DNA of 64,000 nucleotides from Clostridia bacterium (GTDB lineage Bacteria; Bacillota; Clostridia; UBA1381). The stretch lies in the NCBI GenBank assembly GCA_017415105.1, contig JAFQJD010000021.1, positions 1-64,000 of the forward strand, in the 5' to 3' direction. Made by a program: the position numbers and the translations under genes. How positions within the stretch are numbered: position 1 is the stretch's first letter; every line of letters begins with the position of its first letter. Shown here in pieces: positions 1 through 64,000 of this stretch. Under the pieces are notes generated by a model, which made no database searches, was not told the origin of the DNA, and saw only the letters and a list, made by a program, of their open reading frames with translations.

Positions 1-2
1 AG

Positions 3-149
3 GTAACAAACTGGGTAAGGCTTAAGTTCGCAGCAATGAATTTGAAAAAGCTTGCAAAATGGAAATGGAAGAGGAACAATACCCCTTCCAAATTATTTGA
101 TTTTGTCGAATTTTTAATAAAAACGAAGAAGAACCCGATTTCTGCTTGA
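3..149 (+). CDS. Transposase C-terminal fragment (IS1182/DDE-like), cut by window edge
   Basis: An open frame runs from the left edge to TGA at 147-149 and gives about 48 residues. It contains WVRLKFAAMNLKKLAKWKW, a basic tail that I recognise from the C-termini of clostridial IS1182-like DDE transposases. The catalytic part lies outside the window, so intactness cannot be judged. A terminator hairpin begins inside the last codons (132-165). The family call is from memory of the C-terminal motif only. Confidence 0.65.
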   Translation, partial: VTNWVRLKFAAMNLKKLAKWKWKRNNTPSKLFDFVEFLIKTKKNPISA

Positions 150-165
150 TGCAAAGTCGGGTTTT
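132..165 (+). terminator. Intrinsic terminator after transposase tail
   Basis: AACCCGATTT pairs with AAGTCGGGTT across a short loop and is followed by TTTTTC. It overlaps the end of the transposase frame. Confidence 0.65.
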
Positions 166-177
166 TCGACAGTCTGA

Positions 178-205
178 CAGCTGTTGGAAATCAACAGCTG
201 TTTTT
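178..205. terminator. Perfect hairpin between convergent transposase and rubrerythrin
   Basis: CAGCTGTTG and CAACAGCTG form a perfect 9-bp stem with loop GAAAT, followed by TTTTT on the plus strand. It lies just past the rubrerythrin stop, so it may end transcription from either side, with the better T-run on the plus strand. Confidence 0.6.
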
Positions 206-208
206 GGT

Positions 209-745
209 TTAATAATTCTCTGCGTGAATTTCAAAGTATGCTTTCGGGTGAGCACAAGTCGGACAGATTTCCGGTGCAGCCTCGCCGACAACAAGATGTC
301 CGCAGTTACGGCACTCCCATATCTTAACCGAGCTCTTTTTGAATACTTCGCAGGTTTCTACGTTCTTGAGTAATGCTCTGTATCTTTCCTCGTGCGACTT
401 TTCTATAGCCGCAACAAGTCGGAATTTTGCAGCAAGCTCTGTGAAACCTTCCTTTTCGGCAGTTTCAGCAAATCCTGCATACATATCAGTCCATTCGTAG
501 TTTTCACCCGCAGCTGCGGCTTCAAGGTTAGTCTGTGTATCATGGATGCCGTCAAGCTCCTTGAACCACATTTTTGCGTGCTCTTTCTCGTTGTCCGCTG
601 TCTTTAAGAATAAAGCGGCAATCTGCTCATAACCTTCCTTCTTTGCTTTTGAAGCAAAATAAGTGTACTTATTGCGTGCCTCACTCTCGCCCGAGAAAGC
701 CGCCATAAGATTTTTTTCTGTTTGTGTTCCTGCATATTTAGACAT
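209..745 (-). CDS. rbr: Rubrerythrin
   Basis: This is a 178-aa rubrerythrin, a cytosolic non-haem di-iron peroxidase that reduces hydrogen peroxide in anaerobes. The N-terminal ferritin-like four-helix domain carries the di-iron ligands (E20, E53 with H56 in EKEH, E94/E97, E115 with H118 in EKSH). The C-terminal rubredoxin-like domain has CRNC (C145, C148) and CPTC (C161, C164) for one Fe(SCys)4 centre. The start at 745 follows a strong GGAGGTGC site; an upstream in-frame Met lies in the promoter. It is monocistronic, with its own sigma-A promoter and a downstream hairpin. Confidence 0.96.
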
Positions 746-775
746 AATGCACCTCCAAATTTTTTCTATAGTTAT

Positions 776-805
776 ATTATACCACAAAAAATGGATTTCT
801 AACAA
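776..805 (-). promoter_or_regulatory. Sigma-A promoter of rbr
   Basis: On the minus strand TTGTTA, 18 nt, TATAAT, about 30 nt upstream of the rbr start. Confidence 0.65.
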
Positions 806-819
806 TTTTTTTTAAAAGG

Positions 820-848
820 TTGCAAAAAAATTCGCAGAGTGTTATAAT
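820..848 (+). promoter_or_regulatory. Sigma-A promoter of WYL regulator
   Basis: TTGCAA, 17 nt, TATAAT, about 35 nt upstream of the WYL gene. It is divergent from the rbr promoter. Confidence 0.75.
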
Positions 849-883
849 GTAGGTAACAGATTGGTAAAAGGTGGTGTATCAGT

Positions 884-1870
884 ATGCCAAGAAGTGAAAA
901 TCAGAAGTACAAGCTTTATTATATAATTGAATATTTTAAAAAATACACTGATGAGGAGCACACAGTATCTGTTTCAGAGCTTATAGATTACCTTGCCGCA
1001 AACGGTATAACTGCCGAGCGAAAAAGCATATACCGTGATATTCAGGCAATGGAGGAACTGGGCTATGAGATTATTCAGGTGCACGACAAGCGGTTTACAT
1101 ACTATCTTGCAGAGCGTGAGTTTGAAACGGCAGAGCTACGCACACTCGTTGATGCTGTGGCATCATCACGGTTTATTACGAAAAAGAAATCGTCAGAGCT
1201 TATTAAAAAGCTTGAGTCGCTCACAAATGTCCATACTGCAAAACGGCTTAATGCACAGGTGTTTGTTGCAAACCGTATAAAGGCGTCAAATGAGAGCATA
1301 TACTATAATGTAGATGCGATACATAACGCGATTGCCGACAATTCACGGATTACGTTTCTGTATTTTGACTGGGACAAGAACAAACGCCGTGTCTATCGCC
1401 ATGACGGAAAGGTGTATGATGTAAGCCCGTGGGCACTTGTTTGGAATAACGAGAATTATTACCTTGTGGCGTTTGATTCAGATGCCGGTGAGCTTCGTCA
1501 TTACAGGGTTGACAGAATGATGTCAATTGCACAGACAGACAAGCCAAGACAGGGAAAAGAGGTTTACCGTGATGCAGACACTGCCCAATACACCAAAAAG
1601 TTCTTTGGTATGTATGACGGTGATGTGACCGAGGTAACACTCAACTGCTCACAGGATATAACCAATGCAGTTGTTGATATGTTCGGCACGGACGTGAAGT
1701 TTTTGCCGTGTACGGATGGTACGACATTTAATGTTACAGTCGAGGTTGCGGTGAGCCCGGTATTCCTTTCGTGGGTATTTATGCTTGGTGATAAGATAAA
1801 GATAGTATCGCCAAAGAACGTAAAAGAACAGCTTACGGATATGGCTAAATCGGTAATTGAGAATAAATAG
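884..1870 (+). CDS. HTH/WYL-domain transcriptional regulator
   Basis: A 328-aa protein of the DeoR-like HTH plus WYL architecture. A winged helix-turn-helix occupies roughly residues 10-70 (SVSELIDYL, then AERKSIYRDIQAM as the recognition helix). A WYL ligand-sensing domain lies at roughly 140-230 and a WCX-type C-terminal extension follows. AAGGTGG precedes the ATG. It lies 12 nt upstream of serine acetyltransferase, so the two are probably co-transcribed. The ligand and target genes cannot be read from the sequence; control of cysteine or oxidative-stress genes is a guess from the neighbours. Confidence 0.88.
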   Translation: MPRSENQKYKLYYIIEYFKKYTDEEHTVSVSELIDYLAANGITAERKSIYRDIQAMEELGYEIIQVHDKRFTYYLAEREFETAELRTLVDAVASSRFITKKKSSELIKKLESLTNVHTAKRLNAQVFVANRIKASNESIYYNVDAIHNAIADNSRITFLYFDWDKNKRRVYRHDGKVYDVSPWALVWNNENYYLVAFDSDAGELRHYRVDRMMSIAQTDKPRQGKEVYRDADTAQYTKKFFGMYDGDVTEVTLNCSQDITNAVVDMFGTDVKFLPCTDGTTFNVTVEVAVSPVFLSWVFMLGDKIKIVSPKNVKEQLTDMAKSVIENK

Positions 1871-1882
1871 GAGGAGAGGTCT

Positions 1883-2776
1883 ATGTCATTGATAGAAAAA
1901 GAGCTTGGAGCTATTATGGACGGGATATTTGCCGATTATAAAGAAAATAAGTTCATAGACAAGGTTGACATATCAAATCAACCTGATAAAAAGATTATAT
2001 GCGACATACTTTCCAAACTGCAGGAAATAATATTTCCGGGGTTCTTTAAGCCTGACACATATAAGACATATACTGTAAAATCTACAATTTCAATGCTTGT
2101 TGAGGATGTGCTATTCAATCTCAAAAATCAGATAGCAATAACACTTAAATATGATCCGGTATTTTCAGATTCCCCGGTTTGTGAAACGGAGGGCGAGGCA
2201 CAGCGGATAGCAGTGGGGTTTCTTAAGAGGATTCCGACACTGCGTGAGTATATCGAAACCGATGTAACAGCAGCATTTGACGGTGATCCGGCAGCATATA
2301 ACAAGGAAGAAATAGTTGTGACATACCCCGGCTTTTATGCGATAATGGTAAACCGTATCGCACACGAGTTACATCTGCTTGGTGTACCGCTTATACCGAG
2401 AATTATGACCGAGCACGCACATTCGCTTACGGGTATAGATATTCATCCTGGTGCTACAATCGGTAAATATTTCTTTATCGACCATGGCACAGGTATAGTT
2501 ATAGGTGAAACAACGGTAATCGGCGACAACGTAAAGATTTATCAGGGCGTAACGCTTGGTGCTCTTTCGACACGTGGGGGACAGTCGCTTAAGAACGTAA
2601 AACGTCACCCGACAATCGAGGATAACGTAACGATATATTCAGGTGCAACAATCCTTGGCGGCGAAACGATAATCGGCAAGAATGTTGTAATCGGCGGTAA
2701 CACGTTTATTACATCGTCTGTTCTTGAGGGCACAAAGGTAAGTGCAAAACAGCCTGAGCTTAATTTCAAAAAGTAA
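1883..2776 (+). CDS. cysE: Serine O-acetyltransferase (EpsC/CysE type)
   Basis: A 297-aa serine acetyltransferase that makes O-acetylserine for cysteine synthesis. The N-terminal half is helical. The C-terminal left-handed beta-helix is built of hexapeptide repeats and holds TGIDIHPGATIG, HGTGIVIGETT and YQGVTLGALS, the acetyl-CoA and serine pocket. Its length matches the long EpsC-like clade rather than the shorter form. AGGAGGAG precedes the start. No cysK is visible nearby. A strong terminator follows directly. Confidence 0.93.
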   Translation: MSLIEKELGAIMDGIFADYKENKFIDKVDISNQPDKKIICDILSKLQEIIFPGFFKPDTYKTYTVKSTISMLVEDVLFNLKNQIAITLKYDPVFSDSPVCETEGEAQRIAVGFLKRIPTLREYIETDVTAAFDGDPAAYNKEEIVVTYPGFYAIMVNRIAHELHLLGVPLIPRIMTEHAHSLTGIDIHPGATIGKYFFIDHGTGIVIGETTVIGDNVKIYQGVTLGALSTRGGQSLKNVKRHPTIEDNVTIYSGATILGGETIIGKNVVIGGNTFITSSVLEGTKVSAKQPELNFKK

Positions 2777-2778
2777 GA

Positions 2779-2806
2779 ATACGGATGCACGAGCATCCGT
2801 ATTTTT
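2779..2806 (+). terminator. Intrinsic terminator after cysE
   Basis: ATACGGATGC, loop ACGA, GCATCCGTAT, then TTTT. The same 10-bp stem recurs at 5062-5092. Confidence 0.88.
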
Positions 2807-2817
2807 GCGTCATGGCG

Positions 2818-3585
2818 TTATTTTCTGTACATCGACGGGCAAATCCCTTGAACCTTTTTAAATGCATTTGAAAAATAATAGACATCCAAAAATCCGCACC
2901 GCACAGCAATTTCCGAAATACTGTACGATGTACTGATAAGAAGTTTTCTGGCTTTTTTAATGCGTTCACAGATAATATACTGTCGCACAGATGAATTAAA
3001 CTCACGTCGGAATTTAAAGTTGAGAGTTGAAGGATTTGTACCTGCGTGTTTGCAGATATCTTCGATTAATATTTTGTTGGATAAATTGTGCTCTATGTAC
3101 TCAATAGCTTTGTTTACAAGGCTATCATGGCTAACAGTAGTTTCCTGAAAAGTAGACTCCGGATGGCTTTCTGAATGGATTTGAAACAGTATATCCAAAA
3201 GCAGATGTTCACGGAATCCGGCAGAGAATGAGTCGTCCTTTAAAAGCAATTTTTCAAAGCTGGTAATGTTTGAGATAAATCTTTGCTTATCTGTAAAATT
3301 CACCTTTCCGCACGGAATTTCCATTTTATAAGGACAAACGGGATTGTCGGCAAATTGTACATATACAAATTCTATAGGCTCAATCACGTTACGGAGATGA
3401 TGTACATAATCAGGGAGAATATAGCAATCACCTGTAGCAATAGTTTCTTTTCTATCGTTGATTTGTATGGTAAAAATTCCTTTTTTCAGGTAAAAAAGAG
3501 CATGGGTTGGCTGGTGACCGTCAGTTAAACGGAACTCACTTCTGCTGGCATACTTTGATTCTATAACTTTAAATGGAAATTGCAT
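2818..3585 (-). CDS. AraC-family transcriptional regulator
   Basis: A 255-aa AraC/XylS regulator. The N-terminal cupin-like sensor domain (about 1-100) includes GDCYILPDYVHHLRNV. The C-terminal double HTH (about 155-255) has ILIEDICKHAG and ISEIAVRCGFLDVYYFSNAFKK. It is transcribed divergently from the FAD oxidoreductase and is probably its local activator. The effector is unknown; such sensors commonly bind sugars. Confidence 0.92.
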   Translation of the reverse strand: MQFPFKVIESKYASRSEFRLTDGHQPTHALFYLKKGIFTIQINDRKETIATGDCYILPDYVHHLRNVIEPIEFVYVQFADNPVCPYKMEIPCGKVNFTDKQRFISNITSFEKLLLKDDSFSAGFREHLLLDILFQIHSESHPESTFQETTVSHDSLVNKAIEYIEHNLSNKILIEDICKHAGTNPSTLNFKFRREFNSSVRQYIICERIKKARKLLISTSYSISEIAVRCGFLDVYYFSNAFKKVQGICPSMYRK

Positions 3586-3639
3586 GAAATCGCCTCTTTT
3601 TATTGTTGGATTTTATAAATTTAATTTTAGCATTTTCTA

Positions 3640-3668
3640 TTGAATATGTCAAGAATGTTTTTTATAAT
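3640..3668 (+). promoter_or_regulatory. Sigma-A promoter of FAD oxidoreductase
   Basis: TTGAAT, 17 nt, TATAAT, in the araC/oxidoreductase divergent space. It lies about 38 nt upstream of the start. Confidence 0.7.
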
Positions 3669-3706
3669 ATGGGTAACAAATTAAAAAATAAAGAGGAGAG
3701 GAAAAT

Positions 3707-5053
3707 ATGAAACAGATTACTTTGAATACGCAAAGAGAGTATGAGTGCGACGTTCTTGTATGCGGCGGTGGTGTAAGTGGTTTTGCAGCAGCAGTATCAG
3801 CGGCAAGATGCGGTGTGAGAACAATTCTTATTGAACCGGGCGGTTTTCTTGGCGGAACAGCAACAAAGGGACTTGTTGCACCTTTTATGACGTGTTACGA
3901 TGCCGAAGGTAAAGAAAGGATTATAAAAGGACTGTATTCCGAACTGGAGGAAAGACTGCTTGAAGCGGGTGGTGCAGTTGCCGCAGACAGATGTCTGGGT
4001 GAAAACAGCTACAACGGCTATCGCCCTATGGGACATAAAGGTGTAATGCCTTTCGATGGTGAAATTATTAAAATTGCATTTGAACAGATGTGTCTGGAAG
4101 CAGGAGTAAAGCTTTTGTATCATACTACCTTAATTGGCTGCGAAAGACAGGGAAAAAATATTTCCTGTGTGTACGCCGCAGACAGCAATGACATCATTTC
4201 AGTCAATGCCAAAATGTTTATAGATACTACAGGCAGTGCAGTTCTTGCCTATAAAGCAGGTGCAGAAACTATGCGTGGCAATGAAGACGGGATTATGCAG
4301 ACAAACTCTATGTTCTTTACTATTTCAGGTGTGGATAAAGCGTTTGTGGACGAGCATATGCGAAAAACGAAAGAAAGACGTGAAAGATTTTATATGGATG
4401 CCATTGAGCAGGGCAAGAAAGACGGAACATTCCCTTGTGGAACTCCCACAATCCGTATGTTTGAAAATCCCAACGGTACATATTCGGTGAATATGGCACA
4501 GATAGATGAACAGATGAACGAACTTAGCGTAGAAGAAATTACAAAAGGTGAAATAGAACAGCGATTGCAGATTCAGAAGCTGATTGAATTTATGCGTAAG
4601 AACATTCCCGGTCTTGAGAATATTGAACTTGTGGCAACCGCTTCTGATCTTGGTATAAGAGAAAGCAGACGTATTGTAGGAAAAACTGTGTTTTGTCTTG
4701 AAGACATTAAAGATGCCAGAAAGTTTGAAGACCGTATTGCAGTTTGTGCTAACTCCATAGATATTCATCAAAAAGACAGGGTGAATTATACTACACATAT
4801 CGGGGCAAATTACTATATTCCTCTTTCTTGTCTTATTTCAAACAGTGTAGATAATTTGCTTACTGCGGGAAAAAGTCTTTCTGCAGATAAATATGCCTTT
4901 GCTGCAGTAAGAGTGATGCCGCCATGTATTGCAATGGGTGAAGCTGCAGGCATAACTGCGGCACTTGCAGCGGCAAATAATACGTCTGCAGGCGAGGTCC
5001 CGTTTAAAGATGTGCAGAAGATTCTCATTGAAAACGGTGCATTTTTAGATTGA
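3707..5053 (+). CDS. FAD-dependent oxidoreductase (FAD_oxidored family)
   Basis: A 448-aa cytosolic flavoprotein. The N-terminal Rossmann motif is VLVCGGGVSGFAAAV, followed by LIEPGGFLGGTATKG, typical of the PF12831-like group. The C-terminal region LTAGKSLSADKYAFAAVRVMP closes the FAD site. GAGGAGAGG precedes the start. The substrate is unknown. Its placement opposite an AraC regulator suggests inducible catabolism, possibly of a sugar acid or glycan derivative; that is inference only. Confidence 0.85.
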   Translation: MKQITLNTQREYECDVLVCGGGVSGFAAAVSAARCGVRTILIEPGGFLGGTATKGLVAPFMTCYDAEGKERIIKGLYSELEERLLEAGGAVAADRCLGENSYNGYRPMGHKGVMPFDGEIIKIAFEQMCLEAGVKLLYHTTLIGCERQGKNISCVYAADSNDIISVNAKMFIDTTGSAVLAYKAGAETMRGNEDGIMQTNSMFFTISGVDKAFVDEHMRKTKERRERFYMDAIEQGKKDGTFPCGTPTIRMFENPNGTYSVNMAQIDEQMNELSVEEITKGEIEQRLQIQKLIEFMRKNIPGLENIELVATASDLGIRESRRIVGKTVFCLEDIKDARKFEDRIAVCANSIDIHQKDRVNYTTHIGANYYIPLSCLISNSVDNLLTAGKSLSADKYAFAAVRVMPPCIAMGEAAGITAALAAANNTSAGEVPFKDVQKILIENGAFLD

Positions 5054-5061
5054 CAAAATGA

Positions 5062-5092
5062 AAAATACGGATGCGGATGCATCCGTATTTTT
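5062..5092. terminator. Terminator between convergent genes
   Basis: AAAATACGGATGC, loop GGAT, GCATCCGTATTTTT. It is symmetrical enough to work in both directions and shares its stem with the terminator at 2779-2806. Confidence 0.85.
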
Positions 5093-5095
5093 GTG

Positions 5096-7693
5096 TTATT
5101 GTCCTGACCAGCGACTGCAGGTGGTTTTGCCTGCATATTCCACTTTTGCCCTTTCTAAAGCTTTTTCAAATTCAGCTTTGGGGAAACCGTAAAGAGTGGG
5201 GGATTCATCAAACCATGCGGTGTTTACCGTGAAGTTGAGTTCTCCATCCTTTGCACATACCTTTTTACCGCTTATAAGCTTTAAGTATGCACTGTCGGGA
5301 GCCGGCATTGTGACTTTCACTGCACCATCACGGTCACAGCTTCTCAAATATGCGTGCTCGCCAAACCACATAGCGGCAAAGCCGTCCTTTATAAATTCAG
5401 CATCAACGGGTGTTCTCGGAGTACCGGAAATTTCTATCTCAAGCACTGTTTCGCCTGCATCCAATGCGCCCATATCAATAAACAAATGTGTGTTACCTGT
5501 CCAATTATCCGTTATCTTTTTAAGTGTCGCATCGGGCTTGTCAATTGTTGCTGTAAAATCCGCTTCAAACAGAACATCAAACACGCCTGTAACCATTTTC
5601 CTTTTAGGAATCGGAGTTGTTGCATAAATTCGGATTGTGTTTCCCGACATCTCTGAAGTGATTGTCATATCCTCGCGGTAGACCTGTCTGGGTACACATT
5701 CGGATGCTTTATGCTCATCCGGGTCAACCTGACCGAACTCGTTTCTTTCAGGTTCTTCTTCCTTGCTTGCCCATTCCATTGTGTAGTCATAGAAATACAT
5801 CGGCAGCATACTGCTCCGTCTTATAACGGCAAGGTAATCGTTAGTGATAGCCTCAAGCCTGTCATCAATTCTTCCGGGCATTGTTCCGTTTCCGTAGCCG
5901 TAGTAATAATCCGGTTGGAAGAAATACGCCTCCTGCATTTTGAGATTTTTACGTTTATGGTAGTCTGAAACATCAGCGGCAGATGTGAACACTATCTTTT
6001 CAGTTGAGGCACGCTTTACCATATGGCGTATTGCCGCTTCATTTGCTGCATTCCAGTCCATACGACCGCTGAACGACTCGATTGCCACCGTAACAGTCAT
6101 AAGAGAGTCATTGTTTTTGCTGTCTGCGATGTATCCGTCAAAAGCATCAAAGAAACGCTCAACTCCCTGATTTACAACATAGTTATTAAGATATCTTTCT
6201 CCCGGAACGGCATTTGACGGACAACTGTCAAGTGCCATTATGCTGTAGTTTCTGTTACAGGAGGAATTGCCCATTGTAAAGCACATAAGTCCCTTTTTAT
6301 TTACATCTGAACGTCTGAAATTATCGTCGGCAGGGTAGTAGGGCTGGTTGGATACACCGCAGTGGTTTATTTCCCAGCCACCGTCGTGCCAGTTCTGCCA
6401 TGCACAGAGCGATGTAAGCCCCTTGACACTGAGTCTGTTGAGTATTCCTATCGTAACAGCATCGGGCGTGTAGCTTGCCACAAGCTCCATTTCATCATAG
6501 CCCATAATCTGCATCTGACGTTTTATCTGTGCAAAGCCGCGTTCCTGCGAGGTTTTATCAAGCTCAAAAAGTGTATCTGTTTCTGCCTGCGGGATTATCT
6601 GTCCGGCATTTACAAACGGCACTGTTCTGTCGCCATACTTGCGTGAGTTTCTGATAAACGGCAGATATTTTTCGATTGCATCCTCCGGTTCTGTGATACG
6701 TGGTGCATAGAACCAGTAATCGCCAGGCAAATCAAAACGGTGGATTTCTTCGTCAACAAATGGCTTGTTAGAGCCTATCCACGGAATTACCGCCATATAC
6801 CCCTTATCCAGAACAGCAATCTGGCGAACGATTTTTTCAAGGTTTGCCCAGTATTCTATCTTTGTATTTCCTGCAACATCGAGGGTTATGTCTATGTCGG
6901 CGTAATAGTTTTCACCGTCCTGTTTCCATAAAAGCTCAATTTGTTCGGGTTTTGAGTCATTGCCGTAACAGTTTTTTGTGATTGAGAGTGCAGCATTGCG
7001 TGTGCCGTAGCTTATAACTCGGATTGTTGTTGTGTCACCGAGGTCTGCGAGACGTAGCGGAACAATAAGTTCACCGCCGCGTTTGGGGAGAACAGATGGG
7101 TTTTCTTTTATGTAAGTTTCAAGTTTATCAATACATTCATCAGCCTTATCAAGTTGTGCGTGACGCCATGCGATAAGCTTTTTTGTATGTTCTTCCTCTG
7201 TATATGGCTTTGTCGGAGTTTGTACAGAAAAGCCTGTCATAACGGCAGAGCCGCCTGTTGCAGATATATCAAGATAGCCCGAAAGCTCTGCGGCATTAAC
7301 AGCAAATTTGTTGCCGTATACGCACAGTTGTGTTTCTGATATTTCTATATCAATACAACCTGAAGTGTTTGTTTTCTGATTGTATTCTGTATCACCAAGC
7401 TTTATGCTGCCCTTTGTGATTGTAAGTGTATGCTTTGCGGTATCGGGATTGTCATTTGCAAACGGCTTACCGAACGCAAAGATAACTGACGTATCATCGC
7501 CAAAATCTGTATATTCAAGCGATAGCTTCGTCCCTGCCCAGCCATCAGGGTGAACAACCGTATCACGAAGCGTGATATTTACGGCACGTCCCCATTTGTT
7601 TGTAAGCGGAAATCTGCCTTCTTTTTCCATAATTCGCTTACCACAGTCGAATAGTGTAAGTGTGTGGTACCGCTTTAATGTTTCTTTTTGCAT
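5096..7693 (-). CDS. Large protein of unknown function (865 aa)
   Basis: I do not recognise this 865-residue protein. It has no signal peptide or membrane segment. An N-terminal beta-rich region (about 1-180) is followed by a helix (KKLIAWRHAQLDKADE), a second beta-rich part, and a middle region with ICAWQNWHDGG-like aromatic and acidic motifs (seen as LCAWQNWHDGGWEINHCG) that resemble carbohydrate-active barrels. The C-terminus is again beta-rich. The start at 7693 is set by GGAGGTTTTCGTT. A longer frame exists but reads back through the tRNA-Leu gene and is rejected. It lies 58 nt downstream of tRNA-Leu and its terminator. A glycan-active role is a guess. Confidence 0.75.
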   Translation of the reverse strand: MQKETLKRYHTLTLFDCGKRIMEKEGRFPLTNKWGRAVNITLRDTVVHPDGWAGTKLSLEYTDFGDDTSVIFAFGKPFANDNPDTAKHTLTITKGSIKLGDTEYNQKTNTSGCIDIEISETQLCVYGNKFAVNAAELSGYLDISATGGSAVMTGFSVQTPTKPYTEEEHTKKLIAWRHAQLDKADECIDKLETYIKENPSVLPKRGGELIVPLRLADLGDTTTIRVISYGTRNAALSITKNCYGNDSKPEQIELLWKQDGENYYADIDITLDVAGNTKIEYWANLEKIVRQIAVLDKGYMAVIPWIGSNKPFVDEEIHRFDLPGDYWFYAPRITEPEDAIEKYLPFIRNSRKYGDRTVPFVNAGQIIPQAETDTLFELDKTSQERGFAQIKRQMQIMGYDEMELVASYTPDAVTIGILNRLSVKGLTSLCAWQNWHDGGWEINHCGVSNQPYYPADDNFRRSDVNKKGLMCFTMGNSSCNRNYSIMALDSCPSNAVPGERYLNNYVVNQGVERFFDAFDGYIADSKNNDSLMTVTVAIESFSGRMDWNAANEAAIRHMVKRASTEKIVFTSAADVSDYHKRKNLKMQEAYFFQPDYYYGYGNGTMPGRIDDRLEAITNDYLAVIRRSSMLPMYFYDYTMEWASKEEEPERNEFGQVDPDEHKASECVPRQVYREDMTITSEMSGNTIRIYATTPIPKRKMVTGVFDVLFEADFTATIDKPDATLKKITDNWTGNTHLFIDMGALDAGETVLEIEISGTPRTPVDAEFIKDGFAAMWFGEHAYLRSCDRDGAVKVTMPAPDSAYLKLISGKKVCAKDGELNFTVNTAWFDESPTLYGFPKAEFEKALERAKVEYAGKTTCSRWSGQ

Positions 7694-7712
7694 AACGAAA
7701 ACCTCCATAGAC

Positions 7713-7747
7713 AAAAAAACCGATACGTTGAAAAACAACGCATCGGT
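7713..7747 (-). terminator. Intrinsic terminator of tRNA-Leu
   Basis: On the minus strand ACCGATGCGTTG, loop TTTTT, CAACGTATCGGT, then a T-run. It sits between the tRNA 3' end and the 865-aa gene. Confidence 0.88.
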
Positions 7748-7750
7748 ATG

Positions 7751-7834
7751 TGGTGCGAGGGATGGGACTTGAACCCACATGGTGTAACCACACGCCCCTC
7801 AAACGTGCGCGTCTGCCTATTCCGCCACCCTCGC
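7751..7834 (-). tRNA. tRNA-Leu (anticodon GAG)
   Basis: An 84-nt tRNA including an encoded CCA end. Acceptor GCGAGGG pairs with CCCTCGC. The D arm is GCG/CGC. Anticodon stem CACGT/GCGTG encloses loop TTGAGGG, giving anticodon GAG (reads CUC/CUU). A long variable arm follows and the T-loop contains GGTTCAAGTCC. The class II shape fits leucine. Confidence 0.95.
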
Positions 7835-7872
7835 ATATTTAATTTAGGTGCTGTTTTTCAACAACATAAGAT

Positions 7873-7901
7873 ATTATAACAGACAAGCCTGTATTTGTCA
7901 A
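7873..7901 (-). promoter_or_regulatory. Strong sigma-A promoter of tRNA-Leu
   Basis: On the minus strand TTGACA, 17 nt, TATAAT, a perfect consensus about 38 nt before the tRNA 5' end. Confidence 0.9.
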
Positions 7902-7937
7902 TACTTTTTTTTGAAAAATTTAAAGATTATCTTTTTA

Positions 7938-7966
7938 TTGATTTATATGTATTTTTGTGCTATAAT
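7938..7966 (+). promoter_or_regulatory. Sigma-A promoter of thioesterase-ruvX
   Basis: TTGATT, 17 nt, TATAAT, with an approximately 75-nt leader before the GTG start. The leader contains weak inverted repeats only. Confidence 0.75.
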
Positions 7967-8047
7967 GATTTCATGGAAACGTACACATGAACTTGCACGG
8001 TTATGCAGGTGTTACGTGTAGTGAAATCGGTAAAAGAGGTGTAAAAA

Positions 8048-8755
8048 GTGGTATTAAAGCAAAAGTTCTATATAGGCTACAGCGACACGAATCAGAATCT
8101 TGAGCTGTCTGACAGTGCGATTTTAAAAATGTTCGAGGATATTGCAACAATGCACAGCGAAAAGGCAGGCGATAGTATGAAAACAACGGATATACGTTGG
8201 TTTCTGACTGCATATGATATAAAAATATATAAACGCCCGATGCTTGATGAATGGGTGGAATGCTGTACGTGGAGCCACGATATGCGTGGATTCCTTGCGA
8301 GCCGTGAATTTGAAATATATACACAGGACGGTGAGCTTGCAGTTGTGGGTAGCTCTAACTGGGCAAGAATAGACACTGCAACAGGCAGGCTTGAACGTGT
8401 AACACCGGAAATCGGTGAACGATATGGAACGGAGAAGGACCGCACAAACTTTGACGGGCCGTGGCTTGCAAAGCTTAAAGAAGCAGAGGCGTATCAGACA
8501 GAGAAGGAATACTATATAGACCGTAATTTTATTGATGCAAACAATCATATGAACAACGTCTGCTATCTTGATCTTGTAAAATGTATCCTTCCTGGTGATG
8601 TGTACAAAAAAGAGATACACAGATTTGAGATAATGTACCGCAAAGCTGTTGCATACGGTGCGACTGTGAATTGTTGCTACGGCACAACAGATGACGGGTA
8701 TATGGTTGCGGTAAAATGCGATGATGAGCTTATGGCTATTGTTAAATTCAGTTAA
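8048..8755 (+). CDS. Acyl-ACP thioesterase
   Basis: A 235-aa double hot-dog thioesterase of the plant FatA/bacterial acyl-ACP type (PF01643-like). It hydrolyses acyl-ACP to free fatty acid. The second hot-dog holds RNFIDANNHMNNVCY with the catalytic D/N/H triad. The first contains IGYSDTNQN and KRPMLDEWVE. The start is GTG after AGAGGTG. It lies 12 nt upstream of ruvX, probably in one operon. It could supply free fatty acids for export or membrane adjustment. Confidence 0.9.
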   Translation: MVLKQKFYIGYSDTNQNLELSDSAILKMFEDIATMHSEKAGDSMKTTDIRWFLTAYDIKIYKRPMLDEWVECCTWSHDMRGFLASREFEIYTQDGELAVVGSSNWARIDTATGRLERVTPEIGERYGTEKDRTNFDGPWLAKLKEAEAYQTEKEYYIDRNFIDANNHMNNVCYLDLVKCILPGDVYKKEIHRFEIMYRKAVAYGATVNCCYGTTDDGYMVAVKCDDELMAIVKFS

Positions 8756-8767
8756 GAGGGTGTTGTT

Positions 8768-9184
8768 ATGCGTATAATGGGAATAGATTTTGGTGATGCA
8801 AGAGTCGGTGTTGCGGTTACTGACCCACTCGGTATTACCACGCAGGGCGTAGGTACGGTAAAAAACGGCGGAATAAAGAAACTTTTAGCAGAGCTTGGTG
8901 AAATAATTAACGAGTACAAGCCCGAGGAGATTGTAATAGGACTGCCGAAGAATATGGACGGCACAGAAGGTTTTCGTGCCGATGCAACTTATAAATTCGC
9001 AAAACGGTTGAGCGGGATTTATAACGGCAAAATTGAGTTTGTTGATGAGCGTCTCACAACGGTTGGTGCATCGCAGTTTTTGAACGTAACCAACACCCGT
9101 GGCGATAAGAGAAAGAGTGTAATAGACACCGTTTCTGCCTGTCTGATACTTGAAACGTATATGAAACGCAAAAATAACAGTTGA
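8768..9184 (+). CDS. ruvX: Holliday junction resolvase-like RuvX/YqgF
   Basis: A 138-aa YqgF/RuvX protein with an RNase H-like fold, implicated in 16S rRNA processing and proposed as a resolvase. N-terminal MGIDFGDARVGVAV carries the first acidic residue, FVDERLTT the next, and the C-terminal DTVSACLILE contributes another. GAGGGTG precedes the start. The ruvX-DUF1292 order matches yrrK-yrzB of Bacillus. Confidence 0.95.
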   Translation: MRIMGIDFGDARVGVAVTDPLGITTQGVGTVKNGGIKKLLAELGEIINEYKPEEIVIGLPKNMDGTEGFRADATYKFAKRLSGIYNGKIEFVDERLTTVGASQFLNVTNTRGDKRKSVIDTVSACLILETYMKRKNNS

Positions 9185-9209
9185 CAATTTTTGGTAAATA
9201 TATTAGAAT
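9181..9209 (+). promoter_or_regulatory. Promoter of DUF1292 gene
   Basis: TTGACA overlaps the ruvX stop, then 17 nt, TAGAAT. Confidence 0.65.
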
Positions 9210-9242
9210 AAGTATATAATATATTTAAGAAAGGAAAAGAAT

Positions 9243-9521
9243 ATGGAGAACAATATTATCTTATTGGAAGACGAAAACGGCGTAGAGATCGAGTTTGAAG
9301 TAATTGATGTTTATGAGCTTGACGGCGAAACATTTTTTGCTATGATCGAGTGCCTGCCGGAAGAAGAGCAGACAGACGACCTTGAGGTTCTCATTATGAG
9401 AGTAGAGGGCGATATCGAAAGCGAAGAAGCAGAGCTTGTTCCGATAGAGGACGAGGCAATGCTCCAGAAAGCATTTGATGAGTTTGTTAAGCGTGACGAA
9501 GAAGCGGCTAAAGGTGAATAA
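9243..9521 (+). CDS. DUF1292 (YrzB-like) protein
   Basis: A 92-aa, very acidic cytosolic protein of the DUF1292 family. It starts with a hydrophobic strand next to EDENGVEIEFEVIDV, typical for YrzB. AAGAAAGG precedes the ATG. It follows ruvX as in many Firmicutes. The function is unknown. A 6S RNA gene follows. Confidence 0.9.
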   Translation: MENNIILLEDENGVEIEFEVIDVYELDGETFFAMIECLPEEEQTDDLEVLIMRVEGDIESEEAELVPIEDEAMLQKAFDEFVKRDEEAAKGE

Positions 9522-9550
9522 TTTGTAACGCAAATGTAATGAAATACCAC

Positions 9551-9579
9551 TTGTATTTTAACATAAAATGTGGTATACT
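9551..9579 (+). promoter_or_regulatory. Sigma-A promoter of 6S RNA
   Basis: TTGTAT, 17 nt, TATACT. The expected start is near 9586. Confidence 0.75.
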
Positions 9580-9585
9580 CTAATT

Positions 9586-9794
9586 AAAGAAGAACCCCCT
9601 GAGGTTTCGCGTGTAAGAACCGTTTTTTTTACCAACACATTTATTAAGGGATGCTTACTCCGATGGGTGGCGCACATGCCTCCTTTCACTTATGTGATTG
9701 CCAGTGGACTTGTAAAGCCTGCGGGAAGCGACCCACCTGGATTTTCCAGGTAGAAATTCCGGTTCGACTCCACGGCTACTTTGGGGCCTTTTTT
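9586..9794 (+). ncRNA. ssrS: Probable 6S RNA
   Basis: A promoter-to-terminator unit of about 205 nt with no coding frame. Long-range pairing gives the elongated hairpin expected of 6S RNA, which binds sigma-A RNA polymerase. CCCC-GAG (9596-9603) pairs with CTTTGGGG (9779-9786), CGTG (9610-9613) with CACG (9771-9774), and GAACCG (9617-9622) with CGGTTC (9760-9765). Apical helices are CACAT/ATGTG (9673-9696) and ACCTGG/CCAGGT (9735-9751). It ends in TTTTTT at 9789-9794. I also recall GCCTGCGGGAAGCG as a 6S-like 3' segment. The place after ruvX-DUF1292 is plausible. Confidence 0.72.
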
Positions 9795-9828
9795 ATTGCG
9801 TTTTTTCTTATTTTGGCTACAGATTTTC

Positions 9829-9857
9829 TTGCAATAGAAAGTCATAAGGTGTATAAT
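9829..9857 (+). promoter_or_regulatory. Sigma-A promoter of M28-like peptidase
   Basis: TTGCAA, 17 nt, TATAAT, 28 nt before the ATG. Confidence 0.78.
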
Positions 9858-9885
9858 AAGGTAAATACGCACAGGAGGTAATATT

Positions 9886-11745
9886 ATGAAATCATATATT
9901 GATATTTTTAAAAATTCAATAAGTGCGGAGTTTTTGAAAAAACACACTGTTGCACTGATGGAAAGAGAGTTGCCGCAGACAACTCCTGCACAGCATCGTG
10001 CGGCAGATTACATATTTGACCTTATTAAAGAAAACGGTCTTGAAGCAGAACGATATAATTTTGTATCAGACGGAAAGAATGTGTGCTATGATGCGGCATT
10101 ACCTATGGCGTGGGATGTAAGCTATGCAACACTGTCTGTTGTTTCAGAATGGGACGGAGAGAGAGTAATCGCAGATTATCAAAAAGAGCCGTTTGCGATT
10201 GTAAGATATTCAGTCCCGACACCGCCCGAAGGTGTTACGACACGTGTTGTGCCGTGGGACAGAATGATGGGCGGTGAGGATGTAGAGGGTGCATTTGTTC
10301 TTGTTCCTTACGGCGTATTTGTAGGTGCAAAAACACTTGTTCCCATACTTGACAGAGGAGCAACAGGCTTCATTGGCGGAACGGTATCATCACATGAAGA
10401 AAAGCCTGACAGCACACACTGGATAAACGGTGCAACCGAAACAAATTCATGGTGCGTTAATGCTGACGAACGTAATTTTATTGGTTTTTCAGTAACACCA
10501 AGAATTCACGGAAAACTTACAGAGGCATGCAAAAAGGGCGATGTAATTGTAAAGGCGCAGACCGATGCTCACAGATACGCCGATACAATGCCGGCGGTTA
10601 CTGCATTTCTTCCGGGAGAGAGCGAGCGTGAGCTGTGGGTTATAGCCCATACTGCAGAACCACTTGAGGATGATAACAATGCCGGAGTAATCGGTGTAAT
10701 CCATTCACTTATCGCTATAAAGAAAGCAGTGGATGAGGGCAAATTGCCAAAACCGAAATATTCAATCAGATTGATGCTTTCGCCTGAGGCCTACGGACTT
10801 TGTGCGTTTGGAAAGTATTTTGGTGAGGTGCTTTATGACCGTTGCATTGGTGCGGTAAATGTAGACGGCATACCTACAGCGTTTGATTCGGAGTTAATTA
10901 GGCTACAGTATGCACCGTCACCTGTGCCGTTTTTTGGCAATATGGTAATGGAGGGAATCTGGCGTACATATGCATCAATTTCAGATAAATCTCCGTACAT
11001 CGACGAATGGTGGGGCGACCATTGGGATGATGATTGCTTCCTCTCAGATATAACGGTCGGCCTGCCGACTATTATGCCTGAAACTGTTTTCTATTCATGG
11101 CATAACTCAACACAAAGATACGGATATATTGACTATAACAAATTCGCAAGATCGCTTTGGATATATACCGCAACGATTGCGGCAATCGCAGTAAGCGAAA
11201 AAGATGTACTTGAAAAATTCCTGCCAACGGCAGTGGAGTATGCAAAAGTACGCCTTAATGATATTGCCAATACCTGTCCGCCACGAGAGGGAACAAACGC
11301 AACGGACAGGTTTAATTTCTGGAAAAATATAGAAATCGCAAATGTACGTGCGTTTGGTGGCGAAGATGTAAACAGAGAAGTAATTGATTCTGTATGTGAC
11401 AAAATAGAGGAGTATGCAAAAAAACTTAAATTGGTTCAGGCAGAGAAAAAAGCAACAGAAACTCCCGTGTTTGACTCGCTTGAGGATATCGTTATAGAAC
11501 GCAACTGTATAGGCGTTCCGAGAGACCTTATGAGAATCCCGCTTGAGAGAAGGTGGCATTCGTTTGACAAAACATTTATGAACCGTGTGTTCTGTCTATG
11601 TGACGGTAAAAAGACACTTAAAACTGTAGTTACCGAGGCGGAATGGGAGAATAAAAGGGCAAAAACAGAGGAGCAGTTAAGTGACTTTTTAAAAGCACTT
11701 GAGCTTCTTGCGGAGTTTGAATATATCAAACTTGAAAGAAAATAA
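9886..11745 (+). CDS. M28-type zinc aminopeptidase-like protein
   Basis: A 619-aa cytosolic protein related to M28/aminopeptidase-Y metallopeptidases. A PA-like insert domain (about 90-220) precedes the peptidase core, where ELWVIAHTAEP and EDDNNAGV match the HxD...DDN(A/S)G zinc-site region and LSPEAYG matches the Glu region. The usual HTD reads HTA here, so zinc binding may be altered. The C-terminal 130 residues are helical. GGAGGTAAT precedes the ATG. It is monocistronic with its own promoter and terminator. The substrate is unknown. Confidence 0.75.
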   Translation: MKSYIDIFKNSISAEFLKKHTVALMERELPQTTPAQHRAADYIFDLIKENGLEAERYNFVSDGKNVCYDAALPMAWDVSYATLSVVSEWDGERVIADYQKEPFAIVRYSVPTPPEGVTTRVVPWDRMMGGEDVEGAFVLVPYGVFVGAKTLVPILDRGATGFIGGTVSSHEEKPDSTHWINGATETNSWCVNADERNFIGFSVTPRIHGKLTEACKKGDVIVKAQTDAHRYADTMPAVTAFLPGESERELWVIAHTAEPLEDDNNAGVIGVIHSLIAIKKAVDEGKLPKPKYSIRLMLSPEAYGLCAFGKYFGEVLYDRCIGAVNVDGIPTAFDSELIRLQYAPSPVPFFGNMVMEGIWRTYASISDKSPYIDEWWGDHWDDDCFLSDITVGLPTIMPETVFYSWHNSTQRYGYIDYNKFARSLWIYTATIAAIAVSEKDVLEKFLPTAVEYAKVRLNDIANTCPPREGTNATDRFNFWKNIEIANVRAFGGEDVNREVIDSVCDKIEEYAKKLKLVQAEKKATETPVFDSLEDIVIERNCIGVPRDLMRIPLERRWHSFDKTFMNRVFCLCDGKKTLKTVVTEAEWENKRAKTEEQLSDFLKALELLAEFEYIKLERK

Positions 11746-11754
11746 TGCATAAGG

Positions 11755-11785
11755 ACGGATTGTTGTTAAAACAGTCCGTTTTTTT
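11755..11785 (+). terminator. Intrinsic terminator after peptidase
   Basis: ACGGATTGTT, short loop, AACAGTCCGT, TTTTTTT. Confidence 0.85.
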
Positions 11786-11806
11786 GTAAAATTTTTGTGA
11801 TTTACC

Positions 11807-11835
11807 TTTACAAAACGGCAAAAAAAGGGTATAAT
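11807..11835 (+). promoter_or_regulatory. Sigma-A promoter of the 12-20 kb run
   Basis: TTTACA, 17 nt, TATAAT. No other clear promoter is seen before about 20.7 kb, so a long operon is likely. Confidence 0.72.
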
Positions 11836-11874
11836 AGAATACAGATACTTCTGCGATAAGGAGAAATGGTTACA

Positions 11875-12525
11875 ATGGCATATATTTTAGATAAATTAAT
11901 AATGATACCTATGGTTCTTGTTGCACTTATGTTCCATGAGCTTGCACATGGCTGGGTATCAATGAAGCTTGGTGATCCGACACCTAAATATCAGGGCAGA
12001 ATGACTTTGAATCCTTTAGCACACCTTGACCCTGTAGGAACGCTTCTTATGATTCTTACAGGCTTTGGCTGGGCAAAACCAGTGGAGATAAATCCGAGAT
12101 ACTATAAAGACCCCAAAAAGGGAATGGCACTTACTGCATTAGCAGGTCCCATTACAAACTTTTTGCTTGCAGTGGTTGCTATGCTTATATACGGCGTAAT
12201 ATTTGTTATATACTTAAAGACCGGAATTTTTGCGGATTCTATGAGCAATATCGGATATATCCTTATGCGGTTTGTTATGCTCAATCTGTGTTTTATGGTA
12301 TTTAACTTTATCCCGATTCCGCCGCTTGACGGATCAAGGATACTTGGCGTATTCCTGTCAAACCGTGCGTATTTTAAGCTACAGCAGTATGAAAGATACA
12401 GCTTTATTGCTATAATACTTCTCTCGGCAACGGGAGCGTTTGACAGTATAATAGGTACAGGTGTGGGCGTAGTATTTGACTATATGCTTATGGGACTTGA
12501 AAAACTTGTTATAATGGTGGTATAA
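11875..12525 (+). CDS. Site-2 protease family (M50) membrane metalloprotease
   Basis: A 216-aa integral membrane zinc protease of the YwhC/S2P type. HELAH (H21, E22, H25) lies in the first membrane helix, and a later IPPLDGSR supplies the Asp zinc ligand. There are about five to six membrane spans. AAGGAG fits the ATG at 11875 better than the ATG at 11866, which lies 2 nt from it. It is immediately followed by scpA. S2P-scpA-scpB is a common clostridial arrangement; the substrate is unknown. Confidence 0.9.
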   Translation: MAYILDKLIMIPMVLVALMFHELAHGWVSMKLGDPTPKYQGRMTLNPLAHLDPVGTLLMILTGFGWAKPVEINPRYYKDPKKGMALTALAGPITNFLLAVVAMLIYGVIFVIYLKTGIFADSMSNIGYILMRFVMLNLCFMVFNFIPIPPLDGSRILGVFLSNRAYFKLQQYERYSFIAIILLSATGAFDSIIGTGVGVVFDYMLMGLEKLVIMVV

Positions 12526-13260
12526 ATGGAAGAAATGAAATATAAGCTTGAAAGCTTTGAGGGGCCTTTGGACTTGCTCTTAACGCTTATCAAGAAAAAT
12601 AAAGTAAGCATATGGGACATCCCGATTGTTGAGATAACAGACCAGTATCTTGAAGCGATTGAAGGTATTGAAAAGACGATGCTTGACAATACGGGCGAGT
12701 TCATAATTCTTGCGTCACAGCTTCTGTACATAAAGTCGAAGATGCTTCTTCCGAAGGACGAGGAAGAGGACGAGGAAGACCCGAGAGAAGAGCTTGCACA
12801 GCGTCTTTATGAATATAAGAAAATCAAGGAAGCATCGCAGGAGATGCGAAAAAGTGAGTTTTCGTCAAAGTATATGGTGTTCCGTGAGGAAGAGGACATT
12901 AAATTCCCGATCCCTGAATACAACATTGACCATACGATAGACGAGCTTATAGACGCATTCGATATGATTTTTGCACGTCGCATACGTCGTGCAAAGCCTG
13001 AAAAACGTGCATTTTACGGTATTGTAGGCCGTGAGCTTGTTTCAGTTGACGATATGGTTGTAAAAATTGAAAATGTTTTGCAGGCAAAGCGGAAAGTTGA
13101 GTTTTCGTCATTATTCAGACCGGATGACTCAAGACCGGAAATGATTGCAACATTTATGGCATTACTTGAAATGATAAAGCTCAATCAAATACGGGCTGAC
13201 TATGATGAGAAGAAGAAGGAATTTATCATAAGCGAACATAAAAACAAGGCGAAAGGATAA
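12526..13260 (+). CDS. scpA: Segregation and condensation protein A
   Basis: The 244-aa kleisin subunit of the SMC-ScpAB condensin that organises the chromosome. The N-terminal FEGPLDLLLTLIKK is the family hallmark and binds SMC. The C-terminal region is a winged helix. The start codon directly follows the upstream stop, indicating translational coupling. Confidence 0.96.
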   Translation: MEEMKYKLESFEGPLDLLLTLIKKNKVSIWDIPIVEITDQYLEAIEGIEKTMLDNTGEFIILASQLLYIKSKMLLPKDEEEDEEDPREELAQRLYEYKKIKEASQEMRKSEFSSKYMVFREEEDIKFPIPEYNIDHTIDELIDAFDMIFARRIRRAKPEKRAFYGIVGRELVSVDDMVVKIENVLQAKRKVEFSSLFRPDDSRPEMIATFMALLEMIKLNQIRADYDEKKKEFIISEHKNKAKG

Positions 13261-13266
13261 GATTTG

Positions 13267-13863
13267 ATGAAAAACTTGAAATGTGCTATTGAGAGCATAT
13301 TATTTGCTGCAGGTGAGGCGGTAAAAACTGCGAAACTTGCCGTAGTTCTTGAAAAATCGGTTGATGAAGTTGATGAGGCGGCAATGGAGCTTAAAGCCGA
13401 GTATGATAGGGACAAGCGTGGCTTTGCTATAATAGAGATTTCTGAGGGCTATCAGATTTGCTCACGTCCTGATTACTATAACTACATACGTGAGATACTT
13501 GGCGAACAGCGTAATCAGCCACTATCAAATGCGGCAATGGAAGCATTGGCAATAGTTGCGTATAAACAACCCGTAACAAGGGGTATGATAGAAAAGGTAA
13601 GAGGTGTGAACTCTGACGGTTGTGTGAGCAGACTCTATGAGCGTGGGCTTATTGAGGAAGCCGGCAGACTTGATGCACCGGGACGCCCTGTACTCTACAA
13701 GACTACCGATACATTCCTGCGTTGCTTCGGATTAAAAACGCCGCAGGATCTGCCGCCGATTAACTTCCAGATGACAATCCCCGAGCTTATGGAAACGGGA
13801 GAACAATTGTCAATTATAGAAGATACGGAAGATACAGCAGAAGAGGTAAAGGCAGAGGAATAA
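13267..13863 (+). CDS. scpB: Segregation and condensation protein B
   Basis: A 198-aa ScpB, the dimeric winged-helix partner of ScpA. IESILFAAGEAV and ALAIVAYKQPVTRGMIEKVRGV are characteristic. The ATG at 13267 is chosen over a TTG one codon earlier. An acidic C-terminal tail follows the second winged helix. Confidence 0.96.
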   Translation: MKNLKCAIESILFAAGEAVKTAKLAVVLEKSVDEVDEAAMELKAEYDRDKRGFAIIEISEGYQICSRPDYYNYIREILGEQRNQPLSNAAMEALAIVAYKQPVTRGMIEKVRGVNSDGCVSRLYERGLIEEAGRLDAPGRPVLYKTTDTFLRCFGLKTPQDLPPINFQMTIPELMETGEQLSIIEDTEDTAEEVKAEE

Positions 13864-13886
13864 TTATATGAAAGGGAGAATGTAAT

Positions 13887-14504
13887 ATGACTGCATTGGT
13901 TGTGATTTTGATAATAATTGCGATTTTTGCACTCCTCTTGCATATCCCCGTAAGAATAAAAATATATGCAAAATATGAAAACAGCAGGCTTGTACATGAT
14001 TACAGAGTTAAATACGGATTTATAACCGTAAAAACACGTTCCGGAAAAAAAGAAAAAAAGAAGCCTGACCCAAAAGTGGAAAATACAAAAAAAGATAAAC
14101 CGTCACCGCTTGCAATAATACGGTTTATAAAAGAAAACATAGAGCTTGTAAAACGGCTCATAAAGGATGTTGCAGGCTACACTACAAAAAAACTTGTAAG
14201 GATTGAAAAGTTTAAAATTACGGCAGTTTTGGGCACAGACGATGCAATGGACACCGGACTGATATACGGCGGTGCATCGGCGTTTTTGTATAACACAGTG
14301 GGTTTTATGGAACGCAGAATCAGGATGAAAAACATAATGATTGATTTTAAACCTGAATTCACCGAATCTAAAATATTTATTGAATTTGAGAGCATAATAA
14401 GAACGAAAATATACAATGTTATAGGGCTGGCATTGATTGCACTTCTGCGTGCTATGCCGCTTATAAAAAAGAGAGGAGAAATAAACAATGGCAAATCCGA
14501 TTAA
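13887..14504 (+). CDS. DUF2953 membrane-associated protein (YtfI-like)
   Basis: A 205-aa protein with one N-terminal membrane helix (about 3-22), a basic Lys-rich linker (about 50-75) and a DUF2953 domain with LGTDDAMDTGLIYGGA. It overlaps gerW by 17 nt. In Bacillus the pair ytfI-ytfJ is a forespore-expressed unit, so a spore role is likely. Confidence 0.85.
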   Translation: MTALVVILIIIAIFALLLHIPVRIKIYAKYENSRLVHDYRVKYGFITVKTRSGKKEKKKPDPKVENTKKDKPSPLAIIRFIKENIELVKRLIKDVAGYTTKKLVRIEKFKITAVLGTDDAMDTGLIYGGASAFLYNTVGFMERRIRMKNIMIDFKPEFTESKIFIEFESIIRTKIYNVIGLALIALLRAMPLIKKRGEINNGKSD

Positions 14505-14874
14505 AGACCTCATTGAAAGCACTATCAATTCACTTGACGGAATGTTTACATCAGAAAGCATTCTGGGCGAAACTGTAACCGCACCGGATGGCACAATGAT
14601 AATACCGATGTCAAAGGTATCGTTCGGTGTCGGCGGTGGCGGATGCGAGTTCAAGGAAACAAACAATGCAGGAAACAATCTTTTTGGTGGCGGTGTTGGT
14701 GCAGGTGCATCAATAAAGCCGGAGGGATTTCTTGTTATAACAAAGATGGGCAGTGTAAGATTTGTTTCGGCAGGCGGCGGCTCAAATGTAGCAGAAAAGC
14801 TTGTTGACTATGCACCCGAGCTTGTTGAGAGAATAACAGAACTTTTTAAGAAAAAGGAAAAAACAGAAGAATGA
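14488..14874 (+). CDS. gerW: Spore protein GerW/YtfJ
   Basis: A 128-aa GerW family protein needed for germination responses in Bacillus spores. PIKDLIESTINSLDGM starts the family domain, the glycine-rich core contains FGVGGGGCEF, and GFLVIT precedes a charged C-terminus. The gene overlaps both neighbours, which points to tight translational coupling. Its presence supports a spore-forming host. Confidence 0.94.
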   Translation: MANPIKDLIESTINSLDGMFTSESILGETVTAPDGTMIIPMSKVSFGVGGGGCEFKETNNAGNNLFGGGVGAGASIKPEGFLVITKMGSVRFVSAGGGSNVAEKLVDYAPELVERITELFKKKEKTEE

Positions 14875-16733
14875 TAACACTAAAAGATAAAATCTTATCA
14901 AAGGTTACAAAACCGACACGTTATACGGGCGGTGAGCTTAATGCGGTGATAAAAGACCCGAAAACCGTCGATATACGTTTCGGTTTCTGTTTCCCTGATG
15001 TGTATGAGATTGCAATGTCGCATCTCGGACTTAAGATAATATACCATACTTTGAATACACGCCCGGATACATACTGCGAGCGTGTGTTTGCTCCGTGGGA
15101 TGATATGGAGCAGGAAATGAGAAAGTATGATATGCCTCTTTTTGCACTTGAAACAGGCGATGCAGTTACGCATTTTGATATGCTTGGTTTTACGTTGCAG
15201 TATGAGCTTTCATACTCAAATATAGTAAATATGCTCGACCTTGCAAAAATCCCCGTTCTTGCAGCGGAAAGAAGCGAGGAATATCCGATAATATACGGCG
15301 GAGGTCCGTGTGCATACAATGCAGAACCAATTGCTGATATTTTTGATTTCTTTATGCTTGGCGAGGGAGAAGAGCAGGTCCATGAAACTATGGACGTACT
15401 TAAGGAATGGAAAAAAGAAGGCAAAAAAAGCAAGAAAGAGCTTTTGGAACGCCTTGTTAAAATAGATGGAATATATGTCCCTTCATTCTATGATGTGGAG
15501 TACACGGAACAGGGGACAGTAAAAACGATAACTCCAAATAACCCCAATGCACCAAAAACAATACTTAAACGTGTTGTTAAGGACTTTGACGCAACTTATG
15601 CACCCGACACTATTATAGTACCGTTTGGTGAGGTTGTTCACGACAGAGTGATGCTTGAGGTTATGCGTGGCTGTATGCGTGGCTGCAGATTCTGTCAGGC
15701 AGGTTATATCTATAGACCGCTGCGTGAGAGAAAGCCTGAAACATTGCTGTCTCTTGCAGATGACCTGCTTTCAAAAAGCGGTTTTGATGAGATTTCGCTA
15801 TCATCGCTTTCAACAAGTGATTTTACGGGCTTACCGTGTCTTACTGACGGACTTTTAAAGATAACCGAGGAAAAGAAAATCGGTCTTTCACTTCCGTCAT
15901 TACGTATAGACAACTTTTCGCTTGAGCTTATGGAAAAGGTGCAAAAGGTCAGAAAATCGGGAATAACATTCGCACCCGAGGCAGGCACTCAAAGGCTCCG
16001 TGATGTTATAAACAAGAATATAACAGAGGAAAATATTTTACAGTCAACCGCACTTCTTTTTGCCGGTGGCTGGACAAATGTAAAGCTGTATTTTATGATA
16101 GGCTTACCGACAGAAACAGATACAGACGTATGCGGTATTGCAGAGCTTGCAGGCCGTGTGCTTGATGTGTATTTTGAAATACCCAAAGAAGAACGTGCAA
16201 AGAACATAAATATAACGGTCAGCACATCTTCGTTTGTGCCAAAGCCGTTTACGGCATTTCAGTGGGTGGGAATGAATTCGCGTGAGGAAATTATACGCAA
16301 GCAAAAGCTTATAAAGGATTCGATTCCGTCAAAGCGTATCCGATATACTTATCACGATAACAAGACAAGCTACCTTGAGGGAGTGTTTTCACGTGGTGAC
16401 AGACGTCTGTGCAAGTCAATTATAAAGGCGGTTGAGCTTGGCTGTAAGTTTGACGGCTGGGGTGAGTTTTTTGACTTTGATAAATGGATGCAGGCATTTG
16501 ACCAAACCGGCATTGATCCTGATTTCTATACTGCACGTGAGCGTTCGTACGATGAGGTTTTGCCGTGGGATCACATTGATGTAGGAGTAACAAAGGAATT
16601 CTTGATGAACGAAAACGAAAAGGCAAAAGCAGAATCTACCACTCCGCATTGCAGACTTGAATGTTCAAAATGCGGTGCTCACAGATTTAAAACCGGTGTA
16701 TGTACCGAGAGAAGAGGTGCAGACAATGGCTAA
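14871..16733 (+). CDS. TIGR03960-type radical SAM protein
   Basis: A 620-aa radical SAM enzyme of the uncharacterised TIGR03960 group. An N-terminal B12-binding-like region (about 20-160) precedes the [4Fe-4S] motif RGCMRGCRFC (CxxxCxxC), and FAPEAGTQRLRDVINK follows. The C-terminus ends in a Cys pair (LECSKCG), suggesting a small zinc site. It overlaps gerW (ATGATAA) and overlaps its partner gene by 8 nt. The reaction is unknown; co-occurrence with the next gene suggests a joint RNA-related role, which is inference. Confidence 0.92.
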   Translation: MITLKDKILSKVTKPTRYTGGELNAVIKDPKTVDIRFGFCFPDVYEIAMSHLGLKIIYHTLNTRPDTYCERVFAPWDDMEQEMRKYDMPLFALETGDAVTHFDMLGFTLQYELSYSNIVNMLDLAKIPVLAAERSEEYPIIYGGGPCAYNAEPIADIFDFFMLGEGEEQVHETMDVLKEWKKEGKKSKKELLERLVKIDGIYVPSFYDVEYTEQGTVKTITPNNPNAPKTILKRVVKDFDATYAPDTIIVPFGEVVHDRVMLEVMRGCMRGCRFCQAGYIYRPLRERKPETLLSLADDLLSKSGFDEISLSSLSTSDFTGLPCLTDGLLKITEEKKIGLSLPSLRIDNFSLELMEKVQKVRKSGITFAPEAGTQRLRDVINKNITEENILQSTALLFAGGWTNVKLYFMIGLPTETDTDVCGIAELAGRVLDVYFEIPKEERAKNINITVSTSSFVPKPFTAFQWVGMNSREEIIRKQKLIKDSIPSKRIRYTYHDNKTSYLEGVFSRGDRRLCKSIIKAVELGCKFDGWGEFFDFDKWMQAFDQTGIDPDFYTARERSYDEVLPWDHIDVGVTKEFLMNENEKAKAESTTPHCRLECSKCGAHRFKTGVCTERRGADNG

Positions 16734-17379
16734 ATATATAGTGAAATACGGACGTGATGACCGTGTGAAATTCATTTCACACCTTGATTTTGTAAGATGC
16801 TTTCACAGGGCAGTAAGACGTTCTGCACTTAACTTTGAGTTCTCGCAGGGCTTTAATCCGCATCCGGTAATGACTATAGCACAGCCCCTGCCGGTGTGTG
16901 TTACAAGTGAGAGCGAGTATATGAAGGTCGGTTTTGTTACGGATATGTCCGATAATGAGATAAAAGACGAGCTTAATCGTAGAATGCCGCCGGGGTTTAC
17001 GGTATATGCCGTAAGGCGTGTAGAGGGCAAGGAAATTGACCTTACAAAAATCAATATGGCAGAATATATCACAGAAATCGAGTGTGAGAGCCCGTGTGAT
17101 ATCGAAAAACTACTTAACGAAAAAGAGCTTGTTGTACCCAAAAAAACAAAAAGCGGTATAAGGGATTCGGATATCCGTCCGCATATCTTTGAGCTTGAAA
17201 AGCTCGGATTTACAGACGGAGTTATGACAGTACGTATGACAGTTTCATGTGGAAGCACATACAACTTAAAACCTGAAACTGTGGTTAGTGCTGCAGAAAA
17301 GTATATCGACGGATTTTCAGCAACTTTTTGTACATCACACAGAAAAAGTATGCTTATTGATAAAAAAGAAATAATGTAA
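16726..17379 (+). CDS. TIGR03936/DUF2344 radical-SAM-linked protein
   Basis: A 217-aa DUF2344 protein. The N-terminal RVKFISHLDFVRCFHRAVRR and FNPHPVMTIAQPLPV are diagnostic. It almost always follows or is fused to TIGR03960. The start at 16726 after AGAAGAGGTG overlaps the upstream stop. A longer frame opening upstream lies inside the upstream gene and is rejected. Confidence 0.92.
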   Translation: MAKYIVKYGRDDRVKFISHLDFVRCFHRAVRRSALNFEFSQGFNPHPVMTIAQPLPVCVTSESEYMKVGFVTDMSDNEIKDELNRRMPPGFTVYAVRRVEGKEIDLTKINMAEYITEIECESPCDIEKLLNEKELVVPKKTKSGIRDSDIRPHIFELEKLGFTDGVMTVRMTVSCGSTYNLKPETVVSAAEKYIDGFSATFCTSHRKSMLIDKKEIM

Positions 17380-17393
17380 ACAAGGAGAACACA

Positions 17394-18419
17394 ATGTTCA
17401 CAAACGATATAAGTATAGACCTCGGAACAGCAACGATGCTTGTGTACATAAAGGACAGAGGTATCGTATTAAAAGAGCCGACGGTCATTGCTGTAAACAC
17501 TGACACGAACGAGGTTGTGGCGGTTGGTAGCGAGGCAAGCAAGATGCTTGGCAGAACACCTCCAAATATAAAAGCAGTACATCCTTTGCGTGATGGTGTT
17601 ATATCAGACTATACACTTGCACTTGAAATGATACGTCGTCTTATAAAACGTGTAATCAGCAAAGTAGGTGGCAGACCGAGGATTATGATGTGTGTACCGT
17701 CGGGAGTTACTGACGTTGAGCAACGTGCGGTTATAGATGCAGCACGTGAGGTCGGGGCAAAGGATATATATGTAATCGAAGAACCGGTTGCGGCGGCACT
17801 GGGTGCCGGCTGTAAGATATGGCGGCCGCACGGCTGTATGATAATAGACATCGGCGGCGGAACTACTGATGTTGCGGTTATGTCACTTGGCGGCGTAGTC
17901 GTGAGCCGTTCACTTAAAATTGCCGGTGATGAGGTTACAGACGAAATAATCAAGTTTATGCGTCGTGAAATGAAGCTTCATATAGGCGTCGTTACAGCGG
18001 AAAAGCTAAAACAGACAATAGGTGGCGTTATACAGCGGGATAAGGAAATACTCTGCGAGGCAAAGGGCATATGCACAATTACAGGGTTCCCTAAGAAGGT
18101 TACGGTATCCTCAAACGACTTATATACGATATTTGACGAGTTCGTGTTCAATATAACCGAGCGTGTGCGTGAGGTTTTAGAGGAAACACCGCCCGAGCTT
18201 CAGGGAGATATTATCCTTGACGGAATAATGATGACCGGTGGCGGTTCGTTGCTTTACGGACTTAACGAGCGTATCGCAAAGGAAATCGGCGTGGAGTGTC
18301 ATCTTGCAGAGGATATTACAGAATGTGTTGTTAAGGGTTCGGGTATTGCACTTGGAAATATTGATATAACTACCGATCCAACACACATATATCATAAAAA
18401 AGCATACATTAAAGAATAA
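17394..18419 (+). CDS. mbl: MreB-family actin, Mbl type
   Basis: A 341-aa bacterial actin that guides peripheral cell-wall synthesis. DISIDLGTATMLVY is the phosphate-1 motif, IDIGGGTTDVAVM is phosphate-2, and MTGGGSLLYGL is the adenosine motif. AGGAGAACACA precedes the ATG. Proximity to fabZ resembles the mbl-fabZ neighbourhood in Bacillus, so Mbl is preferred over MreB, and no mreC/mreD follow. Confidence 0.92.
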   Translation: MFTNDISIDLGTATMLVYIKDRGIVLKEPTVIAVNTDTNEVVAVGSEASKMLGRTPPNIKAVHPLRDGVISDYTLALEMIRRLIKRVISKVGGRPRIMMCVPSGVTDVEQRAVIDAAREVGAKDIYVIEEPVAAALGAGCKIWRPHGCMIIDIGGGTTDVAVMSLGGVVVSRSLKIAGDEVTDEIIKFMRREMKLHIGVVTAEKLKQTIGGVIQRDKEILCEAKGICTITGFPKKVTVSSNDLYTIFDEFVFNITERVREVLEETPPELQGDIILDGIMMTGGGSLLYGLNERIAKEIGVECHLAEDITECVVKGSGIALGNIDITTDPTHIYHKKAYIKE

Positions 18420-18436
18420 AAGGAGAGTAGAAAACT

Positions 18437-18874
18437 ATGATGACAAATATAGATATTCAGAAAATACTACCACACAGATACCCGTTTTTACTAGTAGACA
18501 AGATTACGGATATGGAAGAGGGAAAGTGGATTACAGGTATTAAAAATGTAACGGTAAACGAGCCGTTTTTCCAGGGGCATTTCCCGGGTAACCCCATAAT
18601 GCCGGGCGTTCTTATCTGTGAAGCACTTGCACAGGTAGGAGCAGTGCTCCTGCTTGGTATGGAGGAGAACAAAGGCAAGCTTGGCGTATTTACGGGAATA
18701 AACAACTTCAAGTTCCGTAAGCAGGTTGTGCCTGGCGATACATTGGAGCTCAGAGCCGAGCTTGTAACATACCGTCACGGTATGGGCAAAGCCAACGTCG
18801 AGGCTACAGTTGACGGCAAAACTGCCGCAAAGGGCGAAATCAGCTTTGCAGTAATTGAGAATGATGGAATTTAA
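18437..18874 (+). CDS. fabZ: 3-hydroxyacyl-ACP dehydratase FabZ
   Basis: A 145-aa hot-dog dehydratase of type II fatty-acid synthesis. HRYPFLLVDKI precedes the catalytic His in GHFPGNPIMPGV (H48) and Glu in CEALAQVG (E62). AAAGGAGAG precedes ATGATG, and either Met is possible. It is the only fatty-acid synthesis gene here besides the thioesterase. Confidence 0.96.
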   Translation: MMTNIDIQKILPHRYPFLLVDKITDMEEGKWITGIKNVTVNEPFFQGHFPGNPIMPGVLICEALAQVGAVLLLGMEENKGKLGVFTGINNFKFRKQVVPGDTLELRAELVTYRHGMGKANVEATVDGKTAAKGEISFAVIENDGI

Positions 18875-19583
18875 CGAAACGCTTGACGACCTGCAAAACG
18901 GTTATTACATAATACAAAAGGATAGTGGGTTCAGGTTCGGGATTGACGCAGTTCTGCTTTCTGATTTTGCAAAGTCTGTAACCGGCAAGGTTATGGACTT
19001 ATGCACAGGTACGGGTATAATTCCGTTACTGCTTGTAGCAAAATCAAATGCAGAGCATATTGATGCTGTGGAAATCCAACCTGAAATTGCGGATATGGCA
19101 AAGCGGAGTGTAGAGTATAACTCGCTTACGGAAAAAGTCAATATACAGTGTGCCGACTTAAAGGATGCACCAAGGCTGTTTGGGAAAAGTACATATGATG
19201 CGGTAACAGTAAATCCACCGTATATGCGTACCGGCTCAGGACTATTAAACGAAACGGATAATAAAACAATATCACGTCACGAGATAAAATGCAATCTTGA
19301 TGATGTGATACGTGTATCGTCAGAACTTTTAAAACCGCATGGCAGGCTATTTATGGTACATCGTCCGTCAAGGCTTGCAGAAATATTTTCCGCTATGCGA
19401 CAGTACAAGCTTGAGCCGAAAATAATGCGGCTTATTGCACCGACAGAGGGCAAGGAGGTCAATCTTGTTCTTGTTTGCGGTATAAAATGTGCGAAAAGTG
19501 ACCTTAAAATTATGCCGACGCTTTTTGTATATGACGAACACGGCAACTATACAAAGGAGATAGATGAGATTTATGGCAGATGA
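18861..19583 (+). CDS. TrmN6/TrmNF-like tRNA adenine-N6 methyltransferase
   Basis: A 240-aa class I SAM-dependent methyltransferase similar to tRNA1(Val) A37 N6-methyltransferase (COG4123). GFRFGIDAVLLS opens the domain, MDLCTGTGIIPLLL binds SAM, and VNPPYM is the catalytic NPPY-type motif. The ATG at 18861 overlaps fabZ by 14 nt. The pair with rsmI mirrors yabB-yabC of Bacillus. Confidence 0.9.
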   Translation: MMEFNETLDDLQNGYYIIQKDSGFRFGIDAVLLSDFAKSVTGKVMDLCTGTGIIPLLLVAKSNAEHIDAVEIQPEIADMAKRSVEYNSLTEKVNIQCADLKDAPRLFGKSTYDAVTVNPPYMRTGSGLLNETDNKTISRHEIKCNLDDVIRVSSELLKPHGRLFMVHRPSRLAEIFSAMRQYKLEPKIMRLIAPTEGKEVNLVLVCGIKCAKSDLKIMPTLFVYDEHGNYTKEIDEIYGR

Positions 19584-20418
19584 AAAGGGAACACTTTATC
19601 TTTGTGCCACACCGATAGGCAACCTTGGAGATATTTCAAAACGCTGTCTTGAAATACTTGAAACGGTCGATTTGATTGCGGCAGAGGATACAAGACGTAC
19701 ACTTCAGCTACTTAATCATTTCGGAATAACAAAGGCACTTACGAGCTATCACGAGCATAACAAAAAAGCCAAGGGTGAGTATATAATAAACCTTTTACTT
19801 GAGGGTAAAAATGTAGCACAGGTGTCAGATGCAGGAACACCTGCAATATCAGACCCCGGTGAGGACCTTGTAAGGCTTGCAATTGATAACGGAATAGAAG
19901 TGACATCCGTTCCGGGTCCTGTTGCAGGAATAACAGCGCTGATACTTTCGGGGCTTCCGCCGGCACGATATGCTTTTGAGGGGTTTCTTTCTACCAATAA
20001 AAGAAACCGTTATGAGCACTTGAGCAGTGTGAAAAACGATACACATACGCTGATATTCTATGAAGCACCACATAAGCTACTCTCAACCCTTAACGATATG
20101 AAAGAGGTATTTGGTGGTGAACGCAGAATTGCACTTGCACGTGAGCTTACAAAGCTTCACGAAGAAATAATACGCACAACAATCGACGGTGCAATCGAGC
20201 ACTATGCAGAAAAATCACCGAGGGGTGAATATGTACTTGTTATTGAGGGTGCAAAAGAGCAACAGGAGGGCGAGTGCTTCTGGCAGGATATGAGTGTTAA
20301 GGACCACGTGGATAAGTATATTGCGGAGGGAATGACACAAAAAGATGCAATAAAAGCGGCGGCGACAGACCGGAATGTCCCAAAACGTGAGATATACAGT
20401 GAATATCACGAAATATAG
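19564..20418 (+). CDS. rsmI: 16S rRNA C1402 ribose 2'-O-methyltransferase RsmI
   Basis: A 284-aa tetrapyrrole-methylase-fold enzyme that methylates C1402 of 16S rRNA. YLCATPIGNLGDIS, AAEDTRRT, SDAGTPAISDPG and FYEAPHKL are all present. It overlaps the upstream gene by about 20 nt. AAAGGAG precedes the first ATG; an internal ATG at 19573 is an alternative. Confidence 0.95.
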   Translation: MRFMADEKGTLYLCATPIGNLGDISKRCLEILETVDLIAAEDTRRTLQLLNHFGITKALTSYHEHNKKAKGEYIINLLLEGKNVAQVSDAGTPAISDPGEDLVRLAIDNGIEVTSVPGPVAGITALILSGLPPARYAFEGFLSTNKRNRYEHLSSVKNDTHTLIFYEAPHKLLSTLNDMKEVFGGERRIALARELTKLHEEIIRTTIDGAIEHYAEKSPRGEYVLVIEGAKEQQEGECFWQDMSVKDHVDKYIAEGMTQKDAIKAAATDRNVPKREIYSEYHEI

Positions 20419-20433
20419 AAAGGAATGAAAAAT

Positions 20434-20733
20434 ATGAGCGAGAAAAAGACAGGAAAAAAACTGATGCTTGCAACTGCTGCCATAGCGGCTGTGTATTCGG
20501 TTGCGGCAGGTAAGGGACCGTTTAATAAATACAGATTCAAAAAACAGCACGAAGAACTTTCAAAATATGTTGATACTAACTATCCTGAATGTTCATATGC
20601 CCCGATTACCGTACACGGCAAGGGTTGGGCGTCTGTTATACTTAAAGCAGGTAAGCCTGTAAGCTATGTGTATTTCACGAAATCAGAGGATGGAACATAT
20701 ATTTTTACCGAGCTTGACGAACAAATCAAATGA
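20434..20733 (+). CDS. Small protein of unknown function (99 aa)
   Basis: An unrecognised 99-aa protein. A Lys-rich N-terminus is followed by a short hydrophobic stretch (LMLATAAIAAVYSVAAG), probably a membrane anchor, and a small mixed domain with NYPECSYAPITVHGKGWAS. AAAGGA sits before the ATG at 20434. It lies 15 nt after rsmI and is probably its last operon partner. The sigma-K-like promoter begins just after its stop. Confidence 0.6.
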   Translation: MSEKKTGKKLMLATAAIAAVYSVAAGKGPFNKYRFKKQHEELSKYVDTNYPECSYAPITVHGKGWASVILKAGKPVSYVYFTKSEDGTYIFTELDEQIK

Positions 20734-20736
20734 TGT

Positions 20737-20765
20737 AACACATTTCTCCGATCCTGAATAGTATA
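20737..20765 (+). promoter_or_regulatory. Sigma-K-like promoter of Cys-rich 41-aa gene
   Basis: AAC at 20737, exactly 17 nt, AATAGTATA at 20757-20765. The following TACTAC is shared with the site at 50.2 kb. The known sigma-K pattern is mAC, about 16-17 nt, CATANNNTA. Confidence 0.5.
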
Positions 20766-20797
20766 TACTACAATTCAGGAAAAAGGAGGTCAGAATT

Positions 20798-20923
20798 ATG
20801 TGTTTATTCGGTAACAACAGTAACAGTTGCGAATGGATCTGGGTACTAATCATAATCCTTTTGATCTGCAACTGCGGCAACAACGGCGATTGCGGTTGCT
20901 CAAACAATAATGTTTGCTGCTAA
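20798..20923 (+). CDS. Small Cys-rich membrane protein (41 aa)
   Basis: A 41-aa frame behind a strong AAAGGAGGT site. A hydrophobic stretch WIWVLIIILLI follows a short polar N-terminus. The C-terminus has repeated Cys-Gly-Asn motifs (CNCGNN, CGCSNN, ending VCC), giving eight Cys. A promoter and a terminator bracket it. I do not know a named family; the pattern resembles spore-coat-associated small proteins, which fits the sigma-K-like promoter. Confidence 0.7.
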   Translation: MCLFGNNSNSCEWIWVLIIILLICNCGNNGDCGCSNNNVCC

Positions 20924-20936
20924 TCAGCTGACCTGT

Positions 20937-20962
20937 AAAGCTCCCTTAAATGGGAGCTTTTG
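20937..20962 (+). terminator. Terminator of 41-aa gene
   Basis: AAAGCTCCC, loop TTAAAT, GGGAGCTTTT. Confidence 0.8.
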
Positions 20963-20989
20963 CATTTTATGGAAATACCGGAAAACGTC

Positions 20990-21018
20990 TTGAACAAATT
21001 TTCAAATTGTGCTATAAT
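20990..21018 (+). promoter_or_regulatory. Sigma-A promoter of patatin gene
   Basis: TTGAAC, 17 nt, TATAAT, about 33 nt upstream of the start. Confidence 0.75.
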
Positions 21019-21050
21019 CAGGATATTGTAATATGTAAAGAGGAATGAGA

Positions 21051-21956
21051 ATGGAAAAATATAATGATATTGACAGGTTCCCGAAAGGGACGGCAAGCTA
21101 TAATATAACTGACGGATGTATCGTGCTTGAGGGTGGTGCATTCCGTGGTACATATACAGAAGGAGTTCTTGATGCACTAATGATGAATCATATAAACCTA
21201 AGTTGTGTGCTTGGTGTATCGGCAGGGGCAATGAACGGACTCAATTATGTGTCGGGACAGATTGGCAGAACAATCCGGGTTACTTTAAACTATCGCCACG
21301 ACAGCCGGTATATGGGACTTAATGCAATAAAAAGGGATAGAGGTCTGTTCGGGTTCGGGTTTATATTCGGTGAACTTATGGACATTGAGTTTTTCGATAA
21401 GGAAAGAGTGAAAAATTCTCCGATGCGGTTTCTTGCTGCTGCTACGAACTGTGAAACGGGAGAAACGGAATACTTTGAGAAAAACGGTGATGTTGATATA
21501 TATGAAGCGGTAAAAGCATCTGCGTCATTGCCGATTATTTCAAAGCCGATAAAGTTGAACGGTGTGGAATATTTTGACGGAGGTTGCTCGAAAAAAGTAC
21601 CGTATCAGTGGGCGGCAGAGAACGGATATGATAAGGTTGTGGTTGTAAGAACACGTCACAAAGATTACAGAAAAGATTTATCAGGAAGTGGTATGAATAA
21701 ACTGATAAAAAAGAAATACGCAAAGTATCCGGAGTTTATAAAAAGTCTTGAAGCGTCAAACAGTGTTTATAATAATGACTGTGACGAAATGGAGAGACTG
21801 CATAATGAGGGCAAAATCTTTGTTATAAGCCCGTCCGAACCGCTTAATGTGGGAAGATTTGAAGGGAATCCTGATGTTTTGGCAGGACTTTATGATCTGG
21901 GCTATAGCGATACAATAAAAAACCTTGATGCTTTAAAGGCATATTTGGGGATTTAA
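21051..21956 (+). CDS. Patatin-like phospholipase
   Basis: A 301-aa patatin-domain lipid acyl hydrolase (YjjU-like). An oxyanion motif EGGAFRG, the nucleophile LGVSAGAMNG (GxSxG) and the acidic DGG near YFDGGCSKKVP make the Ser-Asp dyad. It is soluble, with no signal peptide. The ATG at 21051 has good spacing from AGAGGA. Substrates are unknown but are probably phospholipid or lysophospholipid. Confidence 0.93.
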   Translation: MEKYNDIDRFPKGTASYNITDGCIVLEGGAFRGTYTEGVLDALMMNHINLSCVLGVSAGAMNGLNYVSGQIGRTIRVTLNYRHDSRYMGLNAIKRDRGLFGFGFIFGELMDIEFFDKERVKNSPMRFLAAATNCETGETEYFEKNGDVDIYEAVKASASLPIISKPIKLNGVEYFDGGCSKKVPYQWAAENGYDKVVVVRTRHKDYRKDLSGSGMNKLIKKKYAKYPEFIKSLEASNSVYNNDCDEMERLHNEGKIFVISPSEPLNVGRFEGNPDVLAGLYDLGYSDTIKNLDALKAYLGI

Positions 21957-21960
21957 TAAG

Positions 21961-21989
21961 AACACACACGCTTTATGGTGCATAATATA
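21961..21989 (+). promoter_or_regulatory. Sigma-K-like promoter of 287-aa gene
   Basis: AAC at 21961, exactly 17 nt, CATAATATA at 21981-21989, then TTCTA. It is about 42 nt upstream of the start. Confidence 0.55.
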
Positions 21990-22030
21990 TTCTAAAGGGA
22001 ACCCCCTTAATTATAGAAAGGAGAATAATT

Positions 22031-22894
22031 ATGCAGGATAAATGTTGTGAGCCGCAGAACTGCGGTACAAATTTCAGAGAAGCTGTTTGCATACATACAG
22101 ATAAAATTTTTGATAGCTGCCGAGACAAAGATTGTCTTGAAGATGTAAGAGTATATCTTACACAGTGCGGTCAGGAGGTTGTAGACCGTGCGATAAATGT
22201 AAAATGTTCAAAGGCAGAGGTAATCTGGGTATTCTCAGATATTGAGAGTGTGCCGTTTAATCGTGGTTTCTACTCGATTGATCTGAAGTACTTCTTTAAG
22301 ATAACACTTCAGGTTTATACAGGAATAGGCAGACCGACCGTTGTAGAGGGACTTTCGGTGTTCAATAAGCGTGTAATTCTGTTTGGTTCAGAGGGCAATG
22401 CAAAAATATTCTCATCAAAGTATAAGCAGAATGATTTTGATGCACAGCTCTGGAAAAAGACAAATATGCCGTATGCAGTAGTGGAAGTGGTAGAGCCTAT
22501 AACACTTGGTGCAAAGCTTGTTGATGTAAGAAATGACAAGAACTGTTGTTGTACTTGTGATGATGATTTTGACCTTGCGTCAGTGCCTGATTCAGTATGC
22601 AAGATTTTCGATGATGCATTGGTAATCGGCGGAGAGTGCAAGAGAGTATTCGTATCGCTTGGAGTATTCTCAATAGTAAAGCTTGAAAGACGAGTTCAGC
22701 TCCTTATCCCGAGCTATGATTACTGTGTACCGCATAAAGAGTGCGTAGGTGCAACTGATGACAATCCGTGTGATTTGTTTGACAGAATCGAATTCCCGAT
22801 GGATGAATTCTATCCTCCTGAAAAATGTGCGTTCTTAGCACCGGGTGAGGATGATCCGTCAGAAAAACCGAAATATAAACAACTTTGCAACTAA
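22031..22894 (+). CDS. Cys-rich spore-type protein of unknown function (287 aa)
   Basis: A 287-aa protein with about 19 Cys in clusters (KCCEPQNC, NCCCTCDDD, and single Cys in the C-terminal third), no signal peptide and no membrane helix. Two similar beta-rich segments occur, CTHRG-like 'VWVFSDIESVPFNRGFYS' being the clearest. I do not recognise a family. The Cys content and a sigma-K-like promoter suggest a spore coat or crust component. A terminator hairpin begins in its stop codon. Confidence 0.72.
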   Translation: MQDKCCEPQNCGTNFREAVCIHTDKIFDSCRDKDCLEDVRVYLTQCGQEVVDRAINVKCSKAEVIWVFSDIESVPFNRGFYSIDLKYFFKITLQVYTGIGRPTVVEGLSVFNKRVILFGSEGNAKIFSSKYKQNDFDAQLWKKTNMPYAVVEVVEPITLGAKLVDVRNDKNCCCTCDDDFDLASVPDSVCKIFDDALVIGGECKRVFVSLGVFSIVKLERRVQLLIPSYDYCVPHKECVGATDDNPCDLFDRIEFPMDEFYPPEKCAFLAPGEDDPSEKPKYKQLCN

Positions 22895-22924
22895 AGAAAC
22901 GAGGCGTCACGCCTCGTTTCTTTT
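22893..22924. terminator. Bidirectional terminator shared by convergent genes
   Basis: AAAGAAACGAGGCG, loop about 3 nt, CGCCTCGTTTCTTTT. The hairpin lies inside the last codons of hydE and the stop of the 287-aa gene. Confidence 0.85.
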
Positions 22925-23944
22925 AACATTTCCTATATCTGTAACGATTTTGTATCCTATTGACTGCATAAGCTTTGAAAGCTCGTTTTTTGCCTCTGCC
23001 GCTTCACTACCGGTTGAAAGCTTGCCGTTATAAAGGGAATAAAGGCTTCTCACGCTATTTGGAGAAAGATTTGGCATTACGACATTGGCACCTGCCAAAA
23101 TGCCCCTCTCACGGCCTGTGGGCGAAATTGAGGCGAGTGCAGTGGTTGATGGAATCAGTGAATAGGGGAACATCAATCTGAGAATTGCTATGAGATTGAG
23201 ACAACGCTCAATTGAACCTTTGCTTTCGTTTGCAAACGGTGTGTCGCAGTGTGGCAGAAACGGTCCGATGCCAATCATATCGGGTTGTAATTCCTCTAAA
23301 AAACGCAGGTCCTTAACCAACGTTTCTTTTGTCTGGTACGGACTTCCGACCATAAACCCCGAGCCTACCTGATAGCCAAGCTCTTTTAAATCCCACAGAC
23401 ATTCCTTGCGGACTTCAAGACTCATAGACTTGGGGTGTAGCTTTTTATAATGCTCACTGTCTGCTGTTTCGTGTCTTAAAAGATAGCGGTCAGCACCGGC
23501 ATTTTTATATGCACGGTAGCTATCCTTTGATTTTTCGCCGATTGAGAGTGTTACGGCACAATCGGGATGACTGTTCTTTATGCCGTATACAATCGAGCAG
23601 ATTTCGTCGTCACTATAATGCAAATCCTCGCCACCCTGCAGTACGAATGTACGAAAACCAAGCTCATACCCTTCGTCTGCACAGCTTAGTATATCGTCCT
23701 TGGACAGTCTGTAGCGGGTGAGTGAAATATTATCACGACGTATACCGCAATAGAGACAATTGTTTTTGCAATAGTTTGAAATCTCAATAAGACCACGGAT
23801 ATACACATCAGTACCGTAATATTTTTTTCTTTGTTTTACGGCTTGTGAAAAAAGATAGTCTGTATCAGTACAGTCAATCAGCTCAACAAATTCCGAATCA
23901 TCAAGAGTTTTTGTGTTGTATAACTTATCAATTATGTTTTTCAT
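22907..23944 (-). CDS. hydE: [FeFe]-hydrogenase H-cluster maturase HydE
   Basis: A 345-aa radical SAM enzyme needed, with HydF and HydG, to build the H-cluster of [FeFe]-hydrogenase. The cluster motif CKNNCLYC (CxxxCxxC) lies after RGLIEISN, followed by GIRRDN. SLSIGE-like and GSGFMVG segments mark the later barrel. AAGAGGTAG precedes the ATG. No hydF, hydG or hydrogenase is in the window. The host is therefore probably hydrogen-evolving. Confidence 0.93.
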   Translation of the reverse strand: MKNIIDKLYNTKTLDDSEFVELIDCTDTDYLFSQAVKQRKKYYGTDVYIRGLIEISNYCKNNCLYCGIRRDNISLTRYRLSKDDILSCADEGYELGFRTFVLQGGEDLHYSDDEICSIVYGIKNSHPDCAVTLSIGEKSKDSYRAYKNAGADRYLLRHETADSEHYKKLHPKSMSLEVRKECLWDLKELGYQVGSGFMVGSPYQTKETLVKDLRFLEELQPDMIGIGPFLPHCDTPFANESKGSIERCLNLIAILRLMFPYSLIPSTTALASISPTGRERGILAGANVVMPNLSPNSVRSLYSLYNGKLSTGSEAAEAKNELSKLMQSIGYKIVTDIGNVKRNEA

Positions 23945-23956
23945 AACTACCTCTTA

Positions 23957-23984
23957 AAGAAAAAGGCAAGGGCATACCCTTGCC
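23957..23984 (-). terminator. Terminator of coiled-coil gene
   Basis: On the minus strand GGCAAGGG, loop TATG, CCCTTGCC, then a T-rich stretch. It lies between the coiled-coil stop and hydE. Confidence 0.8.
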
Positions 23985-23990
23985 GTTGTT

Positions 23991-24749
23991 TTATGACAGA
24001 AGATTTATCACTTCAAGCACAACAACTATTGCCGAAATAATGCTCAGGATTGTTACACCTGCGTTCATTTTCTTCCTCAGACGTCCGAACGATACATCAA
24101 GCTCGCCGAGTACGTTCTTTGTGTTAATCTGTGAATTTTTCAGGTCAAATATGCTGTCGTTTATTTTGTTCACACTTGAAATTGAAGAAGAAATAGCACT
24201 GAGTTTCTTGTTGATATCCATTATTGCCGACTCAAGGTTGTCTGAGAGTGTAGCAATTGATGAATTGTTCTTTTGGGTGATTTCAGCGGTCTTTCTTATG
24301 CTTTCACTTAAAACCTTTATATCTGCATTTATTCTTGTCATTTCACGTGAATAATTGGCAGAAAGGTCGGAAATATCTGAATCAATATCCGAAATTGACT
24401 CTGATATATCCTTTTTCAGGTCAGTGAAATTACTTTCTATAAAGTCGTTTACATCAGCATCCTTGTCGGGTTTTGAGTCAGAACCTCCCATGATGTCTGA
24501 AAGTGTTTCCTCAAGCTCGTCCTTATGCTTTTTAAAACGGCTAAGAGCGTCCTTCATATCAAATCTGCGTGTTTCACCCATATAATCGGCATCTTCTGAA
24601 AAATCATCAATTTCATCATACATATCCGGTGCTGATTTAAGCTCTATCATATCTTCCTCATCCTCAGTGCGCAGAAGCTTTTCTTCAACCTTGCTGCTCA
24701 CAGTTCTTATCGCATCTTTAGCAACTTTTTTTATTTTATCAAAATACAT
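23991..24749 (-). CDS. Tail-anchored coiled-coil protein
   Basis: A 252-aa protein with an acidic N-terminal half (about 30-100), long coiled-coil heptads (about 105-215, SDIDSDISDLSANY and similar) and one C-terminal hydrophobic helix (about 228-248, VTILSIISAIVVV). It looks like a cytoplasmic coiled coil anchored in the membrane. It is unrecognised. It lies 12 nt downstream of the zinc-ribbon gene and is probably co-transcribed with it. Confidence 0.72.
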   Translation of the reverse strand: MYFDKIKKVAKDAIRTVSSKVEEKLLRTEDEEDMIELKSAPDMYDEIDDFSEDADYMGETRRFDMKDALSRFKKHKDELEETLSDIMGGSDSKPDKDADVNDFIESNFTDLKKDISESISDIDSDISDLSANYSREMTRINADIKVLSESIRKTAEITQKNNSSIATLSDNLESAIMDINKKLSAISSSISSVNKINDSIFDLKNSQINTKNVLGELDVSFGRLRKKMNAGVTILSIISAIVVVLEVINLLS

Positions 24750-24761
24750 ATCAAATCCTCA

Positions 24762-25226
24762 TTATTCACCTTTTTCGGGTGTGATTGTTATAACGTCCTC
24801 AACATCTTCATCGGCATCTTCGGCATCGTCTGCCACGTCTGATGCAGTAAGCTTTGCACCGCACTTTGAACAGAATTCAGATGTTGCGGGGTTTAATGTA
24901 TCGCAGTTCTCGCAGCGAAGGATGTTTTTAAGCTCAGCTTTTTTTGCCTGCAATGCTTCTATGTCGTCCATATACGCATTTATCTTTTCGAATTCGTCTG
25001 TGAACTCTGAATCTACTGCTTCACCATCGAGATATTTCTCATAAATAGTTTTACCGATTTCGGCGTATATATCCTTAATTTTGTTGTTAGCATCGTTTAT
25101 AGCGTATGAAAGCTTTGTGCTTGTGATTGCATTTGATGTACGTTTTGCAACTTCTTTAGCGAGACGTCCTGCTGCATCCTTTGTTTTTGATGCACCGTCT
25201 TTAATCTTATCAAACAATTCTTCCAT
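24762..25226 (-). CDS. Zinc-ribbon helical protein
   Basis: A 154-aa protein. Residues 1-100 are helical (MEELFDKIKDGASKTKDAAG, coiled-coil-like), followed by a C-terminal zinc ribbon (CENCDTLNPATSEFCSKCG, four Cys) and an acidic tail. GGAGGATAAAACT fits the start at 25226; an upstream in-frame Met lacks such a site. The partner is the coiled-coil membrane protein downstream. Function unknown; the pair resembles scaffold-type clostridial modules with no known name. Confidence 0.72.
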   Translation of the reverse strand: MEELFDKIKDGASKTKDAAGRLAKEVAKRTSNAITSTKLSYAINDANNKIKDIYAEIGKTIYEKYLDGEAVDSEFTDEFEKINAYMDDIEALQAKKAELKNILRCENCDTLNPATSEFCSKCGAKLTASDVADDAEDADEDVEDVITITPEKGE

Positions 25227-25364
25227 AGTTTTATCCTCCTGATAATCATATATAATTATTCTATCATAAAACAACACGATTTGCCATAACTTTTCAATAT
25301 TTTAAATAAAATTGTTCAGGTTATACAAAACCGGCAATGTTTTTTTATTAACTTTTCAAATGAT

Positions 25365-25394
25365 AAAAAAATCGGGGAGTTAATTCTCCACCGA
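25365..25394 (-). terminator. Terminator of XRE gene
   Basis: On the minus strand TCGG-T-GGAG, loop, CTCCCCGA, TTTTTTT. Confidence 0.75.
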
Positions 25395-25397
25395 CGG

Positions 25398-25691
25398 TTA
25401 CATTCTTCTGTTTATATTTATTCTTATGTCGAGCATATCCTGTTCATTATACAAATCCATAACCGGCATGTTATAGAGCTTTGCAAGTTCTCCGAACGCT
25501 ACTAAAGGAATATTTGATTCTTCGTGTTCGTATTTACTTAAAGTGTTTCGATGAATGTTTAGTGAAGATGATGCATAGGATAAAGACATATTATTATATT
25601 TACGCATCAGTTTAAGTGCCAGTCCGATAGGGTGACAGTGTATTCTGTCATACTTGTCCTTGTAAACTAAATAATAGTTCTTCTTTTTCAT
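25398..25691 (-). CDS. XRE-family HTH regulator
   Basis: A 97-aa protein with a Cro/C1-type helix-turn-helix (about 25-80). LSYASSSLNIHRNTLSKYEHE is shortened here: the helix pair is SYASSSLNIHRNTLSKYE. AAAGGATTATATT precedes the ATG. It is the downstream member of the agr-linked cluster. A promoter with LytTR-type direct repeats and a tandem 16-bp repeat (25726-25757) precede it. Role unknown; it may relay the quorum signal. Confidence 0.86.
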   Translation of the reverse strand: MKKKNYYLVYKDKYDRIHCHPIGLALKLMRKYNNMSLSYASSSLNIHRNTLSKYEHEESNIPLVAFGELAKLYNMPVMDLYNEQDMLDIRININRRM

Positions 25692-25725
25692 AATATAATC
25701 CTTTATTAGTTAAAAATTGAATTTC

Positions 25726-25757
25726 AAGAACATACTATACTAAGAACATACTATACT
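25726..25757. repeat. Tandem 16-bp direct repeat in XRE promoter
   Basis: AAGAACATACTATACT occurs twice in perfect tandem (25726-25741, 25742-25757). It overlaps the -10 region and the transcription start of the XRE gene. It may be an operator for the XRE protein itself, as Cro-like regulators often autoregulate through repeated sites. Confidence 0.85.
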
Positions 25758-25815
25758 AAAAGGAAAGTGCAGTCAATAAATTGTTTCTGAGTGGTGCGTA
25801 TAGTGCTTGAATGGT
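25748..25815 (-). promoter_or_regulatory. LytTR-type promoter A (XRE gene)
   Basis: On the minus strand direct repeats ACCATTC (25809-25815) and ACCACTC (25789-25795) lie 20 nt apart, then exactly 12 nt, TTGACT (25771-25776), 17 nt, TAGTAT (25748-25753). It matches promoters B and C. Confidence 0.8.
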
Positions 25816-25845
25816 GGCTCTTTTATCATATTATTGTGTGCACTT

Positions 25846-25878
25846 AAATCATAACCACCATCATGGTGGTTATGATTT
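25846..25878. other. Palindrome downstream of DUF6273 gene
   Basis: AAATCATAACCACCA and TGGTGGTTATGATTT form a 15-bp perfect stem. There is no good T-run on either side. It may be a weak terminator or an mRNA 3' stabiliser for the minus-strand gene. Confidence 0.6.
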
Positions 25879-25890
25879 GTTAGAATCTGT

Positions 25891-27231
25891 TTAATTATGT
25901 GCAGGAATAATAGTACCATTTTCGTCAATTATATAGCCTGTTATTTTTTTACTGTATTCTACTTTATATCCTAATGCCTCCATTAAAAATCTGACAGGGA
26001 TATAGGTGCGTTCGTTTATAATTTGTGCTGTTGTATCCATTTCGATGGTTATATCGTCATATTTAAGGATATTACTGCCTACAGTAAGGAGTATGGTTTT
26101 AACTCCGTCACTGATTACTATATCTTTGGTAGTATCATCATAAATGACACTATAGTCCAGATCTTCGGCAATTGCACGTACCGGAATTTGTGTGCGGTCA
26201 TTGCTGTCGATGAATGGTTTAGCATCGTTAAAATTTAATATTTTGTTATTGATTGAAAGAGATAAATCCCATTTATCATTTATAACCTTGAGAATTTTTT
26301 CGGGTGAGGGAAGTGGAGAGTTCTCAACAGGCTTATTTGAAATTATGTATGGGTGTTCCTTTGAACCATTGCCTTCTGTAAATTCTGTGTTATTCTCCAG
26401 ATAGAATGCGGGACGGATGCCGTGGCTTGAACTTGCGGTGCCTATATCGCCATATGTGAGCTCTCCGTTTGCGAGCCATATATGAGCAGTACATTGAGGC
26501 AACCCGGTCAGGCGTGGAGTTCTTAATGAATATATAGTTTTGTAATTATCGGTAAGTTCTTCAAAATCTCCTTCATAAATCCAATTTTCCCAGTAAAGAA
26601 AATCTGTGCCGAGATTTTGGATAATCATATTCATCTGATTTTCATCGAGGAGAAATATTTTATCGGTAGTGTTCTGATATTTCTGCACAGTTGCGACACC
26701 CTCGAAGCTGTCAAAAAAAGTATATGTTTCATGCTCGCCATCTGCTAAAACAGAGTCGTATTCACTTAATGTTGTTTTTAATGTTACTGTTTTTATTGCA
26801 TCGATTTCCTTTGTGTTGAAGTTTGTCAGAAACCCCGGTTCTTTATCATATGGATTTTTTCTGTGTTCGACTTTATCTTTGGATGGGGTTTCGGATGGTG
26901 TATATGTAACAGTCGATTCGTTTGAATTAAGCCATGTGCGTATGGATGAGTCAGACCAGAGATGGCTGCCTAAACTATGCCGAAGCTCGATTTCGCTGTC
27001 ATCATACATTGCATCAAAAGCCTTGTAACATACAATGTCTTTGCATACCATAAGTTTGCCGTTTTCATCATCACCTACATATCTGAAAATCATAGGAGTG
27101 TTATTGTATGTACCAATTTTTACATAGTCGCCCATTTTTAAATGCTGTTGTGCATTAGCCACATGGATGGGTGTTGTCAATGTGATTGTGGTCGCAATTG
27201 CTGTAATTAGTGCCAATAATTTCTTTTTCAT
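25891..27231 (-). CDS. Secreted DUF6273 plus copper-amine-oxidase-N-type protein
   Basis: A 446-aa exported protein. A signal peptide (MKKKLLALITAIATTITL...) ends near residue 27 (VANAQ). A DUF6273-like domain (about 32-270) has GDYVKIGTYNNTPMIFRYVG and WSDSSIRTWLNS; a copper amine oxidase N-terminal-like repeat domain (about 330-440) has RTQIPVRAIAEDLDY and RTYIPVRFLMEALGY. These are typical of secreted, envelope-associated clostridial proteins. AGGAGGGCAC precedes the start. It follows the 209-aa gene, 65 nt apart, in the AgrA-type promoter B transcript. Confidence 0.85.
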   Translation of the reverse strand: MKKKLLALITAIATTITLTTPIHVANAQQHLKMGDYVKIGTYNNTPMIFRYVGDDENGKLMVCKDIVCYKAFDAMYDDSEIELRHSLGSHLWSDSSIRTWLNSNESTVTYTPSETPSKDKVEHRKNPYDKEPGFLTNFNTKEIDAIKTVTLKTTLSEYDSVLADGEHETYTFFDSFEGVATVQKYQNTTDKIFLLDENQMNMIIQNLGTDFLYWENWIYEGDFEELTDNYKTIYSLRTPRLTGLPQCTAHIWLANGELTYGDIGTASSSHGIRPAFYLENNTEFTEGNGSKEHPYIISNKPVENSPLPSPEKILKVINDKWDLSLSINNKILNFNDAKPFIDSNDRTQIPVRAIAEDLDYSVIYDDTTKDIVISDGVKTILLTVGSNILKYDDITIEMDTTAQIINERTYIPVRFLMEALGYKVEYSKKITGYIIDENGTIIPAHN

Positions 27232-27265
27232 GATTGTGCCCTCCTATATATAGTTCTTTGGGAAT

Positions 27266-27292
27266 TATAGCCACCGTTAAACGGTGGCTATA
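27266..27292 (-). other. Intercistronic hairpin
   Basis: TATAGCCACCGTT pairs with AACGGTGGCTATA. It lies just after the 209-aa gene stop and lacks a T-run. It may tune expression between the two secreted-protein genes. Confidence 0.6.
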
Positions 27293-27295
27293 GAA

Positions 27296-27925
27296 TTAAA
27301 AATCACTGCCCTGAACATTGATTATTCCGGAATAAGATTTGGATTTATCTGCCAAATCATTCAACTCTATCTTAATAGCATAAAATACACCTGTTGTAAA
27401 TGAGTTGAATGAAACAGAATCAAAAGGTGATGATTTCAGATAAAGTATTTTTGGACTTAATGTACTTCCACCTGAAGTTATCGGTACAATACTTATATCC
27501 AACGGAATACTTCCGGATAATGCTCCCTGTGGCGCAGCTTGAAAATAAACTCTTTTACTTGGTGAAGTTGCACCTATCATAAAATCGGCATATATAGCAG
27601 AGTTTCCTGTGAGAGTAAAAGAAAAAGTTGCTGTTTCGTTCATATGCCAACCTGGGTAGGAAGTAGAGCCTGTTCCATATAAATATGCGTCAGCAGAATT
27701 ACTATCGGGTTCATAAGGCTGCCCTGCTCCTAACAAAGAGATCCCATCATACACCGGTGTAATATTACCATTTTCGTCGATAGTATATGAAACCTTTTGG
27801 AAATAGTCTAATGAATCTACAGTTCCGTGTACATCAGTGTTATTTGCCATTGCTGATAAACTCATTGCTGACATTGTTGTGATTGTAGCCAAGCCTATAG
27901 CTAAAAGTTTTTTGAATTTTTTCAT
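27296..27925 (-). CDS. Secreted protein of unknown function (209 aa)
   Basis: A 209-aa protein with an N-terminal signal peptide (MKKFKKLLAIGLATITTM..., cut near residue 28, AMAN). The mature part is Ser/Thr/Gly-rich and beta-predicted, with ATFSFTLTGNSAIYADF, as in immunoglobulin-like or adhesin-type folds. I recognise no family. AGAAAGGACGG precedes the ATG. It is the first gene after LytTR promoter B and is probably a quorum-induced surface or secreted product. Confidence 0.8.
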   Translation of the reverse strand: MKKFKKLLAIGLATITTMSAMSLSAMANNTDVHGTVDSLDYFQKVSYTIDENGNITPVYDGISLLGAGQPYEPDSNSADAYLYGTGSTSYPGWHMNETATFSFTLTGNSAIYADFMIGATSPSKRVYFQAAPQGALSGSIPLDISIVPITSGGSTLSPKILYLKSSPFDSVSFNSFTTGVFYAIKIELNDLADKSKSYSGIINVQGSDF

Positions 27926-28031
27926 AATATTGTCCGTCCTTTCTTGTTGAACTTTTGCTTTTTTGACTTCTGCCTGTGACGTCTCACAGATTTTGTAAAC
28001 AGTTTCAAAAGTACTTTTTGTTTACATCTCC

Positions 28032-28100
28032 AATATACAACATAAATAGATTTCAGTCAACTGAAAAAGTTCGAGTGGAAGGAATTTAATCCTGAGTGGT
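28032..28100 (-). promoter_or_regulatory. LytTR-type promoter B (secreted-protein operon)
   Basis: On the minus strand ACCACTC (28094-28100) and TCCACTC (28073-28079), 21 nt apart, then 12 nt, TTGACT (28055-28060), 17 nt, TATATT (28032-28037). The leader to the first gene is about 100 nt and contains TGTGAGACGTCACA, a small hairpin. Confidence 0.8.
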
Positions 28101-28107
28101 AGTTCTT

Positions 28108-28142
28108 AAAAATAAAAGCACCGGTGTTATACCGATGCTTTT
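28108..28142 (-). terminator. Terminator of agrDB, overlapping agrB stop
   Basis: On the minus strand AAAAGCATCGGT, loop, ACCGGTGCTTTT, then TATTTTT. It ends immediately before the LytTR promoter B elements. Confidence 0.8.
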
Positions 28143-28723
28143 GGTGATTTTTTATGCAAATACTCAAGATGCAGTTTTCCTGCAATAACAAAAACAGTGA
28201 CAGATGCAATGCTTAATGTCATAACTTTAGCTATTATGTATAGATTCAGCAAAGCCGTAAGAAGAAAAATTATAAATGCAACTGCAGTGAGTATTCTTGC
28301 GACTTTTCCGAAGACAATGGTTTCATCTTTGTCAAGGGGTTTATTAACTGCCTCGACGGGAACCAGAACCAATAATACCAATGTTGCTGTTGATGTTATT
28401 AATGCAAGGATAACCATGCTGATTGGCACAAATTTAATTATGTACAAGACAATAGGACACATTATTATGGTGGATAAATAACATCTGAATGACGTACTGA
28501 AATGAAATCCACCGCAGTATTTGCGTAAAGCCTTATATATGAGCCAGAACACAATACATTCCCATACCATATGCATAGCGATGCCTATAAGCAATAAACT
28601 GATGTCGGTTACTACGATATTGAGAAGCAGTGTCATCATATATACATATTCTTCATATTGTTCTTTATCTACATATTTATGCAATACAGCATAGTCTAAG
28701 ATTCTCTTTGATACAGATTCCAT
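28127..28723 (-). CDS. agrB: AgrB-type autoinducer-processing protease
   Basis: A 198-aa membrane cysteine endopeptidase that cleaves and cyclises AgrD. The catalytic pair is visible in KYCGGFHFSTSFRC: His74 and Cys81 match the known AgrB His/Cys spacing. About five or six membrane helices follow. It starts 5 nt after agrD. Processing an AgrD without cysteine would imply serine as the cyclising residue. Confidence 0.92.
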   Translation of the reverse strand: MESVSKRILDYAVLHKYVDKEQYEEYVYMMTLLLNIVVTDISLLLIGIAMHMVWECIVFWLIYKALRKYCGGFHFSTSFRCYLSTIIMCPIVLYIIKFVPISMVILALITSTATLVLLVLVPVEAVNKPLDKDETIVFGKVARILTAVAFIIFLLTALLNLYIIAKVMTLSIASVTVFVIAGKLHLEYLHKKSPKASV

Positions 28724-28728
28724 AACAA

Positions 28729-28884
28729 TCAGAACTTTCTGTATTTCTTAAGAGAAGCCGGCGGTGTCGGCTGACCGTTAGCAAGGCTTGCAGTTGAGTT
28801 AGTATGAATTACAAGCAAAGTTGCCATAACCATAGGAAGAGTTCTCATAGCAAAACCGAATGCCTTATTCAAAGCTTTTTTCAT
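28729..28884 (-). CDS. agrD: AgrD-like cyclic lactone precursor without cysteine
   Basis: A 51-aa AgrD-like peptide that is below the usual size limit for gene callers. Residues 1-28 form an amphipathic helix (MKKALNKAFG... TLPMVMATLLVI). The C-terminal charged tail QPTPPASLKKYRK (38-50) is the classical AgrD recognition segment. Between them lies STASLANG (30-37). The usual Cys is absent; S33 with L34-A35-N36-G37 could form a five-residue serine lactone. AAGGAGGTAAAGG precedes the ATG. It lies between LytTR promoter C and agrB. Confidence 0.85.
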   Translation of the reverse strand: MKKALNKAFGFAMRTLPMVMATLLVIHTNSTASLANGQPTPPASLKKYRKF

Positions 28885-28910
28885 GGTCCTTTACCTCCTT
28901 TTTTAAAAAA

Positions 28911-28978
28911 ATTATATAAAGGAGCAGGAAAAAAGTAAATATTTTTACACTGAGTGGTTGCTATATTGCCTGAATGGT
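28911..28978 (-). promoter_or_regulatory. LytTR-type promoter C (agrD-agrB)
   Basis: On the minus strand ACCATTC (28972-28978) and ACCACTC (28952-28958), 20 nt apart, then 12 nt, TTTACT (28934-28939), 17 nt, TATAAT (28911-28916). It overlaps the 3' end of agrC. Confidence 0.82.
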
Positions 28979-30268
28979 AGTTCTTGTGGTGTTATTCTGC
29001 ATAATAATGGTCGTGCAAAAGATTTTATCCTTTGGGTCATACGCCCATTTTAAATTACCGTCATATTTTTTTAGGGTACGGCGTATGCTGTTCATGCCTA
29101 TTCCATGGAGATTTTTATTATCCTTATGCGTACGCAATCTGCCGTCAATTACAAGTGGCTCTGTATCGGATGAGTTTTCCATATTTATAATGACATAATT
29201 ATCGTTTGACATATGTATATCTAAATGAATATGTTTTATGTCAGAATTTTCACACCCTTCAACAGCGTTATTGATTAGATTTGAAAATAATGAAACTACG
29301 TCCAGATGGTTTATAAAAGATAATTGAGCCTGTATAGGGTCAATTTTGAAATCTATTCTTTTTTCAAGACACTCATCTTTTCTTTTTGTGAGAAGCCAAT
29401 TAAGCATAAAGTTATCAGAATAATCAACAGCTTGTGATGATTCTTCTTCAATACAAAGTGATTTGATGTATTCTAAAGCTTCGGTATTGTTTCCGTCATT
29501 TTTGCTGACCAAGGAAGCAACAGCCATCAGATGCTCCTTTAAATCGTGATGAAGAATGCGTAATTTTTCGTCTTTTTCCTTTAAAGACAAATAATGCTCT
29601 AACTGTAAATTTTCTTTAGTCTGTTCGGATTTAAGTTCCGCAATTTCCAAATCCTTATTTGTCATTCTCTTATTTATGAATAATGAAATACAATTAATCA
29701 GGATTAGAAGAAAGCAGGCTATTGATAAAAAATTAGAGACAATATTAGTTTTTATAATAAGAACTAATATTGCAATAGTTATAGTAGGTATAGAAATTAA
29801 AGCTATTGGAGGTGTTCCGTAGTCTCTAATATCGTTAGAGAATAATTTGCTGATTATAAGAACTCCAATTAAATATAATGACTTGCTTGCAAGTGTCAAA
29901 ATCATTGATTGAGTCGGACTCATTGTTACTGTGTTATCGGGGAATATGCCGAGATATGGGATGAGTATAACTAACAATTCGCTTGATATTGAAAGAATTA
30001 CCAATATAAAACTTTGAAATAAAGCATTTTTTAATTTTATATGATAACATAAAGTAAAGCACAGCAAATTAATAACTGCAAATACTGCAGTATTAAGAAC
30101 AACATTACCGAAAGTGCATATCAGAAAATGTATAAGATAATTTATTGCTATTATAAAATAGCACAGCCATTTGCTTCTCTTTTGATAAAATAATGTATCA
30201 GCATAGTAAATAAAAAATATATATTCCAACGCTATTCCGAGAGCCATACCTAAATCTATTCTCATCAT
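28961..30268 (-). CDS. agrC: AgrC-type sensor histidine kinase (GHKL)
   Basis: A 435-aa membrane histidine kinase. Six or so N-terminal membrane helices (about 1-200) sense the peptide. The cytoplasmic part has the phosphoacceptor region LHHDLKEHLMAVASL, the N box NLINNAVEG and the G box LHGIGMNSIRR (GHKL ATPase). The ATG at 30268 overlaps the agrA stop (ATGATGA) and follows GGGTGG. It pairs with AgrA. Confidence 0.93.
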   Translation of the reverse strand: MMRIDLGMALGIALEYIFFIYYADTLFYQKRSKWLCYFIIAINYLIHFLICTFGNVVLNTAVFAVINLLCFTLCYHIKLKNALFQSFILVILSISSELLVILIPYLGIFPDNTVTMSPTQSMILTLASKSLYLIGVLIISKLFSNDIRDYGTPPIALISIPTITIAILVLIIKTNIVSNFLSIACFLLILINCISLFINKRMTNKDLEIAELKSEQTKENLQLEHYLSLKEKDEKLRILHHDLKEHLMAVASLVSKNDGNNTEALEYIKSLCIEEESSQAVDYSDNFMLNWLLTKRKDECLEKRIDFKIDPIQAQLSFINHLDVVSLFSNLINNAVEGCENSDIKHIHLDIHMSNDNYVIINMENSSDTEPLVIDGRLRTHKDNKNLHGIGMNSIRRTLKKYDGNLKWAYDPKDKIFCTTIIMQNNTTRTTIQAI

Positions 30269-30981
30269 TTGCTTGCCACCCATTCTATAAGTTTATTGTG
30301 AAAAATTTTGTATTTACGCCTTGATATGCACACCTTGTATGTGGTTTCCTTGCATTGGCAGATAGCAGTGTCATGTGTGTGCTTTGTAACATAGTTGAGG
30401 TTGACATAATAACCTCTGCAGGTTTCTGTAAAATACTCAAGGTCTTTAATTTGTGCATAGACATTTTTAAGAGTGTCATCAGTAATAATTTCGCCTTTTT
30501 TTGTTATGATGTGGAGACGTTTATTTTCCATATAAATATATATAATATTCTGAACACATACAGGTGTTTTTTTATTGTTAATTTTTATGTTGATATAATA
30601 GTTTGATGACTGAAGTTCTTTGATAGCACTCTTAATTCCGTATTCTAAAGTATGTCGCTCTATAGGCTTTGTCCAGAAACGAAACGGACGTTCGTTACTT
30701 GCTTCTTCGTGATACGTCGGATGATTTGTGACGAAGAAAGGCAGACAATCTTTATTAATTGATTTTAACTTGTTTGCGGTTTGTATTCCGTTTAACTCAT
30801 CCATTTCGATATCAAGAAAAACAATATCATAAGCTTTTGGTGCCTGCAGTAAATCAAGAGGAGATGTATACTCGTCTATGCAGTGCCTTATATTGAGATT
30901 CTCCAAAACCGAGTGGATTAAACCGCTCTCATCCTTTATTGTACTTTGGTTATCGTCGCATATTGCAATGTTTAGTTCCAT
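30265..30981 (-). CDS. agrA: AgrA-type LytTR response regulator
   Basis: A 238-aa response regulator. The receiver domain has acidic pocket IAICDDN and phosphoacceptor Asp57 in FLDIEMDEL. The C-terminal LytTR DNA-binding domain (about 135-235) has NIIYIYMENKRLHI and CRGYYVNLNYV. AAGGAGTG fits the ATG at 30981; an earlier GTG is inside the RBS. AgrA is the candidate binder of the repeats at promoters A-C. Confidence 0.94.
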   Translation of the reverse strand: MELNIAICDDNQSTIKDESGLIHSVLENLNIRHCIDEYTSPLDLLQAPKAYDIVFLDIEMDELNGIQTANKLKSINKDCLPFFVTNHPTYHEEASNERPFRFWTKPIERHTLEYGIKSAIKELQSSNYYINIKINNKKTPVCVQNIIYIYMENKRLHIITKKGEIITDDTLKNVYAQIKDLEYFTETCRGYYVNLNYVTKHTHDTAICQCKETTYKVCISRRKYKIFHNKLIEWVASK

Positions 30982-31015
30982 AGTTTGCACTCCTTTTTAA
31001 AGTCATTATGGGAAT

Positions 31016-31044
31016 ATTTTACAATATTTTGCCGAAAAAGTCAA
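31016..31044 (-). promoter_or_regulatory. Promoter of agrA-agrC
   Basis: On the minus strand TTGACT, 17 nt, TAAAAT, with no LytTR-type repeat upstream. Confidence 0.7.
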
Positions 31045-31055
31045 TATAATGCATA

Positions 31056-31085
31056 AAGACGGCGAAGCATCTGCTTCGCCGTCTT
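31056..31085 (-). terminator. Hairpin after fucI
   Basis: AAGACGGCGAAGCA pairs with TGCTTCGCCGTCTT. The T-run is short (TCTTTAT on the minus strand). Confidence 0.65.
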
Positions 31086-31098
31086 ATATGTGATTTTA

Positions 31099-32895
31099 TT
31101 ATTTATAAAGCGGACCGTAGGTATCACAAGCTCTGTAATCCTGTCCCTCTTTATCCATACCGAATGCATTCCAGCACGCAGGTCTGAAGATGTCCTCTTC
31201 AGGAACGTTGTGCATACATACGGGGATACGGAGCATTGAACACATTGTGATAAGGTCAGCACCAATATGACCGTATGAAATAGCACCGTGGTTTGCACCC
31301 CAGTTGTTCATAACGTCATATGCAGTCTTGAACGCACCCTCACCTGTGCATCTCGGTGCGAACCATGTACACGGCCATGTCGGGTTTGTTCTTTCCATAA
31401 GAGTATCTGAAACCTCGTCGGGAAGGTTAACTGTCCAGCCCTCTGCAATCTGCATAACCGGACCAAGTCCCTTAACAAGGTTAAGTCTTATCATAGTAAC
31501 GGGCATTTCCGCACGTGTTGTAAAGTGGCTTGAGAAACCGCCGCCACGGAAGTTATCAAAGCCTGCCTCGCACCATACGGTAGCATCGGTCATCTTCTTG
31601 ATATCCTCGTCTGTAACCTCCCACCACTTCTTCATAATAGCGTTGCCGTTTTCATCCTTACACTCACCGCATGCATCAAGACAAGCCGCACCGGAGTTAA
31701 GTAGGTGGATAATACCGCCATTCTCTTTTGCCTTGCCCTCAAGGTCATAGCCTGTAACACGCTTTGTTGCCTCGGGTGACCAGTATGTACGAACATCGGC
31801 AAATATCTGTGCACGGTGTGTAAGAAGTCTCATAAATAGCATGCCAAGACCGTTTAATACGTCATTTTCTGTTGCCAATGTGTATGGCTCACGAGCACCT
31901 TCAAAGTCAAAGGTTGAGCTCAAAAGTGCCTCGGGGTAGTCACAGTTCGGCCAGTGGTCTGTCCACTGTCTCTGTCCCTGGAAACCGCCTGCTATTGCAT
32001 TGTGGCCAACCATTTCCTCCTCAAAGCCCTTGGGAAGTCTGTCATTTCCTGCCATAAGGTCCTTTATGATGCAGTACATCTTAACGGTGAATTCCCACTG
32101 TTTTTCCTTTTCTTCGTCGCTGAACTTAACGAAATCGGGGTTATCGTCACGTCCCATCTTGCAGTGTTCCTTTGTCCATGCAAGGGCCTTCTGATAATCT
32201 TCCTCGTTATAGATGCCCTCTTCCATTCGGCGTAGGATTTCAACCTCGTCAACTGACTCAACTCTCATACCGAGATATGACTCAATGAAATCCTGGTCAA
32301 TGATTGAGCCGGCAATACCCATACACTGTGAACCAATCTGCAGGTATGACTTACCTCTCATTGTAGCAACAGCAACAGCCGCACGGCCGAAACGGAGAAG
32401 TTTCTCCTTAACGTCCTCGGGGATTTCTGTTACCTGATCACGGTCCTGAACCTCGTGACCGTAGATACCGAATGCCGGCAAGCCCTTCTGTGCATGACCT
32501 GCCAAAACAGCTGCGAGGTAAACCGCACCCGGTCTTTCTGTACCGTTAAAGCCCCATACGCCCTTTATTGTGTTAGGGTCCATATCCATTGTTTCTGAAC
32601 CGTAGCACCAGCAGGGGGTAACTGAAAGGGTTATATCAACGCCCTCTTTCTTGAATTTATCAGCACAAGCCGCTGCCTCTGGCACACGACCGATACTCTT
32701 ATCAGCGATAACTACCTTTACGGGTTCACCGTTTGAATAGTAAAGGTTATCCTCAAAAAGCTTTTTTGCAGCAAGTGCAAGAGCCATTGTCTGATCCTCA
32801 AGACTTTCACGAAGTTTCATAGGACCACGGCGTCCGTCAATAATCGGACGGATACCGATAACCGGATAATCGCCTACATATCTGTTTTCTGCCAT
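31099..32895 (-). CDS. fucI: L-fucose isomerase
   Basis: A 598-aa L-fucose isomerase that converts L-fucose to L-fuculose using Mn2+. Full-length family features include [18 protein letters not shown] at the N-terminus, and [30 protein letters not shown] and [12 protein letters not shown] near the metal site. The start at 32895 follows AAGGAGG; an upstream in-frame Met lies in the divergent regulator region. It is divergent from an AraC regulator. No fuculokinase or aldolase is adjacent. Confidence 0.96.
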
Positions 32896-32937
32896 AATAA
32901 TAGTCCTCCTTAAATAATTTATAATATAATTATATAC

Positions 32938-32967
32938 TTGAAATTTATATATTACTTGTGTTATAAT
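32938..32967 (+). promoter_or_regulatory. Candidate promoter of AraC regulator (33 kb)
   Basis: TTGAAA, 18 nt, TATAAT, in the fucI/araC divergent space. fucI must have its own promoter here, but I do not see a clear one. Confidence 0.55.
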
Positions 32968-33005
32968 AGAAAAAAGTATAATAATATTCAGATTTGGTGA
33001 TATAT

Positions 33006-33851
33006 ATGAGTTATAACGAACTTCTGCAGCGGGGAACAATGGATTTCCCGATTGAAATTTATGAAATAAATGAGCATCATCCACGCTATGAAATGGTTTC
33101 ACATTGGCATAGCGAGCTTGAAATGATACGTATTATTGACGGTGAGCTTAACGTCCGTCTTAATAACAGTACATATACGGCAAAACAAAACGATATTCTT
33201 TTTGTAAATCCCGAAATAATCCATGCAGCAACACCGCAAAAGTGCAGATATGAATGTATTGTTTTTGATATATCATATCTTTCTGCGGCATTTGAGGGAA
33301 GCAGATATTTCTTTGAGGGACTGCTAAATAATGAATATTTTCTGAAAGAGTATATTGAATTTGACAATTCAGAAATACACAATCTTGTAAAAAACGTGTT
33401 TGAGCTGATGAAAAACAAGTCATCGGGGTATAAGTTTAAGGTGATAGGAGAGATGTACAAGGTTTTCGGCGAGATAATTGATTCGCACCTTTATTCCCAT
33501 ATAAGCGGCGTTACCGAGATAACAGCCGATAAAAACGTGCATAAGCTAAAAAACGTACTTATGTTTATGCGTGATAACTACGACCGGCAGATAACTCTCA
33601 CAGATATGGCAAATGCGGCGGATATGTCATCAAAATATTTCTGTTATTTCTTTAAGGAAATGACAAGAAAATCACCGGTTGAGTATCTTAACACCTACCG
33701 TATTGAAAAAGCGGCACGAAAGCTCATAACGAGCGATATAAGTGTCACCGATGTTGCGTTCGCGTGCGGCTTTAACGATTTGAGCTATTTTATAAAAACA
33801 TTCAAGACATATAAAGGCGTAACGCCTGCCAAATTCCGTAGGGGCGAGTGA
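33006..33851 (+). CDS. AraC-family regulator of fucI (putative)
   Basis: A 281-aa AraC-type regulator. The N-terminal cupin has [18 protein letters not shown] and [10 protein letters not shown]. The C-terminal HTH region has [17 protein letters not shown] and [17 protein letters not shown]. The ATG at 33006 is chosen; a TTG start is 4 codons upstream. Its divergent position suggests it activates fucI in response to fucose; that is an inference. Confidence 0.92.
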
Positions 33852-33987
33852 TTGTATAAATATTACAAAATCCTCTTGTATATTAGTGGAAAATGACGAA
33901 TAAAATATTGTTTGCGACAAAATATTTGTGGTAAATATATAGTATATTATTAAGAGCTGCATAGCTCTTTAAAGGAGGATAAAAGAT

Positions 33988-36036
33988 ATGGACAGCATAA
34001 GAAATATTGTCGTAATGGGACATGGAAAGTGCGGAAAAACGACGCTTGCAGAGGCAATGCTTTTTAACGCAGGCGAGATTAAGAGATTAGGCTCTGTTGC
34101 AGACGGTACTACCGTATCTGATTACGACAGTGAAGAAATAAAGAGACAGTGTTCTATAAATACAACACTCCAGACCGTTAACTGGAAGGATATGAAATAT
34201 AACGTAATAGACACCCCCGGATTTTTTGATTACGCAGGCGATGTTAAAGCGGGCGTAAGAGCGGCAGACTCGGCATTGGTTGTCCTGAGCGGCAGAAGCG
34301 GTGTGTCGGTTGGTACAGAGCAGGTTTACGGCTATGCAAAGACCAAGGATATCCCGATAATGTTCTTTGTAAACAAGATAGACGATAACCGTGCAAACTA
34401 CGAAAAGACACTTGAGGAAATGAAGGAAGTGTTTGGCAAAGCTGTAACACCGTTTGTGTATCCTATAAGAGAGGGCGATGAGTTTAAGGGCTTTGTAGAT
34501 ATCGTAGATATGACAGCACGCCGTTATGAGGGTACAGAAAGAGTAGATATCCCTGTTCCGGAAGGTATGGCAGATATAGTTGCTCCGTTACGTGATATGA
34601 TAATGGAAGCTATTGCAAGTACTGATGAAGAACTGATGGTTAAATACTTCAATGAGGAAGAATTTACATTTGACGAAATCAAGCAGGCTATACGCAAGGG
34701 TGTTAAGGATGGTACAATTTACCCTGTATACTGCGGTAGCGGTCAGGATAATATCGGTATCCGTTCACTTATGGATGGTATAGGCAAATATCTGCCTGCA
34801 CCGTCAGAGATTAAAGAGGTCGGCAGAAAGGCAGATACAGCAGAGCCGGTTGAACTTGTTCAGACAGAGGCAGAAATGTCATCAGCAGTAGTGTTTAAGA
34901 CAATTGCAGACCCGTATGTAGGTAAGATGTCACTCTTCAGAGTATATTCAGGTGAGATTAAGTCTGATGCATCATACTTTAACCCCAACAAGGGCGAAAC
35001 TGAAAAGATAGGAAAGCTCTTTACACTTTGCGGTAAGAAGCAGACCGAAGTAAAATCAGTTAAAGCCGGTGATATCGGCTGTGTTGCAAAGCTTGAGCAT
35101 ACAGCAACAGGTGATACACTTTGTGATAAGAACAAGAATATCATTCTTACCGGTATCGAGTTCCCACCGCCTGTACTATCAATGGCAGTTATGCCTGAAG
35201 CAAAGGGCGATGAGGAGAAGATTGTAAGCGGTCTTACAAAGCTTATGGATGAGGACCCGACATTCTCTGTAACAAACAATCCTGAAACAAAGCAGACACT
35301 TATAAACGGTCAGGGCGAACAGCATATTGACGTTATTGTAAGTAAGCTTAAGAATAAGTATGGCGTAAATGTTGTGCTTGAAGAGCCGGTAACACCGTAC
35401 AGAGAAACAATCACAAAGACAGCGACAGTAGAAGGTAAGCACAAGAAGCAGTCAGGCGGTCACGGTCAGTACGGACACGTTAAGATTGAGTTTTCACCCG
35501 GACTTACAGAAGAGCTTATATTTGAGGAAAAGGTATTCGGCGGAAGCGTACCGAAGAACTATTTCCCGGCTATAGAGAAGGGCTTGCTTGACAGTGCACA
35601 GAAGGGTGTACTTGCAGGATATCCGGTTGTTAATCTTAAGGCAGTACTTCTTGACGGTTCATACCATCCGGTAGACTCATCAGAAATGGCATTTAAGACA
35701 GCAGCATCACTTGCATATAAGGAAGGCTTGAAGCAGGCAGGACCGGTAATTTTAGAGCCTATAGGCTACTTAAAGAGCTATGTGCCTGAAAAGATAATGG
35801 GTGATGTTATAGGTGATATCAACAAACGTCGTGGCAGAATTATGGGAATGGGCGAAAGTGACAGAGCGGGACTTAACCTCGTAGAGGCAGAGGTTCCGAT
35901 GTCAGAGATGCACAAGTATGCTACAGACCTTAGAGCTATGAGCGGCGGCAGAGGTACGTTTACGTTTGAGTTTGTCAGATATGAAAGAGCACCTATGGAG
36001 GTTGCCAACAAGATTATCGCATCAACTAATGTGTGA
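33988..36036 (+). CDS. EF-G-like translation GTPase (FusA2 type)
   Basis: A 682-aa protein with the five-domain EF-G layout. Residues 10-19 are the P-loop GHGKCGKTT region, DTPGFFDYAG is switch II, and NKID gives G4. The canonical DTPGH catalytic His is Phe here, as in FusA2-like proteins. Domain IV-like GQYGHVKIEF is present. AGGAGGATAAAAG precedes the ATG. The length and motifs separate it from housekeeping EF-G, which must lie elsewhere. A ribosome-related non-canonical role is likely. Confidence 0.9.
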   Translation: MDSIRNIVVMGHGKCGKTTLAEAMLFNAGEIKRLGSVADGTTVSDYDSEEIKRQCSINTTLQTVNWKDMKYNVIDTPGFFDYAGDVKAGVRAADSALVVLSGRSGVSVGTEQVYGYAKTKDIPIMFFVNKIDDNRANYEKTLEEMKEVFGKAVTPFVYPIREGDEFKGFVDIVDMTARRYEGTERVDIPVPEGMADIVAPLRDMIMEAIASTDEELMVKYFNEEEFTFDEIKQAIRKGVKDGTIYPVYCGSGQDNIGIRSLMDGIGKYLPAPSEIKEVGRKADTAEPVELVQTEAEMSSAVVFKTIADPYVGKMSLFRVYSGEIKSDASYFNPNKGETEKIGKLFTLCGKKQTEVKSVKAGDIGCVAKLEHTATGDTLCDKNKNIILTGIEFPPPVLSMAVMPEAKGDEEKIVSGLTKLMDEDPTFSVTNNPETKQTLINGQGEQHIDVIVSKLKNKYGVNVVLEEPVTPYRETITKTATVEGKHKKQSGGHGQYGHVKIEFSPGLTEELIFEEKVFGGSVPKNYFPAIEKGLLDSAQKGVLAGYPVVNLKAVLLDGSYHPVDSSEMAFKTAASLAYKEGLKQAGPVILEPIGYLKSYVPEKIMGDVIGDINKRRGRIMGMGESDRAGLNLVEAEVPMSEMHKYATDLRAMSGGRGTFTFEFVRYERAPMEVANKIIASTNV

Positions 36037-36043
36037 GTAAAAT

Positions 36044-36083
36044 AAAAAATGTCGGAGGCTGAAATTCAGCCTCCGGCATTTTT
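36044..36083. terminator. Bidirectional terminator fusA2-like/znuB
   Basis: AAAAAATGTCGGAGGCTGAA pairs with TTCAGCCTCCGGCATTTTT. It overlaps the znuB stop. Confidence 0.85.
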
Positions 36084-36882
36084 ATTTCTTCGGTTTAATT
36101 ATTGCTGTTATAACGAGAATTACAACGCCCATAAGCACGATTGTACCGCCCGGACGCAGGTTCATATAAAATGAAACAAACAGTCCTGCAAGTGTTATGA
36201 ATTCAGAGAATACAATAGATAAAGTCAATGTTTGTTTGTAACTCTTTGAAATCAGCATTGCGTTTGCAACGGGAATAACGAGGAGTGATGAAATCATAAG
36301 TGCTCCCACGATTCTCGATGCAACAGATACCAGTATTGCGGTGAGAAGCATAACTATAAAATTTATCAACCGTACCGGTATACCGCTTAATGCAGCGGCT
36401 TCTTCATCAAAGGTTATAGCAAAATTTTCTTTATACAATAGAAAAGTCATAACAAGCACCACAGCACACAGAATAAGTGACAGCCATAGCTCAAAATCTG
36501 ATATTGCAACGATTGAGCCGAACATAAAACTGCTGATGTTAGCTGAACCGTTTTTAATGAACGCCGATAGCACTGCAGTAAGACCGATTCCGGCAGACAT
36601 TACAATAACTGTTGCAATTTCGTGGTATGTACCGAACGCTTTGCGAAGCCTCTCGACGCTTAATACTGCAACTATAGAGAATACAACCGCACCTATTATA
36701 GGGTTTATTCCGATAAGCAGACCGAAAGCAATGCCGCCGAGTGCGGAGTGAGATGTTGCATCACCGATTGCTGAAAAACGCTTCAAAACAATCGGCAGTC
36801 CGATGCACGGTGCACACAGTGCAATCATAAACGCCACAAAAAACGCCTTTATCATAAATGGGTAAGTGAATATATCAAGCAT
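36082..36882 (-). CDS. znuB: Zinc/manganese ABC transporter permease
   Basis: A 266-aa ABC-3 family membrane permease with about eight helices. GDATSHSALGGIAFGLL and VKRFSAIGDA-like segments are typical, and LLVIPVANAM is seen near the C-terminus. The start at 36882 follows AGAGGTT and overlaps znuC by 8 nt. Works with znuC and znuA to import zinc (or manganese). Confidence 0.92.
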   Translation of the reverse strand: MLDIFTYPFMIKAFFVAFMIALCAPCIGLPIVLKRFSAIGDATSHSALGGIAFGLLIGINPIIGAVVFSIVAVLSVERLRKAFGTYHEIATVIVMSAGIGLTAVLSAFIKNGSANISSFMFGSIVAISDFELWLSLILCAVVLVMTFLLYKENFAITFDEEAAALSGIPVRLINFIVMLLTAILVSVASRIVGALMISSLLVIPVANAMLISKSYKQTLTLSIVFSEFITLAGLFVSFYMNLRPGGTIVLMGVVILVITAIIKPKK

Positions 36883-37609
36883 GCTTATGCAACCTCTTTC
36901 CTGCAAGGATATCCGAAATCCGCTCAAGTGACAAATCAGACATTGTAACAAACTCCTCATAACCGTGCTCGCAGAAAATAAGAAGCTTGTTTGACACCTC
37001 AAGTAATGTCGGGGTATCGTGGTTTGTCATAATGATAGTCATACCGTTACGGTTAAGGTTTTTAATTATTTCCATTATATCGTGGACGGATTTTGCATCA
37101 ATGCCGACCGTAGGCTCGTCCATAAGTAAGAGCTCCGGCTCACGTACAAGTGCACGTGCAATAAACACACGCTGTTGCTCACCGCCCGATAATGAACCGA
37201 TGAGCTTGTTGCGATACTGCGTCATTCCAACAAGCTCAAGTGCAGACAATACTTTTTCATCATCCTTTTTTGTGTATGGCTTAAACAGACCTTTTTCGGC
37301 AAACAGATTTGCACGCACAACCTCTTTAACAGTTGCAGGAAAATCGGAATTAAAAGAGTTCGCCTTTTGTGATACATAGCCGATTTTTTTGCGTGCTTTT
37401 GCAAAATCAGTGCCAAAAAGCTCAATTTTTCCGCTGTCTGGTGTAAGAAGATTTAAAATCAGCTTTATAAGAGTTGACTTTCCCGCACCGTTAGCACCGA
37501 TAATTCCGAGAAAATCGCCCTTATACAGTTTAAAGTTTACATTCTTCAAAACTGCGGTATCAGTATATTCAAATGTCAGATTTTCCACATTTATAACTTC
37601 ATTGTTCAT
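36875..37609 (-). CDS. znuC: Zinc/manganese ABC transporter ATPase
   Basis: A 244-aa ATPase. Walker A GANGAGKST, signature LSGGEQQRV, Walker B LLLMDEP, and a final His/Lys-rich tail. AGAGGCATATT precedes the ATG. It sits between znuA and znuB, the standard order. Confidence 0.94.
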   Translation of the reverse strand: MNNEVINVENLTFEYTDTAVLKNVNFKLYKGDFLGIIGANGAGKSTLIKLILNLLTPDSGKIELFGTDFAKARKKIGYVSQKANSFNSDFPATVKEVVRANLFAEKGLFKPYTKKDDEKVLSALELVGMTQYRNKLIGSLSGGEQQRVFIARALVREPELLLMDEPTVGIDAKSVHDIMEIIKNLNRNGMTIIMTNHDTPTLLEVSNKLLIFCEHGYEEFVTMSDLSLERISDILAGKRLHKHA

Positions 37610-37619
37610 AATATGCCTC

Positions 37620-38483
37620 TCAATTTAAAGCCTCTGTAAGTGCAGCTATGTTCTCATACATAACCTTGAAGTAATCCTTGTTTTCTGCATTTCCCTCAAA
37701 CGGGTCAAGAACAAGAATTTCACAACCGGTATCCTCTGCAATAGTTTTCATAATATCGCTTGTGCTCAACGGCTCGGTGAAAATATATTTAATATTGTTT
37801 TCTTTGATATAATCTTCAATCTCTGCCATTCTTGACGGGGTAGGTTCACCGGAATTATCAGATGTATTTACCGCATACTGCGAGATGTCGAGCATATGGC
37901 AAAGGTGCTTGTAAGCATAATGTGAAACAACAATTCTATGTGAACTGAACATATTTTTTGCAGTTTCCAAATCCGCTATCAACCGTTGGATTTTTTCTTT
38001 ATTCTCTTTTAAGTTCTTCTCATAATAATTTTTGTTGGCAGGGTCTTTTTCTTTAAAAGCATCTGCAATTGATTTTAGTTGTATATAAGCATTATCCGGA
38101 TTAAGCCATACGTGCGGGTCACCGGCAGTAAACTTATTGAGCTTTATATTGTCAGTTGTTTTTACTTTAACTACATCACCGCCGAGCGAGGCAGTAACCG
38201 AATCTGTCCAATGCTCCATACCCATACCGTTATAAATGAATATATCCGCATCTGAGAGCTTTGCAATATCCTGTGCTGTCGGCTCAAAATCGTGCGGTTC
38301 CTGACCGGCAGGGCATAGAAGATATACATCTGCCTTGTCGCCGCCTATCTGCTTTGCAAAATCATACATTGCATAAAATGATGTATAAACCTGAAGTTTT
38401 CCGTTTTCGGTTGGCTGGGTTTTACAAGCTGTAACAAGAAATAACTGCAATACGGCAAGTATAAATATTGATATTTTTTTCAT
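37620..38483 (-). CDS. znuA: Zinc-binding lipoprotein of ABC transporter
   Basis: A 287-aa substrate-binding lipoprotein. The signal peptide ends in lipobox LVTAC. Metal ligands are suggested by EPHDFEP, DPHVWLNP and VVSHYAYKHL with a C-terminal Asp (DPFEGN). No His-rich loop is seen, so zinc over manganese is only the likelier guess. It begins 9 nt after polA and is probably co-transcribed with it. Confidence 0.92.
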   Translation of the reverse strand: MKKISIFILAVLQLFLVTACKTQPTENGKLQVYTSFYAMYDFAKQIGGDKADVYLLCPAGQEPHDFEPTAQDIAKLSDADIFIYNGMGMEHWTDSVTASLGGDVVKVKTTDNIKLNKFTAGDPHVWLNPDNAYIQLKSIADAFKEKDPANKNYYEKNLKENKEKIQRLIADLETAKNMFSSHRIVVSHYAYKHLCHMLDISQYAVNTSDNSGEPTPSRMAEIEDYIKENNIKYIFTEPLSTSDIMKTIAEDTGCEILVLDPFEGNAENKDYFKVMYENIAALTEALN

Positions 38484-38492
38484 TGTGTCCTC

Positions 38493-41135
38493 CTATTTTG
38501 CATCATACCAGCTTCTGCCTGTTTCCATATCAACAACGAGCGGTACATCAAGTGTCACAGCATTCTCCATCTCTGTTTTAAGAATAGCCTTTACAGTTTC
38601 AACCTCATCAAGTGGTGTTTCTATAATCAACTCATCGTGTACCTGAAGTATGATTTTTGCTTTCAGGTTTTCAGATGTAAGCTTGTTATATACACGCACC
38701 ATTGCACATTTCATAATATCTGCCGCACTGCCCTGAACGGGTGTGTTCATAGCAGCTCTCTCACCAAAAGCACGTACCATAGCCTGTGGTGATGAAAGCT
38801 CGGTAATATAACGAATTCTGTTCATAAGAGTTTTTACATACCCGTTTTCGTGGGCAAATTTTTTCAGAAAATCAAGGTATTGGCGAACATTTGCATACTT
38901 ATTGAAGTATTCGTTCATATAATTCTTCGCTTCCTTGAATGAAATACCGAGGTCCTGCGATAAAGTATATTCACTCATACCGTAGACGATACCGAAATTG
39001 ATTGCTTTTGCACTGTTACGCTGATCCTTTGTAAGCTCATCAATCGGGACATTTAGGATTTTTGAAGCAGTAACGGCGTGTATGTCCTCACCGCTTCTGA
39101 ACGCATCAATCATAGCCTCATCCTGTGCAAGGTGGGCAAGTACACGCAGTTCTATCTGTGAGTAGTCAGCATCAATCAGTACACAACCATCTTTGGCAGT
39201 GAACATTTTTCTCAATTCTCTGCCCAGCTCTGTTCTTGTCGGAATATTTTGCATATTAGGCTCTGACGAGCTTAAGCGTCCCGTAACCGTGCCTGTCTGA
39301 TGGAATACGGAATGTATTCTTTGTGTGTCGGGGTTTATAAGTGTAGATAAGCCATCGCAGTAGGTGCTTTTGAGCTTTTGATATGTTCTGTATTCAAGAA
39401 CGATACGAACTATTTCGTTATCAGGTGCAAGCTTTTCAAGGACGCTTGCATTTGTAGAATATCCGGTTTTTGTTTTCTTTCCGCCTTTTAGGCCAAGCTT
39501 ACCGAACAGGATTTCGCCAAGCTGTTTTGGTGAGTTGATGTTAAACTCCTCACCGGCAAGTGCGTAGATTTCTTTTTCAAAATTTCTTATGTTATCCTGC
39601 AGGAAGTTACCGAATTTTGTAAGCTCATCTGCATCCACACGAAAGCCCTCAATCTGCATATCTGCAAGTACACGGACAAGCGGAAGCTCTACATCATAAT
39701 ATAGAGTATGCTGATTGTTTTCTTCGATTTTTTCTTTCATAAACTCTGAAAGTGCGAATATGATGTGTGCATATTTTGCATCCTTATCGTCGGGAGCATC
39801 GTCAAAAAGTGACATTTGTGCGACTTCGTTGCTGTCAAGATATACACCGAGATACTCTGCTGCAGTATATTCAAGGTCAGTACTCTTTGACGGATTTATC
39901 AGATATGCACCAAGCTGTGCATCAAAACTAATACCGTTTATTTCAACGATACCGTTAAGGTCAACTATTGCAGGTTTTATGTCATAAACGTACTTTTTAA
40001 TAGCCTCATCTGAAAGAATGGGGGATAGGTCGCCGAGCAGACTGTTATCTGTAATTTGGGATGATGCACAGTATGCCTTTTTGCCGTCCGAAAATGCAAT
40101 GTTAGAAAGTGTACCATCAGTTGTTTTTATATAAACTGCAAGCTTGTTACCAAGCTGGGATACGAGTTTTACAAATTCACTGCGTGATGCAATACATTCG
40201 CTTGTGCGTTCACTGAAAAACTCACCGTTAAGAGCAGTTTCTGTGTTCTGTGACGCTGTAAGCCCGAATTTTTTTATAGTGCTTTTCAGCCCCAGATGCA
40301 TCAGAAGAGTGTACAGATCCGGTGAATATGTTGATGAGTCCTCACTGAACTCTGAATTTTCAAGGTCAATTTCAATCGGGACATACTTATCTATTGTAGC
40401 AAGTGTTTTACTTAAAAATGCAGTTTCTTTTTCTGTAATAAGGCTGTTTTTAATTTTTTCAGAAACATTTGCCTCGTCAATGTTTTCATACATATTTTCA
40501 ATTGTGCTAAACTGCGAGATAAGCTTTGATGCTGTTTTTTCGCCTATACCTTTAACGCCCGGAATATTATCTGATGAATCGCCCATAAGAGCTTTCATAT
40601 CAATAAATTCTTCGGGCTTTACACCATATTTCTCAAAAACAGCGGTCTCGTCATAAAGCTCCGTGATGCTCTGCCCTGATTTTGTAGACGCAAGAATAAC
40701 GGTAGTTCCGCCTCCTGCAAGCTGTAAATCGTCACGGTCACCGGTTGCGATGAAGCATTCCATTTTCTTTTCTTCGCACATACGTGAAACCGTTCCTATT
40801 ATATCATCCGCTTCATATCCCTCAAGTTGAAGAATAGGAATATTCATTTGTGAGAGAATATCTTTCATAACAGGCAGTTGTGCTGCAAGCTCGTCGGGCA
40901 TTGCGTGACGGTTTGCTTTGTACTCAGAATAGATTTTATGCCTGAAAGTCGGTGCTTTAAGGTCAAATGCCGCAAGAATACAGTCCGGCTTATGTTCGGA
41001 AATAAGCTTTGTAAGGATATTCAAAAAACCGTAAATTGCATTTGTCGGAGTGCCGTCGGGTGCGTTGAGTGTACGGATTCCGTAAAATGCACGGTTTATT
41101 ATACTGTTTGAGTCGAGAATAAGGATTTTTTTCAT
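38493..41135 (-). CDS. polA: DNA polymerase I
   Basis: An 880-aa DNA polymerase I for Okazaki processing and repair. An N-terminal 5' nuclease domain (about 1-290) has LILDSNSIINRAFYG and TGDRDDLQLA. The middle region lacks the DxE exonuclease motif, as in Gram-positive polymerases without proofreading. The polymerase has DADYSQIELRVLAHL and QVHDELIIE. A sigma-A promoter precedes it. The downstream znuACB genes follow without a terminator. Confidence 0.97.
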   Translation of the reverse strand: MKKILILDSNSIINRAFYGIRTLNAPDGTPTNAIYGFLNILTKLISEHKPDCILAAFDLKAPTFRHKIYSEYKANRHAMPDELAAQLPVMKDILSQMNIPILQLEGYEADDIIGTVSRMCEEKKMECFIATGDRDDLQLAGGGTTVILASTKSGQSITELYDETAVFEKYGVKPEEFIDMKALMGDSSDNIPGVKGIGEKTASKLISQFSTIENMYENIDEANVSEKIKNSLITEKETAFLSKTLATIDKYVPIEIDLENSEFSEDSSTYSPDLYTLLMHLGLKSTIKKFGLTASQNTETALNGEFFSERTSECIASRSEFVKLVSQLGNKLAVYIKTTDGTLSNIAFSDGKKAYCASSQITDNSLLGDLSPILSDEAIKKYVYDIKPAIVDLNGIVEINGISFDAQLGAYLINPSKSTDLEYTAAEYLGVYLDSNEVAQMSLFDDAPDDKDAKYAHIIFALSEFMKEKIEENNQHTLYYDVELPLVRVLADMQIEGFRVDADELTKFGNFLQDNIRNFEKEIYALAGEEFNINSPKQLGEILFGKLGLKGGKKTKTGYSTNASVLEKLAPDNEIVRIVLEYRTYQKLKSTYCDGLSTLINPDTQRIHSVFHQTGTVTGRLSSSEPNMQNIPTRTELGRELRKMFTAKDGCVLIDADYSQIELRVLAHLAQDEAMIDAFRSGEDIHAVTASKILNVPIDELTKDQRNSAKAINFGIVYGMSEYTLSQDLGISFKEAKNYMNEYFNKYANVRQYLDFLKKFAHENGYVKTLMNRIRYITELSSPQAMVRAFGERAAMNTPVQGSAADIMKCAMVRVYNKLTSENLKAKIILQVHDELIIETPLDEVETVKAILKTEMENAVTLDVPLVVDMETGRSWYDAK

Positions 41136-41174
41136 TGAATCAATACCTTTCCGAAAAAATAAATTACCTATTAT

Positions 41175-41203
41175 ATTTTATCCCACATTTGAAGCTTTGT
41201 CAA
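41175..41203 (-). promoter_or_regulatory. Sigma-A promoter of polA
   Basis: On the minus strand TTGACA, 17 nt, TAAAAT. Confidence 0.8.
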
Positions 41204-41301
41204 GTATTTCCTTGTTTAAACCGATGTTGGGATTATTCATAATTTGTTCATAAAATATATTTTTTATATTTACAATGCTGTCATACGGAGGTAATAAGTG
41301 T

Positions 41302-41364
41302 ATGTTATCATTAAACCATAAAGTAGCAGGAGGGGATAACTATGAAACAATATCCATACAGTGA
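41302..41364 (+). CDS. Possible 20-aa leader peptide overlapping htrA
   Basis: ATG behind GGAGGTAATAAGTG opens MLSLNHKVAGGDNYETISIQ and overlaps the htrA start out of frame by 23 nt. The ribosome site is good. It might modulate htrA translation; no expression evidence exists. Confidence 0.35.
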   Translation: MLSLNHKVAGGDNYETISIQ

Positions 41365-42568
41365 TTCTACAGATATGGTTATATATCAAAGACCGGAACC
41401 GAAAAAGAAAAAAACGCCTAAAACATGGGTAGTGGCACTTTGTTCGGCACTTGCGGCAAGTATGTTTACGGTTGCGATTACAACCGGCGTTGATATGTTC
41501 TATAACAGAGGCGGTGGCGGCGAGCGGTCAAATGGCGTGATATATTCAACACGTGAGAATGATGAAAGCAACAATGCCGCAACAACTGTTGCAAAAAAGA
41601 AAGAGGGAGATGTCCTTACTGTTCCGGAGATAGCGGCGAAAGTAGGTCCGTCTGTAGTAGGCGTTATAAATAAGACCGAAATGCAGGCACAGCGATTCTG
41701 GGACCCGTTCAGCGGAAACTATTACTACAGTCAGGACCCGTCACAGCAGGGCGAGCTTATCGAGCAGGGTTCAGGCTCGGGCATCATAATAACAACAGAC
41801 GGATATATCGTAACAAATCAGCACGTAATAGCAGGTGCGACAGAAGTAGAGATTGTTCTTAATACTGGAACTGCATATACTGCAGAAATTATCGGTCAGG
41901 ATTCAAAAACAGACCTTGCTGTATTAAAGATAACTCCGGATAAGGGAGAAAAGCTTACAGCGGCAGTGCTGGGTGACTCGACAACCGTTGAGGTGGGCGA
42001 GCTTGCAGTAGCAATCGGTAACCCGATGGGAATGGAGTTTTCAGGTTCTGTAACAGCCGGAATAGTAAGTGCTGTTAACCGTACAATGTCTATTGAGAAC
42101 AGAACCTACAATCTTATACAGACAGATGCTGCAATCAATAACGGTAACTCAGGCGGTGCACTGATAAACCAGTATGGTGAGGTTATCGGCATAAATTCAG
42201 TTAAGCTTTCGACAACCGGTGTTGAGGGTATGGGCTTTGCAATAGCAATATCAGAAGCGAAACCTATAATAGACGATCTTATGACATCGGGCTATGTAAC
42301 AGGCAGACCGTACGTTGGTATAGGCATAACCGAAACAAGATACGGACTCTTTATAAGTACAATTCAGGAGGGTAGCGGAGCAGAAAAGGCAGGTCTTAAA
42401 GTAGATGATATGATTTTACAGGTAGACGGAGAGGATGTTTCCTCAACCTCTGAAATAAACGAAATCCGTGACAAGAAAAAACCGGGTGACAAGCTGATAT
42501 TCAAAATATTGCGTGAACGCAATACAATGGAAATATCAGTAGAGCTCACCGAGGAATCCAATAACTAA
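41342..42568 (+). CDS. htrA: HtrA/DegP-like membrane serine protease
   Basis: A 408-aa HtrA. A Lys-rich cytoplasmic head and one membrane helix (about 29-51) precede a trypsin-like protease with triad H161 (TNQHVIAG), D191 (KTDLAVLK) and S270 (NGNSGGAL). One PDZ domain follows (about 315-400). AGGAGGGG precedes the ATG. It handles misfolded envelope proteins under stress. Three hairpins follow its stop. Confidence 0.96.
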   Translation: MKQYPYSDSTDMVIYQRPEPKKKKTPKTWVVALCSALAASMFTVAITTGVDMFYNRGGGGERSNGVIYSTRENDESNNAATTVAKKKEGDVLTVPEIAAKVGPSVVGVINKTEMQAQRFWDPFSGNYYYSQDPSQQGELIEQGSGSGIIITTDGYIVTNQHVIAGATEVEIVLNTGTAYTAEIIGQDSKTDLAVLKITPDKGEKLTAAVLGDSTTVEVGELAVAIGNPMGMEFSGSVTAGIVSAVNRTMSIENRTYNLIQTDAAINNGNSGGALINQYGEVIGINSVKLSTTGVEGMGFAIAISEAKPIIDDLMTSGYVTGRPYVGIGITETRYGLFISTIQEGSGAEKAGLKVDDMILQVDGEDVSSTSEINEIRDKKKPGDKLIFKILRERNTMEISVELTEESNN

Positions 42569-42592
42569 ATTCTGAATTACAGTTCTATTTGA

Positions 42593-42710
42593 CGGGCTGT
42601 GCAATACAGCCCGAAATACCATCCTTTTTTTCATACGCTTCCGCAACCCCATGCGGAAGCCCCCCAAAAAGTAAAGCACGCCTTAATCCCCGGCGTGCTT
42701 TGCTTTTTGT
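42593..42710 (+). terminator. Triple hairpin region after htrA
   Basis: CGGGCTGT/ACAGCCCG (42593-42613), GCTTCCGC/GCGGAAGC (42637-42660) and AAAGCACGCC/GGCGTGCTTT (42673-42701), then TGCTTTTT. The last is the likely terminator and may also serve the convergent gene. Confidence 0.75.
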
Positions 42711-42715
42711 TGTTT

Positions 42716-44305
42716 TTAGTTGCCTTTAACAACTGTATTTCTCTTAATCTTCTTTGTTGTGGTTTTTTCAAACTCTGTCTGACGGAACTTAATGTTCTTA
42801 ATTGCTTTGTAGTTCGGTAAGGATTTGTTGAGGTTTCGGATTGCGGTATTTACAGCATCCTCGTTTTCTGTATAAACCTCGGCAGTCATAACGTCGTTTT
42901 CACTATAGACAACGACCTCTATAACCTCAGGTATTCTCATAATCATTTCCTCAATTTCCTCGGGGTAAATATTCTTACCGTTGTTAAGGATAATGAGGTT
43001 CTTCTTTCTGCCTGAGATATAAAGGAAATTATCTTCATCAAGGTGACCAAGGTCGCCTGTCTTGAACCATCTGTCCTCAAAGGCTTCCTCAGTAGCTTCT
43101 TTGTTTTTGTAGTAGCCAAGCATTACACCGCTTCCTGCAACGCAGATTTCACCGTTTCCGTTTTCGTCCTTGTCGATGATTTTAACCTCTGTATCGGGTA
43201 GAACCATGCCGACACTGCCATGCTTGATGTTGTCAAGCGGATTAACTGCAACGATTGGCGAACATTCGGTTATGCCGTATCCGTTGAGAAGTGTAACACC
43301 GATTGCGTCAAAGAAATTAACATAGGTCGGGTCGAGCGGTGCACCGCCGCTTACAAGCAATGTAAGGTTACCGCCAAAGTTTTCTGTTACAGATTTAAAC
43401 ATTGACTTACGCTTGTCAATTCCGACTTTGCGTAGTGCGTTACTTGTCTTTATCAGACCTTTGAAAACCGCAGTAAGTTTTTTCTGTTCGATGTTTTTCC
43501 ATATCTTTTTATAGATAGCTTCAATGAACATCGGTACAACGTAAACACTCTGAGGCTTATAAATCTTAAGCTCGGGCAGGAATGTACGCAGGTTTGTATT
43601 TATTGCGATCGGCTGACCGAAAATCATAACAGCAACAACGCTTGCGGTAAATCCGAATGTGTGGTGGATGGGGAGTACAAGCATTGAAGTTCCGTAAATC
43701 TCCTCATATTCGATAACATTGCAGGCATTGCTTACGATGTTACGCTGTGAAAGCATAACACCCTTGGGAGTGCCTGTAGTACCGGAAGTGTAGATAAGAG
43801 TTGACATCTCATCATTATCAATTTCAGCTTTGAGATATTTGTCCTTGCCTTTTTCGAGTAACTCTCTGCCTTCTTCAAGGATTTCTTCAAACTGATTTAC
43901 GTGTATCGGCTTTACACCTGTAGCCTTTGCGATATCGTCAATTATCTTTTTGTATGAATCGGTGTATATAAGTGCTTTTGCTTCACTGTCCTTTAACACG
44001 TTGATTATTGCATCAGCGGTGAGGTCACGGTCGATAGGAACAATAACATTTCCGCCGATTACGGTTGCGTAATAAGTCAGAATCCAGTTGTAGCTGTTTT
44101 CACCTATTACGGCGATTCTGGCATTCTTAAGACCGTTATAGTAGAAATATGTTCCAAGTGCATCTATATCCGAACGGAATTTCGAATATGTTCTTGTAAT
44201 TTCTTCGTCACCCTCGAGCCACTTTATACAAATTCCGTTCGGGTCACGGTTTGCGATAAAATCCGCAAGCTCTTTAAAGTTGTTTAACTTATATTTCTTT
44301 CCCAT
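42716..44305 (-). CDS. AMP-dependent acyl-CoA/acid ligase
   Basis: A 529-aa ANL-superfamily adenylating enzyme, close to long-chain fatty acid-CoA ligases. LIYTSGTTGTPKGVML is the phosphate-binding P-loop, YGITECSP the A5 motif and DRWFKTGDLG the A7 region, and KNLIILNNGKNIYPEE the C-terminal hinge. The start at 44305 follows CAGAGGTGA; a longer frame lies inside rhaB and is rejected. It lies 4 nt after rhaB. Confidence 0.88.
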   Translation of the reverse strand: MGKKYKLNNFKELADFIANRDPNGICIKWLEGDEEITRTYSKFRSDIDALGTYFYYNGLKNARIAVIGENSYNWILTYYATVIGGNVIVPIDRDLTADAIINVLKDSEAKALIYTDSYKKIIDDIAKATGVKPIHVNQFEEILEEGRELLEKGKDKYLKAEIDNDEMSTLIYTSGTTGTPKGVMLSQRNIVSNACNVIEYEEIYGTSMLVLPIHHTFGFTASVVAVMIFGQPIAINTNLRTFLPELKIYKPQSVYVVPMFIEAIYKKIWKNIEQKKLTAVFKGLIKTSNALRKVGIDKRKSMFKSVTENFGGNLTLLVSGGAPLDPTYVNFFDAIGVTLLNGYGITECSPIVAVNPLDNIKHGSVGMVLPDTEVKIIDKDENGNGEICVAGSGVMLGYYKNKEATEEAFEDRWFKTGDLGHLDEDNFLYISGRKKNLIILNNGKNIYPEEIEEMIMRIPEVIEVVVYSENDVMTAEVYTENEDAVNTAIRNLNKSLPNYKAIKNIKFRQTEFEKTTTKKIKRNTVVKGN

Positions 44306-44309
44306 AAAT

Positions 44310-45803
44310 TCACCTCTGTGTTGTTGCAATTATATTCTTCCACTTTGTATATGCATCATCCCATGCATCTGTGTTTTCAGGCTTGTATTCTGTTATGTCA
44401 AAGCTGTTGCGTACAATCTGTCTGCCTTCTTTAAGGTCTTTTATTGCACCCATTGCAATACCCTGAACAATGATGTTACCGATACTTGTTGCCTCAACCG
44501 GACCTGTAGATACAGTACGGTTTGTAGCGTTAGCAGTGAACTGGCATATCATCTTGTCCTTGATACCGCCGCCAACGATATTTATAACATCGTAATTCTT
44601 GCCGGTAACATCCTCCATACCCTCAACCGTAGCACGGTATCTGAACGCAAGGCTTTCTGCGATTGCACGGATGATTGCACCGGTTGTTTCGGGTACCTTC
44701 TGACCTGTCTTTTCACAGTATTCACGAATACGTCTGGGCATATTTCCCGGAGTCTGGAATGCAGGATAGTCAGGGTCAATAAGACTTGCAAACGGTTCTG
44801 CCTCACGTGCTTCACGCTCCAGCTCGTCAAATGAAAGGAGAGTACCCTCACGCTGCCACTGACGGCGGCACTCCTGGATGAGCCACAAGCCCATTATATT
44901 TTTAAGGAATCTGATTGATTTATTAACTCCGCCTTCGTTTGTGAAGTTATACTTCAAAGCGTCATCTGATACATTCGGAGCGTCAAGCTCTACACCCATA
45001 AGTGACCATGTACCTGATGATATGTAAATGAAATCCTTATCATCAACAACCGGAACAGATGCAACAGCTGAACCTGTATCGTGAGATGCAACAGCAACTA
45101 CCGGTATTTCGCCTACACCAAGTTCTTCTGCAAGTTCAGGCTTCAGAGTTCCTACAATCTCGCCCGGATAAATCATATCAGCAAACATATCTGTTTTAAT
45201 ACCGAGCTTGTTAAGCAAGTTGTATGCCCAGTCATAAGTTCTTGAATCAAACATCTGTGATGTTGATGCAATTGTGTATTCTGTGCGTTTTTTGCCTGTT
45301 AAGAAGAAGTTAAACAGGTCAGGCATAAATAGCATTGTCTTTGCTTCTTTCAGTGCTGAATCGTCATCAAGCTTTGATGCAAGCAACTGATAGATTGTGT
45401 TAAACCAGTTGAATGCAATACCTGTTTCATTGAATATTTCTTCCTTCGGAACAATGGCAAATGCCTTATCATACATACCGTCAGTTCTTGTGTCACGGTA
45501 GTGGTAGGGGTTGGAAAGAAGCTTGTCGTTCTTGTCTAAAAGACCGTAGTCAACGCCCCATGTATCAATACCTATAGCATCAATATCACCGTCACCTGTG
45601 TGTGCACAGTTTAAAATACCCTGTTTTATTTCAAAAAACAGGCGAAGTGCATCCCAGTACAGACCGCCGTTAATATTTACGGGATCATTTGAGAAACGGT
45701 GTTTTTCTTCAAGTTCAATTTTTTTACCGTCAAATTTTGCGAGCATCGCACGTCCGGATGAAGCTCCGAAGTCAAATGCGAGAAACTTATATACTTTTGA
45801 CAT
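44310..45803 (-). CDS. rhaB: Rhamnulokinase (FGGY family)
   Basis: A 497-aa sugar kinase. LAFDFGASSGRAML is the first FGGY phosphate loop, IGIDTWGVDYGLLD is diagnostic for rhamnulokinase, and NIVGGGIKDKMIC is the C-terminal ATP site. AAGGAGAATTATT precedes the ATG. rhaA and rhaD are absent. With fucI nearby it may instead phosphorylate L-fuculose; that needs testing. The strong promoter is at 45840-45868. Confidence 0.9.
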   Translation of the reverse strand: MSKVYKFLAFDFGASSGRAMLAKFDGKKIELEEKHRFSNDPVNINGGLYWDALRLFFEIKQGILNCAHTGDGDIDAIGIDTWGVDYGLLDKNDKLLSNPYHYRDTRTDGMYDKAFAIVPKEEIFNETGIAFNWFNTIYQLLASKLDDDSALKEAKTMLFMPDLFNFFLTGKKRTEYTIASTSQMFDSRTYDWAYNLLNKLGIKTDMFADMIYPGEIVGTLKPELAEELGVGEIPVVAVASHDTGSAVASVPVVDDKDFIYISSGTWSLMGVELDAPNVSDDALKYNFTNEGGVNKSIRFLKNIMGLWLIQECRRQWQREGTLLSFDELEREAREAEPFASLIDPDYPAFQTPGNMPRRIREYCEKTGQKVPETTGAIIRAIAESLAFRYRATVEGMEDVTGKNYDVINIVGGGIKDKMICQFTANATNRTVSTGPVEATSIGNIIVQGIAMGAIKDLKEGRQIVRNSFDITEYKPENTDAWDDAYTKWKNIIATTQR

Positions 45804-45839
45804 AATAATTCTCCTTCATATAAAAGATTAGTTACATAT

Positions 45840-45868
45840 ATTATACAATAAAATTCCTCGTCTGTCAA
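45840..45868 (-). promoter_or_regulatory. Sigma-A promoter of rhaB-ligase
   Basis: On the minus strand TTGACA, 17 nt, TATAAT. Confidence 0.88.
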
Positions 45869-45969
45869 TTAAAAGTAACTCTATTTAGTAAAAATAAATA
45901 TATTTTCGCAAAATTCGACGTCTGAAAAGATAATAATATTAAAATGTACTTTTTTGTGCAAATATATTC

Positions 45970-45998
45970 TTGAAAAACAAAGAATTTTGTGTTATAAT
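45970..45998 (+). promoter_or_regulatory. Sigma-A promoter of LTA synthase gene
   Basis: TTGAAA, 17 nt, TATAAT, about 64 nt before the start. The stretch between this and the rhaB promoter is AT-rich with no gene seen. Confidence 0.75.
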
Positions 45999-46061
45999 AC
46001 TTACGTTGTTTTGAAAATAAAGAATTGATTATATACTAATTGAGTTATGTGAGGAGTTAAA

Positions 46062-48107
46062 ATGGAAATAAAAACTAATACAAAATGGAAGTTTGGTATT
46101 GCGTTGGCATTTGCACTTTTTATGTGGTCATTCTCGTGTGCAAACTTTGTATTGTTTAAGGTTCACAAGAGCCCGGAGCAACTGATAAGCTTTATAATGT
46201 CGCTTCTGTGCTCGGGACTTATATTCTTTCTCGGTGGTTTTAAATTTGAACTTAAAGGAAAAGCCGAAAAAATAGTTCCTGTTGTTGCATACATAATAGC
46301 ACTTGCAGGTGCAATGAATATATCAATCCCGTTTTACGGTGCATATTTCGGCGGAGTTTTTCTGTACATAGTAAATGTGGCGTTCTACGGAGTTTTTGCA
46401 GGTCTGGCGTTGATGTTTACGGGAAGTATGAGAGTTTCTGCGATTACTGCACTTGCAGTATCGTATCTTTATAATGCGATAAGCTTTATAATATATTCAT
46501 TCCGTGGCTCGCCCTTGATGCCGACAGACTTTATGGCAATCGGAACGGCTATGGGTGTTGCAACGCAATATAAGTTCAAGCTCAAGTATGAAATCATAAG
46601 TGCAACAACACTTGCAATTGTACACTTTATGATTGCGTTCAAGTTCCCGTTGAAGATTGAACTTAACAAAAAGAAATGGATAATGCACGCATCAGGTTTT
46701 CTTGCAGCAGTGCTTTGTGCGTTGTTTGTAACAAATGTTGACTATTCGTACTATGATGTATCAGTATTCAGCCAGAGAAATGCAAACCGTGACCACGGCT
46801 CGGCAGTTGGATTCTATGTAAATGCTACAAAGATGGGTCTTGATAAAAAACCCGATTACAGTCCAATGACCGTAAACGAGAGACTCTCTGCATATGATGA
46901 AAAGATAACACATATAAAGGATAAGCCAAACGTAATTGTCATAATGAACGAAAGCTTTTCTGACTTGCGTTCGGTAGGTGATTTCAAGACAAACCAGGAA
47001 TATATGCCGTTCTTCAATTCACTCAAGAAGAACACTATAAAGGGAACAACACTCGTTTCACCGTTCGGCGGTATGACCTGTAACTCTGAATATGAGTTTT
47101 TAACAGGTATGAATACAGGACTTTTTGAGTCACCCACTATCCCGTATATGCATATAATTGACAGTAAGATGCCGTATTCATTGACATCACATATGGAAAA
47201 CCTTGGATATAAATCACTTGCAATTCATCCGTATTACGCAAAGGGCTGGCAGAGAAATATCATATACGATTATATCGGCTTTGATGATTTCATAAGCTCT
47301 GAGGATTTTGAAGAGAACGGCGAGGACTTTGAATATCTGCGTAAATATATAAGTGACAGATGCAACTACAGAATGCTTTTAAACAAGCTTTATGCAAAGG
47401 AAAAAGGCGATAAAGCATTTATATTCAATATAACAATGCAGAACCACGGCGGTTTTGATTACGAAGATTTTCAGGCGGACGTTCTGCTTGAGGGTATGCA
47501 GGGATATTATCCGAAAACGGAACAGTATCTGTCGTGCATACGTCAGACAGATATAGCATTACAGGAGCTTTTGACGGAGCTTGAGAACTATCCGGAGCCG
47601 GTAGTTGTAGCAATGTTTGGTGACCATCTCCCGGCGGTTGAGGACGAGTTCTTTGAGGAGCTTTACGGCAAGTCGCTTGACGATATAACCACAGAAGAGC
47701 AGACACGTATGTACACAACCCCGTTTATGATATGGGCGAATTATGACATTGAAGAAGCGGAGGGCGTGAGAACAAGCCCATGCTTTCTCTCGAACAAGGT
47801 TATGGAGGTTGCAGGACTCCCGAAGAGCCGAGTTCAGCTCTATCTTGACGATTTGGAGTCGGATATAATGCAGTTAAATCCGTTCGGATATTTTGACAAT
47901 GATGGAGTATGGCACGAGCATGAGGATTCAGATGAGATAACCGGATACTACGATTTGCAGTATTCACTCTTAAACGGCGAAAACCTCAACTATGACTTTG
48001 CAATCTACGGACGTGCATATGATGTCATCGGTGACTTTGTCCTTTCACCCAAATATATATTCAAGGACGAAGCAGATGCGATTATAGCAGAATACCAACA
48101 AAGATAA
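46062..48107 (+). CDS. ltaS: LTA synthase family sulfatase-fold protein
   Basis: A 681-aa polyglycerol-phosphate/sulfatase family protein. About five N-terminal membrane helices precede an extracellular catalytic domain with NVIVIMNESFSDL (Mn2+ site), GGMTCNSEYEFLTG (active-site Thr), HPYYAKGWQRN and MFGDHLPAV. It polymerises glycerol phosphate onto lipid anchors or a related anionic polymer. GAGGAGTT precedes the ATG. Confidence 0.92.
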   Translation: MEIKTNTKWKFGIALAFALFMWSFSCANFVLFKVHKSPEQLISFIMSLLCSGLIFFLGGFKFELKGKAEKIVPVVAYIIALAGAMNISIPFYGAYFGGVFLYIVNVAFYGVFAGLALMFTGSMRVSAITALAVSYLYNAISFIIYSFRGSPLMPTDFMAIGTAMGVATQYKFKLKYEIISATTLAIVHFMIAFKFPLKIELNKKKWIMHASGFLAAVLCALFVTNVDYSYYDVSVFSQRNANRDHGSAVGFYVNATKMGLDKKPDYSPMTVNERLSAYDEKITHIKDKPNVIVIMNESFSDLRSVGDFKTNQEYMPFFNSLKKNTIKGTTLVSPFGGMTCNSEYEFLTGMNTGLFESPTIPYMHIIDSKMPYSLTSHMENLGYKSLAIHPYYAKGWQRNIIYDYIGFDDFISSEDFEENGEDFEYLRKYISDRCNYRMLLNKLYAKEKGDKAFIFNITMQNHGGFDYEDFQADVLLEGMQGYYPKTEQYLSCIRQTDIALQELLTELENYPEPVVVAMFGDHLPAVEDEFFEELYGKSLDDITTEEQTRMYTTPFMIWANYDIEEAEGVRTSPCFLSNKVMEVAGLPKSRVQLYLDDLESDIMQLNPFGYFDNDGVWHEHEDSDEITGYYDLQYSLLNGENLNYDFAIYGRAYDVIGDFVLSPKYIFKDEADAIIAEYQQR

Positions 48108-48112
48108 TTAAC

Positions 48113-48138
48113 AAAAAAGCGGAGATTCCGCTTTTTTT
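48113..48138 (+). terminator. Terminator after ltaS
   Basis: AAAAAAGCGGA, loop GAT, TCCGCTTTTTT. Confidence 0.85.
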
Positions 48139-48168
48139 GTTGCAATTTACAGATTATATCCAAATTAC

Positions 48169-48198
48169 TTGACTATTACAGCGAATTTGTGGTATAAT
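48169..48198 (+). promoter_or_regulatory. Sigma-A promoter of RNase J
   Basis: TTGACT, 18 nt, TATAAT. Confidence 0.75.
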
Positions 48199-48266
48199 AA
48201 TAGAAGTGAGGCACTGTTATTGTGCTGTAATCAGGTCGGACAAAAAATAAATATAAGGAGGATAAA

Positions 48267-49934
48267 ATGGCAAAAACCAAAAAGCTGAAAGTAATACCCA
48301 TAGGCGGTCTTGATGAGATCGGAAAAAACTTAACCGCCTTTGAGTACAGCAATGAAATCATAATAGTAGATTGCGGTATGGCGTTTCCGGATGACGATAT
48401 GCCCGGAGTTGATATGGTTATTAACGATATAACATATCTTGTTAATAACCGTCAGAAAATAAAGGGAATATTTTTGACACACGGACACGAGGATCATATC
48501 GGCGGTCTGCCGTATTTTCTGAAGGAAATCAATGTTCCGGTTTACGGAACAAAGCTCACACTCGGGCTTGTTGAACACAAGCTTAAGGAGCATAACCTGC
48601 TCGGTTCGGTGAAGCTTATCCGTGTCAGACACGGAGAAACAGTAACCGTCAGCAAGCTGTTTGAAGTGGAGCTTATTACAACAAACCACTCAATTGCGGA
48701 CTCTGTTGCACTTGCAATCAAGACACCTGCGGGTACAGTGGTGCATATGGGTGATTTTAAGATCGACTCAACCCCGATTGTGGGTGATGTAATAGACCTT
48801 GCACGCCTTGGTGCATTGGGCAAGGAGGGTGTTCTTGCCTTGATGTCAGATTCAACAAATGTTGAAAGACCGGGCTATGCAATGAGTGAACGCTCTGTTG
48901 GTCACAAGTTTGACAGTATATTCAAAGACTGTGACAAGCGAATAATAGTTGCGACGTTTGCGTCAAATGTTCACCGTGTTCAGCAGATTATAGATGCTGC
49001 GGCAAAGAACCACAGAAAAGTCGCAATTTCGGGCAGGAGTATGGAAAATATCGTTGAGATTTCCATTCTGCTCGGTTATATGAAAGTACCGCCGGGTGTA
49101 CTTATTAACCTGGACAGCATTAAGAGATACAGACCTGATGAAGTAGTAATAATAACGACCGGTTCACAGGGTGAGCCGATGAGTGCCCTCACAAGAATGG
49201 CATTTTCAGACCACCGTAAAGTGGAAATAACAAAAGACGACCTTATTATTATCTCTGCATCTCCGATTCCGGGTAATGAAAAGGCAGTTTCAAATGTAAT
49301 AAACGAGCTGTTTAAGATAGGTGCTGAGGTGATATATAAATCACTCATGGACGTTCACGTATCAGGCCATGCGTGTCAGGAGGAGCTGAAACTCATAATG
49401 TCGCTTGTGAAACCGAAGTATTTTATTCCGGTTCACGGTGAGCATCGTCATCTTGTTCTGCACTGCCGTCTGGCGGAAGATATGGGAATACCCGAAGAGA
49501 ACTCGTTCGTGCTTACAAACGGTTCAGTGCTTGAACTGGATAAGGACAGTGCAAAGATAACGGGAAATGTTCAGGCAGGGCAGGTGCTTGTTGACGGACT
49601 GGGTGTCGGCGATGTCGGGAATATTGTATTGCGTGACAGAAAGCATCTTGCACAGGACGGTCTTATTATCATCGTAACAACAATAGACAATGAGAAACGT
49701 GAAATCGTATCGAAGCCTGATGTTATATCAAGAGGCTTTGTATATGTACGTGAGGCGGAACAGCTTATAGATGAGATTAAGGATATATCAGCGGAAGCGG
49801 TTGAAATGAGCCTTACGAAACGTAATGTTGATTGGGCGATGATGAAAAACAATATCAAGACCTCGGTTGCGAAGTATATCTATGACAGAACGAAGCGTAA
49901 CCCGATGATACTGCCGATAATTGAGGAGATATAA
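48267..49934 (+). CDS. rnj: Ribonuclease J
   Basis: A 555-aa metallo-beta-lactamase/beta-CASP RNase with 5' exonuclease and endonuclease activity in mRNA decay and rRNA processing. Zinc motif HGHEDHIGG, later HMGDFKID, and the C-terminal domain are present; HVSGHA is the second His. AAGGAGGA precedes the start. It is monocistronic and could be J1 or the single J of the host. Confidence 0.95.
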   Translation: MAKTKKLKVIPIGGLDEIGKNLTAFEYSNEIIIVDCGMAFPDDDMPGVDMVINDITYLVNNRQKIKGIFLTHGHEDHIGGLPYFLKEINVPVYGTKLTLGLVEHKLKEHNLLGSVKLIRVRHGETVTVSKLFEVELITTNHSIADSVALAIKTPAGTVVHMGDFKIDSTPIVGDVIDLARLGALGKEGVLALMSDSTNVERPGYAMSERSVGHKFDSIFKDCDKRIIVATFASNVHRVQQIIDAAAKNHRKVAISGRSMENIVEISILLGYMKVPPGVLINLDSIKRYRPDEVVIITTGSQGEPMSALTRMAFSDHRKVEITKDDLIIISASPIPGNEKAVSNVINELFKIGAEVIYKSLMDVHVSGHACQEELKLIMSLVKPKYFIPVHGEHRHLVLHCRLAEDMGIPEENSFVLTNGSVLELDKDSAKITGNVQAGQVLVDGLGVGDVGNIVLRDRKHLAQDGLIIIVTTIDNEKREIVSKPDVISRGFVYVREAEQLIDEIKDISAEAVEMSLTKRNVDWAMMKNNIKTSVAKYIYDRTKRNPMILPIIEEI

Positions 49935-49967
49935 AAAAGTATGAGAGCAAATGCTCTCATACTTTTT
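49934..49967. terminator. Bidirectional terminator rnj/spoVM
   Basis: AAAAAGTATGAGAGCA pairs with TGCTCTCATACTTTTT. It serves RNase J (plus) and spoVM (minus). Confidence 0.88.
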
Positions 49968-49973
49968 ATGTAA

Positions 49974-50042
49974 TTAAAACCCGAAAATCAGTTTTACAAT
50001 TCCCGATAATGCCTTTGGTACTCTTTTAACAACAATTTTCAT
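49974..50042 (-). CDS. spoVM: SpoVM-like sporulation peptide (22 aa)
   Basis: A 22-residue frame, far below the size limit of standard gene callers. MKIVVKRVPKALSGIVKLIF matches the SpoVM pattern MK(x)5(K/R)(L/V)PK(x)L(G/S)GIV(K/R), including the key Pro9 and an amphipathic helix for binding convex forespore membranes. AGGAGGTAATC precedes the ATG. It follows the 54-aa gene by 12 nt and ends at a strong terminator. SpoVM anchors SpoIVA and starts coat assembly. Confidence 0.9.
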   Translation of the reverse strand: MKIVVKRVPKALSGIVKLIFGF

Positions 50043-50054
50043 ATGATTACCTCC

Positions 50055-50219
50055 TCACCATTTAAAAAGACACAGATAGCCTAATAAAATCAGCATAGCA
50101 AGCTCTATTACTGCAAGCACCTGAATAGGGCATAGCATACCGATTATCACACCGACCGTAAAGGTCAGTATGGATAATCCTATAGCCTTTGATGCTCCGC
50201 ACATACAGAAATTAACCAT
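50055..50219 (-). CDS. Small two-helix membrane protein (54 aa), upstream of spoVM
   Basis: A 54-aa frame. Two hydrophobic helices (about 11-30 and 32-52) follow an N-terminus with NFCMCG. GGAGGTGTTTTTT precedes the ATG. Together with spoVM it forms a two-gene unit behind a sigma-K-like promoter. No named family is recognised. It may be a sporulation membrane factor. Confidence 0.78.
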   Translation of the reverse strand: MVNFCMCGASKAIGLSILTFTVGVIIGMLCPIQVLAVIELAMLILLGYLCLFKW

Positions 50220-50248
50220 AAAAAACACCTCCGGTCCGTATAGTAGTA

Positions 50249-50277
50249 TATACTATGCAAACAGGAGGTGTTGCGTT
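50249..50277 (-). promoter_or_regulatory. Sigma-K-like promoter of 54-aa/spoVM unit
   Basis: On the minus strand AAC (50275-50277), exactly 17 nt, CATAGTATA (50249-50257), then TACTAC, identical over ATAGTATATACTAC to the 20.7 kb site. SpoVM in Bacillus is under sigma-E, so the exact sigma factor is open. Confidence 0.55.
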
Positions 50278-50284
50278 ACTGAAT

Positions 50285-50920
50285 TTATGCTCTGTTTTCC
50301 ATTTCCTCAAAAATATCGTCCCAGGTCATGTCGTTGTCTACGAGCATAACAGAGAGGTGATAGAGTAAATCAGCGGTTTCGTACTTGATTTCGTCTTTAT
50401 CACGGTTTTTGCCGGCAATAACGACTTCTGCGGCCTCCTCACCGACTTTTTTGAGGATTTTATCCTCACCTTTATTAAAGAGGTAGTTGGTGTAAGAATC
50501 GTCCTCAGGGTTCTTTTTACGGTCTATAATAACCGCCTGCTCACGCATAAGAATATCACTTGTTCCGCCCTGACGTGTATCTGTAACAAGCTCACCGTCT
50601 TTGATGCTTCTATAGAAGCATGAGCGGTTATTTGTGTGGCATGCCGGACCGTTGGGATGAGCAAATACCACAAGACAGTCACCGTCACAGTCAACCTTTA
50701 CGCCCTCTACATCAAGGTAATTACCTGATGTTTCGCCTTTTACCCATACTTTGTTTCTTGAACGTGAGAAGAAAGTGGCTTTTTTTGTATCAAGTGTCAT
50801 TTTAAGGGTTTCGGCTGTCATATATGCAACCATAAGCACTTCTTTTGTCGCACTGTCCTGAACAACTGCAGTGATAAGACCTTTTTCATCGAATTTAAGT
50901 TCTTTTAAAATATTTTCCAT
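50285..50920 (-). CDS. hisI: Bifunctional HisI-HisE phosphoribosyl-AMP cyclohydrolase/ATP pyrophosphohydrolase
   Basis: A 211-aa fused enzyme for two histidine-synthesis steps. The HisI half (about 1-110) has WVKGETSGNYLDV and the zinc ligands VDCDGDCLVV and PACHTNNRSC; the HisE half (about 118-211) has GEEAAEVVIAG. It lies 14 nt after pgsA. No other his gene is in the window, so it is separated from the pathway. Confidence 0.94.
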   Translation of the reverse strand: MENILKELKFDEKGLITAVVQDSATKEVLMVAYMTAETLKMTLDTKKATFFSRSRNKVWVKGETSGNYLDVEGVKVDCDGDCLVVFAHPNGPACHTNNRSCFYRSIKDGELVTDTRQGGTSDILMREQAVIIDRKKNPEDDSYTNYLFNKGEDKILKKVGEEAAEVVIAGKNRDKDEIKYETADLLYHLSVMLVDNDMTWDDIFEEMENRA

Positions 50921-50934
50921 TGTTATTGCCTTCC

Positions 50935-51477
50935 TTAATTCAGTTTCATAAGTTTCCAGTTCTTTGCAACATATTCAACACCGGAAACGACAGTGAAGAA
51001 TACACATATCCATACAAGAATTGCAGTTATAAGTGCAGTGTGGGGGATAGCGGGTATACACATAAGTATAATTCCGGCTATTATTGAAATCATCTGTGTA
51101 ACCGTCTTGAACTTGCCCCAGAACGATGCTGCGATAACCTCGCCCTCAGCGGCTGCTGCAAGGCGTATGCCTGATACTGCAAATTCACGCACAAGGATTA
51201 TGAACACCGGCCACGCACCGATGATGTCCTTCTGCATAAAAACGAGAAATGCTGCGGTTGTGAGCATCTTATCCGCCAGTGGGTCTGCAAACTTACCGAA
51301 TGTTGATACAAGGTTGCGTGCACGGGCGATTTTACCGTCAAGCATATCTGTGAGAGATGCTATGATAAAAACAATAAGTCCCACAATATTTGCCCATAAT
51401 GTATTTACTGTCATAAAAGCTATAAATACGGGTACAAGCACAACCCGCAAAAGTGTCAGTTTGTTTGGTAAATTCAT
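50935..51477 (-). CDS. pgsA: CDP-diacylglycerol-glycerol-3-phosphate 3-phosphatidyltransferase
   Basis: A 180-aa membrane CDP-alcohol phosphotransferase that makes phosphatidylglycerol phosphate. DGKIARARNLVSTFGKFADPLADK is shortened here: DGKIARARN and FADPLADK carry the Asp residues. Four or five membrane helices. AAGGAGGATATA fits the start at 51477. It lies 13 nt after rimO. The rimO-pgsA order is typical. Confidence 0.95.
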   Translation of the reverse strand: MNLPNKLTLLRVVLVPVFIAFMTVNTLWANIVGLIVFIIASLTDMLDGKIARARNLVSTFGKFADPLADKMLTTAAFLVFMQKDIIGAWPVFIILVREFAVSGIRLAAAAEGEVIAASFWGKFKTVTQMISIIAGIILMCIPAIPHTALITAILVWICVFFTVVSGVEYVAKNWKLMKLN

Positions 51478-51490
51478 ATGTATATCCTCC

Positions 51491-52813
51491 TTAAATCCTC
51501 TGTCCTGTAAGGTCATATTCTGACGCATCAAGAATTTTTACTTTTATTATTTCTCCAGGCACAACCTCATCCTCTGTGCCAAAGTATACTTTGCCGTCAA
51601 CATCAATACTGTCGCCGCGTGATCTGCCGTAGAACAGGTAATTGTCTTCGTCATAGCCTTCGACTATAACTTCAAGCGTCGTTCCGATTTTGGCACGGTT
51701 AAGCTCAAGCGAAATTCCCTGCTGAAGGCTCATAAGCTTGTCATAACGCACTTCTTTAATTTCTTCATCCACCTGGTCGGGGAAGTCTGCTGCTGCAGTT
51801 CCTTCCTCCTGTGAGTATGTGAATACTCCCATACGGTCAAAACGTGTACGTTTAACAAACTCATAAAGGTTATCGAAATGCTCGTCCGTCTCGCCGGGGA
51901 AACCTACAATTATTGATGTTCTTATGTAACAGTTTTTAAGTGTTTTACGCATATAGCTGATTTTTTCTTCTATTTCTTCAACTGTTGTACGGCGTGCCAT
52001 ACGGCGAAGTATGTAGTTATCTGCGTGCTGAATCGGCATATCTATGTAGTTACAGATTTTATCGTGCTTTGCCATTGTGTCGATAAGCTCTTTTGTTATT
52101 GCCTCGGTATAGTAGTAGTGAACACGAATCCACTCTATACCCGGAATCTCTGCAAGCTTATCAAGCAATTCCGCAAGAGATGTGCCAATGTCCGTGCCGT
52201 AGCGTGTTGTATCCTGTGCGATGATAATAAGCTCTTTTACACCGTCATTTGCAAGCTGTACTGCTTCTTTTAATATATCCTCCATAGCACGGCTTCTGAA
52301 ATGACCGCGTATTTTGGGGATTGCACAGTATGTGCAGTTGTTATCACACCCGTCGGCAATTTTAAGATATGCCGAATAGGGTGGGGTTAAGAGTATTCTT
52401 GGCAGTGCACATTCAGGTGTTCGGTCAATGTTATCCGTTATAACCGGCATTGTGTCAGATTCAAATGCAGATTTAATTACCTCTGCAATTCTGTCATAAT
52501 CGCCTGTGCCGAGGATTGCATCAACCTCGGGTAGTTCGTCTGCAATATCCTTTGAATAGCGTTCAGCAAGACAGCCGGTTGCTATAAGAAGCCTGCAACG
52601 TCCGTCTTTGTATTCTGCCATTTCAAGTATTGCATTTATTGACTCCTGCTTTGCCGAATCAATAAAACCGCAGGTGTTTACTATTATTATATCTGCTTCT
52701 TCGGGGTTATTGACGATTTTGTAGCCGTCATCCTTTAAGATTGCAAGCATAGTTTCAGCATCGGTCTGATTCTTTGCACAGCCGAGCGATACCATACCTA
52801 TATTATATTTCAT
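51491..52813 (-). CDS. rimO: Ribosomal protein S12 methylthiotransferase RimO
   Basis: A 440-aa radical SAM methylthiotransferase acting on Asp88 of ribosomal protein S12. An MTTase domain has VSLGCAKNQTDAE and TCGFI, the radical SAM site is CDNNCTYCAIPKIRG, and a C-terminal TRAM domain follows. It overlaps recX by 11 nt. Confidence 0.96.
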   Translation of the reverse strand: MKYNIGMVSLGCAKNQTDAETMLAILKDDGYKIVNNPEEADIIIVNTCGFIDSAKQESINAILEMAEYKDGRCRLLIATGCLAERYSKDIADELPEVDAILGTGDYDRIAEVIKSAFESDTMPVITDNIDRTPECALPRILLTPPYSAYLKIADGCDNNCTYCAIPKIRGHFRSRAMEDILKEAVQLANDGVKELIIIAQDTTRYGTDIGTSLAELLDKLAEIPGIEWIRVHYYYTEAITKELIDTMAKHDKICNYIDMPIQHADNYILRRMARRTTVEEIEEKISYMRKTLKNCYIRTSIIVGFPGETDEHFDNLYEFVKRTRFDRMGVFTYSQEEGTAAADFPDQVDEEIKEVRYDKLMSLQQGISLELNRAKIGTTLEVIVEGYDEDNYLFYGRSRGDSIDVDGKVYFGTEDEVVPGEIIKVKILDASEYDLTGQRI

Positions 52814-53294
52814 CGGTGCAGTCGCTCCTCTCTTTTACTGTCTGCATTGCATCTTTTATGTCGTAAATATCATAGCCTCTGTATACGAAATATCTGATAC
52901 ACTTATCCGAGTTCTTGTCCGAAAAATCGCCACGAAGCTTTTTTTCAACAAGTCCCACGAGTGCATCACATTCTGCATCAGGGTCTATGGCGGATATAAC
53001 ATTTTCGATTATATCGTCACTAATGCCTTTAACTTTAAGCTCGCTTTTTACACGTCGTATTCCGTATTTTTTGAGGTATATAAGGTCATGAGCCTTGCGT
53101 TGGGCATACGATACATCATTTAAAAAGCCGTAACGGCGGCAGAACTCAAGTGTGTCCTCAATATGCTCACTTGATGCACCATGATGGCGTAGCTTCTGCG
53201 TAAGCTCAAATTCGGAGTGTGAACGGAACTCAAGGAGCCGTAAGGCTTTTTCCTTGACCTTATCATAAGTATCTAATGTTTGTTGCTTTCTCAT
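52803..53294 (-). CDS. recX: RecA regulator RecX
   Basis: A 163-aa helical RecX protein that modulates RecA filaments. ALRLLEFRSHSEFELTQKL is the family start, LNDVSYAQRKAHDLIYLKKYGI is shortened here as its core, and basic C-terminal repeats follow. It overlaps both rimO and the HD gene. No recA is in the window. Confidence 0.92.
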   Translation of the reverse strand: MRKQQTLDTYDKVKEKALRLLEFRSHSEFELTQKLRHHGASSEHIEDTLEFCRRYGFLNDVSYAQRKAHDLIYLKKYGIRRVKSELKVKGISDDIIENVISAIDPDAECDALVGLVEKKLRGDFSDKNSDKCIRYFVYRGYDIYDIKDAMQTVKERSDCTDEI

Positions 53295-54487
53295 AATTTT
53301 ATATCAAAGTACCCGAACGGCACACCGAAATTGATACCGCCGATTATCTTGTCTTTGTAGTCTGTGCGAAGTTGTTTGTAACCGCTTACAATCGGCTCGG
53401 AGCTTACACCGTAGGAGATAGACATAAACGCCTCGATAAATGCTGATAAGTGGTCACAGCCACGTATAATCTGTCCGTCAATGGGTGAGAATTTGTCGTG
53501 GTTATATTTTTCATTGATTTCATCGGAGCTCTTTATAACAGGCTCGTCATCAACCAGTATTTTTGATGAGAACTCATCATTTGTGAAATATGAAATCTCA
53601 TCATGCCATTCCTCGGGGAGCATGGGGTAGACAACCTTATGCATTTGTTCGCTCTCAATTTCTGCAAGTATCTCACCAAGCCCCTCAACCGATTTCTTTA
53701 TCGGTGACACGATATCACGTGTCAGAGCTTCGGGAACATCGTGGAAAAGTCCTGCAAAGAAGTTGTTTACAAGTCTCTTTTTAGAGGGACTCTCAAGCTC
53801 AAGTGTCATAAAATAGGAAAGGATAGCAACCACAAGCATATGTCCCATAACATATGTCTGAGGCAGTCTTACAGCTTTTGCCCAGCGTTGCTGATAACGA
53901 AGCTTGCCTATAAGTGACATAAACTCCTGCAGGAATGCATCACGTTCAAAACGTGTAAAACCGTCGAATGTGTTGCAGGCTTTTAAGTCATCGTACGTTC
54001 CTGCCTTTACCTTTTCGATGTCATAGGTGTATTTGTTCATTGAATAGATAATCTTGAACTCCCAGTTACTTGCATAGTAGTGGGCGGCGTTTAAGATTTT
54101 CTTTTCAAGAACAGCATAGCTGTCGTCAAGGAAATACTTTTCAAGGCGTGAGAAAAATCCGCCGCCTATTTTCTCCATTGACGGGCGTAACTGTTCAATT
54201 ACCCATTTGTTTATCTGTTCGCCCTTCTCCTGCATAAGCTTATGGTATATGGGCGGTTTTATATCTGTAAGAATACAACGGTGGAAAAACTCCGCTATAC
54301 CGCCCTCAACAAGCTTTTGCATATCTACGTGGTCTACGCCCTCACACTTTGCAAGCACATACGCATAGAACATTTTGTGTGCCTGCTTATCAAGCTCTGT
54401 AAAACCTGCAGACGGACGGATGTGGTCGTTCCATCGCTGTATTGATGCTGTTTCGTACATTAGAGATATAAGCGATTTATCAATCAT
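53291..54487 (-). CDS. HD-domain hydrolase (YfbR-like)
   Basis: A 398-aa HD-superfamily protein. Family-like MGHMLVVAILSYF, FAGLFHDVPEALTRDIV (HD) and a later Asp (GCDHLSAFIEAF) form a metal site. The N-terminal half is helical and unrecognised. It overlaps recX by 4 nt (ATGA). Likely a nucleotide or 5'-deoxynucleotide phosphohydrolase; the specificity is inferred only. Confidence 0.82.
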   Translation of the reverse strand: MIDKSLISLMYETASIQRWNDHIRPSAGFTELDKQAHKMFYAYVLAKCEGVDHVDMQKLVEGGIAEFFHRCILTDIKPPIYHKLMQEKGEQINKWVIEQLRPSMEKIGGGFFSRLEKYFLDDSYAVLEKKILNAAHYYASNWEFKIIYSMNKYTYDIEKVKAGTYDDLKACNTFDGFTRFERDAFLQEFMSLIGKLRYQQRWAKAVRLPQTYVMGHMLVVAILSYFMTLELESPSKKRLVNNFFAGLFHDVPEALTRDIVSPIKKSVEGLGEILAEIESEQMHKVVYPMLPEEWHDEISYFTNDEFSSKILVDDEPVIKSSDEINEKYNHDKFSPIDGQIIRGCDHLSAFIEAFMSISYGVSSEPIVSGYKQLRTDYKDKIIGGINFGVPFGYFDIKL

Positions 54488-54507
54488 AGAAATATTCCTC
54501 TCGTGAT

Positions 54508-55716
54508 TTACTCAATAGTAATACTGTAGCCGTTTTTCTCCAGTGCTTCTATTACTTTTTTTGCATGCTCAATGCCGCCGACCTCACAGCCCATATGTAT
54601 AATAACCTCATTCGGGTCAAGGTCCTTGCTCATTCTGTCATACTGTACCATTATAACATTGGCATTAGCATCACTTACGACCTTTGAAATATGCACAAGG
54701 CTTCCGGGTATATCAAGAAGCTTTGCACGGAACTTGAAGTTTCTGCCTCGTGATGAAAGACCAAGCTCGATGATACGTGTTATAAACGAAACGTCTATGT
54801 TACCGCCTGAGAGCACACATACAGCCTTTTTGCCGGCAACATCAACCTTGCCTGAAAGAACTGCCGCAAGAGTAGTTGCACCTGCAGGCTCAACCACCTG
54901 CTTTGTGCGTTCTATAAGATGCAGAATTGCTTCTGAAATTTCTGCCTCTGTTACCGTTACAACATCATCGGCATATTTGTTTATAAGCTCAACCGACTGC
55001 TTGCCGGGTATTTTAACAGAAATACCGTCAGCAATGGTGCGTGAATAGTCTGTGGTTATATGCTTTTTCTCGGCAAACGACATTGCGATTGCCGGAGCAC
55101 CCTCAGCCTGAACACCAATTACCTTTACACGTGGGTTAATCTGTTTTATGCACGCAGCAACACCGGCTAAAAGACCGCCACCGCCTGCAGGCACGATTAT
55201 AATATCAACAGTAGGCAATGCCTCTAAGATTTCAATACCGATAGTACCCTGACCTGCCATTACCTCTAAATCGTCATAGGGGTGGATGAAGGTTGCTTCC
55301 TCTTTTTCAGCAATTTCAAGTGCCTTTTTATATGCATCATCATAGCAGTCGCCGTGAAGCACTACCTTTGCACCGTAGCCTTTTGTAGCCTCAACCTTTG
55401 CAATAGGTGTTGATTTTGGCATACAGATAACAGCCGGTATACCGTGTACCTTTGATGCGTATGCCGTACCCTGTGCATGGTTTCCGGCAGATGATGCAAC
55501 GGCAGATTTGATTTCACCACGCTCAACAAGTGCGGCAATCTTATTAGATGCACCACGTATCTTAAATGAACCGGTTTTTTGCTGGTTCTCATATTTTAAA
55601 TAAATCTCTCCGCCTGTCATATCGGAGAAAGTAGTAGATTTTTCAAGTTTGGTTTTATGAATAGTGTTCTTGAGTCGCTTTGCAGCAAGCTCAATTTCTC
55701 TTAACGGTAAATCCAT
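54508..55716 (-). CDS. ilvA: Threonine ammonia-lyase (medium form)
   Basis: A 402-aa PLP enzyme that deaminates threonine to 2-oxobutanoate. PLP Lys52 in TGSFKIRGA, phosphate loop PAGGGGLLAGVA, and a C-terminal ACT regulatory domain (about 330-402, PGSLVHISKVV). AAGGATATACATCA fits the start at 55716. It heads a long minus-strand run to hisIE. Confidence 0.93.
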   Translation of the reverse strand: MDLPLREIELAAKRLKNTIHKTKLEKSTTFSDMTGGEIYLKYENQQKTGSFKIRGASNKIAALVERGEIKSAVASSAGNHAQGTAYASKVHGIPAVICMPKSTPIAKVEATKGYGAKVVLHGDCYDDAYKKALEIAEKEEATFIHPYDDLEVMAGQGTIGIEILEALPTVDIIIVPAGGGGLLAGVAACIKQINPRVKVIGVQAEGAPAIAMSFAEKKHITTDYSRTIADGISVKIPGKQSVELINKYADDVVTVTEAEISEAILHLIERTKQVVEPAGATTLAAVLSGKVDVAGKKAVCVLSGGNIDVSFITRIIELGLSSRGRNFKFRAKLLDIPGSLVHISKVVSDANANVIMVQYDRMSKDLDPNEVIIHMGCEVGGIEHAKKVIEALEKNGYSITIE

Positions 55717-55776
55717 TGATGTATATCCTTTCATAAATAATTAAATTGTTTATCGTATTACATATAAACCCATTTT

Positions 55777-55805
55777 AGTATATCACATTCTATAAATTTT
55801 TTCAA
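55777..55805 (-). promoter_or_regulatory. Sigma-A promoter of ilvA run
   Basis: On the minus strand TTGAAA, 17 nt, TATACT. It drives ilvA and probably the downstream genes to hisIE. Confidence 0.72.
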
Positions 55806-55863
55806 GCTTTTTTGAGCGGGTAATAAAAAAAGTACAAATATGACGAAATTAATAAAAAAACAC

Positions 55864-55892
55864 TTGACATTTCCGTAAAAACATAATATACT
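55864..55892 (+). promoter_or_regulatory. Strong sigma-A promoter of malate operon
   Basis: TTGACA, 17 nt, TATACT. Start of transcription is expected near 55899. Confidence 0.88.
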
Positions 55893-55912
55893 ATTCTTGC
55901 ATGGAGACAAGG

Positions 55913-55948
55913 AGTGCACTTACTTTATGGGATAAGTGCGCTTTTTTT
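55913..55948 (+). terminator. Leader terminator (possible attenuator) before Ldh_2-like gene
   Basis: AGTGCACTTA, loop about 10 nt, TAAGTGCGCT, then TTTTTTT. It starts only about 14 nt into the transcript and ends 31 nt before the coding start. Confidence 0.75.
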
Positions 55949-55978
55949 ATGCAAAATGAGTTTTTGGAGGAACAAAAA

Positions 55979-57091
55979 ATGAAAAAGAATAACATTGTAG
56001 ACTGGAATACAATTACAAATTTCGTAATTGATTCTTTTGTCGGCTACGGTATCCCGAGAGAGGATGCAGAGATTTGTGCAGATGTGTTGCTTGAATCAGA
56101 TAAGAGAGGAATTGAATCACACGGCGTAAACCGTTTCAAGCCCGTTTATCTTGACAGAATTCGTGACGGTATCCAGAACCCGGTTACAAATTTTGAGATA
56201 ATAAAAGAAACTCCGACAACAGCAGTTATTGACGGACATAATGGCATGGGTCAGGTTATTGGCTATAAGTCAATGCAGATGGCTATTGATAAGGCTAAGG
56301 AATACGGTATGGGTATGGTTGTTGTACGTAATTCATGCCATTACGGTATTGCAGGCTATTATTCAAGTATGGCAACTAAGGCCGGTTGTATCGGTATGAC
56401 AGGTACAAACGCACGTCCGTCAGTTGCGCCGACTTTCGGTGTAGAGGGAATGTTTGGTACTAACCCGCTTACTATCGGTGTTCCTACAGACGAGGATTTT
56501 GACTTCAACCTTGACTGTGCAACATCAATTACACAGAACGGTAAAGTTGAATACTACGAGAGAATAGGCGAGGACGTTCATCCGGGCACAGTAATAGGTC
56601 TTGACGGTGAAGCTGTAGAGGGTGATGCAGGTGAAGCACTTAAGAAGATACGTAACGGCTCAGCAGCACTCACAGCTCTTGGCGGTATAGGTGAGGACCT
56701 TGCTGGTTATAAGGGCTACGGCTATGCTATGGCTGTTGAATTCCTTTCTTCTGTTTTGCAGGACGGTGCATACGGAAAATCACTTGACGGTAAAGATGCA
56801 GACGGAAACAAGTCACCTTACCATCTCGGTCATTTCTTTATTGCTATTGATACAGATCACTTCCTTGGCGAAGATGTCTGCAGAAAGAAAGCAGGAGATA
56901 TTATACGTTCAGTACGTGCATCTAAGAAAGCACCTGGTGCAGAGCGTATTTATACAGCAGGTGAAAAAGAGCATCTTGTAAGACTTGCAAGAAAAGACGG
57001 TGTTCCGATAAATGAATCAGTACAGAAGGAAATAATGGCAGTACGTGACGAATTGGGACTTACACAGTACAAATTCCCCTGGGAGGACTAA
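55979..57091 (+). CDS. Malate/L-lactate dehydrogenase family oxidoreductase (Ldh_2)
   Basis: A 370-aa NAD(P)-dependent dehydrogenase of the Ldh_2 family (malate, lactate, sulfolactate or ureidoglycolate type). IESHGVNRFKPVYLDRI, VRNSCHYGIAGYY and GTNARPSVAPTFG mark the family. GGAGGAACAAAA fits the ATG at 55979; an in-frame ATG at 55901 also precedes it without a site. The malic enzyme follows by 2 nt, so malate is a likely substrate. Confidence 0.9.
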   Translation: MKKNNIVDWNTITNFVIDSFVGYGIPREDAEICADVLLESDKRGIESHGVNRFKPVYLDRIRDGIQNPVTNFEIIKETPTTAVIDGHNGMGQVIGYKSMQMAIDKAKEYGMGMVVVRNSCHYGIAGYYSSMATKAGCIGMTGTNARPSVAPTFGVEGMFGTNPLTIGVPTDEDFDFNLDCATSITQNGKVEYYERIGEDVHPGTVIGLDGEAVEGDAGEALKKIRNGSAALTALGGIGEDLAGYKGYGYAMAVEFLSSVLQDGAYGKSLDGKDADGNKSPYHLGHFFIAIDTDHFLGEDVCRKKAGDIIRSVRASKKAPGAERIYTAGEKEHLVRLARKDGVPINESVQKEIMAVRDELGLTQYKFPWED

Positions 57092-57093
57092 TA

Positions 57094-58266
57094 ATGGATA
57101 TCAGACAGGAATCTTTAAAAAAGCATTATGACTGGAAGGGTAAAATCGAGGTTGTTTCAAGAGTTGAAATAAACACAAGAGAAGACCTGTCACTTGCATA
57201 CACACCGGGTGTTGCAGAACCGTGTCTTGAAATCCAGAAAAATACAAATAAGTCTTATGAGCTAACACGTCGTTCAAACCTTGTTGCGGTTGTAACAGAC
57301 GGTACTGCAGTTTTGGGACTTGGCGATATCGGTCCTGAAGCAGGAATGCCTGTAATGGAAGGTAAATGTACACTTTTCAAAGAGTTTGCTGATGTAGATG
57401 CGTTCCCGCTTTGCATAAAGTCAAAGGACGTTGATGAGATAGTACGTACAATATACCTGTTATCAGGCAGCTTCGGCGGTGTGAACCTTGAGGATATATC
57501 TGCTCCGCGTTGTTTTGAAATTGAGGAAAAGCTTAAAGAGATATGTGACATTCCTATATTCCACGACGACCAGCACGGTACAGCTATAGTAGTTGCGGCG
57601 GCTCTTATTAACGCACTAAAGCTTGTAAAAAAAGATATACATAATGTAAAGGTAGTTATTAACGGTGCCGGTTCTGCAGGTATCGCTATAGGAAAGCACC
57701 TTATGAATATAGGCGTTAAGAATCTTACATTCTGTGACAGACACGGAATTATTGTACAGGGTGATGAAAGAAACAACGCTGCACAGGAAGAAATTTCAAA
57801 GGTAACAAACCTAGACCGCAAAGAGGGAACACTCCAGGATGCACTTGTAGGTGCTGATGTATTTATCGGTGTTTCTGCACCTAATATTGTTTCTGAAGAA
57901 ATGGTTAAGTCAATGGCAACAGATGCTATAATGTTCCCGATGGCAAATCCCACACCCGAAATTATGCCTGACGCTGCAAAAGCTGCAGGTGCAAGGGTAG
58001 TAGGAACAGGAAGATCAGATTTCCCGAACCAGATCAACAACGTTCTTGCATTCCCGGGCATTTTCAGAGGTGCACTTGATTGCAGAGCTACTTGCATAAA
58101 CGAAGAAATGAAAGTTGCTACATCATATGCGTTAGCTTCGCTTATACCTGATGAAGAGATAACAGAAGAAAATATTATTGTTTCTGCTCTTGATAAGCGT
58201 GTTGCGGCTGCAGTCGCAAAAGCAGTTATAGAAACTGCTAAAGAAACAGGCGTTGCGAGAATATAA
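57094..58266 (+). CDS. NAD(P)-dependent malic enzyme
   Basis: A 390-aa malic enzyme (malate to pyruvate and CO2). AYTPGVAEPC, GTAVLGLGDIGP (active region), FHDDQHGTAIV (metal ligands) and NGAGSAGIAIG (Rossmann fold) are seen. It is coupled to the Ldh_2 gene. Together they interconvert oxaloacetate, malate and pyruvate, as in the malate shunt that some clostridia use; that is an inference. Confidence 0.94.
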   Translation: MDIRQESLKKHYDWKGKIEVVSRVEINTREDLSLAYTPGVAEPCLEIQKNTNKSYELTRRSNLVAVVTDGTAVLGLGDIGPEAGMPVMEGKCTLFKEFADVDAFPLCIKSKDVDEIVRTIYLLSGSFGGVNLEDISAPRCFEIEEKLKEICDIPIFHDDQHGTAIVVAAALINALKLVKKDIHNVKVVINGAGSAGIAIGKHLMNIGVKNLTFCDRHGIIVQGDERNNAAQEEISKVTNLDRKEGTLQDALVGADVFIGVSAPNIVSEEMVKSMATDAIMFPMANPTPEIMPDAAKAAGARVVGTGRSDFPNQINNVLAFPGIFRGALDCRATCINEEMKVATSYALASLIPDEEITEENIIVSALDKRVAAAVAKAVIETAKETGVARI

Positions 58267-58322
58267 AAAAGTCACTATCGTGACGGTCGTTCGCATAGCT
58301 CACTCCAAAATGTAGACTTTTT
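58266..58322 (+). terminator. Nested hairpin terminator after malic enzyme
   Basis: AAAAAGTC (58266-58273) pairs with GACTTTTT (58315-58322) and encloses GTCAC-TATC-GTGAC. The outer stem ends in a T-run. Confidence 0.6.
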
Positions 58323-58372
58323 ATCTATTATGAATTTACACCACATGAGTAGTAATTTCATAATAGATAAAA
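58319..58372. repeat. Long inverted repeat, 21-bp arms
   Basis: TTTTATCTATTATGAATTTAC and its near-complement GTAATTTCATAATAGATAAAA (one mismatch) flank a 12-nt loop. The T-rich edges allow a bidirectional terminator, but it may be a small mobile or processing element. Confidence 0.7.
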
Positions 58373-58373
58373 C

Positions 58374-58412
58374 AAAAAAATGGCTCAATTCTTACCGAGT
58401 TGAGTCATTTTA
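58374..58412 (-). terminator. Terminator of ZIP gene
   Basis: On the minus strand AATGACTCAACTC, loop GGTAA, GAATTGAGCCATT, then TTTT. Confidence 0.82.
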
Positions 58413-58427
58413 AATTTGATTCGCATT

Positions 58428-59216
58428 TTACATAAACATTATAAGGCTTATTGCCATAATAACCATACCGGCTATGCAGCCCAGAATCATTGAGTTGCCC
58501 TTGTCATACTCACGTGCCATTGGGATAAGCTCCTCGACGGCAATATAAACCATAATGCCGGCAATGCATCCGAAAATTATACCGTATACTGTATCACTCA
58601 AAAAAGGTCGTAATATCAGATATCCGATAACAGCACCCAAAGGCTCGGTAAGACCTGATAGTAACGATATGAAAAATGCCTTTTTCTTTTTGCCGGTTGC
58701 GTGGTAAATTGGCACTGATGTAACAATACCCTCTGGAATATTGTGTATTGCTATTGCGACCGCTATTGCAAGACCGAGTGATACATCATCAAGGGTTGAT
58801 GCAAATGTTGCAAGCCCCTCGGGGAAATTATGTATTGCAATGGCAAGTGCCGTAAGAATGCCCATTCGCTCAAGCCCTGATGTGTGCTGACCTGCCTTCT
58901 GTGCCGTAAGGTCGCTTTCGGGCGAGGGTATAAGGTTATCAATAAGCATTATAATAACCATTCCGGCAAAAAAAGCACCGCAGGTCAGCCATATACCGCC
59001 AATTTCACCAAAGCTCTGCGTTAGATACTCCTGTGCATTCGGAAACATTTCAATAAATGAAATATAGAGCATTACACCTGCTGAAAAACCGAGTGCAACC
59101 GATAAAAACTTTTTCTTTGTCCTTGGTACAAAAAGCCCTATTACGCTTCCGACGCCTGTCGTAAGACCTGCAAGCATAGTGAGAAGCAGGGCATAAATCA
59201 CATTATTATCCATCAT
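58428..59216 (-). CDS. ZIP-family metal transporter
   Basis: A 262-aa ZIP permease with about eight helices. HNFPEGLATFAS in helix IV and HNIPEGIVTS in helix V are the metal-binding motifs. AGGATGTG fits the ATG at 59216 better than the upstream GTG. Imports Zn2+ or another divalent cation. Distinct from znuACB at 37 kb. Confidence 0.93.
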   Translation of the reverse strand: MMDNNVIYALLLTMLAGLTTGVGSVIGLFVPRTKKKFLSVALGFSAGVMLYISFIEMFPNAQEYLTQSFGEIGGIWLTCGAFFAGMVIIMLIDNLIPSPESDLTAQKAGQHTSGLERMGILTALAIAIHNFPEGLATFASTLDDVSLGLAIAVAIAIHNIPEGIVTSVPIYHATGKKKKAFFISLLSGLTEPLGAVIGYLILRPFLSDTVYGIIFGCIAGIMVYIAVEELIPMAREYDKGNSMILGCIAGMVIMAISLIMFM

Positions 59217-59301
59217 AATCACATCCTGTTTTAAATTGCTATAAATATACTACTCAACAGCCCGAAAAACTGTGATTGGAAATTTCTGTTACAAAAAATA
59301 C

Positions 59302-59330
59302 TTGAAAAATTAAAATTTATATGTTATCAT
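59302..59330 (+). promoter_or_regulatory. Candidate promoter of DMT gene
   Basis: TTGAAA, 17 nt, TATCAT. Confidence 0.6.
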
Positions 59331-59362
59331 AGTTTTCGTATACAGAGAAGGAGAATGTAAAA

Positions 59363-60295
59363 ATGACAGATAATAAGAAAAGTACAAAACTATTTTCAAA
59401 TATGATATTTGTGACGTTTGCTGCACTTTTGTGCTGTGCGTTATGGGGCAGTGCTACACCGTTTATTAAAACCGGCTATCTGCTTATGTTGCCGGCAAAG
59501 GATGTACCTTCAACCATACTTTTTGCAGGTATACGTTTTACATTTGCAGGCATACTTACGGTTTTGATATACAGTATTGCACGACGCAAATTTTTATACC
59601 CGAAGCGTAAGAATATAGGTCGTGTGGCACTTGTTGCAAGTGTTCAGACTGTGATACAGTACATATTCTTTTATGTAGGACTTGCAAATACAACCGGTGT
59701 CAAGGGAACAATCCTGACCGGCTCAAATGCGTTTTTTGCACTTCTGATTGCAAGCCTTATATTCAGACAGGAAAAGCTTACAGTACGTAAGGTTGTTGCG
59801 TGTCTGATAGGTTTTTCCGGAATTATTCTTGTAAACCTTAACGGTCTGAGCTTTAATATGAATTTTACGGGTGATTGTTTTGTGCTTTTCTCGTCAATTT
59901 CGTATGCGTTTTCATCGGTATTGATTAAAATATTCTCAAAGGATGAGGATCCGGTAGTTATAAGCGGATACCAGTTTATGATGGGTGGTTTATTTATGGT
60001 AATTCTCGGATTCATGCTGGGTGGAAATGTTGTAGTTGGCTCATTTAAGGCGTTTGGTGTTCTTGCATATCTTTCATTACTCTCAGCAATTGCATATTCA
60101 TTGTGGGGAGTGCTGTTAAAACACAATCCTGTATCGAGAGTTTCAATTTTTAACTTTATGACACCTGTAATGGGTGTGATACTATCGGCAATAATGCTTC
60201 CGGAAGAAAGCAACGTAGAGTTGTTTAACCTTATAATAACAATGATTCTTGTAAGCGGAGGTATTATTTTGCTTAACTATAAGAAACAGGACTAA
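59363..60295 (+). CDS. DMT/EamA-family transporter
   Basis: A 310-aa membrane protein with two EamA halves of about five helices each. LLCCALWGSATPFIKTGY opens half one and AIAYSLWGVLLKHNPVS is in half two. GAAGGAGAATG precedes the ATG. Substrate (amino acid, nucleotide sugar or other metabolite) is unknown. Confidence 0.92.
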   Translation: MTDNKKSTKLFSNMIFVTFAALLCCALWGSATPFIKTGYLLMLPAKDVPSTILFAGIRFTFAGILTVLIYSIARRKFLYPKRKNIGRVALVASVQTVIQYIFFYVGLANTTGVKGTILTGSNAFFALLIASLIFRQEKLTVRKVVACLIGFSGIILVNLNGLSFNMNFTGDCFVLFSSISYAFSSVLIKIFSKDEDPVVISGYQFMMGGLFMVILGFMLGGNVVVGSFKAFGVLAYLSLLSAIAYSLWGVLLKHNPVSRVSIFNFMTPVMGVILSAIMLPEESNVELFNLIITMILVSGGIILLNYKKQD

Positions 60296-60302
60296 AAAGT
60301 AC

Positions 60303-60331
60303 TTGCAAAAATTTTTGTTTTGTTATATAGT
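60303..60331 (+). promoter_or_regulatory. Sigma-A promoter of trmH-dprA-topA
   Basis: TTGCAA, 17 nt, TATAGT. Confidence 0.65.
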
Positions 60332-60357
60332 AATTAAAAAAGCAGAAGGGGAAATGT

Positions 60358-61128
60358 ATGTCGGAGATAATCGCAACAACAAAAAATAAAAAATACAAGT
60401 ATATAAAATCCCTTAAGCAGAAAAAAATAAGGGATGCTGATGGCGTATTCACAGTAGAGGGCAAAAAATCGGTTGAAGATGCAATTGCCTCGGGATATAC
60501 GATACGTCTGGTTGCGATGAGTGAAAGCTTTTCGGAAGAATTTCAGTGTGCAGCGGACACAATAGTTGTCCGTAACGATTTGTTTTCCGGACTTTGCGAT
60601 ACAAAGACACCGCAGGGAATAATTGCAGTAATAGAGAAAAAAGAAACTGCATTTACGCCTGATACCGGAAAGCTTTATATTTACTGTGATACCGTTGCAG
60701 ATCCCGGCAATCTCGGAACAATAATCCGAACTGCAGATGCCGCAGGCTTTGGCGGTGTCCTGCTTTCCTGCGGTTGTGCTGATGCATACAGTCCCAAAAC
60801 CGTCCGTTCAAGTATGGGTTCATTCTTTAATATTGATATAATAACAGACTTTGATTACAACTCACTCTTTGCCTTAGAGGAAAAAGGTTTTAATCTTGTA
60901 TGCGGTGCGTTGGAAGATGACAGTACCGACTATACACAAACCGACTTTACAAAGCCGACTATTATAATAGTAGGAAATGAAGCCAACGGAGTATCGGAAG
61001 ACATATTAAAAAAGTGCGGGCATATAATTATACCGATATACGGCAAAGCAGAATCCTTGAACGTCGGAGTGGCGGCAGCGATTATGATGTATGAGGCACA
61101 AAGACAACGGAGGTTGAATAATGAGTGA
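60358..61128 (+). CDS. TrmH/SpoU-type RNA ribose methyltransferase
   Basis: A 256-aa SPOUT methyltransferase for rRNA or tRNA 2'-O-methylation. N-terminal substrate domain (KKYKYIKSLKQKK, IREADGVF-like) and C-terminal knot with ADPGNLGTIIRTADA, IVGNEANGVS and SLNVGVAAAIMMYE. It overlaps dprA by 8 nt. Target base is unknown. Confidence 0.92.
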   Translation: MSEIIATTKNKKYKYIKSLKQKKIRDADGVFTVEGKKSVEDAIASGYTIRLVAMSESFSEEFQCAADTIVVRNDLFSGLCDTKTPQGIIAVIEKKETAFTPDTGKLYIYCDTVADPGNLGTIIRTADAAGFGGVLLSCGCADAYSPKTVRSSMGSFFNIDIITDFDYNSLFALEEKGFNLVCGALEDDSTDYTQTDFTKPTIIIVGNEANGVSEDILKKCGHIIIPIYGKAESLNVGVAAAIMMYEAQRQRRLNNE

Positions 61129-62236
61129 AAATACAATTTATTGGCTCTGGTTCACTTTAAAGGATGATATAAAGCCAAAAGAACGCATTGCTGTACTTGA
61201 AAAGTACGGCAATGCGAAGAATGTGTATAATGCGACAGATATGGACGGAATTCATAATCTGTCAGACAGTACATTTAAAGCATTGATGGACAAGTCACTT
61301 GATGATGCCAAAAATATAAATCTTAAAACCGAAAAGATGGGTGGCTATATTCTTACAATAGAAGATGAGGGTTATCCGCCGCTTTTGAAAAATATATACG
61401 ATCCGCCGTATGTGCTTTATTGCACGGGTGAGCGGATAGAATGGGAAAAACTACTGACTGTTACGATAGTGGGAACTCGTCTGCATGACGTATACGGACA
61501 AAGGGTTACGGAAAAGCTTGCAAAGGAGCTTGCACTTTCGGGTGCAACGGTCGTGAGTGGTATGGCAAGGGGCATTGACTCAATTGCCGGAATTACTGCA
61601 ATTAAAAGCGGTGGTAAGACTGTTGCGGTGCTTGGCAGTGGACTTGATGTTATATATCCGCCCGAGCACGCAGAGCTATATAACGAGATACGCAAAAACG
61701 GCGTTGTTATGACGGAGTATCCGCCTGGCACACGTCCGCTTCGTGAAAACTTCCCGAGACGTAACAGAATAATGGCAGGGCTTTCATACGGCATATTGGT
61801 AACACAGGCACCGGAGAAAAGCGGAGCATTGATAACCGCATCATATGCAATAGAAAACGGACGTGACCTATATGCAGTGCCGGCAGACATTTTTAATGCC
61901 GACTCCGCAGGCACAAACAAGCTCATTAAGCAGGGTGCAAAGCCTGTAACAACAGCAGATGATATAACAAATGAGTATCCGTATCTTGAAATTATTCCGT
62001 TATCAGAGAAAAGGACAGAGGAAAAACAGCGGGATAAGCTGAAATCGCTTGATTTATCTGCATTAAACGATTTACAGATAAAAATCGTCAGTGAATTAAA
62101 TAATGAACCGTTACATATCGATGAAATCTCACGTATAACGGGTGTTGCGAGCTTTGAAATCAATTCCGAGCTTGTGATGCTTGAACTGCAGGGGATTGTA
62201 AGAAAGCTTAACGGTAACATATATGAATTAATATAA
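61121..62236 (+). CDS. dprA: DNA processing protein DprA
   Basis: A 371-aa DprA (Smf) that loads RecA on transforming single-stranded DNA. VTIVGTRLHDVYGQ and SGMARGIDSIA form the Rossmann-like core, PRRNRIMAGLS is diagnostic, and the C-terminal winged helix ends the protein. Its presence does not prove competence. dprA-topA is a conserved order. Confidence 0.95.
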   Translation: MSENTIYWLWFTLKDDIKPKERIAVLEKYGNAKNVYNATDMDGIHNLSDSTFKALMDKSLDDAKNINLKTEKMGGYILTIEDEGYPPLLKNIYDPPYVLYCTGERIEWEKLLTVTIVGTRLHDVYGQRVTEKLAKELALSGATVVSGMARGIDSIAGITAIKSGGKTVAVLGSGLDVIYPPEHAELYNEIRKNGVVMTEYPPGTRPLRENFPRRNRIMAGLSYGILVTQAPEKSGALITASYAIENGRDLYAVPADIFNADSAGTNKLIKQGAKPVTTADDITNEYPYLEIIPLSEKRTEEKQRDKLKSLDLSALNDLQIKIVSELNNEPLHIDEISRITGVASFEINSELVMLELQGIVRKLNGNIYELI

Positions 62237-62248
62237 TCGGAGGGAAAT

Positions 62249-64000
62249 ATGTCAAAAAACATACTACTTATAGTTGAGTCACCTGCAAAGGCGGGCACAA
62301 TACAGAAATATCTGGGCAAGAATTATACTGTTATGGCATCAATGGGACATGTCATCGATTTGCCGAAGAGTAATCTCGGCGTTGATGTAGACAACGATTT
62401 TGCACCCAAATACATCACTATACGTGGCAAGGGCGATTTGTTGACAACACTCAAAAAAGAAGCCAAAAAGGCGGATGAAGTGTTGCTTGCAACCGACCCT
62501 GACCGTGAGGGAGAAGCAATAAGCTGGCATCTGGCAACTGCTCTTGACATTGATCCGAAATCAAAATGCAGAGTAACATTCAACGAGATAACCAAAACGG
62601 CAGTAAAAGAAGCTATCAAAAATCCGCGTGCTATAGATATGAACCTTGTCGATGCACAGCAGGCAAGACGTATTCTTGACAGAATCGTGGGTTATAAAAT
62701 AAGCCCGATTCTGTGGGAGAAGGTGAAACGCGGTCTTTCAGCAGGCCGTGTTCAGTCTGTTGCGACTCGTCTTATCTGCGACAGGGAAGAGGAAATTTTA
62801 AACTTTGTCCCCGAGGAGTATCATACAATTGATGTAACTCTTAAGAAAAAGGACAGTGCAAAGACCTTTGTGGCAAGCTATTATGGCGAAAAAGGCAAGG
62901 AAAAAGGTCTCAAAACCGGCGAGGAGGCACAGGCTGTTGTTAAAGACATAACTGATGCAAAATTCAATGTGGAATGGGTTAAGGAAGCGATCAAAAAACG
63001 TAATCCGCAGCCCCCGTTTACTACAAGTACACTTCAGCAGGATGCATCAAGAAAGCTTTCATATCAGGCAAGCCGTACAATGCAGATTGCACAGACACTT
63101 TATGAGGGTGTAAATCTTGGCGGCAAGCTCGGCACAGTCGGTCTTATAACATATATGCGTACTGACTCATTGAGAATTGCAGACGATGCACTTTTTGAAG
63201 CAAATGCGTTCTTAAAAGAAACATACGGTAGTGAGAATGTGCACCGCAGACAGTATAAGTCAAAGAAGAGTGCACAGGATGCACACGAGGCTATACGTCC
63301 GACATCTATCCGCATAAAGCCTGATGATATAAAGAGTAAGCTTTCAAATGACCAGTATAAGCTATATAAGCTTATATGGGAGCGTTTTGCGGCAAGTCAG
63401 ATGGAAAGTGCAGAGTACAGAATTACAACCGCCCAGATTGATGCCGAGGGACACACATTCCGTGCAACAGGCTCTGAGGTAACATTCAAGGGCTATATGA
63501 GTGTATATGTAGAGTCGGGCGATAAGAAAGAAGAAAAAGCAAAGGCTCTTCCGAAGCTTACAGAGAATGAGGAAATTGCTCTTGTAAAGCCGGAAAGCAA
63601 ACAGCATTTCACACAGCCTCCTGCACGTTTTTCGGATGCGTCACTTATCCGTGAGCTTGAAGAAAACGGCATAGGCAGACCGTCAACATATGCCCCGACA
63701 ATTACAACTATTGTATCACGCGGATACGTTCAGCGTGTTAAAAAACAGCTTATTCCGACAGAGCTTGGTAATGTTACGACAGATATTATGAAGCAGAGCT
63801 TCAAGGATATAGTTGATGTTGAGTTTACTGCCAATATGGAGCAGCAACTTGACGATGTGGAAGCCGGAGATACCGGATATGTGCGTGTGTTAAAGGATTT
63901 CTATCCGTCGTTTGAAAAGAGCCTTGAGGTTGCACACGAAACAGTTAAAAAGGTTGAAATCAAAGATAAGGTTTCAGATGTTATCTGTGATAAGTGTGGC
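62249..64000 (+). CDS. topA: DNA topoisomerase I (3' end beyond window)
   Basis: A type IA topoisomerase with 584 codons in the window. The TOPRIM domain has IVESPAKAGTIQKYL and TDPDREGEAISWHL; catalytic Tyr302 is in GLITYMRTDS; EENGIGRPSTYAPTI follows. The first zinc-finger Cys pair (CDKCG) is at the window edge. GGAGGGAAAT precedes the ATG. The gene continues past base 64000. Confidence 0.97.
   Translation, partial: MSKNILLIVESPAKAGTIQKYLGKNYTVMASMGHVIDLPKSNLGVDVDNDFAPKYITIRGKGDLLTTLKKEAKKADEVLLATDPDREGEAISWHLATALDIDPKSKCRVTFNEITKTAVKEAIKNPRAIDMNLVDAQQARRILDRIVGYKISPILWEKVKRGLSAGRVQSVATRLICDREEEILNFVPEEYHTIDVTLKKKDSAKTFVASYYGEKGKEKGLKTGEEAQAVVKDITDAKFNVEWVKEAIKKRNPQPPFTTSTLQQDASRKLSYQASRTMQIAQTLYEGVNLGGKLGTVGLITYMRTDSLRIADDALFEANAFLKETYGSENVHRRQYKSKKSAQDAHEAIRPTSIRIKPDDIKSKLSNDQYKLYKLIWERFAASQMESAEYRITTAQIDAEGHTFRATGSEVTFKGYMSVYVESGDKKEEKAKALPKLTENEEIALVKPESKQHFTQPPARFSDASLIRELEENGIGRPSTYAPTITTIVSRGYVQRVKKQLIPTELGNVTTDIMKQSFKDIVDVEFTANMEQQLDDVEAGDTGYVRVLKDFYPSFEKSLEVAHETVKKVEIKDKVSDVICDKCG

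What the first reader, a model, noticed from the sequence alone, without database searches (positions are those of the whole stretch)
25748..28978. Three promoters with identical LytTR geometry define a compact AgrA regulon
Promoters at 25748-25815, 28032-28100 and 28911-28978 (all minus strand) share one layout: two direct repeats close to ACCA(C/T)TC, 20-21 nt apart, exactly 12 nt upstream of TTGACT/TTTACT, and exactly 17 nt to the -10. LytTR regulators such as AgrA bind paired 9-bp direct repeats near the -35, so the match is meaningful. They drive an XRE regulator, two secreted proteins and agrDB itself. The agrA promoter (31016-31044) lacks the repeats, which fits positive feedback on the peptide only.
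Basis: partly seen in the sequence, partly recalled or inferred. Interest (0 to 1): 0.85.

Follow-up and report, generated by a model that had tools for sequence, protein, structure and literature searches.

The report
Three AgrA-type promoters in agr locus
A gut Clostridia genome has one quorum-sensing regulator of the AgrA kind and exactly three promoters with the matching paired docking site, all within 3.3 kb of each other beside it; relatives keep the same layout, so this is a compact, self-amplifying cell-to-cell signalling circuit of a known type.

Summary
The three minus-strand promoters carry paired repeats (ACC-A/G-C/T-T-C/T-A/G-G), 20-21 nt start to start, with TTGACT/TTTACT 12 nt downstream and a -10 hexamer 17 nt further on. 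Nothing else in the 1.8-Mb genome has this layout with up to 3 mismatches. A Markov null gives 0.035 repeat pairs per 64 kb and none with a promoter. AgrA is the only LytTR protein found in the genome. In 9-bp terms the layout is repeat-N11/12-repeat-N10-(-35), the published LytTR arrangement (PMC6193735). Orthologous agrACDB loci in seven relatives (AgrA 40-47% identical) have an operator behind agrC, mostly ACCRYTY; six keep the full promoter layout. agrA promoters lack the motif in all 11 loci checked. Across paralogous LytTR loci the geometry stays while the repeat sequence tracks the LytTR clade. Best reading: phosphorylated AgrA activates agrDB, a secreted-protein unit and an XRE gene, with feedback on the peptide only. 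Binding is inferred, not shown. It is a new member of a known kind; C. difficile RgaR and agr2 are the closest precedents. Side lead: a conserved antisense hairpin RNA in relatives.

The parts
28911..28978 (-). Site C: AgrA-type operator and promoter of agrDB. Repeats 28978-28970 and 28958-28950, -35 at 28939-28934, -10 at 28916-28911. Repeat 1 lies in the last codons of agrC.
   Evidence: Sequence; same layout behind agrC in relatives
28032..28100 (-). Site B: AgrA-type operator and promoter of the secreted-protein unit. Repeats 28100-28092 and 28079-28071, -35 at 28060-28055, -10 at 28037-28032.
   Evidence: Sequence; second sites at the same place behind agrB in L040, L056, L057, L052
25748..25815 (-). 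Site A: AgrA-type operator and promoter of the XRE gene. Repeats 25815-25807 and 25795-25787, -35 at 25776-25771, -10 at 25753-25748.
   Evidence: Sequence
30265..30990 (-). agrA: response regulator with receiver and LytTR domains; the only LytTR protein found in the genome
   Evidence: Pfam PF04397 1.5e-10, PF00072 1e-8; genome scan with PF04397
28961..30283 (-). agrC: sensor kinase with GHKL ATPase domain
   Evidence: Pfam PF14501 4.7e-20
28729..28884 (-). agrD: 51-aa signal-peptide precursor, ...NSTASLANGQPTPPASLKKYRKF
   Evidence: Position before agrB; aligned with eight relatives, 43-61% identical; no family model hit
28127..28723 (-). agrB: peptide-processing membrane protease
   Evidence: Pfam PF04647 2.2e-33
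27296..27925 (-). 209-aa secreted protein with N-terminal Myrrnad-like signal region; first gene behind site B
   Evidence: Weak NCBIfam NF038275 hit, 3.8e-5, below cut-off; homologues in 7 other family genomes
25891..27231 (-). 446-aa secreted protein, DUF6273 plus Cu_amine_oxidN1; probably read through from site B
   Evidence: Pfam PF19789 2e-12, PF07833 5.5e-28
25398..25691 (-). 97-aa XRE-type (HTH_3) regulator behind site A
   Evidence: Pfam PF01381 2.3e-5; only generic HTH matches elsewhere in the family
31016..31044 (-). agrAC promoter, TTGACT-N17-TAAAAT, without LytTR repeats
   Evidence: Sequence; no ACCRYTY half-site upstream
28114..28142 (-). Terminator-like hairpin at the end of agrB; site B begins just behind it
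   Evidence: Terminator scan

Best explanation
This is the operator set of a single, self-contained agr quorum-sensing circuit. agrAC is made at a basal level from its own repeat-free promoter. AgrD is processed and exported by AgrB; the peptide activates AgrC, which phosphorylates AgrA. An AgrA dimer binds the paired 9-bp repeats centred near -50 and -70 and activates three promoters through RNA polymerase: agrDB (feedback on signal supply only, from an operator overlapping the 3' end of agrC), a secreted-protein unit (209-aa protein and, by readthrough, a 446-aa surface protein), and an XRE regulator. Shown by sequence: the layout, its uniqueness in the genome, its conservation with AgrA, and AgrA being the only LytTR protein found. 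Inferred: binding, activation and peptide sensing.
For: Three identical layouts, unique in the genome. One LytTR protein found in the genome. Layout matches published LytTR operators and C. difficile RgaR sites at -51/-72. All seven agrACDB relatives have an operator behind agrC; six keep the promoter layout, five of them with ACCRYTY-type repeats. Family-wide pattern: 23 hits against 4 for the reversed control in 70 genomes. Second ACCRYTY sites behind agrB or elsewhere in L040, L056, L057 and L086. In paralogous LytTR loci the repeat sequence follows the LytTR clade while the geometry stays. Eleven agrA upstream regions lack the half-site.
Against: No binding or expression data. The half-site lacks the GTT core of the LytTR consensus I remember, and this AgrA has FTETCRG where FxRxHRS is typical. 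Spacers are 17 nt, whereas S. aureus AgrA promoters have 18-20 nt. In C. difficile, RgaR activates agrB1D1 without sensing its peptide, so feedback cannot be assumed. The -10 of site A is weak. L036 has a degraded second repeat and no recognised -35 in my scan.
Confidence: 0.88

Rival explanations
1. The repeats are operators of the XRE regulator or another non-LytTR factor, and their position near agr is incidental.
For: One of the three sites lies in front of the XRE gene, as autoregulatory operators often do.
Against: Relatives with the same repeats behind agrC have no XRE orthologue, only generic HTH matches. The repeats are direct and 20-21 nt apart with 10 nt to the -35, as for LytTR proteins. 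The motif changes with the LytTR clade. The XRE promoter has a separate 16-bp tandem repeat better suited to an XRE.
Confidence: 0.04
2. AgrA binds the sites, but the loop does not close: AgrC senses something other than this AgrD, as with C. difficile RgaS-RgaR, so peptide output is regulated without positive feedback.
For: Precedent in C. difficile (PMC10602386). AgrD is strongly conserved across genera in its C-terminal half, unlike typical fast-diverging signal-receptor pairs.
Against: agrA, agrC, agrD and agrB stay together in one order in seven relatives, as expected of a signal-receptor pair; C. difficile agr1 lacks its own agrCA.
Confidence: 0.15
3. The three promoters look alike because of local duplication of one promoter and only the agrDB copy is functional.
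For: They lie within 3.3 kb on one strand and share sequence mainly in the repeats.
Against: Outside the repeats and hexamers the three sequences are unrelated by eye, and spacing differs by one base in B. Relatives carry second sites behind agrB as well.
Confidence: 0.05

Closest known systems
Clostridioides difficile RgaS-RgaR regulon (VirR-like boxes)
   Same: A VirR-type regulator with a handful of promoters genome-wide, including an agrBD promoter; paired direct repeats whose critical bases lie at -51 and -72 (PMC10602386), close to the centres estimated here.
   Different: RgaR does not sense the agrBD peptide; half-site sequence appears different; its targets include an sRNA.
Clostridioides difficile R20291 agr2 (agrACDB)
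   Same: Same gene order agrA-agrC-agrD-agrB and LytTR AgrA (PMC3754575).
   Different: About 75 transcripts change in the agrA mutant there; I found no description of an operator between agrC and agrD in the passages read.
Staphylococcus aureus agr P2/P3 with AgrA
   Same: AgrA dimer on two direct repeats just upstream of the promoters, controlling its own signal genes.
   Different: Order agrBDCA so feedback covers all four genes; promoter-proximal repeat centred near -60 and spacers of 18 and 20 nt (PMC4227749); RNAIII output.
LytTR Regulatory Systems (HdrRM/BrsRM)
   Same: 9-bp direct repeats, 11-13 bp apart, usually 10 bp upstream of the -35; sequence varies while spacing is kept (PMC6193735).
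   Different: Those pair a LytTR regulator with an inhibitory membrane protein, without sensor kinase or peptide.
Clostridium perfringens VirR boxes
   Same: Two imperfect direct repeats upstream of a small set of promoters, bound by VirR, with spatial arrangement critical (PMC2688746).
   Different: 12-bp boxes with different sequence; other target genes, including a regulatory RNA.

Membership tests
LytTR (AgrA-type) operator | Two direct repeats of about 9 bp separated by 11-13 bp | tested here: met
   N11, N12, N11 at sites A, B, C; definition from PMC6193735
LytTR (AgrA-type) operator | Repeats about 10 bp upstream of a sigma-70 -35 element | tested here: met
   N10 counted from 9-bp repeats at all three sites
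LytTR (AgrA-type) operator | Half-site resembles the LytTR consensus | tested here: inconclusive
   ACCATTCAG/ACCACTCAG differ at one or two positions from the consensus as remembered; the published statement is that sequence varies while spacing is kept
LytTR (AgrA-type) operator | A LytTR protein is encoded and linked | tested here: met
   AgrA PF04397 1.5e-10; only LytTR protein found in the genome
LytTR (AgrA-type) operator | Regulator binds the repeats | not testable with these tools
   Needs gel shift or footprint
agr quorum-sensing locus | agrB, agrD, agrC and agrA together | tested here: met
   PF04647, PF14501, PF00072+PF04397; AgrD aligned with eight relatives
agr quorum-sensing locus | AgrD with a Cys or Ser (lactone-forming) residue before a conserved Pro-rich tail | tested here: met
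   One column holds only Ser, Cys or Thr (S,S,C,T,S,C,S,S,T) before xxNGQPxPP; ring formation itself not shown
agr quorum-sensing locus | AgrA activates the signal-gene promoter | tested here: inconclusive
   Operator present and conserved; activation not measured
agr quorum-sensing locus | AgrC responds to its own AgrD peptide | not testable with these tools
   Needs peptide and reporter
VirR/RgaR box regulon | VirR-box sequence | not tested
   No VirR-box consensus was fetched or aligned; only positions were compared

The most novel reading that the evidence does not exclude
In this bacterial family each LytTR regulator-kinase pair carries a private operator right behind the kinase gene: one fixed geometry, but a repeat sequence that changes with the LytTR clade, so that up to a dozen agr-like circuits per genome (12 AgrA-like matches in G069) could run in parallel without crosstalk. 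The window is the single-circuit case. In some relatives the AgrA-driven leader is additionally overlapped by a conserved antisense hairpin RNA.
Probability: 0.5. Interest if true: 0.65.

Novelty: new member of a known kind. Interest (0 to 1): 0.42.

Why it matters
It predicts a complete, minimal quorum-sensing regulon from sequence alone in an uncultured gut Clostridia lineage: one regulator and three promoters, all within about 5.6 kb. The paralogue comparison gives matched pairs of LytTR domain and operator, which could be used to work out how LytTR proteins, an unusual beta-strand DNA-binding class, choose their sequence. Feedback on the signal genes only, not on receptor and regulator, is a clear difference from the staphylococcal circuit and is testable.

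Tried and rejected
XRE as the binder: no orthologue in relatives that keep the motif. Larger regulon elsewhere in the genome: none at up to 3 mismatches; the one other paired-core hit, on contig C8, has no promoter hexamers at the required spacing. XRE operator elsewhere: the 15-mer GAACATACTATACTA has no other match better than 2 mismatches, at control level. Known RNA families: none in the window region or in four related loci. Function of the 209-aa protein by structure: model too poor (mean pLDDT 49.8), so no fold search was made. Repeats at the agrA promoter: no ACCRYTY half-site in 11 loci. The single genome-contig scan with AgrB gave five loci, one of them too distant to use.
Full report
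Observation. The three promoters were read directly. In 7-base terms the layout is ACCATTC-N13-ACCACTC-N12-TTGACT-N17-TAGTAT (A, 25815-25748), ACCACTC-N14-TCCACTC-N12-TTGACT-N17-TATATT (B, 28100-28032) and ACCATTC-N13-ACCACTC-N12-TTTACT-N17-TATAAT (C, 28978-28911). Small corrections: B's second repeat starts TCC, and A's -10 at 17 nt is weak, with TATAGT at 15 nt as an alternative.

Chance. A first-order Markov model of the window gives 0.035 paired cores per 64 kb and none followed by the -35; three were observed. In the whole assembly (1.80 Mb, 40 contigs, 93.9% complete) the paired core occurs four times, three of them here. The full layout with up to three mismatches occurs only at these three places, with no control hits. 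An unassembled site in the missing 6% cannot be excluded.

Which regulator. The window's AgrA has receiver and LytTR domains, and a PF04397 scan finds no other LytTR protein in the genome. Counted as 9-bp repeats, the layout is repeat-N11/12-repeat-N10-(-35). Published LytTR operators have 9-bp direct repeats 11-13 bp apart, with a strong bias to 10 bp before the -35, and sequence varies more than spacing (PMC6193735). Taking the start site about 7 nt behind the -10, the repeats centre near -50 and -70; mutating the C. difficile RgaR site at -51 and -72 lowers expression (PMC10602386).

Relatives. Seven related loci have agrA, agrC, agrD and agrB in the same order: L036, L040, L048, L052, L055, L056, L057 (AgrA 40-47% identical). 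All have an operator behind agrC. Five (L040, L048, L055, L056, L057) have ACCRYTY-type repeats with the promoter layout; L055's first repeat departs at one base, and L057's spacer is 16 or 17 nt depending on the -10 chosen. L052 has the layout with a different repeat, ACAGCATTT. L036 has a clear first repeat but a degraded second one, and no -35 that my scan accepted. In several of them the stop codon of agrC lies inside the first repeat. Across 70 family genomes a pattern of two repeats plus the start of a -35 gives 23 hits against 4 for the reversed control. Second ACCRYTY sites occur behind agrB in L040, L056 and L057, and in front of a secreted-protein gene on another contig in G009 (L086). 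No ACCRYTY half-site occurs upstream of agrA in 11 loci. A tally of 32 half-sites gives A31 C32 C32 (G19/A13) (C20/T11) T31 (C19/T11) (A23/G9) G25; the sites were chosen partly by this motif, so the tally is biased towards it.

Paralogues. A motif-free search for paired 9-mers plus promoter near the kinase stop codon found high-scoring operators (5 or more) at about half of some 40 LytTR-kinase loci, against 0.6% of random 100-nt windows. The search ranges differ (340 nt, 100 nt in the control), and the control includes some real sites. The repeat differs between clades: ACCRYTYRG with RGYxxN-type LytTR domains, ACCGAAGTT or ACCAATCCT with HQSYxVN, ACAGCATTT or AACAYTTRA with HxSCYVN. LytTR distance and operator distance correlate (27 loci, Mantel r 0.33, p 1e-4). 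Several operators in that test were assigned by eye from the output, and linkage alone could give a correlation. The independent sites A and B in the window, which share the motif without being next to agrC, argue for recognition in trans.

Mechanism. Best reading: basal agrAC from a repeat-free promoter; AgrD processed by AgrB; AgrC-AgrA activation; AgrA on the three operators. Site C makes the signal genes self-amplifying but not the receptor and regulator. Site B follows the agrB terminator-like hairpin (28142-28114) and leads into the 209-aa secreted protein; the 446-aa protein (DUF6273 plus Cu_amine_oxidN1) follows after a hairpin at 27267-27291 (read), so its inclusion is inferred. Site A leads into the XRE gene. 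Binding, activation and sensing are inferred. In C. difficile, RgaR drives agrB1D1 but does not sense its product, so the closed loop needs a test.

Comparison. The gene order is that of C. difficile agr2 (PMC3754575); the compact regulon with an agrBD promoter is like RgaR. S. aureus P2 and P3 differ in spacer (18 and 20 nt) and repeat position (about -60) (PMC4227749). I therefore call this a new member of a known kind. The clade-specific operator set is the more novel reading and is not proven.

Side lead. In relatives, a hairpin RNA of about 75 nt with its own promoter (TTGACAAATC...TATACT) lies on the opposite strand, upstream of several small secreted-protein genes. Some of these lie behind AgrA-type operators. 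A covariance model from seven copies (10-pair helix, two pairs with changes on both sides) gave 11 hits in 6 of 70 genomes, none in the window's genome. Of the four hits outside the training set, two are a further copy and a contig-end repeat of known ones. The other two, G069:C78 (behind an AgrA-paralogue operator) and G044:C177, are new places. Both carry the TTGACAAATC promoter, which was not part of the model. Of the loci holding copies, only L040 and L057 were scanned against Rfam, with no match.

Noticed in passing
L040 1970-2085 (+), L057 28-145 (+), L140 610-725 and 2365-2480 (+), L144 4444-4560 (+), L146 1099-983 (-), L147 828-712 (-), L111 about 2063-2147 (+), L154 from 12: Conserved hairpin RNA of about 75 nt with its own TTGACAAATC...TATACT promoter, on the strand opposite to and just upstream of small secreted-protein genes in relatives, some behind AgrA-type operators. 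No Rfam match in L040 and L057; absent from the window's genome.
   Followed up: partly
window 28729-28884: AgrD of this clade ends NSTAS..NGQPxPPxSLKKYRKF-like; the presumed ring-forming column holds Ser, Cys or Thr, mostly Ser, and no Pfam or NCBIfam model recognises it.
   Followed up: partly
window 25728-25758: Perfect tandem repeat GAACATACTATACTA x2 (16-nt period) over the -10 region of the XRE promoter, unique in the genome; possible autoregulatory XRE operator.
   Followed up: partly
window 30265-30990: The LytTR motif of this AgrA reads FTETCRG where FxRxHRS is typical; most of its clade shares RG at the last two positions, alongside a non-standard half-site.
   Followed up: partly
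window 25891-27231; L041 15866-17104, L044 5687-6274, L058 5977-7050, L089 7164-9176: Secreted proteins with a Cu_amine_oxidN1 domain recur behind AgrA-type operators in different paralogous circuits; how common the domain is genome-wide was not checked.
   Followed up: partly
window 27267-27291: Strong hairpin (ATAGCCACCGTTTAACGGTGGCTAT on the minus strand) without a T run between the two secreted-protein genes; may reduce or process readthrough.
   Followed up: no
L057 1-108 and L142 1-108: Contigs G045:C33 and G045:C40 share an identical 108-nt end, suggesting they adjoin and that the agr locus there continues into a secreted-protein gene.
   Followed up: partly
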